NCBI GenBank assembly: GCA_021779535.1
Contig: JAJYAM010000022.1
Coordinates: forward strand, 1 to 36,471
Reading direction: 5' to 3'
Length of the DNA stretch: 36,471 nt
Origin: Pseudomonadota bacterium
GTDB taxonomy: Bacteria > Pseudomonadota > Gammaproteobacteria > Steroidobacterales > Steroidobacteraceae
Under the pieces are notes generated by a model. The model did not search any database and had not been told where the DNA came from. It saw only the letters and a list, made by a program, of their open reading frames with translations. Below, piece by piece: positions 1 through 36,471 of this stretch (positions are counted from its first letter, which is position 1; each line of letters begins with the position of its first letter). The position numbers and the translations under genes were made by a program.

Positions 1-519
1 CGGCGCGGCAGTCCCCGCCGGGTGCGTCGAGTCGCCGGCGGCCGGTGCCGGCGGCGCATCGGCACTCGGCGGCGGCGCCTCCACCGGCGCGGTCGCGGGC
101 ACGGCGGGGATCGGCCGCTCGCCGAAGCGCAGCCGCCACGGCTTCCACCACAGCACGCCCGCGATCAGCACCGCGAGCAGCGCGACGCCGAGCGCCGGTC
201 GCATCGAGGACCGCCCGCCGAACCGGGCGCCCGCGGCGATCCGGATCGCCATCTCCGGGTTGACCTGTTCCGGCACCGGCGCGTCCAGCTGTCCGATCAT
301 CTCGGCGACGTCCGCGTTCGGTATCCCGAGCAGGGCCGCGTACTTCCTCAGATGGCCTTTCGCGTACACCGGCGCGCCCAGGTTCGCGAATTCGCCGCTC
401 TCGAGCGCCTCGATGATCCGCGGGTCGACCCGCAGGTCGTCGGCGGCCTGTGGCACGCTGAGACCCCGCCGCTCCCGCGCCGCGCGCAGGCGCGCGGGAA
501 GGTCCGCGGTGAGGTTCAT
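1..519 (-). CDS. rodZ: RodZ-like cytoskeletal HTH membrane protein (3' part missing)
   Basis: This is the first 173 codons of a gene that runs off the left edge. The N-terminal 75 or so residues form a RodZ-type helix-turn-helix domain (LRAARERRGLSVPQAADDLR, then a segment with GEFANLGAPVYAKGHLRKYA). A single membrane helix follows at about residues 108-124 (ALGVALLAVLIAGVLWW), then a Pro/Ala-rich linker. RodZ links MreB to the cell-wall elongation machinery, with the HTH domain in the cytoplasm. The C-terminal periplasmic domain lies outside the window. The ATG at 519 overlaps the stop of the upstream pilF gene as ATGA, which implies translational coupling. The order rlmN-pilF-rodZ is typical of gammaproteobacteria and supports the name. 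Confidence 0.85.
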   Translation of the reverse strand, partial: MNLTADLPARLRAARERRGLSVPQAADDLRVDPRIIEALESGEFANLGAPVYAKGHLRKYAALLGIPNADVAEMIGQLDAPVPEQVNPEMAIRIAAGARFGGRSSMRPALGVALLAVLIAGVLWWKPWRLRFGERPIPAVPATAPVEAPPPSADAPPAPAAGDSTHPAGTAAP

Positions 520-1301
520 GGGCCGACGCCGGCGTGCAGCATCCGTGCTTCGGTCGAGGTCGGAAACTTGCGCGCGAGCTCACCCGCGTAGCCGTCGGCC
601 GCGCTCGCATGCCCGAGCGCGCGCTCCGCGCGCACGCCGATCCAGAGCACCGGCGGGCTCGGCGGGTTGACCGCGAGATCCTGCCGGACGATCTTCGCCG
701 CCTGCGCCGGGTCGCCGCGCCGCATCGCGAGATCCGCCGACTCCAGCAGCGCCTCGGGCATGTTCGGGCGCACCACCAGCGCGCGCTCGAAGTAGTTCTG
801 CGCGGCGGCGTCGTTCCCGGCACCCTCGAGGCACACGCCGGCGTTCACCATCGCGACCTCCGGCGTCTGGTACAAGGGGTTCGCGATCACCTCGCGAAAC
901 ACCTTCTCGCCTTCGGCGTAATGGTGGGTGCGGCACAAGTAGCCGCCGTAGGTGTTCATCACGTCCGGATCCTGGCGGCCGAGACTCGCCGCCTCGCGGT
1001 ACGCGCGGCGCGCCTTCGACGCCTCGCCGAGCCGCTCATAGACGACGCCGGCGGTCGCCTGCACGGTCGCGTTGCGCGGATCCTCCTGCAGTGCGCGCTC
1101 GATGAACAGCCGCGCGTCGGCGAGCTTCCCGAGCTTGAGGTAGGCGACCGAGAGCTGCACGTTGTCGATCGCCGCCTGCTTCGGGTTGGCGCCCGGCGCG
1201 AGCTGACTGTCGTTGGACGCGCAACCCCCGAGCGCGAGCGCCGCGGCGAGCGCGGTGGCGGCGAGCGCGGCGGCGGCGAGCGGTAGCCGCCGGGCGCTCA
1301 T
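516..1301 (-). CDS. pilF: PilF/PilW type IV pilus TPR lipoprotein
   Basis: A 261-residue lipoprotein. The N-terminus is a signal peptide ending in the lipobox LGGC, with the lipidated cysteine at about residue 27. The rest is tetratricopeptide repeats (for example [22 protein letters not shown]). PilF is the outer-membrane pilotin that helps the PilQ secretin assemble in type IV pilus biogenesis. The start at 1301 was chosen because its ATG overlaps the rlmN stop as ATGA and directly gives the signal peptide. Frames extending further upstream read through rlmN. Its own stop overlaps the start of rodZ in the same way. No other pilus genes are in the window, which is normal because pilF usually sits in this housekeeping block. 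Confidence 0.88.
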
Positions 1302-2431
1302 GGGATCGCCTCCGCCGGCGTTCTCCCGAGCTTCGTCCCCAGCCGCACCAAGACCCGGTCCCGGACCCGGCCCGCGAGCTGGCCGCACGCCGCATCGATG
1401 TCGTCGCCGCGGGTTCGCCGGATCGTCGCGATCACTCCCATGTCGTTCAATATATCCCGAAACGCGAGGATCGCCGCGTCCGGCGAACGGGTGAAGCGGG
1501 TTCCGGCGAACGGATTGAACGGAATCAGGTTCAGCTTCGCGGGCCGCCCGCGCAGCAGCCGCGCGAGCTGCCGCGCGTGTTCCGGCTGGTCGTTGACCCG
1601 GTCCAGCATCACGTACTCGAACGTCACGCTGCGCCCGTTCTGGCGTTCCAGGTAATGCCAGCACGCCGCGAGCAGCTCGGCGATCGGATGCTTGCGGTTG
1701 ATCGGCACCAGCTGGTCACGCAGCGCGTCGTTCGGCGCGTGCAGGCTCACCGCGAGCGCGACGTTGCAGTCCTCGGCGAGCCGGTAGATCTGCGGCACCA
1801 GGCCCGAGGTGCTGAGCGTGACCCGGCGGCGCGACAGATCGTAGGCCAGGTCGTCGAGCAGGATCCGCATCGCCGGCAGCACGTTGCGGTAGTTCGCGAG
1901 CGGTTCGCCCATCCCCATGAACACCACGTTGGTGATCGGCTGGGGCACCTCGCCGGCCGCCGCCGCCGCGGCGGCGAGCTCGTGCCGCGCGAGCCAGACC
2001 TGGCCGACGATTTCGGCCGCGCTCAAATTGCGATTGAACCCCTGGACCGCGGTCGCACAGAAACCGCAGTCCATCGCGCAGCCGACCTGGCTCGAGATGC
2101 ACAGCGTCCCGCGGCCGGGCTCCGGGATGAACACCGTCTCGATCCCCTGGGTCTCGTCCATCCGCAGCAGCCACTTGCGGGTGCCGTCGCTCGAGGACCG
2201 GGACGCGACGATCTGTGGAACCGCGATCGTCGCCGCGGCCTCGAGCTCGGCCCGAAAGCCCTTCGCGAGGTCGGTCATCTCCTGGAAACCCGACGCGCCG
2301 CGACGATGGATCCAGTGCAGCAGCTGCCGCGCGCGGAACGGCTTCGCGCCGAAACGCGCGGCGACGAACGCCTCGAGCTCGGCCCGTGGCAGGCCGAGGA
2401 GGTTCACGCGATCGTCGACCGAGGCGGACAT
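1298..2431 (-). CDS. rlmN: Dual-specificity 23S rRNA/tRNA methyltransferase RlmN
   Basis: A 377-residue radical-SAM enzyme that methylates C2 of A2503 in 23S rRNA and A37 of some tRNAs. The cluster motif is CAMDCGFC (Cys118, Cys122, Cys125), followed by the family signatures VFMGMGEP and RRVTLSTSG. The second catalytic cysteine expected near the C-terminus is visible in the segment [15 protein letters not shown]. Length and start ([14 protein letters not shown], reading straight into the N-terminal domain) are normal for the family. It lies 28 bases downstream of ndk and overlaps pilF by four bases, so ndk-rlmN-pilF-rodZ probably form one transcript. Confidence 0.95.
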
Positions 2432-2459
2432 CTCGTTGCGCTCCAGGGCGATACCGCGG

Positions 2460-2891
2460 TCAGCGGGTTCGCGGGCAGATCTCGGTCTCGCTGAAGAAGA
2501 ACGCGATCTCGCGGGCCGCGGTGTCGGCGGCGTCCGAGCCGTGCGCGACGTTCTCGTCGATCGAGCTCGCGAGGTCGGCGCGGATCGTGCCCTTCGCCGC
2601 CTTCTTCGGGTCCGTCGCCCCCATGACCTCGCGGTTCTTCGCGATCGCGTCCTCGCCCTCGAGCACCTGCACCATCACCGGCCCCGAGGTCATGAACCGC
2701 ACCAGGTCCTTGTAGAACGGCCGCTCGCGATGCACGCCGTAGAACGCCTCGGCTTGCGCCTGCGACAGATGCAGCATCCGCGCGGCGACGATCCGCAGGC
2801 CCGCCGCCTCGAACCGGCAATAGACCTCGCCGATCAGGTTGCGGGAGACACCGTCGGGCTTGACGATGGAAAGGGTACGCTCGATGGACAT
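2460..2891 (-). CDS. ndk: Nucleoside diphosphate kinase
   Basis: A 143-residue protein of normal length that begins [15 protein letters not shown]. It transfers the gamma phosphate between nucleoside tri- and diphosphates in the cytoplasm through a phosphohistidine. The catalytic histidine is in NVAHGSDA and the P-loop-like kpn motif is in ERPFYKDLV. The frame is open upstream to about 2990, but the ATG at 2891 is where family similarity begins, and a sequence containing GAGG lies just before it. A candidate sigma-70 promoter lies about 70 bases upstream. ndk is therefore likely the first gene of the ndk-rlmN-pilF-rodZ unit. Confidence 0.96.
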
Positions 2892-2930
2892 GGACGACCT
2901 CGGGAACTTCGGTGGCGCGGAATGCATCGC

Positions 2931-2947
2931 GGTCCCTCCGCGGGACC
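2931..2947 (-). promoter_or_regulatory. Small hairpin in the ndk leader
   Basis: Six-base arms GGTCCC and GGGACC flank a five-base loop, between the candidate promoter and the ndk start. There is no T-run, so it does not look like a terminator. It may only stabilise the 5' end of the mRNA. Confidence 0.3.
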
Positions 2948-2961
2948 GGCAAAGACCGACA

Positions 2962-2990
2962 ACTTTACTGAACCCCGCCTGGACAGGCAA
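2962..2990 (-). promoter_or_regulatory. Candidate sigma-70 promoter for ndk
   Basis: On the minus strand, TTGCCT (2990-2985) is separated by 17 bases from TAAAGT (2967-2962). Each hexamer matches the consensus at four of six positions with ideal spacing. It lies in the only intergenic gap (2892-3023) upstream of ndk. This is a prediction from sequence alone. Confidence 0.45.
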
Positions 2991-3023
2991 ACCGCGCGGG
3001 CGCCGGGCGCCGCGGTCGAGCGC

Positions 3024-3668
3024 TCAGGGCTTCAGGTCCAAGCCGCGCTGTGCCGCGAGAACCGCCGCCTCCACGCGCGAGGACAACCCCAGCTTGCGCA
3101 GGATCGCCTTGACGTGAAGCTTCACGGTGCCGTCGCAGATGCCGAGCCGGCGGGCGATGATCTTGTTGCTCTCGCCCTCGGCGAGGTGGCGCAGGATCTC
3201 GAGCTCGCGCGGCGTCAGATCGTCGATCAACATCGGGTATTTCTGCTGGTCCGCCCCTCCCCGCTGCACCACCTTCGCGAGCACCGTGGTGAGCTCCGGC
3301 GTGACCACGGTCTTGCCGGCGATGATCGCGTGCAGGGCCGCCACCAGCGCATCCGGATCCATGTCTTTCAGCAGATAGCCTTTTGCGCCGCAACGCAGCG
3401 AGCTGACCAGATCGCGCTCGTCCGTGCTCGTGGTGAGCATCGCCACCGGCCGGCGGAACCCCGCATCGTGCAGGCGCTGCAGTACCGCGATCCCGTTCTC
3501 GCCGGGCATCCGCAGGTCGAGCAGCACCACGTCGGGCGGGCTCTCCCAGGCGATCCGCACGCCGTCCTCGCCGTTTCCGACGGCGCACACGCTGATCCCG
3601 CGGCGTTCCAGCAGGCCCTGCAACCCGACCCGGAACAACGTGTGATCGTCGATGATGAGTACGTGCAT
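3024..3668 (-). CDS. NarL/FixJ-family response regulator
   Basis: A 214-residue two-domain regulator. The receiver domain (about 1-120) has the acidic pair in IIDDHT, the phospho-acceptor Asp51 in VVLLDLRMPG, Thr79 and Lys101. The C-terminal LuxR-type helix-turn-helix (about 148-210) reads LTPRELEILRHLAEGESNKI and then GTVKLHVKAILRKLGL, which closely resembles NarL. It binds DNA when phosphorylated by its partner, which here is clearly the kinase gene ending 7 bases upstream (stop at 3675). Targets cannot be read from the sequence. Because the pair follows dsrN on the same strand, control of the dsr operon or of electron-acceptor use is an attractive inference but unproven. Nitrate response is not established. 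Confidence 0.93.
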   Translation of the reverse strand: MHVLIIDDHTLFRVGLQGLLERRGISVCAVGNGEDGVRIAWESPPDVVLLDLRMPGENGIAVLQRLHDAGFRRPVAMLTTSTDERDLVSSLRCGAKGYLLKDMDPDALVAALHAIIAGKTVVTPELTTVLAKVVQRGGADQQKYPMLIDDLTPRELEILRHLAEGESNKIIARRLGICDGTVKLHVKAILRKLGLSSRVEAAVLAAQRGLDLKP

Positions 3669-3674
3669 CGCCCG

Positions 3675-5285
3675 TTATCCGATCGCGCCGACCGGCGCCC
3701 GGATCTCGTCCATCAATGGGAAGGACAGCGTCACGCGCGTGCCCTCCCCCGCCTCGCTCTCCACTTTCAGCGTGCCGCCGAGGCGCCGCGCCCGGTCTTG
3801 CATGATCGAGAGCCCCAGATGCTCGCCGGGACGCTCTTCGATGTCGCTCTGCCGGAAACCGACGCCGTCGTCCTCGATGAGCACCCAGGCGGTATTGCGC
3901 TCCTCGTCGTCGCGCAGGATCACCCGGACGTGGTGTGCGCGTCCGTGCTTGCGCACGTTCGCGAGCGACTCCTGGACGACGCGCAGAATCTGCATCTCCA
4001 CGTGCGCCGGCAGCGGCGCGCGGCGCCATTCCTGCTGGAAGAAGATGTCGACGCCGCTGTCGTGCGCGAAGCCTTCGACCACCTTCTCGACCGCCGTGAC
4101 GAGGCCGCCGTGATCGATCGGCGCGCGAAACTGGACCAGCAGCTCGCGCAACTCCCGATTGGCCTCGTCGAGGCTGTTGGTGATGCGCCCGAGACAGTGC
4201 CCGACCGCCGGTCGATCGCCCGCCTGAATCGTCTCGTCGAGCGTGCGAACCTGGAAACGCAGGCTGCTCAGGGTCTGCGCCAGCGAATCGTGCAGCTCGT
4301 GCGCGAGCAGGGTGCGCTCCTCCATCACGCCGAGGCGCTTGGACTCCTCGTCCAGGCGCACCTTCTCGATCGCAATGCCGAGGTGGCGGCCGATGTTCTT
4401 CAGCAGATCGTTCAGGTCCTCGCGAGGCAACGGCAGCGGCCGGTCCAGGAACAGGTTGTAGATCCCGAGCACCCGGCCGCGATAGGTCAATGGAACCGCC
4501 ACCATCTCCATGTTCTCGTCGCCGGCGAACAGCGCCCGGCCCAGGTGGTCCCGGCAGACCTCCAGGCCGTGGGATTGCAGCGTTCGCTGCGAGAACGCCC
4601 GGCCGCAGGCGCAGGCGTCCATCGTGATCAGGCGCTCGCGGCCGGCGAGCTCCTCGTCGATGCCCTCGCTCGCCACGAGCCGCAACCGCCCATCCGCGGT
4701 CAGCAGGCGCACCAGCGCCCCGCGCGCTTCGACGACCTCGCTCACGATCTCGAGGAACTTCTTGAGGAGCTGATCGAGGTCACGCGAGGTGTTGATCGTC
4801 GCCGCCACGTCGCACAGGATCTCGAGCGAGCGCGACTTCTGCGCGATGCGGCTCGTGGCCTTCTGCACCCGCGCTTCCATCTGCGCGGACAGACCCGACA
4901 CCATCTCGCCCAAGCCGTTGAGGTCGTGCGCCAGCTCGCGAACCGCGCCGCGCGGCGGCTCGGGAATCCGCGCCGCCAGCTGGCCGGCGCGCATGCGCTC
5001 GGTCCAGACGCGCAACTGCGCGAGCGGCTGCAGGAGATCGCGGCGGATCCGCCGCTCGAGCAGCACCGTGAGCCCCACCGCCGCGGCGATCGCCGCGGGC
5101 GCGAGCACCCACAGCGCCGCGCGCCAGCCGGGCTCCACGTAGAAGAGCGCCGTCACGACGGCGAGCGTCGCCAGCGCGCCGAGCAACGCGGGCAACGGCC
5201 AACCGAGCCCGGCGCTCCCCGAGCCGCCGGTGCGCGACCCGTCGTCGCGCTCGGCGCAACCGAGCCTGTGCCCGATGGCATCCAT
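3675..5285 (-). CDS. NarX-type sensor histidine kinase without periplasmic sensor, with GAF domain
   Basis: A 536-residue kinase. Two membrane helices (about 30-50 and 55-78) are separated by only a few residues, so there is no periplasmic ligand domain like that of NarX or NarQ. A HAMP-like segment (80-130), a coiled coil (about 132-165) and a GAF domain (about 165-305) follow. The dimerisation/phospho-acceptor domain is HisKA_3 (AHELHDSLAQTL, His332), then an HATPase_c domain with VVQESLANVRKHG and IEDDGVGF. The GAF domain has Cys225 and Cys227 (DACACG) and Cys244 (LEVCRDH), which could bind a metal, heme or cluster or act as redox switches. The ATG at 5285 has AGGGG about 10 bases upstream; a TTG at 5315 is the alternative. 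It lies 91 bases downstream of dsrN and pairs with the adjacent regulator. Confidence 0.9.
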   Translation of the reverse strand: MDAIGHRLGCAERDDGSRTGGSGSAGLGWPLPALLGALATLAVVTALFYVEPGWRAALWVLAPAAIAAAVGLTVLLERRIRRDLLQPLAQLRVWTERMRAGQLAARIPEPPRGAVRELAHDLNGLGEMVSGLSAQMEARVQKATSRIAQKSRSLEILCDVAATINTSRDLDQLLKKFLEIVSEVVEARGALVRLLTADGRLRLVASEGIDEELAGRERLITMDACACGRAFSQRTLQSHGLEVCRDHLGRALFAGDENMEMVAVPLTYRGRVLGIYNLFLDRPLPLPREDLNDLLKNIGRHLGIAIEKVRLDEESKRLGVMEERTLLAHELHDSLAQTLSSLRFQVRTLDETIQAGDRPAVGHCLGRITNSLDEANRELRELLVQFRAPIDHGGLVTAVEKVVEGFAHDSGVDIFFQQEWRRAPLPAHVEMQILRVVQESLANVRKHGRAHHVRVILRDDEERNTAWVLIEDDGVGFRQSDIEERPGEHLGLSIMQDRARRLGGTLKVESEAGEGTRVTLSFPLMDEIRAPVGAIG

Positions 5286-5376
5286 TCTCTTGCGGCCCCT
5301 AGACACGCCGACCAAGGCCTATTAGAGAACGCTAAACTAATCCCCGCGGAACCGCAAGGAACCGGGCTCGACGCGA

Positions 5377-6771
5377 TCAGGCGCCGGTGGCGGCGGGCAT
5401 CGGTGCGCCGCGGGCACAGCGGCGCACGAAACCCACGAACCGCCGCGCCCAGCGATTGGCCGGCGAATCCTGCAGGTGCGCGTAGCTCGCGAGCACGTTG
5501 CGGTAGACGATGCCGTCGCGATGGCCGTCGATGCCGGTGCCGCGCAGGACGTCGTACGCGAACTCGAGGCCGGCGTCGACGTCGGTCAGCGTCGAGTAAT
5601 GAAACTCATGCGCATCGAATTGCGTCCGTTCGTTCGGCCACGGCCCCTTGCCGGTCTCCCGCAGCCGCACGTACCCGTGCCCCGCCGGACGGTCGTTCAT
5701 CACCACCTCCGCCGGGATCGCGCCGACCATCTCGACCCGCCGGCCGTGCCAGCGGATCGCGCGGGCGAGATACATCAGGCCGCCGCATTCGGCGTACACC
5801 GGCAAGCCCGCGTCGATCGCGGTGCGCAGCGCCCCGCGCAGTCCCCGGTTGTCGCGCAGCGCGTCGAGATGGGTTTCCGGAAAGCCGCCGCCGATGAACA
5901 ACCCGTCGACGTCGGGCAGTTGCGCGTCGCGCAGCGTGTCGAACGGCACCAGTTCGGCGCCCGCGTCCCGGAACGCATCCAGGTCCGACGCGTAATAGAA
6001 GCCGAACGCCGCATCGCGCGCGATCCCGATGCGCACGTCGGCGCGTGGCGGCGTGGCCCGCGCGCTCGCGCGCACCGCGGGCAGCGGCGGCGCCGTCGCG
6101 GCGACGTCCGACAACCGGTCGAGATCGACGCCGGCGCCGATCCTCGCCGCGATGGTCGCGACGATGCGCTCCGCCTCCCGCAATTCGTGGCTCGGGATCA
6201 GCCCCAGGTGGCGCTCGGTGATCGCGAGGGCCGGCTGCAGGCCGATCGCGCCGATCACCGGCACCGACGTGTAATGCTCGACCGCCGCCCGCAATCTTCC
6301 CTCGTGGCGGGTGCTCGCGACCTTGTTCAGGATCACGCCGGCGATGCGCACGTCCGGTGCGAACGCCTGATAGCCGAGGATCAACGGCGCGATCCCGCGC
6401 GCGATGCCTTCGGTGTCGACGACCAGCACGACCGGCAGTCCGAGCAGCCGCGCCAGCGCGGCGTTGCTGTCGCCGCCGTGCAAGTCCTGCCCGTCGTGCA
6501 GGCCTTTGTTGCCCTCGACGAGCGCGACGTCCGCGGTCCCGGCGTGACGGGCGAATCGCGCCCGGATCTCCTCCGGGCCGAGGGTGCGGAAATCGAGCGT
6601 GTGGCACGGCCGGCCCGCGGCTTCGGTGAGCCACATCGGATCGATGTAGTCGGGGCCCTTCTTGAACGGCTGCACGCGCAACCCGCGAAGCGCCAGCGCC
6701 CGGCACAATCCCAGGCTCACGACCGTCTTGCCCGACGACTTGTGGGTGGCGGAGATCATCAGTCGGGGCAC
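5377..6771 (-). CDS. dsrN: DsrN, siroheme amidase (cobyrinate a,c-diamide synthase family)
   Basis: A 464-residue CbiA/CobB-type glutamine-dependent amidotransferase. The N-terminal ATP-binding domain begins ISATHKSSGKT. The C-terminal class I glutamine amidotransferase-like domain has its nucleophile, about Cys329, in YAECGGLMYLA. In Allochromatium DsrN is proposed to amidate siroheme to the siroamide used by DsrAB, which fits its place as the last gene of this operon. Cobalamin synthesis is the alternative role, but no other cob genes are present. The start is taken as the GTG at 6771, giving MPRLMISATHK, because GAGAGG sits 8 bases before it, overlapping the dsrP stop. The internal ATG at 6759 has no such site. 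Confidence 0.88.
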   Translation of the reverse strand: MPRLMISATHKSSGKTVVSLGLCRALALRGLRVQPFKKGPDYIDPMWLTEAAGRPCHTLDFRTLGPEEIRARFARHAGTADVALVEGNKGLHDGQDLHGGDSNAALARLLGLPVVLVVDTEGIARGIAPLILGYQAFAPDVRIAGVILNKVASTRHEGRLRAAVEHYTSVPVIGAIGLQPALAITERHLGLIPSHELREAERIVATIAARIGAGVDLDRLSDVAATAPPLPAVRASARATPPRADVRIGIARDAAFGFYYASDLDAFRDAGAELVPFDTLRDAQLPDVDGLFIGGGFPETHLDALRDNRGLRGALRTAIDAGLPVYAECGGLMYLARAIRWHGRRVEMVGAIPAEVVMNDRPAGHGYVRLRETGKGPWPNERTQFDAHEFHYSTLTDVDAGLEFAYDVLRGTGIDGHRDGIVYRNVLASYAHLQDSPANRWARRFVGFVRRCARGAPMPAATGA

Positions 6772-6785
6772 GATCGGGGCCTCTC

Positions 6786-8024
6786 TCAGGCCGCCGCGTC
6801 GGTCGCGTCGGCGCCGGCGATCCGCGCCGCGGGCTCGACGGCGTCGTCCGCCAGGCTCTCCGGCATGAACGGCAGGAGCTTCAGCGCGAACAACGTGACG
6901 ATGGCGGCCCACGCGCACCCGGCGAGACCGAGCGCGCACTCCGGCAAGCTCGGCGTGTAGGCGTTCACCACGCCGTCGTAGAAGGAGCTCGAGACCGCCA
7001 TCCCGGGAAAGATCGACAGCGGCCAGGCCTGGCCGCCGACGATGATGTCGTAGACGAGTGCCAGCCCTCCGGCGACGATGCTGAGCGATCCCCAAACGAC
7101 GGCCGCACGCGATCGGCGCGTCTGCGGCAGCCAGAACAGCAGCATCGGCAGCACGCCCCCGAGGAATACCGCTCCGCCCCAGAAGAGGAACGTATAGACG
7201 CCGCCGTCCCGGAGCAGGAACGCCTCCGCGCCGGCGAACTCGGACTCGTAGAGCTTGGTCACGTGGAACGCGAGCAGGAAATACAGGACCGCCGCGGCGA
7301 ACACCCCGAGCAGGTTCTTCAGCCGCATCACGACCGCATCGCCGAGCGGCCGTCCGGTCGCCTTGCACGCGCTCATCAGCACCAGCAGCAGTATCGCCAG
7401 GCCGAACGCGAACGACATCACGATGAACATCGGCGCCATGATCGCTTCGTCGTACGGCTGGCGCGCGACCAGGAAGCCGAAGATCGATCCGGTGCCCGTC
7501 GTCAGGATCAGCCGCCACAGGAACGCGGCCGTGCCGACCCGGCGGGTATGGTCGTTCAGCCGCCGTTCCATCATCACCCACAGGTACGCGCCGGTCACGC
7601 CCAGGAAACCGGTGTAGAGGAAGATGTTCCACGCGAAGATCGAACGGAAATTGTAGTGCGTCATCGCGACGGCCAAACGGTCCGGCCGGCCGAGGTCGAG
7701 CACCAGGACGAGCAGTCCGCCCGACAGCAACGCGATCGCGAGCAGACCCGACAGCCGTGCCAGCGGTTTGTAGGCCACCTTGCCGAACACCGACGCGATC
7801 GAGGCGGTGTTGAGCGCACCCGACGCCGCGACGATCAGGAATACCGCGATCACGTGCGGCACGCCCCAGACCACTTGATTGGTCATGCCGGTGATCACGT
7901 GACCGATGTGCTCCATGAACCACGCGGCCGTCAGCCCCGCCGCGATGAGTCCCGCGAGGAGCGCCGCGAGCGCCCAGAAGCCGGCGCCGCGTCCTTCGAT
8001 CTCTCGGTAGTGGATCGCGCTCAT
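6786..8024 (-). CDS. dsrP: DsrP, NrfD-like integral membrane subunit of DsrMKJOP
   Basis: A 412-residue hydrophobic protein of the NrfD/PsrC family with roughly ten membrane helices (for example FWALAALLAGLIAAGLTAAW and ALLSGGLLVLVLDLGRPDRL). It is the quinone-interacting membrane anchor of the DsrMKJOP complex and works with the periplasmic iron-sulfur protein DsrO and cytochrome DsrJ encoded immediately upstream. The DLGRPDR segment is characteristic of NrfD-type proteins. Three bases separate it from dsrO, and dsrN follows with its ribosome-binding site overlapping the dsrP stop, so the whole stretch is one transcript. Confidence 0.93.
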   Translation of the reverse strand: MSAIHYREIEGRGAGFWALAALLAGLIAAGLTAAWFMEHIGHVITGMTNQVVWGVPHVIAVFLIVAASGALNTASIASVFGKVAYKPLARLSGLLAIALLSGGLLVLVLDLGRPDRLAVAMTHYNFRSIFAWNIFLYTGFLGVTGAYLWVMMERRLNDHTRRVGTAAFLWRLILTTGTGSIFGFLVARQPYDEAIMAPMFIVMSFAFGLAILLLVLMSACKATGRPLGDAVVMRLKNLLGVFAAAVLYFLLAFHVTKLYESEFAGAEAFLLRDGGVYTFLFWGGAVFLGGVLPMLLFWLPQTRRSRAAVVWGSLSIVAGGLALVYDIIVGGQAWPLSIFPGMAVSSSFYDGVVNAYTPSLPECALGLAGCAWAAIVTLFALKLLPFMPESLADDAVEPAARIAGADATDAAA

Positions 8025-8027
8025 CGC

Positions 8028-8801
8028 TCAGAGGCCTTGATAGCGCACGCCCGGATCCATTTGCAGATCGGCACGCAACTGCACGGCGGGATAGGCCGCG
8101 AGCGCGCGCCGGATCGCACTCTGCGGGTCGTTCAGGTCGCCGAAGGTCATGGCCCCGCCCCCTTGCCGCGAACAGGCCTCGACGCAAGCCGGCACTTCAC
8201 CGGCATCGACGCGCGGGACGCACAGCGTGCAGCCCTCGACCGTGCCCTTGCCACGCGGCACGTCGGGCCGTTGGTCGGAGACGTCTTCGGACACGAACGA
8301 ACGCGCCTTGTAGGGACAGGCCATCATGCAGTATCGGCAGCCGATGCACAGGTGCCGATCCACCAGCACGATGCCGTCCGCGCGCTTGAAGGACGCGCCC
8401 GTCGGACACACCTCGACGCAGGCGGGCGCGGCGCAATGCTGGCACATCACCGGCACCGAACGGGACAGGCCGCTCACGGGCTCGGTCACCTCCACCTGGC
8501 GGATCCATTGCGGGTCGCTCGGTCGCCCCTGGTTTATCCAGCCGTTGTACGCCGAGCAGGCGGTCACGCAGGCCGTGCAGCTGCGCCGGCAGCGGGTGGT
8601 GTCGATCAGCAGGCCGAAGCGCCGGGCCGGGCTCGCCGCGGTCGCGCGCCGATGTCCGGCGTCCGCCGCCGCGATCAGGCTCACCCCCGGCGCCACCGCG
8701 AGCGCGACCACCGCCGCCGCGCCCAGCAATCGTCGCCGGGTCGCGTCGATCCCGCCTTCGGGCATCGCCGCGTTCGCAGTCCCGTCGGTCGGTTCGTTCA
8801 T
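8028..8801 (-). CDS. dsrO: DsrO, periplasmic iron-sulfur subunit of DsrMKJOP
   Basis: A 257-residue protein starting with a twin-arginine signal (ATRRRLLGAAAVVALAV, arginines at about 22-24), so the folded protein is exported to the periplasm. Four cysteine groups follow: CRRSCTACVTAC, CQHCAAPACVEVCPTG, CIGCRYCMMACPYKA, and CTLC with the later CVEAC. This is the ferredoxin-like set of NrfC/PsrB-type electron-transfer subunits with several [4Fe-4S] clusters. It links DsrJ and DsrP. The ATG at 8801 overlaps the dsrJ stop as ATGA. The frame stays open further upstream but there lies inside dsrJ, so the TAT-bearing start is preferred. Confidence 0.93.
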   Translation of the reverse strand: MNEPTDGTANAAMPEGGIDATRRRLLGAAAVVALAVAPGVSLIAAADAGHRRATAASPARRFGLLIDTTRCRRSCTACVTACSAYNGWINQGRPSDPQWIRQVEVTEPVSGLSRSVPVMCQHCAAPACVEVCPTGASFKRADGIVLVDRHLCIGCRYCMMACPYKARSFVSEDVSDQRPDVPRGKGTVEGCTLCVPRVDAGEVPACVEACSRQGGGAMTFGDLNDPQSAIRRALAAYPAVQLRADLQMDPGVRYQGL

Positions 8802-9241
8802 CGCGCGGCTCCCGCCGGTCGCGTCCCGTTCGCGCCGGTCACGGTTGCCGACGCCTTCGCCGGCGCCGGACCCGCCGGCCCGGGTCGGTTCGTGTGGCAC
8901 GAGAAACAATCGATCGAGACGCCCACGTAGCGGTGACACGCATTGCAGAAGAACTGCGGGCTCGTTGCCGAGGGATAGGTGCCGTTCGCGAGCCGCGACA
9001 CGTGGCAGTTCATGCAGCCGGGGAGCGACTCCTGCCGGTGGCGGATGCCATCGTGCACCGCTTCGTAACGAAGCCGCATCAGGAGCTGCATGTGGTTCTG
9101 GCGCATCCATTCGGTCGGCCGGACGCAGTGCGCCCCCTTCGCCGCCGGGATCTCGGGTCTCGGGACCCGACCCGCGACGGCCGGCGCCGCCGCGACCGCA
9201 GCGATCAGGAACGAGAGCAGGATCCGCCGGATCGCCGCCAT
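8798..9241 (-). CDS. dsrJ: DsrJ, periplasmic triheme cytochrome c
   Basis: A 147-residue protein with an N-terminal signal or anchor (RRILLSFLIAAVAAAPAVA) and three CxxCH heme motifs: CMNCH (His80), CNACH (His103) and CFSCH (His116). Cys39 in GAHCVRPTEWM sits where the Allochromatium protein has the cysteine proposed as an unusual axial ligand to one heme. DsrJ is part of the DsrMKJOP complex. The C-terminal 25 or so residues are a low-complexity Pro/Ala tail. The start at 9241 follows the dsrL stop by a few bases; a GTG one codon upstream is also possible. The stop overlaps the dsrO start. Confidence 0.92.
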   Translation of the reverse strand: MAAIRRILLSFLIAAVAAAPAVAGRVPRPEIPAAKGAHCVRPTEWMRQNHMQLLMRLRYEAVHDGIRHRQESLPGCMNCHVSRLANGTYPSATSPQFFCNACHRYVGVSIDCFSCHTNRPGPAGPAPAKASATVTGANGTRPAGAAR

Positions 9242-9246
9242 CACCG

Positions 9247-11175
9247 TTACTCGCCGAGACCCATCTCGATGTAGCCGGTCGGACACACGTCGTGACAGAC
9301 GTGGCAGCCGATGCAGCGGCTGTAATCGGTGAACACGTAGCGGCCGATCGCATGCTGCGCCTTGGGCACCTTCTTCACCGCCTTTTGCGGGCAATAGACC
9401 ACGCAGTTGTCGCACTCGACGCACAGCCCGCAGCTCATGCAGCGCTTGGCCTCGGCGACCGCCTGTTCCGCGAGCAAGGTCTCGATGCGCTCGCCGCCGA
9501 CCGCGAAGACCTCGGCGAGGCGCCGTTCCTTGCGTTCGATGCGTGGCTCCGGGGCGTAATGCCCGAGGAACAGATCCGACGACTTGATGATCTCGCGCTC
9601 GGCCCGGTCGTCGAAGTTGTGCACGGCGAACCCGGCATCGCAGGTCCCGCGCACCGCGTCGTGCGCGTAGTCGGTCAGCTCGAGCCCCGCATGATGCAGC
9701 GCCCGGAGCAGATCGAACTGGTGCTTGTCCACCTTCGGGCGCTTCGCGGGCTGGGCGCCGGCCAGGTAGGCGTCGATCCCTTCCGCGGCGATCGAACCGT
9801 GGCCGATCGCGCTCGTCAGCAGATGCGGCGTCACGATATCGCCGCCGACGAAGTGCCCGGGATGACCGGGAACCTCGAACAGCGCATCGGCGCTGATCGC
9901 ATCGCGGCCGTTGTTGAGCGCCTCGAGGCCGGTCAGGTCGCCCTTCTGGCCGACCGCGAAGATCACCAGGTCGCCGTCGACTTCGAACTCGGCGCCGCCG
10001 TCGATGCGCACGGGTTGGTTCTTCTCGACGCGACACGGCGCATAACGCACGCCCCGGGCATTCCCGTCGCCGTCCAGCAGGATCCGCACCGGCATCACGC
10101 CGCCGTGCAAATCCACGTTCAGCGAGCGCGCATCCGCAACCTCGCGCGGCGACGCCTGGATGTTCTCCAGCGGAAAGATCGTCGTCAACGCCACCCGGGC
10201 GCCGCCGAATGCGGCCTGCGCGGTCACCATGTCCGCGGTGTAGGTCAGCGGTTTGCCCGGAGCCCCGGGATCCTGGCCCGCGAGCTTGCGAGCGACCGTG
10301 GTGACGTCGATCGAGGTGTCGCCGCCCCCGATCACGATGATGCGCTTCGGTACCGCGCTGAGCAGTCCGGCGTTGAACGCCCGCAGGAATTCGATGCCGT
10401 CGACGCAATTCGGCGCATCCGCGCCCGGGATCGGCAGCTTGCGGCCGAGCCGCGTGCCGATACCCCAGAACACGGCGTCGTAGTCGCGGGCGAGCTCGTC
10501 GAGGCCGAGGTCCCGGCCGACACGGCAATTCGCGCGCACCTCGACGCCCATCTCGAGAATGCGCCGCACTTCGCCGTCCAGCACCGCCGCGGGCACGCGA
10601 TAGCGGGGCACGCCATAGCGCAACATCCCGCCGAGCTCGGGCTTCTCCTCGATGATCGTCGGGCGGTGACCGAGACGGCGCAACTGATAGGCGCAGGACA
10701 GGCCGGCCGGACCACCGCCGACCACGGCGACCTTCTTGCCGGTTTCGTCGACCGGCGGATCGAAGCGGTAGCCGGCGGCGAGCGCGGTGTCGCCGATGAA
10801 CTGCTCGACCGCGTTGATCCCGACGTGATCGTCCCGCTCGTTGCGATTGCAGCCCTTCTCGCAGGGCGCGGGACAGACGCGGCCCATCACCGCGGGGAAC
10901 GGATTGGCACGGGTGAGGCGGCGGAACGCGTACTCCTGCCACGCCTGGCCGGCGGACGGCGTGTCGAGTCCGCGCACGATGTCGAGCCAGCCGCGGATGT
11001 CCTCGCCCGAGGGGCAGCTCCCCTGGCAGGGCGGCGTGCGCTGCACGTAGGTCGGACACTTGTGCGACTGGCCGGCCTGGAAGATCGCTTCCCGCCAGGA
11101 CCGCCAGGTCGCATCGCCCTCGCGGTAGCGGCGGAAGGTCGACTTCGCGCCCGGGTCTTGCACCGATGAGGCCAT
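9247..11175 (-). CDS. dsrL: DsrL, NAD(P)H:acceptor iron-sulfur flavoprotein
   Basis: A 642-residue protein related to the small subunit of glutamate synthase. The N-terminal iron-sulfur region has CPTYVQRTPPCQGSCPSG and VCPAPCEKGC. An FAD-binding fold (VAVVGGGPAGLSCAYQL) and a pyridine-nucleotide fold (IIVIGGGDTSIDV) follow. The C-terminal extension carries two [4Fe-4S] sites, CVECDNCVVYCPQKA and CIGCHVCHDVCPTGY, preceded by a further Cys group (CMSCGLC). DsrL takes electrons released by DsrAB during sulfur oxidation and reduces NAD(P)+, and its gene is a strong marker of oxidative dsr systems. The ATG at 11175 has GGGAG about 10 bases upstream. It is 33 bases downstream of dsrK, placing a cytoplasmic enzyme between genes of the membrane complex as in Allochromatium. 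Confidence 0.95.
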   Translation of the reverse strand: MASSVQDPGAKSTFRRYREGDATWRSWREAIFQAGQSHKCPTYVQRTPPCQGSCPSGEDIRGWLDIVRGLDTPSAGQAWQEYAFRRLTRANPFPAVMGRVCPAPCEKGCNRNERDDHVGINAVEQFIGDTALAAGYRFDPPVDETGKKVAVVGGGPAGLSCAYQLRRLGHRPTIIEEKPELGGMLRYGVPRYRVPAAVLDGEVRRILEMGVEVRANCRVGRDLGLDELARDYDAVFWGIGTRLGRKLPIPGADAPNCVDGIEFLRAFNAGLLSAVPKRIIVIGGGDTSIDVTTVARKLAGQDPGAPGKPLTYTADMVTAQAAFGGARVALTTIFPLENIQASPREVADARSLNVDLHGGVMPVRILLDGDGNARGVRYAPCRVEKNQPVRIDGGAEFEVDGDLVIFAVGQKGDLTGLEALNNGRDAISADALFEVPGHPGHFVGGDIVTPHLLTSAIGHGSIAAEGIDAYLAGAQPAKRPKVDKHQFDLLRALHHAGLELTDYAHDAVRGTCDAGFAVHNFDDRAEREIIKSSDLFLGHYAPEPRIERKERRLAEVFAVGGERIETLLAEQAVAEAKRCMSCGLCVECDNCVVYCPQKAVKKVPKAQHAIGRYVFTDYSRCIGCHVCHDVCPTGYIEMGLGE

Positions 11176-11208
11176 CTCGCGTACTCCCGCGTCGTTACCG
11201 CGCCATGC

Positions 11209-12705
11209 TCAAGAACTCGTGCCCAATCGGATCGCATTGCCCACGAGCTGATGCACGCTCACGACGCTGTCCATTGGAATCCCGTAGTACGGCAGCACCT
11301 TGGTGAACTGGCTCTTGCAGATCGCGCAGATCGCCGCCATGTGCGTGACGCCGTGCTCCTGCCGCACCTCGTGCAGCGCTTGCACGCGCGGCAGCGCGCC
11401 TTTGACGCGCAACTCGATCAACTCGTCGGTCAGCAGGCCGCCCCCGCCGCCACAGCAGAAGGTCTTCTCGCCGATGGTGTCGGGTGCCATGTCGAAATAA
11501 TGGTTGCAGCTCGCCTTGATGAGCGCCCGCGGCAACACGAACTGTCCGCCGGGCAGATCACCCATGCGCGTCGCCCGCGCGACGTTGCAGGAATCGTGGA
11601 AGGTGACCTTCATGTGGTCGTTCGCTTCCTTGTCGAGCTTGAGCGCGCCGCGGCGGATCAGGTCGTAGGTGAACTCGACGATGTGCTGGGGCACCGGATA
11701 GCGGGGATCGAGGAAGTCGAACGGACCGGCGAGCGTATTCCAGAAGCCGTAGGCGACCCGCCACGCGTGGCCGCATTCGCCGACGACGATGCGCTTGACC
11801 TTGAGGTCGATCGCCGCCTGGCGGATGCGCAGCGCGACCTTGCGCATCTGGGCGTAATTGCCGATGAACATCGCGAAGTTGGCCGCCTCGGACGCGTAGG
11901 AGCTCAAGGTCCAGCGGACACCGGCCTGATGGAACACCTTCGCATAGCCGATCAGCCCGTCGATGTGCGGCTCGGCGAAGAAATCGGCGGACGGCGGGAT
12001 CAGCAGGACTTCGGCGCCCTCGACGTCGAGCGGGAAGCGCACGTCGACGCCGGTGGCCTCTTTCACGTCCTCCTCGAGCCCCTCGAGCGTGTTCGCGAGC
12101 GCCGGCCCCGGCAAGCCGAGGTTGTTTCCGATCGCGTGGACCTTGGCGATGATCTCGTTGCAGTACTTCTGTCCCACCCCGATCTCGTCGAGGATCTCGC
12201 GCGCGGCCATCGAGATCTCCGCCGTATCGATGCCGTAGGGGCAGAACACCGAGCAGCGCCGGCACTGGGAGCACTGATGAAAATACCCGTACCACTCGTC
12301 GAGGAGCGCCGCATCGAGGTCGCGCGCGCCGACGAGCCTCGGGAACAGTTTCCCGGCGAGCGTGAAGTGCCGCCGGTAGACGCTGCGCAACAGATCCTGG
12401 CGCGCGACCGGCATGTTCTTCGGGTCGCCGGTGCCGAGGAAGTAATGGCATTTGTCCGTGCAGGCGCCGCATTTGACGCACGAATCCAGGTGGACGCGCA
12501 ACGACCGGTACTTCCCGAGCAGGTCGCCGAGCTTGGCGACCGCGACCCGTTCCCAGTCCGGCACCAACGCCTCGGGGAAGCCGAGCGCCTGCTGATGCCG
12601 GGGTGCCGCCTTGAACGGCGCGCTCTTCGCCATGGCGCCGGGTCGCAGGTCGGGCGTCCGCAGGTAGTCACGCAGCGCCGGGACTTCGAAATCCGTCTTC
12701 GCCAC
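11209..12705 (-). CDS. dsrK: DsrK, HdrD-like catalytic subunit of DsrMKJOP
   Basis: A 498-residue cytoplasmic iron-sulfur protein. Two [4Fe-4S] motifs lie near the N-terminus, CVKCGACTDKC and CSQCRRCSVFCPYG. Two CCG-type domains characteristic of heterodisulfide reductase HdrD follow (HDSCNVAR, FCCGGGGGL, and the later ICAICKSQF). These fit a subunit that handles the DsrC thiol/trisulfide or disulfide while exchanging electrons with DsrM. The GTG at 12705 is preferred: it lies two bases past the dsrM TAG stop, has GAGGTG just before it, and gives MAKTDFEVPAL. The frame extends upstream only inside dsrM. Confidence 0.94.
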   Translation of the reverse strand: MAKTDFEVPALRDYLRTPDLRPGAMAKSAPFKAAPRHQQALGFPEALVPDWERVAVAKLGDLLGKYRSLRVHLDSCVKCGACTDKCHYFLGTGDPKNMPVARQDLLRSVYRRHFTLAGKLFPRLVGARDLDAALLDEWYGYFHQCSQCRRCSVFCPYGIDTAEISMAAREILDEIGVGQKYCNEIIAKVHAIGNNLGLPGPALANTLEGLEEDVKEATGVDVRFPLDVEGAEVLLIPPSADFFAEPHIDGLIGYAKVFHQAGVRWTLSSYASEAANFAMFIGNYAQMRKVALRIRQAAIDLKVKRIVVGECGHAWRVAYGFWNTLAGPFDFLDPRYPVPQHIVEFTYDLIRRGALKLDKEANDHMKVTFHDSCNVARATRMGDLPGGQFVLPRALIKASCNHYFDMAPDTIGEKTFCCGGGGGLLTDELIELRVKGALPRVQALHEVRQEHGVTHMAAICAICKSQFTKVLPYYGIPMDSVVSVHQLVGNAIRLGTSS

Positions 12706-12706
12706 G

Positions 12707-13453
12707 CTACACCTCGCCGGCGCCGCCGCGCTCGAGTCGCGCCGCCCACGGCGCCAGATGCCGCCGCTCGCGAGCATCGTCCGCCTGATTGCGCGTCGGG
12801 CTGAAGAATATTCCCGGTGCGTGCAGGAGCTTGCTGAACGGGAACACGATCAACAGCACCGCGACCAGGGTCAGGTGCGCGAGCAGCAGCGGATTGCCCG
12901 GCAGCGGTTGCCAGTCGAGATATTCGAGCCCCAGCACGAAGACCTTGAACGACACGATGTCGGTGCGCTCCAGCAGCTCGATCGAGAATCCCGACAGCCC
13001 GGTGGCGAGCAACAGCAGCAGCATCAGATAGTCCGACGGTCCGCTGACGTAACGCACGCGCGCGACGAGCAGCCGGCGCCCGAGGAGCCCGGCGAGCCCG
13101 GCCAGCATCGCCATGCCGCCGTAGACGCCGAACGGCTGCACCAGGGTCACCCAGGTGCCGATCGGCTGCAGGAAATATCGAAGATGCCTCAGCAACTCGA
13201 GCAGCAGTCCCAGGTGGAACGCCGCCGCGAAGATCCAGGTCCACTTGTCCGACTTGAACAAGCTCTCGAACAGCACGACCTCGCGCGCGACCCGGCCGGC
13301 CGCGCCGAGCCGCGTCACCGGGGCCGGCGTCGTCGGGATCTTCAGCGGCGCCGGCGTACGCGCATAGCCGTAGATCCGCCAGCCCGTTCCGACGACGAAT
13401 ATCCCGGCCGCGGCGTACAGCAACAGCGCGTAGGTCACGGTCAGGAGCGGCAT
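12707..13453 (-). CDS. dsrM: DsrM, membrane cytochrome b of DsrMKJOP
   Basis: A 248-residue NarI-like membrane protein with about five to six hydrophobic helices (for example YALLLYAAAGIFVVGTGWRI and YLMLLLLLATGLSGFSIEL). Histidines such as those in AAAFHLGLLLELLRHLRY and LAHLTLVAV are candidate heme b ligands. It anchors DsrK and exchanges electrons with the quinone pool. The ATG at 13453 follows a 72-base gap after dsrC, the longest gap inside the operon, which holds a perfect palindrome. This suggests a step in expression between dsrC and the membrane complex. Confidence 0.92.
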   Translation of the reverse strand: MPLLTVTYALLLYAAAGIFVVGTGWRIYGYARTPAPLKIPTTPAPVTRLGAAGRVAREVVLFESLFKSDKWTWIFAAAFHLGLLLELLRHLRYFLQPIGTWVTLVQPFGVYGGMAMLAGLAGLLGRRLLVARVRYVSGPSDYLMLLLLLATGLSGFSIELLERTDIVSFKVFVLGLEYLDWQPLPGNPLLLAHLTLVAVLLIVFPFSKLLHAPGIFFSPTRNQADDARERRHLAPWAARLERGGAGEV

Positions 13454-13484
13454 CGATCGCGCCTCTGCGCCGACGGAACCGGGC

Positions 13485-13506
13485 GTGGCCGGCGCGCGCC
13501 GGCCAC
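13485..13506 (-). promoter_or_regulatory. Perfect 22-bp palindrome between dsrC and dsrM
   Basis: The eleven-base half-site GTGGCCGGCGC is followed immediately by its exact reverse complement. Flanking C/G and G/T pairs extend the possible stem to about 13. It lies in the dsrC-dsrM gap with no T-run on either side. In RNA it would be a very stable hairpin just 3' of dsrC, fitting protection of dsrC mRNA or partial termination. A protein-binding operator is the alternative. Confidence 0.5.
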
Positions 13507-13525
13507 GTCGCCCCGCCCCGGGCGG

Positions 13526-13864
13526 TCAGATGCAGCCGGTCGGCTTCGGCAATCCGGCATACCGGCACGCCTGCTTGGCGGGACCGTACGGGAAGAGCTC
13601 GTAGAGGTATTTGCTGTTGCCCTTCTCGGGACCGAGCTTCTTGCCGATGGCCTTGGTCAGCACCCGGATCGCCGGCGCGACCTGGTACTCGGCGTAGTAG
13701 TCGCGCAGGAAATTGATCACTTCCCAGTGATTCTCGGTGAGGGTGAGGGTGTCCTCGGCCGCCATCACGTTCGCGACGTCCTCGTTCCAGTCCCCGAGGT
13801 TGACCAGATAGCCCTCCTCGTCGACCTCCAGTTCCTTGCCCTTCACTGCGACTGCGGATGTCAT
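13526..13864 (-). CDS. dsrC: DsrC sulfur-carrier protein
   Basis: A 112-residue protein of the DsrC/TusE family. The flexible C-terminal arm carries both functional cysteines, Cys100 (KQACRYAG) and the penultimate Cys111 (PKPTGCI), so it is true DsrC rather than TusE, which has only the penultimate one. In sulfur oxidisers DsrEFH loads sulfur onto DsrC, the persulfide is presented to DsrAB, and DsrMKJOP processes the product. GGAGG lies six bases before the ATG, the strongest ribosome-binding site of the operon, consistent with high abundance. The body contains the family signature ENHWEVINFLRDYY. Confidence 0.97.
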   Translation of the reverse strand: MTSAVAVKGKELEVDEEGYLVNLGDWNEDVANVMAAEDTLTLTENHWEVINFLRDYYAEYQVAPAIRVLTKAIGKKLGPEKGNSKYLYELFPYGPAKQACRYAGLPKPTGCI

Positions 13865-13920
13865 GTCGTTCCTCCGGATACACCTGATGTCAAAGAGTTT
13901 CTCGCTGGGTCGTCGACGGG

Positions 13921-14229
13921 TCAGATCCAGGCCTGGACATGGTGGTATTCGACGGCGAGATCGACGAAACCGCCGTAATCGACCACTTCGACGCCCGGGA
14001 TCAGCTGCTCGGCGGTAAAACCACGCGCCGCCAGATCCGGTCCGAGCACGTAGATCCGCCGCTGCCTCGCCGCCTCCGTCAACGTCGCGGCGGTCGTGCC
14101 CGCCGCCAATGCGCCGTACACCGCATCTTCGATCAGCAGCACGCCGCACCCCGGACGGGACAGCCTCAGGCACGATTCCAGGTCGCGCGTTTGCAGCGGA
14201 GATTTGTTCGTGGTGTGCAGCACTGCCAT
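13921..14229 (-). CDS. dsrH: DsrH, sulfurtransferase subunit
   Basis: A 102-residue protein of the DsrH/TusB family. The conserved cysteine is Cys20 (DLESCLRL), the same number as in the Allochromatium protein. DsrE, DsrF and DsrH form an E2F2H2 hexamer that receives sulfur from carriers such as TusA or rhodanese and passes it to DsrC. It lies 13 bases downstream of dsrF and 56 bases upstream of dsrC. Confidence 0.93.
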   Translation of the reverse strand: MAVLHTTNKSPLQTRDLESCLRLSRPGCGVLLIEDAVYGALAAGTTAATLTEAARQRRIYVLGPDLAARGFTAEQLIPGVEVVDYGGFVDLAVEYHHVQAWI

Positions 14230-14242
14230 CTGGATTGCCCCT

Positions 14243-14632
14243 TCAGAACGCGAGGACGACGTCCTGCCGCTCCATCAACGCGCCGAGCTCCGCGGAGCCC
14301 AGCACCTCCACCGGCACGAGCAGATCGTCGACGGTGAGCCCGCGCGCCTCGAGCGATTCGCGTTCGACGTAGAGCTTCTCGACGTCGTAGTCCGCGAGCG
14401 CCCGGTAGGTCGAAGAGAAGTTCTTCTGGCCGATGCCCTGGGTCCGCTGGCCTTTCTTCAGCTGGTAGACCCCGTCGTCGAGGAACACCAGGCTCACGTC
14501 CTGATCGAACGCCGCGCCGATCAGCACCACCTCGAGCGACTCCAGCGCGTAGATCGTCCCGTAGGGCGCCTTGCGGTTCACGATCATGAATCGCTTGACC
14601 TGGCCGGCGCCGCCTTCCCGCTCTTCGCTCAT
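14243..14632 (-). CDS. dsrF: DsrF, sulfurtransferase subunit
   Basis: A 129-residue DsrE/F-like protein (IYALESLEVVLIGAAFDQDV, LVFLDDGVYQL). It contains no cysteine at all, in line with DsrF being a structural partner in the DsrEFH hexamer, while DsrE Cys78 and DsrH Cys20 carry the chemistry. The ATG at 14632 follows the dsrE stop by eight bases. The 12 or so residues before the core (MSEEREGGAGQV) are an acidic, probably flexible tail. Confidence 0.92.
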   Translation of the reverse strand: MSEEREGGAGQVKRFMIVNRKAPYGTIYALESLEVVLIGAAFDQDVSLVFLDDGVYQLKKGQRTQGIGQKNFSSTYRALADYDVEKLYVERESLEARGLTVDDLLVPVEVLGSAELGALMERQDVVLAF

Positions 14633-14640
14633 GCTCGTCC

Positions 14641-15000
14641 TCAGTCGCCGAAAACCACCAGACGGTCGGCCTCGATGCCGGCCTGGATCAGCTGGCCGAG
14701 GCCGGAGATGTGGAAGCCCGGCGCCAGCAGCTCGTTCTTGATTCCACGGCGCAGCGCCGCGGCGACGCACACCACCAGGTCGATGTCGTGCGCCGCCGCC
14801 AGCGCCGACCACTGGCGGGTGACGTTGCGATCGTCCTGCGGCGGCTCGGTCAGCTTGTTCGCGTTGTTCACCCCGTCGTTGTAGAAGAACACGCGATAGA
14901 TCCCGTGCCCTTTGGCGAGCGCGGCGACGGCGAATTGGTAGGCGGAGTCGGACGCCTGATGCTGATACGGTCCCTCGTTCACGAGAATGCCGAACTTCAT
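14641..15000 (-). CDS. dsrE: DsrE, catalytic sulfurtransferase subunit
   Basis: A 119-residue protein starting MKFGILVNEGPYQHQASD with the active cysteine at position 78 (IDLVVCVAAALRRG), exactly the residue number of the characterised Allochromatium DsrE. It is the subunit of DsrEFH that exchanges sulfur with DsrC. The presence of dsrEFH shows an oxidative rather than sulfate-reducing dsr system. Its ATG overlaps the dsrB stop as ATGA. Confidence 0.95.
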   Translation of the reverse strand: MKFGILVNEGPYQHQASDSAYQFAVAALAKGHGIYRVFFYNDGVNNANKLTEPPQDDRNVTRQWSALAAAHDIDLVVCVAAALRRGIKNELLAPGFHISGLGQLIQAGIEADRLVVFGD

Positions 15001-16097
15001 GGTCTGCCGCCGCCGGCCGAATGGCGGATGTGGGTCGACGCGTTCAAGCTCGCGCGGCCGCCGCGCCAGTTGTCGAAGTGGTAGGACGTGAACGGCAGGC
15101 CGGTGAGCTCGAAGAAGCGCGGCCAGCCGATGCGTTCGATCCACTCGCCGATGCGTTCCCAGTCCCGCGCGTCGCCCTGATAGGTGCGCAGGATCTTCTT
15201 GACCGCGTCCGCCACTTCCGGCCACCGCGGCGGATTGTTCGGCAACCCGGCGACGACCAGCTTGTGGAACGTCGGGCGCGACCGCGCGTTGGAATGCTTG
15301 CCGCCGACCCAGATCGCGATCTTGGTGTATTCCGGATCGTTGATCTGCATCGGCGGGCACGGCGCGTAGCAGGCGCCGCAGCAGATGCACTTCCGCTCGT
15401 CCACCTCCAGCGTCGGCTTGCCATTGACCACCGCGGGTCGGATCGCCGCGACCGGGCAACGCGCGACCACGGCGGGACGCTCGCAGACGTTCGCCACCAG
15501 ATCGTGGTTGATCTTCGGCGGCTTGGTGTGCTGGATGTTCACCGCGATGTCGCCCTGCCCGCCGCAATTGATCTCGCAGCAGGACGTGGTGATCCCCACG
15601 CGGTTCGGCATGCGCTCGTGGATGAATTCCTCGTGCAGTTCGTCCATCAGCGCCTTCACGACGCCCGAGGCGTCCGTCCCCGGGATGTCGCAATGCAGCC
15701 AGCCCTGCGTATGGGAGATCATGCGCACCGAATTGCCGGTACCGCCGACCGGAAAACCGGCGGCTTCGAGCGCGGCGATCAGCGCCGGCACCTTGGCCTG
15801 CTCGGCGACCATGAACTCGATGTTGCTGCGGATGGTGAAGCGCACGTAGCCGTCGGCATGCCGGTCCGCGATGTCGCAGAGCGTGCGCACGCTGAACACG
15901 TCCATTTGCCGCTGGGTCCCGGCGCGAACCGTCCAGACCTGATCGCCGCTCCTGGCGACGTGGTGCAGCACGCCGGGACGCGGTCGATCGTGCCATCGCC
16001 ACTGCCCGTAGTTCTTCTTGAGCAGCGGGTGCATGAACTGGAAGGCGTCCGGAACGCCGCTCTCGACCGGCATGCGGGGCTTCGCGGGAGTGCTCAT
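14997..16097 (-). CDS. dsrB: Dissimilatory sulfite reductase beta subunit (oxidative type)
   Basis: A 366-residue protein. The siroheme/[4Fe-4S]-binding cysteines are seen around Cys136 (LHCDIPG) and in TSCCEINCGG (Cys173, Cys174, Cys178). An inserted ferredoxin domain has CICCGACYAPCP (from Cys237), with Cys214 in VARCPVAAI. DsrB forms the alpha2beta2 enzyme with DsrA and carries the catalytic site; in sulfur oxidisers the enzyme works in reverse, releasing sulfite from DsrC-bound sulfur. The ATG at 16097 overlaps the dsrA stop as ATGA, and the stop overlaps the dsrE start in the same way. Confidence 0.96.
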   Translation of the reverse strand: MSTPAKPRMPVESGVPDAFQFMHPLLKKNYGQWRWHDRPRPGVLHHVARSGDQVWTVRAGTQRQMDVFSVRTLCDIADRHADGYVRFTIRSNIEFMVAEQAKVPALIAALEAAGFPVGGTGNSVRMISHTQGWLHCDIPGTDASGVVKALMDELHEEFIHERMPNRVGITTSCCEINCGGQGDIAVNIQHTKPPKINHDLVANVCERPAVVARCPVAAIRPAVVNGKPTLEVDERKCICCGACYAPCPPMQINDPEYTKIAIWVGGKHSNARSRPTFHKLVVAGLPNNPPRWPEVADAVKKILRTYQGDARDWERIGEWIERIGWPRFFELTGLPFTSYHFDNWRGGRASLNASTHIRHSAGGGRP

Positions 16098-17371
16098 CGA
16101 TCCTCCTGCGCGGATGGCGCGCCGTGGCGCGCATTCCATTTGCGGGCTTCCTCGTCCCATCCGTCGGTGCGCACGTACGGGTTGGTGCGCGGATGCAGCA
16201 GCATGCTCGGATCGGGGTCGAGACCCACCGCCTCGAGGAAATTCGCGAAACCGATGCGCTCGATCATTTCGCCGGTTCGCTCGTGTTCCAGCGCGTTCTC
16301 GGCGAAGAAGCCGATGATGTTCTGGGCCAGCTCGTGCAGCCTCGCGAAGTCCGCGTCGGTCTCGAGCTTCATGAAGGGCACGATCACGGTGCCGAACAGA
16401 TCCCCGATCTTGAGCGTCCGCTTGCCGCCGAGGAGGATGGTGACGCCGCGGTCCTTGCCGGGACTCAGCGCTTTCGTCATCACGTTGATGCAATGCATGC
16501 AGCGGACGCAATTGCGATTGTCGATCGTGAGGCTGTCGTCTTCCTCGAGCGACACGCTGCGGGTCGGGCACCGGGTGACGACGTTGTCGATCACCGCCTG
16601 ACGGCCCCGCAGGGCGACGAACTGGCGCACCTCGCGCTGGTCGATCTCGATGTCGTCCCGCCAGGTTCCGATCACCGCCATGTCCGCGCGTTGGATCGCG
16701 TTCATGCAGTCGTTGGGGCAGCCCGAGAACTTGAACTTGAACTTGTAGGGCAGGGCCGGACGGTGGATGTCGTCGACGAACGCGTTGATGATCTGGGTGT
16801 GTGCGCGGATCTCGTCGTAGCACGAGTGTTCGCAGCGCGCGTGTCCGACGCAGGACATCGAGGTGCGCACCGCCGGTCCCGCGCCTCCGAGGTCGTAGCC
16901 CATCTCGTTCAGCTCGTCGAAGCAGGGCTGCACGTTCCGGCTGCTGCAGCCCTGGAACATGATGTCGCCGCTCTGACCGTGCAAGGTGATCAAGCCGGAC
17001 CCGTGCTTCTCCCACACGTCGCAGAGCCGGCGCAGCGCGTCCGTGGTGTAGTGCATGCCGGGTGCCGGCATGATCCTCAGCGTGTGGAATTCGGCCGCCT
17101 CTGGAAATTCGGGCTTGCCGTCCTTCCCGCGCAACTCGGTGAAGCGCGGAATGACGCCGCCCCCGTAGCCGATCACGCCGACGGTGCCGCCTTTCCAGTA
17201 GCCCCGCTTGGTCTCGTAGGAGCGCTCGAGTTGCCCGAGCAGGTGTTTCATCATGCCGGCGTACGGCTTGTCCTGCGCCGCGGCGAGGCGCTTGAGGCCG
17301 GCGACGAAGCTCGGCCACGGACCCTTCTCGAGCTGGTCCAGCAGGGGCGTTTGCGGAGTTTTCGCGCTCAT
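16094..17371 (-). CDS. dsrA: Dissimilatory sulfite reductase alpha subunit (oxidative type)
   Basis: A 425-residue protein. The siroheme-cluster signature is the Cx5C pair Cys174/Cys180 (SCVGHARC) and the Cx3C pair Cys218/Cys222 (FSGCPNDCMNA). The ferredoxin domain uses Cys268 (VTRCPTRS) and Cys288, Cys291 and Cys294 (CVRCMHC). DsrA is the structural partner of DsrB. This is the first gene of the operon. The ATG at 17371 begins MSAKTPQTPLLDQLEKGPWP, a typical oxidative DsrA N-terminus, although the ribosome-binding site is weak. The frame is open to about 17506, but that extension has no family character. The 120-base gap upstream is shared with the divergent Cas6-like gene. Confidence 0.96.
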   Translation of the reverse strand: MSAKTPQTPLLDQLEKGPWPSFVAGLKRLAAAQDKPYAGMMKHLLGQLERSYETKRGYWKGGTVGVIGYGGGVIPRFTELRGKDGKPEFPEAAEFHTLRIMPAPGMHYTTDALRRLCDVWEKHGSGLITLHGQSGDIMFQGCSSRNVQPCFDELNEMGYDLGGAGPAVRTSMSCVGHARCEHSCYDEIRAHTQIINAFVDDIHRPALPYKFKFKFSGCPNDCMNAIQRADMAVIGTWRDDIEIDQREVRQFVALRGRQAVIDNVVTRCPTRSVSLEEDDSLTIDNRNCVRCMHCINVMTKALSPGKDRGVTILLGGKRTLKIGDLFGTVIVPFMKLETDADFARLHELAQNIIGFFAENALEHERTGEMIERIGFANFLEAVGLDPDPSMLLHPRTNPYVRTDGWDEEARKWNARHGAPSAQEDR

Positions 17372-17491
17372 GGTGTTGGTGCCGCCGTTTCGTCGGGGGA
17401 GACCCCAGGGCGGACTGTAGAGGTGCGCGGCGGCGGTCGATATTGCGCCGATGGGATAGGGGACCGTGCCGCGATCTATCTCCGACGGGAT
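17372..17491. promoter_or_regulatory. Divergent promoter region between dsrA and the Cas6-like gene
   Basis: This 120-base gap must hold the start signals of both the dsr operon (minus) and the Cas6-like gene (plus). On the minus strand TCGACC and TACAGT resemble -35 and -10 boxes but sit only 15 bases apart. A GGGG-AGA-CCCC hairpin lies at 17396-17406. No regulator site could be assigned with confidence. Confidence 0.4.
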
Positions 17492-18217
17492 ATGGCCGGG
17501 ATTCATCCGAGCGCGAAGCTTGACCGGGTGCGGTCACGCTACTGGCAGGACGACGACGACGGCGCCGCGGTCACCGTGGCCAGGGCGGCCGACCTCGCGT
17601 TCGGCCTGTCGGGGCGGTCGCTCCCCGCCGACTACGCCGCGCAGCTCGCTCGTGCCGTGATCGAGGCGTTGCCCTGGTTGCCCGACGTGCGCGGCGCCGG
17701 CCTGCGCCTCGCGTTCGGCGCCGCGGAGGGCAACGGCTGGCAGCGCGACGAAACCGATGGCGCACTGATCTATCTGCCGAGGCGGGCGCGGCTGGTGCTG
17801 CGGTTGCCGCCGGAACGGCTCGACGCGGCGCGCGCGCTGGCCGGCCGAACGCTCGCGGTCGCCGGCGACCCGCTGCGGGTCGGTGAATCGCGCGTGGCCG
17901 CGCTCGCGGCCGCGGATACCCTGTATGCCCGCGATGTCGTGGACGACACCGATGACGAGTGCCTCTTCCTCGAGTGGATCGCGCGGGCGATCGGCGCGCT
18001 CGGCGCCACGGGACGAAAGATCATGTGCGGCAGGAGTCGGCGCATCGCCGCGCCGGACGGCCGGGTACGCACGCGCAGCGTGATGGTGGCGGACCTCGCG
18101 CCTCGCGATTCGATCGCATTGCTCGCGCAGGGCATCGGTCCCGGCCGGCTGATGGGCTGTGGACTGTTCGTGCCCTACAAGCGGGCGAATCCGCCCGCAC
18201 ACGGCGCCGGCGAATAG
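17492..18217 (+). CDS. Cas6/Cmx6-like RAMP-fold protein, solitary, divergent from dsr
   Basis: A 241-residue protein whose pattern fits the Cas6/Cmx6 family (type I-MYXAN CRISPR RNA-processing RAMPs). The core begins at about residue 33 (ADLAFGLSGRSLPADY), with PWL, then RRARLVLRLPPER (97-109), then a terminal glycine-rich loop GIGPGRLMGCGLFVPYK (214-230) of the Cas6 kind. The first 30 residues are an extra tail with an acidic run (QDDDDG). The only histidines are His5 and His237, both in the tails, so the general-base histidine of most Cas6 nucleases appears absent; where I would expect it (LPxDH) there is LPADY. There is no CRISPR array or other cas gene in the window. It is the only plus-strand gene before 22.5 kb and ends seven bases from the convergent cysG stop. 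Function unknown; RNA binding is an inference. Family assignment is by pattern memory. Confidence 0.7.
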   Translation: MAGIHPSAKLDRVRSRYWQDDDDGAAVTVARAADLAFGLSGRSLPADYAAQLARAVIEALPWLPDVRGAGLRLAFGAAEGNGWQRDETDGALIYLPRRARLVLRLPPERLDAARALAGRTLAVAGDPLRVGESRVAALAAADTLYARDVVDDTDDECLFLEWIARAIGALGATGRKIMCGRSRRIAAPDGRVRTRSVMVADLAPRDSIALLAQGIGPGRLMGCGLFVPYKRANPPAHGAGE

Positions 18218-18224
18218 CCGCCGG

Positions 18225-19643
18225 TCAGGCCGTCCGCAGCGCCGTTGCTTGCACCGAGCCGGCCGGCTCGAACCAGGCGAAGCGCTCGTGCAGGCGCACC
18301 ACCTCACCGATGATCAACAACGTCGGCGGACGCATCGTCACCTCCGCGGCTTTCGCCGGCAGGCTCGCCAGGTCGCCGATGAGCACCCGCTGGCTCTGCA
18401 AGGTCCCATCCTGCACCAACGCGGCCGGGGTCGCGGCCGACAGACCCGCGCCGATCAGCCGCTCGCAGATCGACCCGAGCGCGTGCAGCCCCATGTACAC
18501 GACGAGGGTCTGGCGCGGTTCGGCCAGGGCGCGCCAGTTGAGCTCCCCGCCGTCCTTGAGATGTCCCGGAATGAACACGCAGCTATGCGCGCAATCCCGA
18601 TGGGTGAGTGGAATGCCGGCGTAGGCGGCGCAGCCCGAGGCCGCCGTCACCCCCGGCACGATCTGGAACGCAATACCCGCGTCGGCCAGCGCATCGGCCT
18701 CTTCGCCGCCGCGCCCGAAGATGAATGGATCGCCCCCTTTGAGCCGCAGCACGCGCTTGCCGTCGCGCGCCAGGCGCACCAGCAACCGGTTGATCTGCTC
18801 CTGCGGCACGCTGTGCTCGCCGCTCGCCTTGCCGACGTAGATGCGCTCGGCGCCGCGGTGCGCGAAGTCGAGAATGGCCGGTGCGACCAGCCGGTCGTAG
18901 ACCACGACGTCGGCCTGCTGCATCAGCCGCAGCGCGCGGAAGGTGAGCAAGTCCGGATCGCCCGGGCCGGCGCCCACCAGGTAGACCTCGCCGACCGACA
19001 GCGAGCCTGGCGTGTCCTGTTGCAACGCAACTTCCATCGCGATTTTGGCGGCCCGCTCGCGCCCCGTCAGCACGAGTTCCGCCACCGGACCCTGCAGCGC
19101 CTCTTCCCAGAACCGGCGGCGTTGCGCGAGCGTGCCGAAGCGCCGTTTCACGCGATCCCGAAACGTCTCGGCCAGCGTCGCGAGCCGGCCGTAGGCGGCG
19201 GGCAGCATCGTCTCCAGCCGCGTTCGCAGCAGGCGCGAGAGCACCGGCGCGGCCCCCCCGGAGGACACCGCGACGATCACCGGCGACCGATCGACGATCG
19301 ACGGGACGATGAAGCTGCACAACTCGGGCGCATCGACGACGTTCACCGGAATCGCACGCTCCCGGCAGCGTCTCGAGACCTCGCCGTTGAGCGCCCCGTC
19401 GTCGGTGGCGGCGATCACGAGCGTGCAGCCGTCGATGTCTTCGGGCCGGAATTCCCGTGCGTGATGGGTCAGCCGACCCGCGTCGCGATACCGCGCGAGA
19501 CTCCGACCGAGTTCGGGCGCCACCACCGTGATCGCGGCGTTCGCGCGCACCAGGAGATCGACCTTGCGCGCGGCGACCTCGCCGCCACCGACCACGAGAC
19601 ACGGCCGCGAGCGGACATCGAAGAAGATCGGCAGGAAATCCAT
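18225..19643 (-). CDS. cysG: Siroheme synthase (trifunctional CysG)
   Basis: A 472-residue fusion. The N-terminal half is the precorrin-2 dehydrogenase/ferrochelatase (CLVVGGGEVAARKVDLL, with SSGGAAPVLSRLLR). The C-terminal half is uroporphyrinogen III C-methyltransferase (VYLVGAGPGDPDLLTF, LRLKGGDPFIFGRGGEE, VPGVTAASGCAAYAGIPLTH). It converts uroporphyrinogen III to siroheme, the cofactor of DsrAB, so its position near the dsr operon makes functional sense. The ATG at 19643 gives MDFLPIFFDV, the usual start, with GGTGG just upstream. It is probably expressed from its own promoter in the 168-base gap or with iscA. Confidence 0.95.
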   Translation of the reverse strand: MDFLPIFFDVRSRPCLVVGGGEVAARKVDLLVRANAAITVVAPELGRSLARYRDAGRLTHHAREFRPEDIDGCTLVIAATDDGALNGEVSRRCRERAIPVNVVDAPELCSFIVPSIVDRSPVIVAVSSGGAAPVLSRLLRTRLETMLPAAYGRLATLAETFRDRVKRRFGTLAQRRRFWEEALQGPVAELVLTGRERAAKIAMEVALQQDTPGSLSVGEVYLVGAGPGDPDLLTFRALRLMQQADVVVYDRLVAPAILDFAHRGAERIYVGKASGEHSVPQEQINRLLVRLARDGKRVLRLKGGDPFIFGRGGEEADALADAGIAFQIVPGVTAASGCAAYAGIPLTHRDCAHSCVFIPGHLKDGGELNWRALAEPRQTLVVYMGLHALGSICERLIGAGLSAATPAALVQDGTLQSQRVLIGDLASLPAKAAEVTMRPPTLLIIGEVVRLHERFAWFEPAGSVQATALRTA

Positions 19644-19811
19644 GTGCCACCGCCGCTGTGACGCCTGTGCAGCGGATATTGGAAACGCGGGGCGAAGTCC
19701 CTGGAATATCTCCAAAGGAACATCCCGCGCGACCGGCGGGGATAGGATTTCGACGCGACCGGCACGACGCGACCGGCACGCCCGAGGGAGCCGATCGCCC
19801 CCCCCGGTCAG
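19644..19811. promoter_or_regulatory. Intergenic region upstream of cysG
   Basis: A 168-base non-coding gap between iscA and cysG. It holds a 14-base tandem repeat at 19751-19778, a partial third copy near 19728-19737, and an AT-richer stretch at 19670-19725 with GGATATTGG and GGAATATCTCC elements. No clear -35/-10 pair was found. It is the likely site of the cysG promoter. Confidence 0.35.
19751..19778. repeat. 14-bp tandem repeat (two copies) upstream of cysG
   Basis: CGACGCGACCGGCA occurs twice with no spacer, and the related CGCGACCGGC occurs again at 19728-19737. It could be an operator array or simple slippage in GC-rich DNA. Confidence 0.6.
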
Positions 19812-20135
19812 TCAGACGCTAAAGCTCTCGCCGCAGCCGCACTCGCTCTTCGCTTTGGGGTTGTGGAACTTGAACGCCTCGTTCACGCCCTGCTTCACGA
19901 AATCGACGACGGTCCCGTCGATCATCGGCAGGCTCGCGAGGTCGACGACGACCGTGACGCCGCCGACCTCGAACACCGTGTCGTCGGCGCCGACCGCATC
20001 GGCATAATTCACGACGTAGGCGAACCCCGAGCATCCGGTCTTCTTGACCCCGAGCCGCAGCCCGAGCCCGCTGCCCCGCTTCGCAAGATGGGAACGTACC
20101 CGTTCGGCCGCCGCCTCCGTCAAAACGATCGCCAT
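19812..20135 (-). CDS. iscA: IscA, A-type iron-sulfur cluster carrier
   Basis: A 107-residue protein, the same length as E. coli IscA, with the three cluster-binding cysteines at 35 (KTGCSGFAY), 99 and 101 ([10 protein letters not shown]). It receives or delivers Fe-S clusters to apoproteins. It is not DsrR, the IscA-like protein of Allochromatium dsr clusters, because DsrR lacks these cysteines. The ATG at 20135 is preceded by GGAG elements. A 76-base gap separates it from the upstream IscU-like gene, longer than elsewhere in this cluster. Confidence 0.93.
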
Positions 20136-20211
20136 CGCTCCAATGCCTCCGAGTGACTCTTTACGAGTGATACATAACACGACCCGGGTCGGGACGCACG
20201 TCACATACGTC
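20136..20211. promoter_or_regulatory. AT-rich gap with palindrome upstream of iscA
   Basis: This gap is conspicuously AT-richer than its surroundings and includes the perfect palindrome GACCCGGGTC at 20181-20190 and, on the minus strand, a TGTTATGTATCACT stretch that could hold a -10 box. It may give iscA its own promoter. I see no convincing IscR site. Confidence 0.3.
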
Positions 20212-20589
20212 TCATTTTCGCGCAGCGGCGGCCGCGGCCCGCCACGCATCCTCGATCACCAGCAAGCGGCCGAGTTTCTCCACCGGCACGTCGAACGACC
20301 GCCGCAGCGCGTCGACCGGCTGCAGCAATTCGGCCGACGGGATGTGCCCCACCGCCTGCTCCGCGACCCACGCCGCGACCGCGATCGTGTGCGGACAGCC
20401 GAACGCGAGGAATCGCGCCTCGACGATCCGCCCGGGAGGATCCGCCGTGCACGCGACCCGCAGATCGAATCGCACCCAGGTGCCGAGCGACCGGCTCCCG
20501 GCGGTACCCGACGCGACGCCGGGCCCCTCGAGCGTTCCGGCGCCCGGCGCCTGCTCGAAATACCGGCGGGTCAGGGCGCTGTAACGCAT
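20212..20589 (-). CDS. IscU-like scaffold homologue lacking most cluster ligands
   Basis: A 125-residue protein of the IscU/NifU-N fold, recognised from its start ([18 protein letters not shown] against E. coli YSEKVIDHYENPRNVGS), [15 protein letters not shown] and the final IEDAWRAA. Of the three conserved IscU cysteines only the equivalent of Cys63 remains (Cys65). The Cys37 position reads Leu35 in AGSRSLGT (normally GAPACGD), the Asp39 position reads Thr37, and the His105-Cys106 pair reads Gly-Arg ([10 protein letters not shown]). It also has an unrelated Cys47. A normal scaffold role is therefore doubtful; a sulfur-accepting or regulatory partner of IscS is possible. The start overlaps the iscS end by 19 bases. 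Confidence 0.75.
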
Positions 20590-21752
20590 CCGCCACCGAT
20601 CCGCCTGAGCCGTGACAAGGCCGCGCCGACCGCCTCGATCGCCTCCTCGACGTCCGCGGCCGAGGTCGAGCGTCCGAGGCCGAACCGCAGGCTCGCCTCC
20701 GCGAGCCGCTCGTCGCGCCCGAGCGCGCGCAGCACGTACGACGGTTCGCCGCTCGCGGACGTGCACGCCGACCCGGTCGACACCGAGATCCGCGGCGCGA
20801 CCGCCGCGAGCAGGCTCTCTCCCTCGACGCCGGCGAACGACACGTTCAGGATCGCGGCCACCGTGTCCTGCGGCGCTCCGTTGCGGATCGCGCCGCCGTG
20901 GGCCTCGAGGCCGCACCACAGCCGCTCGCGCAGCGCGGCGAGCCGGGTCGCTTCGGCCTCACGCTGCGCCACCGCGAGCGCGAACGCGGCGGCCATGCCG
21001 ACCACCTGGTGGGTCGCGACGGTCCCCGAGCGCAGCCCCCGCTCCTGCCCGCCGCCGAACTGGCGCGGCTCGATCCGCACCCCGCGGCGGCGTGACACCA
21101 GCAGCGCGCCGACGCCCTTCGGTCCGTAACTCTTGTGGGCGGACAGCGACACGAGATCGGCGCCGCCTGCTTTGAAATCGAGCGCGGTCTTGCCGACGCT
21201 CTGGGCCGCATCGACGTGCAGCCGCGCGCCGCCGTGCCGTTCGCAGACCGCCGCGAACGCGGCGACGTCCTGAACCGTCCCGATCTCGTTGTTCACGTGC
21301 ATCAGCGAGACCAGCACCGTATCGGCACGCAGCGCCGCGGCGAGGCGCTCGGGCGCGATCCGGCCACGCTCGTCCGGCGTCAGGTAGGTGACCTGCCAAC
21401 CGCGCCGTTCGAGCTCGTGGCACGGATCGAGCACGGCCTTGTGCTCGGTGCGCGCGGTGACCAGGTGCCGGCCGCGCGGCCGCGCATGCTCCGCGACGCC
21501 GAAGATCGCGAGGTTGTCCGCCTCGGTCGCCCCGGAGGTGAACACCACCTCGTCCGGATCCGCACCGACCGCGGCGGCGACCGCCGCGCGCGCGGCCTCG
21601 ACCCGCTCGAGCGCCGCCTCGCCATGGAAATGCCCGGCGGAAGCCGGATTGCCGAACACGCCGTCCGCGCCCAGGCATCCGGCCATCGCCGCGGCGACGC
21701 GCGGGTCCACCGGCGTCGTCGCCGCATGGTCGAGATAGACCGGCGGGCTCAT
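20571..21752 (-). CDS. iscS: Cysteine desulfurase IscS
   Basis: A 393-residue PLP enzyme that removes sulfur from cysteine and passes it as a persulfide to cluster assembly, tRNA thiolation and other acceptors. The PLP lysine is Lys207 (SAHKSYGPKG), the active cysteine is Cys330 in the class I loop STGSACTSASGEP, and the N-terminus YLDHAATTPVD is typical. The ATG at 21752 overlaps the trmJ stop as ATGA. No iscR lies between trmJ and iscS, and hscB, hscA, fdx and iscX are absent downstream, so this is a reduced isc cluster. In a dsr organism IscS could also feed the sulfur relay. Confidence 0.94.
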   Translation of the reverse strand: MSPPVYLDHAATTPVDPRVAAAMAGCLGADGVFGNPASAGHFHGEAALERVEAARAAVAAAVGADPDEVVFTSGATEADNLAIFGVAEHARPRGRHLVTARTEHKAVLDPCHELERRGWQVTYLTPDERGRIAPERLAAALRADTVLVSLMHVNNEIGTVQDVAAFAAVCERHGGARLHVDAAQSVGKTALDFKAGGADLVSLSAHKSYGPKGVGALLVSRRRGVRIEPRQFGGGQERGLRSGTVATHQVVGMAAAFALAVAQREAEATRLAALRERLWCGLEAHGGAIRNGAPQDTVAAILNVSFAGVEGESLLAAVAPRISVSTGSACTSASGEPSYVLRALGRDERLAEASLRFGLGRSTSAADVEEAIEAVGAALSRLRRIGGGCVTAP

Positions 21753-22480
21753 TCGCCGCGTTCCGGCGCCGCGCGCCGGCGCTTGCCCGAGACCGCGCTC
21801 AGGATCCCGCGCAGCAGGTTGACCTCGTTCCGGTCGAGGCCGGTCCGGTTGAACAAGCGGCGCAGCCGCTCCATCAGATACCCGGTGCGGTCCTCGAACT
21901 CGATCTCCTCGAGCACCCGCGCGAGATGCGCGTAGAAGTGCTCGAGCTCCGCGGCCGCCGCGGGCGGCGCCTCCCATTGCTGCTTGGTCACCGGCCGTTC
22001 GCGGGCGACGAGCAGCTCGTAGGTCAGCAACTGCACCGACATCGCGAGATTCAGCGAGGAATACGCGGGGTTCGCCGGTATCCGCACCAGCTGCGCGCAA
22101 TGCTCGAGGTCCTCGTTCGCGAGCCCGAAGCGCTCCGAGCCGAACATCAGCGCTGCGCGCGCCTCCCCGGGAAGCGCGTCGATCCGCGCCGCGGTCTCGC
22201 GCGGCGTCGCGAACTCCCACGTGAGGTTGCGCGGCCGCGCGGTCGTGCCCGCGACGAATGCGCAGTCCGCGACCGCGTCCGCGACCGAATCGACGACGCG
22301 CGCGGCCGCGAGCACGTCGCCGGCGCCGGCCGCGAGCGCGACCGCGTCCGGGTGCGGGAACGACCTCGGCCGCACCAGCACGAGGTCCGCGAGGCCCATG
22401 GTCTTCATCGCGCGCGCGACCGACCCGACGTTGCCGGGATGGCTCGGCTCGACGAGGACGATGCGAACGAGGTCGGTCAT
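21749..22480 (-). CDS. trmJ: tRNA (cytidine/uridine-2'-O-)-methyltransferase TrmJ
   Basis: A 243-residue SPOUT methyltransferase that 2'-O-methylates position 32 in the tRNA anticodon loop. Signatures: VRIVLVEPSHPGNVGSVARA at the start, the LMFGSERFGLANEDLEHC loop and IPANPAYSSLNLAMSVQLL, which form the knotted SAM site. It typically precedes the isc cluster and is divergent from suhB in gammaproteobacteria, as here. The start at 22480 leaves only 24 bases to suhB. A TAGAAT box on the minus strand (22494-22489) would start transcription very close to the ATG. Confidence 0.94.
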   Translation of the reverse strand: MTDLVRIVLVEPSHPGNVGSVARAMKTMGLADLVLVRPRSFPHPDAVALAAGAGDVLAAARVVDSVADAVADCAFVAGTTARPRNLTWEFATPRETAARIDALPGEARAALMFGSERFGLANEDLEHCAQLVRIPANPAYSSLNLAMSVQLLTYELLVARERPVTKQQWEAPPAAAAELEHFYAHLARVLEEIEFEDRTGYLMERLRRLFNRTGLDRNEVNLLRGILSAVSGKRRRAAPERGE

Positions 22481-22504
22481 GCTCTGTTATTCTAGCGCCC
22501 GATC
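22481..22504. promoter_or_regulatory. Very short divergent trmJ/suhB promoter region
   Basis: Only 24 bases separate the two start codons. TTATTCTAG at 22487-22495 reads as a -10-like TATTCT for suhB on the plus strand and TAGAAT for trmJ on the minus strand. suhB has no recognisable ribosome-binding site. Both -35 regions would lie inside the opposing gene, where no good hexamer was seen. Confidence 0.35.
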
Positions 22505-23302
22505 ATGCAACCGCTGCTGAACATAGGAATCCGCGCGGCGCGGCGCGCCGGGGACTCGATCATCCGGAGCCTCGGCCGTCTCGACTCGTTGAAGGTCGAC
22601 ACCAAGGGGCGCAACGACTTCGTGACCGACGTCGATCGGCGCGCCGAAGCCGAGATCATCGCGACCGTGCGCCGCAGTCATCCCGACCACGCGTTCCTCG
22701 GCGAGGAGAGCGGCCGGAGCGGCGACGGCGAATTCCTCTGGATCATCGATCCGCTCGACGGCACGACGAATTTCCTGCACGGCTTCCCGGTGTTCGCGGT
22801 CTCGATCGCGGTCGAGCATCGCCACCGCATCGAGCACGCGGTCGTCTACGATCCGATGCGCCAGGAGCTGTTCACCGCCTCGCGTGGCGACGGCGCGCAG
22901 CTCGACGGCAAGCGGATCCGGGTCAGCTCGCAGCGCGGCCTCGAGGGCTCGCTGATCGGCACCGGCTTCCCGTTCCGCGAGGGCGGGGGCACGATCGACG
23001 ACTATCTCGCGATCCTGAAGGCGGTGATGGCCGTGGCCGCCGGCGTGCGCCGGCCCGGCGCCGCCGCGCTCGATCTCGCCTACGTCGCGGCCGGCCGTCT
23101 CGACGGATTCTGGGAATTCGGCCTGAAGCCCTGGGATACCGCCGCGGGCACGCTGCTGATCCGCGAAGCCGGCGGCCGCGTCGGCACGCCGGGTGGCGGC
23201 GAGTACGCGCTCGGGCCGAACGTGATCGCCGGCAACCCGAAGGTGTATGCGGCGCTGCTCGACGCGATCGGACCGCTGACGCCCGCCGCCCTGCGCGACT
23301 GA
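22505..23302 (+). CDS. suhB: Inositol-1-monophosphatase family protein SuhB
   Basis: A 265-residue Mg-dependent phosphatase. The metal-binding motifs are FLGEESGRSG, IIDPLDGTTNF and, near the C-terminus, LKPWDTAAGTLLIREAGG. In gammaproteobacteria SuhB hydrolyses inositol phosphates in vitro and also assists rRNA transcription antitermination. Its position divergent from trmJ is the standard one. No ribosome-binding site is evident before the ATG, so translation may be leaderless or start poorly. A GC-rich hairpin follows the stop, facing the convergent permease gene. Confidence 0.93.
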   Translation: MQPLLNIGIRAARRAGDSIIRSLGRLDSLKVDTKGRNDFVTDVDRRAEAEIIATVRRSHPDHAFLGEESGRSGDGEFLWIIDPLDGTTNFLHGFPVFAVSIAVEHRHRIEHAVVYDPMRQELFTASRGDGAQLDGKRIRVSSQRGLEGSLIGTGFPFREGGGTIDDYLAILKAVMAVAAGVRRPGAAALDLAYVAAGRLDGFWEFGLKPWDTAAGTLLIREAGGRVGTPGGGEYALGPNVIAGNPKVYAALLDAIGPLTPAALRD

Positions 23303-23305
23303 CGT

Positions 23306-23336
23306 CGCCGGCGCCGCGCCGCGCGCAGCGCCGGCG
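23306..23336. terminator. Candidate hairpin between convergent suhB and permease genes
   Basis: Perfect nine-base arms, CGCCGGCGC at 23306-23314 and GCGCCGGCG at 23328-23336, flank a 13-base loop, immediately after the suhB stop and just before the permease stop. There is no T-run on either strand. If it terminates, it may do so weakly or with Rho. Confidence 0.4.
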
Positions 23337-23337
23337 C

Positions 23338-24813
23338 TCAGGCCTTCGCGGCCGCCCGCTCGTTCTTCGCGCGCAGCCGGCTGTGCCGGTGGCCGTACGC
23401 GAAATACAGCACGATCCCGATCGCGCTCCACACCGCGAGTCGCACCCAGGTCGCCTCGGGCAGGAACGCCGCCATCCCGGCGCAGAAGAACACGCCCATC
23501 GTCGCGGTGAACCACACCGCGGGCACCCTGAACGGTCGCGGCAAGTCGGGGCGGGTGTACCGCAGCACCAGCACGCCGGCGCAGACCACGATGAACGCGA
23601 TCAGGGTGCCGATCGACACCAGCTCGCCGAGGATGTCGATCGGCAGGAATCCGGCGAACAGCGCCGCGAGCACCCCGGTGATCAGCGTCGAGATGTGCGG
23701 CGTCCGGTACTTGCGGTGGACCGCGCCGAACATCGGCGGCAGCAGGCCGTCGTGCGCCATCGTGAGCCAGATCCGCGCCTGCGGGATGATCATCGTGATG
23801 ATCACCGAGGTCAGGCCGAGCAGCGCGCCGACCAGGACCCAGCCGGTGAGCCAGTTGAGCTGCGGGTGCGCCTCGATCGCGACCGCGACCGGCGCCGCGT
23901 CGTTCAACAGGGGATACGGCACGAGGCCGGTCATCACGCCGGACATCAGGATGTACAGGACCGTGCAGATCGCGAGGCTGCCGAGGATCCCGATCGGCAT
24001 CCCGCGGCTCGGATCCTTCGACTCCTGCGCGACGGTCGACACGCCGTCGAAGCCGATGTACGCGAAGAAGATGATGCCGGCGGCCTGGATGATCCCGCTC
24101 CATCCGAACACGCCGAAGTGGCCGGTGTTCTTCGGGATGAACGGCACCCAGTGCTTCGGATCCACGTAGAACGCGCCGAACGCGATCACCGCGATCACGA
24201 TCGTGACCTTGATCGCGACGATGATCGTGTTCACGAACGTCGATTCCTCGATTCCCCGGTAGCAGAGCCAGGTCGCCCCCGCGATGATCGCGACCGCGGG
24301 CACGTTCAGGTACGCGCCGGTCGCGTGCACCTGGTAGCCGATGTCGGCCGCACGCAGCGGCGCCGACGAGAGCCATCGCGGGATGAAATCGATGTGGAAG
24401 AAATCGAGCAGCTTCACGAAGTACCGGCTCCAGCCGACCGCGACCGTCGAGCAGGCCATCATGTACTCCAGCACGAGGTTCCAGCCGACGAACCACGCGA
24501 TGAACTCGCCGAGCGTCGCGTAGCTGTACGCGTAGGCGCTGCCGGCGACCGGGACCATCGTCGCGAACTCCGAGTAGCACAGGCCCGCGAACATGCAGCC
24601 GATCCCGGCGATCACGAAGGAGATCACGATCGCGGGCCCGGCGTGCTGGGCGGCCGCGAGGCCGGTCAGCACGAAGATCCCGGTGCCGATGATCCCGCCG
24701 ATGCCGAACGCGATCAGCGACGGCGTGCCGAGCGCGCGGACGAGGTTCTTGCCCGCGGCCTCCTCGTGGTAGTCGGAAATCGGCTTGGTGGCGAACAGAG
24801 CGCTGAGTTTCAT
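23338..24813 (-). CDS. APC-superfamily amino-acid permease (cationic amino acid transporter type)
   Basis: A 491-residue inner-membrane transporter with about 12-14 helices. The first membrane helix has the APC signature (LIAFGIGGIIGTGIFVLTGL), and FAYIGFDGVSTVAQESKDPS and GSAYAYSYATLGEFIAWFVG are typical of the CAT subfamily (YfnA/CtrA-like). The exact substrate cannot be read from the sequence; cationic or other amino acids are likely. The ATG at 24813 is chosen, with GGGTG upstream; a GTG three codons earlier is the alternative. It has a candidate promoter of its own. It lies between unrelated housekeeping genes, so its regulation is unclear. Confidence 0.85.
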   Translation of the reverse strand: MKLSALFATKPISDYHEEAAGKNLVRALGTPSLIAFGIGGIIGTGIFVLTGLAAAQHAGPAIVISFVIAGIGCMFAGLCYSEFATMVPVAGSAYAYSYATLGEFIAWFVGWNLVLEYMMACSTVAVGWSRYFVKLLDFFHIDFIPRWLSSAPLRAADIGYQVHATGAYLNVPAVAIIAGATWLCYRGIEESTFVNTIIVAIKVTIVIAVIAFGAFYVDPKHWVPFIPKNTGHFGVFGWSGIIQAAGIIFFAYIGFDGVSTVAQESKDPSRGMPIGILGSLAICTVLYILMSGVMTGLVPYPLLNDAAPVAVAIEAHPQLNWLTGWVLVGALLGLTSVIITMIIPQARIWLTMAHDGLLPPMFGAVHRKYRTPHISTLITGVLAALFAGFLPIDILGELVSIGTLIAFIVVCAGVLVLRYTRPDLPRPFRVPAVWFTATMGVFFCAGMAAFLPEATWVRLAVWSAIGIVLYFAYGHRHSRLRAKNERAAAKA

Positions 24814-24871
24814 CGATTGCACCCGTGGTGGCCCATTGGCGGAAGTCGCGCCGCGCGCCCCCCGGCGACCG

Positions 24872-24901
24872 ACTCTAGCGGCTTTCCATGCGCGCCGCCA
24901 A
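24872..24901 (-). promoter_or_regulatory. Candidate sigma-70 promoter for the permease gene
   Basis: On the minus strand, TTGGCG (24901-24896) and TAGAGT (24877-24872) are separated by 18 bases, each matching consensus at four of six positions, about 60 bases before the permease start and downstream of the secF stop. Confidence 0.45.
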
Positions 24902-24925
24902 GCGAATTCACCGCCCGCGCGACGA

Positions 24926-25864
24926 TCACGGCAGGCCGTCGACCTCTTCCGGCTTCGCGATCCGCCGTTCGAGCAGGTCGTCGGTGCGCAGTCCCATGTC
25001 GAGCGCGATCGCGGAGGAGATGTAGATCGAGGAATAGGTGCCGGCGACGATGCCGATCACCAGCGCGGCCGAGAAGCTGTGCAGGGTCTGGCCGCCGAAG
25101 ATCAGCAGCGCGAGCACGACCAGCAGCGTGACGAGCTTGGTCATCAGGGTCCGCGACAAGGTCTGGTTGATCGACTCGTCGATCACCTGCGCGATCGGCA
25201 GCCGGCGCGCGGAGCGCGCCCGCTCGCGCACCCGGTCGAACACGATCACCGTGTCGTTCAGCGAATAGCCGATCACCGCGAGGATCGCCGAGATCGCGGT
25301 CAGGTCGAACGTCATCCGCGAGATCGCGAAGAAGCCGAGCACGCAGATCGGGTCGTGCAACACCGCGAAGATCGCGCCGAGCGCGAGCTTCGGCGTGAAG
25401 CGGATCAACACGTACACCATGATCAGCACGAGCGTTGCCGCGAGCGCCCAGGCGCCCTTGACGAACAGCTCCTCGCCGACCTGGGGACCGACCACCTCGG
25501 TCGAGCGCAGCGTGACCCCGGCCTCGATCGGGCGGAACAGGTCGAGGATCCGGGTGCCGATCTCGCCGCCGCGGACGTTCGGATCGGGCGGCAGCCGCAC
25601 GAGGATGTCGCGCGGGCTGCCGAATTGCTGCACCTGGGCGTCGGCGATCTTCGCGCCGGCGAGCGCCGCGCGCAGGCGGTCGACGTTCGGCGCGGTCGGG
25701 AAGTACGTCTCGACGACGATGCCGCCGGTGAAATCGATGCCGAGGTTCAGGCCGCGCACCCCGACCAGGATCAGCGAACCGACGATCAGGACCGCCGACA
25801 GCCCGTACCACACCTTGCGGGTGTGCATGAACGGGAAGCGCGTGACCTTGTGAAAGAACTCCAT
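24926..25864 (-). CDS. secF: Protein translocase subunit SecF
   Basis: A 312-residue membrane protein of the RND-like SecDF export motor, which uses the proton gradient to pull secreted proteins into the periplasm. It has an N-terminal helix (VWYGLSAVLIVGSLILVGV), the GLNLGIDFTGGIVVE motif and five further helices near the C-terminus, with ILAVIGYSLNDTVIVFDRVR and the NQTLSRTLMTKLVTLLVVLAL segment conserved in SecF. It starts 25 bases downstream of the secD stop. Confidence 0.96.
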   Translation of the reverse strand: MEFFHKVTRFPFMHTRKVWYGLSAVLIVGSLILVGVRGLNLGIDFTGGIVVETYFPTAPNVDRLRAALAGAKIADAQVQQFGSPRDILVRLPPDPNVRGGEIGTRILDLFRPIEAGVTLRSTEVVGPQVGEELFVKGAWALAATLVLIMVYVLIRFTPKLALGAIFAVLHDPICVLGFFAISRMTFDLTAISAILAVIGYSLNDTVIVFDRVRERARSARRLPIAQVIDESINQTLSRTLMTKLVTLLVVLALLIFGGQTLHSFSAALVIGIVAGTYSSIYISSAIALDMGLRTDDLLERRIAKPEEVDGLP

Positions 25865-25889
25865 CGATGACTCTCCCCCGGCGCCGGCC

Positions 25890-27743
25890 TCAGATCGGCA
25901 GGCGCTCGATCTTGCGCCGGCCTCCGAACACGATGTGCACGAGCGTGCGGCTCCCCATCAGCGACGTGAACATCGACGTCGCGATCCCGAGCACGAGCAC
26001 CACCGCGAAGCCGCGGACCGCGCCCGATCCGAACAGCCACAGCACGATGCCGGCGATCGCGGCGGTCACGTTGGAGTCGAAGATCGCGGAGAACGCGCGT
26101 TCGAAGCCGGCCGTGATCGCCGCGCGCGGCGTCACGCCGGCGCGCAGTTCCTCACGGATGCGCTCGTAGATCAGGATGTTCGCATCGACCGCCATGCCGA
26201 CGGTGAGCACGACCGCGGCGATCCCGGGCAGCGTGAGCGCGGCGCCGACCAGCGACAGCAGCGCGGTCAGCAGCACCACGTTCACCGCGAGCACCACGTC
26301 CGCGATCACGCCGAACCACTTGTAGTACACCGCCATGAACACGAACGCCGCGAGCGTGCCGTACACCATCGCGCGGATGCCCCGGTCGATGTTGTCCTGG
26401 CCGAGGCTCGGGCCGATCGCGCGCTCCTCGATCTCGGAGAGCGGCGCCGCGAGCCCGCCGGCGCGCAGCAACAGCGCGAGCTCGCGCCCCTCGATCGGGT
26501 TGATCCCGGTGATCTGGAAATTGTTGCTGAAGACGCCGCGGATCGTCGCCTCGTTGATCACTTCCTCCTTCTTGCGCACCACCTGGACGCCGGCCGCGTT
26601 CTTCTCGCTGGAGCGGTCGATGAACACGACCGCCATCATGTGGCCGATGTTCTCCTCGGTGTTGCGCAGCATCTTCTCGGCGCCCCGGCTGTCGAGCGAC
26701 ACGGAGACCGCCGGCCCTTCCTGCGTATTCGGCTGGAACGAGGCGTCGGTGAGCTGATCGCCGGTCACGACGATGTCGCGCTTCAGCAGCACCGGCCGCT
26801 TGTGGCGCGTGTAGTAGAGCTTGGTGCCGAGCGGGATCTGCCCGGTCTGCGCGGCCTCGAACGGATTGTCGGTCTCGTCGACCATGTGGAACTCGAGGGT
26901 CGCGGTCTTGCCGAGGATCTTCTTGACCTCGGCCGAGTTCTGCAGCCCCGGCAGCTGGATCGCGATCTGGTCGGCGCCCTGCTGCGCGACCTGCGGCTCG
27001 GAGACCGCGAGCTCCGGGCTGTTCAGGCGGTTGCGCAGGATCACGATGTTCTGCTGGACCGCGTAATTCTCGCGTTTCTGGATCTGCTGCGGGGTCAGCG
27101 TGAGCTGCAGCGCGGGCCGCTTGCCGGCCGTCGTCTCGACGAAGTTCACCGAACGGTTGTCGTTCTCGATCGCGTCCCGGCCCTTCGCGAAGCTCGCGGC
27201 GTCGCGGAACGTGACCACGACCCGGTTGTCCGGATAGTCGACCCGGACGTCGTCGTAGGGCACGTGCGCGTTGCGCAGGGACGCGCGGAAATCCTGGTCG
27301 TAGCGGTCGAGCTCCTGCTTCACCGCGGCCTGGACGTCGACCTGGTACACGAGATAGACGCCGCCGCGCAGGTCGAGGCCGAGCTTGACCGGCGTGAGGC
27401 CGAGGTCGCGCATCCAGGTCGGCACGCGCGACGCGGTCGCGAGCGCGATCGTGTACTGGTTCGGCATCCCGGCGGAGATCACGTCCCGCGCCTTCGCGCG
27501 ATCCGCGGCGGTCGGGAAGCGCAGCGTGAGGCGGCCGTTCTCGAGGAACGAGCCGGCGAGCGGGACGCCCTTCGACGCCAGCAGCTTCTCGACCGCGACC
27601 CGATCGGCCGCGACGACGGCCGACTGGTCCTTCGCGAGCTGCAACGCGCTCTGCTCGCCGAACAGGTTCGGCGAGGCCAGCAGGACCCCGACCAGCGTCA
27701 CGATCGCGACGACCGCGATCTTCCAGCGGGGATAGGAGGTCAT
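25890..27743 (-). CDS. secD: Protein translocase subunit SecD
   Basis: A 617-residue membrane protein. It has an N-terminal helix (WKIAVVAIVTLVGVLLASPN), a large periplasmic part with the GLDLRGGVYLVYQVD motif, and a C-terminal bundle with LTVGMAVDANILIYERIREE and IFDSNVTAAIAGIVLWLFGS, where charged residues carry proton flow. It pairs with SecF. The ATG at 27743 overlaps the yajC stop as ATGA. The yajC-secD-secF order is standard. Confidence 0.96.
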   Translation of the reverse strand: MTSYPRWKIAVVAIVTLVGVLLASPNLFGEQSALQLAKDQSAVVAADRVAVEKLLASKGVPLAGSFLENGRLTLRFPTAADRAKARDVISAGMPNQYTIALATASRVPTWMRDLGLTPVKLGLDLRGGVYLVYQVDVQAAVKQELDRYDQDFRASLRNAHVPYDDVRVDYPDNRVVVTFRDAASFAKGRDAIENDNRSVNFVETTAGKRPALQLTLTPQQIQKRENYAVQQNIVILRNRLNSPELAVSEPQVAQQGADQIAIQLPGLQNSAEVKKILGKTATLEFHMVDETDNPFEAAQTGQIPLGTKLYYTRHKRPVLLKRDIVVTGDQLTDASFQPNTQEGPAVSVSLDSRGAEKMLRNTEENIGHMMAVVFIDRSSEKNAAGVQVVRKKEEVINEATIRGVFSNNFQITGINPIEGRELALLLRAGGLAAPLSEIEERAIGPSLGQDNIDRGIRAMVYGTLAAFVFMAVYYKWFGVIADVVLAVNVVLLTALLSLVGAALTLPGIAAVVLTVGMAVDANILIYERIREELRAGVTPRAAITAGFERAFSAIFDSNVTAAIAGIVLWLFGSGAVRGFAVVLVLGIATSMFTSLMGSRTLVHIVFGGRRKIERLPI

Positions 27744-28069
27744 GCGTTCTTGACCGTGCCCTTGGGCAGCAGCTGGGATATCTGGAACTTCTGCAGCTTC
27801 ACGGTGACGCCGGACGCGATCTCCAGCGTCACGAACTGGTCGCGGACCTCGATGACCTTGCCGAGGATCCCGCCGTTGGTCGCGACCTCGTCGCCCGCGG
27901 CGATCTTGCCGAGCATCTCCTTCTGTTCCTTGGCACGCTTGTTCTGCGGCCGGATCAGCAGGAAGTAGAACACCACCAGCAATGCGACCGGCAGCAGCAG
28001 CGCGCCGAACAGGCTCTGCCCACCGATCGGACCGGATTGCGCGTACGCCGATTTGATGAAGAAATTCAT
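27740..28069 (-). CDS. yajC: Sec translocon accessory protein YajC
   Basis: A 109-residue protein with one membrane helix (LFGALLLPVALLVVFYFLLI) followed by the family signature RPQNKRAKEQKEMLGKI and a small cytoplasmic beta domain (GDEVATNGGILGKVIEV). It associates with SecDF. GGGTGAAA lies before the ATG. A 49-base gap with a short GCGGCC/GGCCGC hairpin separates it from tgt. Confidence 0.95.
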   Translation of the reverse strand: MNFFIKSAYAQSGPIGGQSLFGALLLPVALLVVFYFLLIRPQNKRAKEQKEMLGKIAAGDEVATNGGILGKVIEVRDQFVTLEIASGVTVKLQKFQISQLLPKGTVKNA

Positions 28070-28118
28070 GGCTTTTCACCCACTCTGCGCGGCCGGGGCC
28101 GCGGCGGAAAGCGGGGGA

Positions 28119-30296
<2,178 letters not shown>

Positions 30297-30317
30297 CTAA
30301 CAATACCGCCGTTCGCA

Positions 30318-30323
30318 TATACT
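30318..30323 (+). promoter_or_regulatory. -10 box of the tRNA-Leu gene
   Basis: TATACT (five of six to consensus) lies 14 bases before the tRNA 5' end, in the queA-tRNA divergent gap. The corresponding -35 region (around ACTAAC at 30296-30301) is poor. Confidence 0.5.
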
Positions 30324-30337
30324 GCCGGGGCTGGCCT

Positions 30338-30424
30338 GCCCGGATGGCGGAACTGGTAGACGCGCCGGACTCAAAATCCGGTGGTGGCGACATCGTGTGG
30401 GTTCGATTCCCTCTCCGGGCACCA
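30338..30424 (+). tRNA. tRNA-Leu (anticodon CAA)
   Basis: An 87-nucleotide class II tRNA. The acceptor stem GCCCGGA (30338-30344) pairs with TCCGGGC (30414-30420), followed by the A discriminator and an encoded CCA. The anticodon stem CCGGA/TCCGG (30365-30369 and 30377-30381) holds the loop CTCAAAA, giving anticodon CAA at 30372-30374, which reads UUG. The long variable arm and the GTTCGATTC T-loop are present. Confidence 0.97.
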
Positions 30425-30439
30425 GCTCCTCCTGCTCGA

Positions 30440-30994
30440 ATGGATGCCTCTTTGAAGTTCTGCAGCAACTGCGGCGCCGCCGTCGTCACCAAGGTCCCTC
30501 CGGGCGATCATCTGCCGCGCTTCGTCTGCGATGCCTGCGGAACGGTGCACTACAAGAACCCGCTGCTGGTGCTCGGCTGCGTGCCCGAATGGGAAGGCAG
30601 GATCCTGCTGTGCCGGCGCGCGATCGAGCCGCGGCTCGGCTTCTGGACCGTGCCGGCCGGTTTCATGGAGATCGGCGAGACGATGCAGCACGCGGCGCGG
30701 CGCGAGTGCCAGGAGGAGGCCCAGGCCGACGTCGAGATCGGCTCGCTGCTCGCGGTGGTGAGCGTGACCCACGCGGCGCAGGTCCACGTGATGTTCCGCG
30801 CGAACCTGCTCGCACCGCGCTACGCCGCGGGGCCCGAGAGCCTCGAGGTGCGGCTGGTCGAGGAACGCGAGATCCCCTGGGAGGACCTCGCGTTTCCGAG
30901 CGGCGAGTTCACCTTGCGCCGCTATTTCGCGGACCGCGCGGCCGGACGCGAAACGCACCACTTCACCGAGCTGCACCAGCCGCTGAAGCGCTGA
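30440..30994 (+). CDS. Zinc-ribbon Nudix hydrolase
   Basis: A 184-residue protein. An N-terminal zinc ribbon has paired cysteines in FCSNCGA and VCDACGT. The Nudix box (Gx5Ex7REUxEExGU) is seen in [20 protein letters not shown]. Nudix enzymes hydrolyse nucleoside diphosphates linked to other groups. The zinc ribbon resembles NudC-type NAD(H) pyrophosphatases and NADAR-like relatives, but the C-terminal NudC signature is not seen, so the substrate is open. It starts only 15 bases after the tRNA end and lacks a good ribosome-binding site, so it may be read through from the tRNA promoter. Confidence 0.85.
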
Positions 30995-31062
30995 CACCCG
31001 CCCGGGCGGCGCTGTGGCAAAATAAGCGGCCGTCCCGCGGCAACACATCAGAAGGGAACGCC

Positions 31063-31386
31063 ATGGCGTTTGTGGTCACCGAAAACTGCATCAAGTGCAA
31101 GTACACCGATTGCGTCGAGGTCTGCCCCGTCGACTGCTTCCACGAGGGCCCGAATTTCCTGGTGATCGACCCCGACGAGTGCATCGATTGCACGCTCTGC
31201 GAGCCGGAGTGCCCGGTCGAGGCGATCGTCTCCGAGGAAGACATCCCCGCCGGCCAGGAAGCCTTCAAGCAGCTGAACGCCGAGCTCGCGAAGCAATGGC
31301 CGGTGATCAACGAGAAGCACGCGGCGCCGGGCGACGCGAAGCAGTGGGAAGGCGTTCCCGACAAGCTGAAGATGCTCGAGCGCTGA
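31063..31386 (+). CDS. fdxA: 7Fe ferredoxin FdxA
   Basis: A 107-residue ferredoxin of the Azotobacter FdI type. The N-terminal cysteines [20 protein letters not shown] and the second set [13 protein letters not shown] bind one [3Fe-4S] and one [4Fe-4S] cluster. A C-terminal extension ([13 protein letters not shown]) typical of this class is present. It transfers electrons in the cytoplasm; partners cannot be inferred from the neighbours. GAAGGGA lies 5 bases before the ATG. It is followed by a strong hairpin. Confidence 0.95.
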
Positions 31387-31393
31387 GGCAGCC

Positions 31394-31415
31394 GGTCCGC
31401 CGCGCGCGGCGGACC
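31394..31415. terminator. Palindromic hairpin between fdxA and xerD
   Basis: A near-perfect GC palindrome with arms GGTCCGCC and GGCGGACC and a short inner part, lying between convergent fdxA and xerD stops. It could terminate both genes, though there is no T-run on either side. Confidence 0.5.
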
Positions 31416-31429
31416 CGCCCGGGGCCCGC

Positions 31430-32389
31430 TCAGCCGCGCGGGTGATGCTGGGCGTGCAGTTCCTTGAGCCGCTCGCGGGCGACGTGGGTGTAGATCTGCG
31501 TCGTCGACAGGTCGCTGTGGCCGAGCAGCATCTGCACGACCCGCAAGTCCGCCCCATGGTTCAGCAGGTGCGTCGCGAACGCGTGCCGGAGCGTATGCGG
31601 CGAGAGTTCCTTGGCGATCCCGGCCTTGCGGGAGTAGCGCTTGATGATGTGCCAGAACGCCTGCCGCGTCATCCGGTCGCCGCGTCGAGTCGGGAACAGG
31701 TAATCGGTCTGCCGCTCGAGCAGGATCTCGATCCGCGGACCGGCGGTGAACTGCTGCAGCCAGCCGACCGCCTCGTCGCCGAGCGGGATCATCCGCTCGC
31801 GGTTGCCCTTGCCGACGATGCGCATCACGCCTTGCGTGAGGTTCACCTGGCCGTGCTTCAGGTTCACGAGCTCGGACACCCGCAGCCCGGTCGCATACAG
31901 CACCTCGAGCATCGTGCGATCCCGGTGGCCGAGCGGATCGGTGACCACCGGCGCCTCGAGCAGCGCGTCGACCTCGGCCTCGGTCAGCGACTTCGGCAGC
32001 GAACGCCCGATCTTCGGCATCGCGATCTGCGCGGTCGGGTCGGCCGCGATATCGCCCTCGCGGATCATGTACCGGTAGAAGCGGCGGAAGCTCGACAGCT
32101 GCCGGGCGGTCGAGCGCGGTCGCGAGCCGCCCTCCGCGCGTGCGGCGATGAAGCCGAGCAACTCGATCCGCGTCGCCTTCAGCAGCGAGCTCTGCCGCGC
32201 GCCGAGCCACCGCCCGAGCGCGGTCAGGTCGGCGCGGTAAGCGGCGAGCGTGTTCGCCGAGAGACCGCGTTCGGCCCAGACCGCGTCGAGGAAGCGCTGC
32301 AGCGCCGGGTCCGCCGCGTCGCGATCCGCCGGCAGTACCGCCGCTCCGGAACTGCGTGTATAAACCGAGCGCTTGAGGGCCGTCGTCAT
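31430..32389 (-). CDS. xerD: Tyrosine recombinase XerD
   Basis: A 319-residue site-specific recombinase that, with XerC, resolves chromosome dimers at dif. Catalytic residues are visible: Arg in YATGLRVSEL, Lys in VGKGNRERM, HxxR in SPHTLRHAFATHLLNH, His in GHSDLSTTQ and the nucleophile Tyr in QIYTHV. The C-terminus RLKELHAQHHPRG is very close to E. coli XerD rather than XerC. There is an N-terminal extension of about 25 residues. The ATG at 32389 with GAGAA upstream is preferred; an ATG at 32401 is possible. It is the normal chromosomal enzyme, not a mobile-element integrase: no att-like repeats or phage genes are nearby. Confidence 0.93.
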   Translation of the reverse strand: MTTALKRSVYTRSSGAAVLPADRDAADPALQRFLDAVWAERGLSANTLAAYRADLTALGRWLGARQSSLLKATRIELLGFIAARAEGGSRPRSTARQLSSFRRFYRYMIREGDIAADPTAQIAMPKIGRSLPKSLTEAEVDALLEAPVVTDPLGHRDRTMLEVLYATGLRVSELVNLKHGQVNLTQGVMRIVGKGNRERMIPLGDEAVGWLQQFTAGPRIEILLERQTDYLFPTRRGDRMTRQAFWHIIKRYSRKAGIAKELSPHTLRHAFATHLLNHGADLRVVQMLLGHSDLSTTQIYTHVARERLKELHAQHHPRG

Positions 32390-32507
32390 GGTTTCTCGCA
32401 TCGTGACACCGCAATGGCCCCGAGCCGCTGCGGTTTGGACCGGAGTATCGGGTCGCACCGCCGCGGGCGGCGTGACCCGAATCACAGTCACCGGCCAGTA
32501 TTAACAT

Positions 32508-32513
32508 AAGGAG
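32508..32513 (+). promoter_or_regulatory. Strong ribosome-binding site facing an ATC codon before plsC
   Basis: AAGGAG lies six bases before an ATC codon at 32520 that is in frame with the acyltransferase gene with no stop between. The first ordinary start codons, TTG at 32547 and ATG at 32553, are over 30 bases away and lack such a site. Confidence 0.5.
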
Positions 32514-32546
32514 ACACAGATCACAGTCCGATCCACGCCGCGCCGA

Positions 32547-33233
32547 TTGCCGATGCGCCGCGGCATCTACTCGCTGTACTGCGGGGTCGTGTTCGTCGGG
32601 CTCGGCCTGGCCGTGTTCGTGGTCAACGCGTTCGTGCGCGACGACCACGCGCGCCGGCGGATCGCCGGCGGCTACGCCCGCGCGTTCCTCAAGGCCGTGC
32701 GGATTCCGCTCGCGGTCGAGGGGATCGAGCGGCTGCCGGGCGAGGCCTGCGTCGTGGTCGCGAACCACGCGAGCTATCTCGACGGCATCGTCGCGATCGC
32801 CGCGCTCCCGCCGCAGTTTGCGTTCGTGATCAAGCGTGAGATGGTCCGGGTCCCGCTCGCCGGCCTGCTGCTGCGACGGCTGGGGTCCGAGTTCGTCGAA
32901 CGCTTCGACCCGCGGCGCGGCGCGACCGACGCCCGCCGCGTGGTCAAGCGCGCCACGCGCGGCCAATCCCTGGTGTTCTTCCCGGAAGGCACGTTCACCG
33001 AGATCCGCCAGGTCGGCCGGTTCCTGCGCGGCGCGTTCACGACCGCGGCCCGCGCGGGGATGCCGATCGTCGCGGTGGCGATCCACGGCACGCGCGAGGT
33101 GCTGCCGTCGGGGACCGCGCTGCTGCGCCGGCGGCCCATCAAGGTCGAGGTGCTCGCGGTGCTGCGCGGCGAGGATGCGTGCGACCGGAGCCGGGAACTG
33201 ATCGCCGCCGCGATCGGCGAACCGCTCGCCTGA
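32547..33233 (+). CDS. plsC: 1-acylglycerol-3-phosphate acyltransferase (PlsC family)
   Basis: A membrane-bound acyltransferase of about 228 residues that adds the second acyl chain to lysophosphatidic acid in phospholipid synthesis. An N-terminal helix (YCGVVFVGLGLAVFVVNAFV) is followed by the catalytic VANHASYLDG (NHx4D) and the substrate-binding VFFPEGTFTE. The start is uncertain: TTG at 32547 is used here, ATG at 32553 is next, but the only good ribosome-binding site points to an ATC at 32520, which would add nine residues. It lies divergent from xerD and is followed by a terminator hairpin. Confidence 0.85.
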   Translation: MPMRRGIYSLYCGVVFVGLGLAVFVVNAFVRDDHARRRIAGGYARAFLKAVRIPLAVEGIERLPGEACVVVANHASYLDGIVAIAALPPQFAFVIKREMVRVPLAGLLLRRLGSEFVERFDPRRGATDARRVVKRATRGQSLVFFPEGTFTEIRQVGRFLRGAFTTAARAGMPIVAVAIHGTREVLPSGTALLRRRPIKVEVLAVLRGEDACDRSRELIAAAIGEPLA

Positions 33234-33244
33234 CCGGGGTGCTC

Positions 33245-33268
33245 CCGGGGGCGTCCGCCCCCGGCTTT
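33245..33268 (+). terminator. Rho-independent-like terminator after plsC
   Basis: Nine-base perfect arms CCGGGGGCG (33245-33253) and CGCCCCCGG (33256-33264) with a two-base loop are followed by CTTT. It lies 12 bases after the plsC stop. The T-run is short, but the placement fits. Confidence 0.65.
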
Positions 33269-33276
33269 CCGCCGGT

Positions 33277-33282
33277 TATACT
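33277..33282 (+). promoter_or_regulatory. -10 box upstream of the thiolase gene
   Basis: TATACT, 40 bases before the thiolase start and just after the plsC terminator. The expected -35 falls in the terminator stem and is poor. Confidence 0.4.
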
Positions 33283-33321
33283 GGGCGGCCGGCAGATGCC
33301 GCCAATCGAGGGAAAGCGCCC

Positions 33322-34503
33322 ATGTCCACCGATCCGACCGTGATCCTCGCCGCACAGCGAACGCCGATCGGCGCATTCCAGGGCGCGCTCGCCTCGCTGA
33401 GCGGCCCGCAGCTCGGCGCGGCCGCGATCCGCGGTGCGGTCGCCGCGTCGCGCGTCGATCCGGGCGAGATCGACGAGGTCGTGATGGGCTGCGTGCTCGC
33501 GGCGGGGCTCGGGCAGGCACCCGCGCGGCAGGCCGCGCTCGGTGCCGGACTGGGCGCGTCGATCCCCGCGACCACGCTGAACAAGATGTGCGGGTCCGCG
33601 ATGCGCGCGGTGATGAGCGCCGCCGACCAGATCGCCGCGGGCGGCGCGACCGTCGTCGTCGCGGGCGGCCTCGAGTCGATGACGAACGCGCCGTACCTGT
33701 TGCCGAAGGCCCGGGCCGGCTACCGGATGGGACACCAGGAAGTCCTCGATCACATGTTCTACGACGGATTGCAGAGCCCCTGGGACGGAAAGCTGATGGG
33801 CGTGTTCGCCGAGGCGACCGCGCAGCGCTACGGCTTCGGTCGCGCCGAGCAGGACGCGTTCGCGACCGAGTCCGTGCGCCGCGCCCAGGACGCGGCGCGC
33901 CGCGCCGCGTTCGCCGCGGAGATCTCGCCGGTCACGACGCGGGCCCGGTCGGGCGAGGCCACCGTCGCGGCGGACGAGACCCCGTACACGGTCGCGATCG
34001 AGAAGATCCCGTCGTTGAAACCCGCGTTCCAGAAGGACGGCACCGTCACCGCGGCGAGCTCGTCGAGCATCGCGGACGGCGCGGCCGCGCTGGTGCTCGC
34101 GTCGGCCGCGCATGCGAAGGCCCGCGGCCTCGCGCCGCTCGCGCGCATCGTCGGCCACGCGAGCTTCGCCCGCGAGCCGGAGTGGTTCACGCTCGCGCCG
34201 ATCGGGGCGATCGGCAAGCTCCTCGACCGGATCGGCTGGCGGGTCGACGACGTGGATCTGTTCGAGGTGAACGAAGCGTTCGCGGTCGTGACGATGGCGG
34301 CGGGCCGCGACCTCGGCCTGGATCCGGCCAAGGTCAACGTCAACGGCGGCGCGTGCGCACTCGGGCATCCGATCGGCGCGACCGGCGCGAGGATCCTCAC
34401 GACCCTGGTGCATGCGCTGCGCGCGCGCGGCGGGCGCCGCGGCATCGCGAGCCTGTGCATCGGTGGCGGCGAGGCGACCGCGGTCGCCGTCGAGCTCGAT
34501 TGA
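33322..34503 (+). CDS. Acetyl-CoA acetyltransferase (thiolase)
   Basis: A 393-residue thiolase of normal length for AtoB/PhaA-type enzymes. The nucleophilic cysteine is in TLNKMCGSAMRAV, the histidine in NGGACALGHPIGATGAR, and the second cysteine in ASLCIGGGEA. It condenses two acetyl-CoA to acetoacetyl-CoA or cleaves the reverse; the sequence alone does not separate biosynthetic (polyhydroxybutyrate) from degradative use. GAGGGA lies before the ATG. The next gene, ETF-ubiquinone oxidoreductase, hints at fatty-acid or amino-acid oxidation, though a shared transcript is not certain. Confidence 0.9.
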   Translation: MSTDPTVILAAQRTPIGAFQGALASLSGPQLGAAAIRGAVAASRVDPGEIDEVVMGCVLAAGLGQAPARQAALGAGLGASIPATTLNKMCGSAMRAVMSAADQIAAGGATVVVAGGLESMTNAPYLLPKARAGYRMGHQEVLDHMFYDGLQSPWDGKLMGVFAEATAQRYGFGRAEQDAFATESVRRAQDAARRAAFAAEISPVTTRARSGEATVAADETPYTVAIEKIPSLKPAFQKDGTVTAASSSSIADGAAALVLASAAHAKARGLAPLARIVGHASFAREPEWFTLAPIGAIGKLLDRIGWRVDDVDLFEVNEAFAVVTMAAGRDLGLDPAKVNVNGGACALGHPIGATGARILTTLVHALRARGGRRGIASLCIGGGEATAVAVELD

Positions 34504-34560
34504 ACGCGGACGCGAAGATCCGCCGGGCGAAATTCAGGGGATTATCGGGGTGAAGATTCT

Positions 34561-36171
34561 ATGAGCGAAACGCAGCGCGACGTGATGGAGTACGAGGTGG
34601 CGATCGTCGGCGCCGGGCCCGCGGGACTCGCGGCCGCGATCCGGCTGAAACAGCTGAAGCCCGACATCGGCGTCTGCGTGCTCGAGAAGGGCGCGAGCGT
34701 CGGGGCGCATTCCTTGTCCGGGGCGGTGCTGGAGCCGGGACCGCTCGACGAACTGCTGCCGGGGTGGCGCAACGATCCGCCGGCCATCTGCGTGCCGGCG
34801 GCCCGCGACGAATTCTGGTGGTTGAGCCGGCGCAAGCGCTATCGCCTGCCGACCCCGCCGCAGATGGCGAATCACGGCAACCTCATCGTCTCGCTCGGCC
34901 AGCTGACGCCGATCCTCGCGAAGGAAGCCGAGCGCCTCGGCGTCGACGTGTTCCCCGGCTTCGCGGCCGCCGAAGCCCTGATCGACGACGGCGGCGCGGT
35001 GATGGGCGTGCAGATCGGCGACATGGGCGTCGAGAAATCCGGCGAGCCGGGACCCAACTACGCGCCGGGGCCGCGGATCCACGCGAAGCTCACGATGTTC
35101 GCCGAGGGCTGCCGCGGCAGCGCGGCGAAACAGTTGATCCGTCGCTACGGACTCGATCGCGGCAAGTCGCCGCAGACCTACGGTCTCGGGTTCAAGGAGC
35201 TGTGGCAGTTGCCGCCGGGACGGGTCGAGCCGGGACTGATCCAGCACTCCCTCGGCTGGCCGCTCGACAACCGGACGTACGGAGGCAGTTTCCTCTATCA
35301 CCTCGGCGAGGACCGCGTCTACGTCGGCTTCGTCGTGGGCCTGGACTACGAGGACCCGCGCCTGAAGCCCTTCGAGGCGTTCCAGCAGTTCAAGAACCAT
35401 CCGCTCGTGAAACCGCTGTTCGCCGGCGGCGAGATCCTCTCGGCCGGCGCCCGCACCTTGATCGAGGGCGGTTACCAGTCGGCGCCGACGCTCGAGATGC
35501 CGGGCGCCGTGCTGATCGGCGACGCGGGCGGCACGCTGAACACGCCGAAGATCAAAGGCATCCACCAGGCGATCCGCTCGGGCGCGACCGCCGCGGAGCA
35601 CTACGCCGAGACCGGGACCAGCGCGGGCTTCGACCGGCGCTGGCGTGAATCGCCCGGCGGGCGCGAGTTGCGCAAGGTGCGCAACGTCCGTCCCGGCTTC
35701 CGCCGCGGGCTGTGGTTCGGTCTCGCGAACGCCGCGCTCGAGACCGTCACCATGGGCAAATCGCCGTGGACGCTCGCGAATCACGACGATCGCCTGGCGC
35801 TGCGCAAGCTCGAGGATTACGCGTCGCCGGACCGCGGCTGGGGCGAGCGCGAGCTGCCGCCGCGCGACCGCCTCGCCGCGGTGTTCTTCGCCGCGACCGC
35901 GCACGAGGAGAACCAGCCGGTCCACCTGCGGGTCGCCGACCCGTCGATCTGCTCGACCCGCTGCGCGACCGAGTTCGGCAACCCCTGCACGAATTTCTGC
36001 CCGGCGAACGTCTACGAGATGGTCGACGACGGCGCCGGCGGCCGCAAGCTGCAGGTGAACTCCTCGAACTGCGTGCACTGCAAGGCCTGCGACATCAAGG
36101 AGCCTTACCCGGACCAGATCACCTGGACCACGCCCGAGGGCGGTTCGGGACCGAATTACCAAGCGCTCTGA
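34561..36171 (+). CDS. Electron transfer flavoprotein-ubiquinone oxidoreductase
   Basis: A 536-residue membrane-associated flavoprotein that passes electrons from ETF to ubiquinone. The FAD fold is EVAIVGAGPAGLAAAIRL, with the GDAGGTLNTPKIKGIHQA segment of the ETF-QO family. The C-terminal [4Fe-4S] domain has CSTRCATEFGNPC and NCVHCKACDIKEP, ending in the typical PEGGSGPNYQAL. Length is normal. GGGTGAAG precedes the ATG. It is separated by 57 bases from the thiolase and implies acyl-CoA dehydrogenase-linked respiration. Confidence 0.96.
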   Translation: MSETQRDVMEYEVAIVGAGPAGLAAAIRLKQLKPDIGVCVLEKGASVGAHSLSGAVLEPGPLDELLPGWRNDPPAICVPAARDEFWWLSRRKRYRLPTPPQMANHGNLIVSLGQLTPILAKEAERLGVDVFPGFAAAEALIDDGGAVMGVQIGDMGVEKSGEPGPNYAPGPRIHAKLTMFAEGCRGSAAKQLIRRYGLDRGKSPQTYGLGFKELWQLPPGRVEPGLIQHSLGWPLDNRTYGGSFLYHLGEDRVYVGFVVGLDYEDPRLKPFEAFQQFKNHPLVKPLFAGGEILSAGARTLIEGGYQSAPTLEMPGAVLIGDAGGTLNTPKIKGIHQAIRSGATAAEHYAETGTSAGFDRRWRESPGGRELRKVRNVRPGFRRGLWFGLANAALETVTMGKSPWTLANHDDRLALRKLEDYASPDRGWGERELPPRDRLAAVFFAATAHEENQPVHLRVADPSICSTRCATEFGNPCTNFCPANVYEMVDDGAGGRKLQVNSSNCVHCKACDIKEPYPDQITWTTPEGGSGPNYQAL

Positions 36172-36181
36172 AGGCCGCGCA

Positions 36182-36471
36182 GTGCGTTCGCAGCGCGATG
36201 GAGTCGCCGCGCGGCTGGGGCGTGAGTTCTCGGCGGGCCGGCTGGAATACGACCGCGGGCAGCTCGCCGCGGCGGCGCGGCTCGACGCGCTCGCGGCCGA
36301 GCTCGATCGTCCGCGCGCACCCTGGCGGCTGCGGATCGCGCGCCGCCTCGGCCGCGGCGCCGGACCTCGCGGCGTGTACTTGTGGGGCGGCGTCGGCCGC
36401 GGCAAGACGCGGCTGATGGACCTGTTCTACGACTCGCTCCGGTTCGTCGCGCGTGAGCGGGTCCACTTCTA
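36182..36471 (+). CDS. zapE: ZapE/AFG1-family ATPase (5' part only)
   Basis: The first 96 codons of a gene running off the right edge. The Walker A region RGVYLWGGVGRGKTRLMDLF is characteristic of the ZapE/AFG1 family, in which ZapE is a cell-division ATPase acting at the Z-ring. The GTG at 36182 is the start, with GAAGG seven bases upstream. That site overlaps the end of the ETF-QO gene, so the two are probably co-transcribed. The Walker B and C-terminal parts are outside the window. Confidence 0.85.
   Translation, partial: MRSQRDGVAARLGREFSAGRLEYDRGQLAAAARLDALAAELDRPRAPWRLRIARRLGRGAGPRGVYLWGGVGRGKTRLMDLFYDSLRFVARERVHF

Follow-up and report, generated by a model that had tools for sequence, protein, structure and literature searches.

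The stretch analysed here, called the window below (36,471 nucleotides in full), carries a dsr operon on its minus strand and, facing it on the plus strand, a gene that resembles the Cas6 genes of CRISPR systems. The features needed for the argument are as follows.

9247..11175, minus strand: dsrL-like gene (gene family shared with other dsr loci)
11209..12777, minus strand: dsrK-like gene (gene family shared with other dsr loci)
12707..13453, minus strand: dsrM-like gene (gene family shared with other dsr loci)
13526..13846, minus strand: canonical dsrC, product ending in GCI, the sole DsrC-family match in the genome (profile search)
16094..17371, minus strand: dsrA, first gene of the dsr operon (TIGR02064, 563.8 bits at 16127-17341; Pfam NIR_SIR)
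17372..17491, no strand: divergent intergenic region of 120 bp common to dsrA (start codon at 17371) and the Cas6-like gene (sequence)
17492..18217, plus strand: gene of a Cas6-family (PF09559) protein of 241 aa (ORF and profile match)
17528, plus strand: downstream GTG, possible alternative start of the Cas6-like gene (read from the sequence)
17633..17635, plus strand: codon of Tyr48, at the position of an invariant His of the relatives (alignment)
18131..18181, plus strand: C-terminal glycine-rich loop and last strand, GIGPGRLMGCGLFVPYK (sequence, alignment)
18225..19715, minus strand: sirohaem synthase gene (CysG-type), convergent with the Cas6-like gene (Pfam match)

The names dsrM, dsrK and dsrL are taken from the usual dsr gene order. 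The position given to the Cas6-like gene in a preliminary description of this DNA, between cysG and dsrA and with an upstream region shared with dsrA, is correct, the shared region being the 120 bp divergent gap. That no other plus-strand gene precedes 22.4 kb, as also described, is plausible. A codon-position filter returned one plus-strand ORF ahead of position 22505 (14096-14884, overlapping minus-strand dsr genes) and omitted the Cas6-like ORF itself, whose longest frame extends back through dsrA. At gathering scores, Rfam gives a single match in the window, a tRNA gene at 30338-30421 (plus strand).

The Pfam Cas6 model PF09559 matches the window protein over residues 34-230 with 177.6 bits (E 3.5e-52, cut-off 26.7), and several PADLOC Cas6 models match it as well. 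With the NCBIfam model TIGR02807 (cas6_cmx6) the window protein scores 98.6 bits, which is 0.25 bits under the cut-off of 98.85, and a core relative (L072) passes the same cut-off with 131.6 bits. By sequence, the solved chain closest to the window protein is 8fcj, a Cas6 from a type I-B CAST complex (E 3.5e-9 with the single sequence, 1.4e-24 with the family profile). In an AlphaFold2 model made with 57 relatives as input (mean pLDDT 85.5, pTM 0.79), the order of strands and helices and the Foldseek matches point to two RRM (ferredoxin-like) domains, the predicted Cas6 fold. The model matches 44 PDB chains at E <= 0.001, each of them from a CRISPR entry and mostly titled Cas6 or Cse3 (the titles of 8yha_B, 8yb6_B, 8zp7_D and 9j9e_C name the complex, not the chain); the best two are the Cas6 chains B of type I-B CAST complexes, with a top TM-score of 0.73/0.82 to 8fcu_B. 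The window protein also has a glycine-rich loop ahead of the last strand, GIGPGRLMGCG, a kind of loop that is named as a Cas6 feature in the available part of PMC3150331. The earlier assignment of 17492-18217 (plus strand) to the Cas6/Cmx6 family, together with the motifs quoted for it, is thereby upheld by the PF09559 score and by the CRISPR RNA-binding chains found by fold; the opposite outcome, no match to Cas6 models and no RAMP fold, occurred neither in the profile search nor in the predicted structure. Judged from its sequence, the gene at 17492-18217 is a member of the Cas6 family.

The gene had also been called solitary. In the window assembly (2.93 Mb in 127 contigs, 98.97% complete) there is one PF09559 gene, the profile search gave no Cas1, and no match to the Cas3 core rises above the cut-off (best 34 bits vs 102), so that the cas1 and cas3 expected of a type I-B (MYXAN) CRISPR-Cas system were not found in the assembly. 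No CRISPR array was seen at positions 14000-22000 of the window, where the direct repeats, among the 20 of 31 families listed, are dispersed copies. The word solitary holds for the CRISPR genes tested in the gene's own genome; it does not hold for most of the relatives examined, where the Cas6-like gene sits in a cassette.

The linkage to dsr was followed in 369 genomes of Gammaproteobacteria (one per species, the window's own included, and not independent of each other), where dsrA was scored as present at a best TIGR02064 E < 1e-30. PF09559 was found in 118 and dsrA in 119 of them: 111 hold both, 7 only PF09559, 8 only dsrA and 243 neither (odds ratio 482, phi 0.907), and the p-value of this co-occurrence is a guide only, because the sampled genomes share ancestry. 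Where both genes lie on the same contig, 82 of the 84 pairs are divergent neighbours 250 to 4511 bp apart, close pairs in any other orientation number zero, and the two remaining pairs are 41 and 517 kb apart; in 27 further genomes the two genes are on different contigs, several of these assemblies being fragmented. The exceptions to the co-occurrence look like assembly gaps: cassette genes are present in all seven Cas6-only genomes (L045, L046, L062, L063, L084, L176, L177), and in the three dsrA-only genomes inspected out of eight, dsrA or the cassette is near the end of a contig. Nearer to the window, among 31 genomes of its genus and family (chosen from 117 drawn relatives), dsrA is above the cut-off in exactly the four that match the window protein, and in the window clade the Cas6-like gene adjoins dsrA divergently in five of five genomes. 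A draw of 249 genomes over the phylum gave three matches, the window included, with only same-class genomes among those listed, and the two new matches also adjoin dsrAB. The Cas6-like gene, dsrA and a DsrC paralogue occur together, with no Cas1 match, in five genomes of 1.0-1.1 Mb (G155, G258, G370, G401, G465), a figure that refers to Cas6-bearing genomes only and gives no fraction of ~1 Mb genomes.

With both genes in 111 genomes and 82 of 84 pairs divergent within 5 kb, the association with dsr that had been suggested from position is recurrent and not that of a chance neighbour, and a scatter of homologues without any tie to dsr is not what was found. The PF09559 family occurs with dsrA and beside it, as would be expected of a dsr accessory; in this class the Cas6-like gene is a near-constant companion of dsr, with or without CRISPR. 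Its Cas6-family identity combined with the dsr linkage is, in our view, practically certain.

Gene maps of 45 loci (with the Cas6-like gene called in 41) and of 80 named-genome loci (the best 80 of 507, ranked by likeness to one core member) show a prevailing layout, in which dsrAB run in one direction and, in the opposite direction, follow genes for a TauD-like dioxygenase, a ~65-aa protein, sometimes a ~240-aa TPR-like protein, the Cas6-like protein, the DsrC paralogue and often a ~70-aa protein. Among the best 80 of 507 named loci, the small protein is present in 75, TauD in 71, the DsrC paralogue in 72 (on the strand of the Cas6-like gene in 64, on the opposite one in 8), the ~70-aa protein in 48 and the TPR-like protein in 30, and dsrAB lie within 6 kb of the Cas6-like gene in 54. 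When only the 52 named loci with the Cas6-like gene more than 5 kb into the locus are counted, 45 have divergent dsrAB and 7 have no dsrAB within 6 kb upstream. Measured by longest-ORF starts, a median of 2 nt separates TauD from the small protein and a median of 10 nt the small protein from Cas6, which suggests that the three belong to one operon and one transcript.

Pfam matches among the cassette partners were limited to TauD (74.8 bits) and DsrC (111.6 bits), the small protein and the TPR-like protein having none, and in profile searches of the PDB no match to the small protein, F13 or the TPR-like protein had an E-value under 0.28. The predicted model of the TPR-like protein is all-helical; it has no PDB match at E <= 0.001, and its matches start at E 0.018 and are largely to TPR and other helical-repeat proteins. 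The motif W-[H/Q]-TDG is present in 95 of 97 TauD-like proteins and the distal LH.R[T/S] in 69 of 97; the nearest named relatives of this enzyme, which should require oxygen, are small-molecule hydroxylases, weakly (36 bits, cut-off 400). Downstream of the cassette (L084:5377-9304, L069:3271-7196 and similar stretches) we observed a recurrent PKHD-type hydroxylase and a second 2OG-Fe(II) oxygenase, along with a DUF6866 (Sfum_1244 family) protein and two families without a Pfam name. One metagenome-assembled genome titled Halobacteria archaeon (L102) carries a dsr/Cas6-like cassette that is otherwise gammaproteobacterial, and is probably a mis-binned or mis-named assembly.

The DsrC paralogue of the cassette ends in RKGGY in 106 of 106 loci, of which 34 had entered the profile because of this tail and the other 72 had not, and 104 of the 106 have no Cys in the last 20 residues; canonical DsrC ends in GCV or GCI in 76 of 76. 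When matches reaching the last model position are counted, the paralogue with its tail is found in at least 109 of the 369 genomes, none of them outside the dsrA/Cas6 set among the matches listed: at least 105 of the 118 Cas6-bearing genomes and at least 4 of the 251 others, those four being dsrA-positive. The window genome has no second DsrC-family gene. DsrC homologues without these cysteines have been called RspA; no paper on homologues of this type was found in the open-access literature (in part among the best 15 of 71 matches).

The position of the putative active site was read from an alignment of 120 dsr-linked relatives, the window clade and six CRISPR-linked Cmx6 proteins from cas operons. 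A His just ahead of the first long RRM helix is present in 120 of 120 dsr-linked relatives and in six of six Cmx6 proteins, and again in L174 and L175, two dsr-linked proteins at a greater distance. The catalytic His of Cas6 follows the first strand according to the available part of PMC3150331, which fits the conserved His here, and the same source records a reviewer's doubt on the conservation of that residue; the conserved His of the relatives is probably catalytic, as far as the alignment can tell. The window protein and four relatives have Tyr in its place, and so the window protein (Tyr48) lacks the catalytic His of Cas6, a residue that is not universal in Cas6. Asn stands at the same position in PDB 8fcj chain B, the type I-B CAST Cas6. 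Two further His of the dsr clade (114/120 and 112/120 in the relatives) are replaced in the window clade, as is a Gln common to the dsr-linked relatives and CRISPR Cas6. Three residues, W3, W70 and K219 (L072 numbering), are invariant in the 120 relatives and absent from the CRISPR Cas6 aligned. No cassette partner stands beside the Cas6-like gene in the window or at the loci of its relatives, and among the dsr-linked relatives the window lineage is an odd, stripped-down exception. A locus can lose its neighbours and still keep the His, as is seen in two Cas6-alone loci (L061, L082) that group loosely with the window clade (98/79).

The preliminary description had further proposed that the protein binds or processes dsr mRNA or another RNA. 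This part found no direct support, so that the earlier interpretation is upheld in part: no common dsr hairpin was found, and the window copy has lost the His expected for cleavage. Intergenic gaps of seven classes were folded and compared with a coding control (mean z -0.04, n=132). The gap between Cas6 and the DsrC paralogue shows no unusual structure (mean z -0.26, 83 gaps), and that between the DsrC paralogue and F13 is mildly so (-1.13, 45 gaps); dsrH-dsrC (0.01, 55 gaps) and dsrK-dsrL (-0.11, 31 gaps) are followed by dsrA-dsrB (-1.49, 65 gaps), dsrB-dsrE (-2.05, 21 gaps) and dsrC-dsrM (-2.47, 65 gaps), which points to structure in part of the dsr gaps. Perfect hairpins with stems no shorter than 8 bp occur in 51 of 68 dsrC-dsrM gaps (five with a U-run) and in 36 of 69 dsrA-dsrB gaps (one with a U-run); the window has one in its dsrC-dsrM gap (13454-13525), and its nearest kin L011, L012 and L061 have none. 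In the hairpins of these two gaps from 25 genomes, the mean longest shared word was 4.68 within a genome vs 4.23 between genomes, a within-genome value reached in 48 of 500 permutations, which is barely above the between-genome level. Because little sequence is common within a genome, we do not claim these hairpins as Cas6 sites; the comparison and the gap folding revealed no hairpin sequence common to the dsr operons. The dsrC-dsrM hairpins are probably mRNA-stabilising or processing stems, the former being a simpler reading than Cas6 sites.

As the family is named after CRISPR proteins, we considered whether this is an ordinary CRISPR Cas6 which is solitary here and serves arrays elsewhere, or a CRISPR relic. 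The score of L072 above the TIGR02807 cut-off (131.6 vs 98.85) speaks for such a reading, against which stand the window genome without Cas1 and the distribution in the 369 genomes, where presence tracks dsrA and not Cas1 (PF09559 and Cas1 together in 50, PF09559 only in 68, Cas1 only in 85, neither in 166; p 0.13). Cas1 was not matched in 68 of the 118 genomes that bear Cas6, including five of 1.0-1.1 Mb. Moreover, in a maximum-likelihood tree of 65 proteins the dsr-linked proteins are split from the CRISPR-linked ones (plus one Gloeobacter protein) with support 100/99, the window clade having 100/100, with the bootstrap not fully settled. On the co-occurrence and the separate clade we reject a relic, and the reading as a whole is hardly credible. 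Decay is another matter in the window lineage, as a copy without the His and with a dN/dS 1.5-4 times that of dsrA could be drifting: dN/dS in the window clade is 0.23-0.39, compared with 0.08-0.16 for dsrA in the same genomes, and the gene is under purifying selection there, looser than dsrA. A reading of the window copy as what is left of a cassette in decay would agree with this higher dN/dS, with the lost His and conserved Gln, with the lack of a cassette partner at the loci of the window and its relatives and with the lack of the DsrC paralogue in the window genome; yet the frame is open in five genomes (one cut by a contig end), the dN/dS is well below 1, which disfavours a pseudogene, and the gene adjoins dsrA divergently in all five, so that we regard a remnant as quite improbable.

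A viral or plasmid origin was considered and set aside. In viral contigs, a pattern-based scan yielded 39 pattern matches and no relative, the window protein had no match in plasmids or phages, and with a core relative as query, seven cyanobacterial plasmid records were retrieved, all annotated Cas6/Cmx6. On a Gloeobacter morelensis plasmid (L167:5971-6762), a PF09559-type gene annotated Cas6/Cmx6 has no annotated cas neighbour within ~6 kb and lies near a phosphoadenosine-phosphosulfate-reductase-family gene and a cupin gene; this is possibly another non-CRISPR use.

The explanation that we prefer, with a probability of roughly 55%, is a dsr-pathway accessory of Cas6 origin that handles RNA. 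A clade of the Cas6 family would have left CRISPR to serve, in Gammaproteobacteria, the oxidative dsr pathway (reverse dissimilatory sulfite reductase) as a dedicated accessory. Its protein would most likely bind a specific RNA via its two RRM-type domains and, in most lineages, cut it, and the DsrC-like partner would link this RNA handling to sulfur flux or else to DsrAB/DsrEFH. In the window lineage the protein would most likely only bind RNA or play a structural part, because Tyr replaces the His on which classical Cas6 cleavage depends and the partners are not adjacent. The computation shows the family, the predicted fold, the dsr linkage, the cassette, the His conserved in relatives and lost here, and the purifying selection; RNA as the ligand, its cleavage, the partnership and what is controlled are parts that we infer. 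A Cas6 fold alone is no proof of RNA binding. The balance tips slightly towards an RNA-directed function; that dsr expression or activity is controlled through the DsrC-like partner is a tentative idea. More speculative is the full picture, in which the ancestors of dsr-bearing Gammaproteobacteria domesticated a Cas6-type ribonuclease a single time; it would provide, with the RKGGY DsrC paralogue and the dioxygenase, an RNA-based control of sulfur oxidation responsive to oxygen and sulfur, and would be kept by the window lineage in a non-cutting version.

Two other roles compete with that of an RNA-handling accessory of dsr. The fold may have been kept with a ligand other than RNA, the protein then serving the DsrC-like protein, DsrAB or DsrEFH as a scaffold or as an allosteric partner, for which argue the selection on the window clade without its His and the family's own invariant residues (W3, W70, K219); an invariant His common to CRISPR Cas6 in 120 of 120 others is hard to square with a pure scaffold, and the DsrC-like partner is absent from the window genome, which makes this role unlikely to us. 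DsrEFH and DsrC are related to TusBCD and TusE, and Tus proteins thiolate tRNA, so the Cas6-like protein and the DsrC paralogue might instead act in the sulfur chemistry of RNA, the former presenting tRNA or another RNA and the dioxygenase modifying it. This would be in line with the TusE/DsrC family membership of the paralogue, the motifs of the TauD-like protein (95/97 and 69/97) and the predicted RRM-type fold, but with no Cys in the last 20 residues of the paralogue in 104 of 106 loci, no persulfide would be carried there, and the TauD-like enzyme has as its closest named relatives, though weakly, small-molecule hydroxylases; we consider such chemistry likewise unlikely.

Oxidative dsr is a major sulfur-oxidation route, the gene list of which is usually taken as known. 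A dsr companion gene that 111 of the 119 sampled genomes with dsrA possess, usually within a cassette and kept by some ~1 Mb genomes, may, as a guess, have been hidden in databases by its CRISPR name; we suspect that those genes of the dsr-linked clade which, like L072, pass the NCBI Cas6/Cmx6 model are misnamed in sulfur oxidisers. The constant company of dsr, with or without CRISPR, suggests that an RNA protein of an immune system was taken over for sulfur metabolism, and the question which RNA, if any, a Cas6-type protein handles outside CRISPR is made testable. If the more speculative picture above is true, a CRISPR RNA-processing protein is at work in energy metabolism. No report of a Cas6-like gene tied to dsr was found in the titles and abstract starts listed from the open-access literature, in one case the best 40 of 118 matches, where the word Cas6 did not occur. 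In their available parts, PMC5728499, PMC10952691 and PMC7540712 deal with ordinary CRISPR-Cas genes, PMC3397948 and PMC11096372 deal with DsrC and type I-B CRISPR, and a term search in the available part of PMC11406059, on the evolution of dsr oxidation, finds no mention of CRISPR or Cas6.

The comparison with known systems bears on three of them. The known products of the dsr operon carry the letters M, K, L, J, O, P, N, R and S; the Cas6-like gene is likewise tied to the operon by gene content and position, but it is on the opposite strand and, unlike those genes, outside the dsr transcript, and no Cas6-like dsr product is named in the available passages. With the DsrC/TusE family (PF04358) the paralogue of the cassette has the DsrC-family domain in common (111.6 bits), whereas the cysteines of its C-terminal arm are replaced and its RKGGY end is invariant. 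The Cas6/Cmx6 of type I-B (MYXAN) systems and the type I-B CAST Cas6 (8fcj/8fcu) have the Pfam family, the fold and the glycine-rich C-terminal loop in common with the window protein, and the conserved His of CRISPR Cmx6 is common to the dsr-linked relatives, though not to the window copy. Unlike CRISPR Cas6/Cmx6, however, the dsr-linked clade tracks dsrA and not Cas1, has dsr genes as neighbours, stands as a clade of its own and has its own invariant residues.
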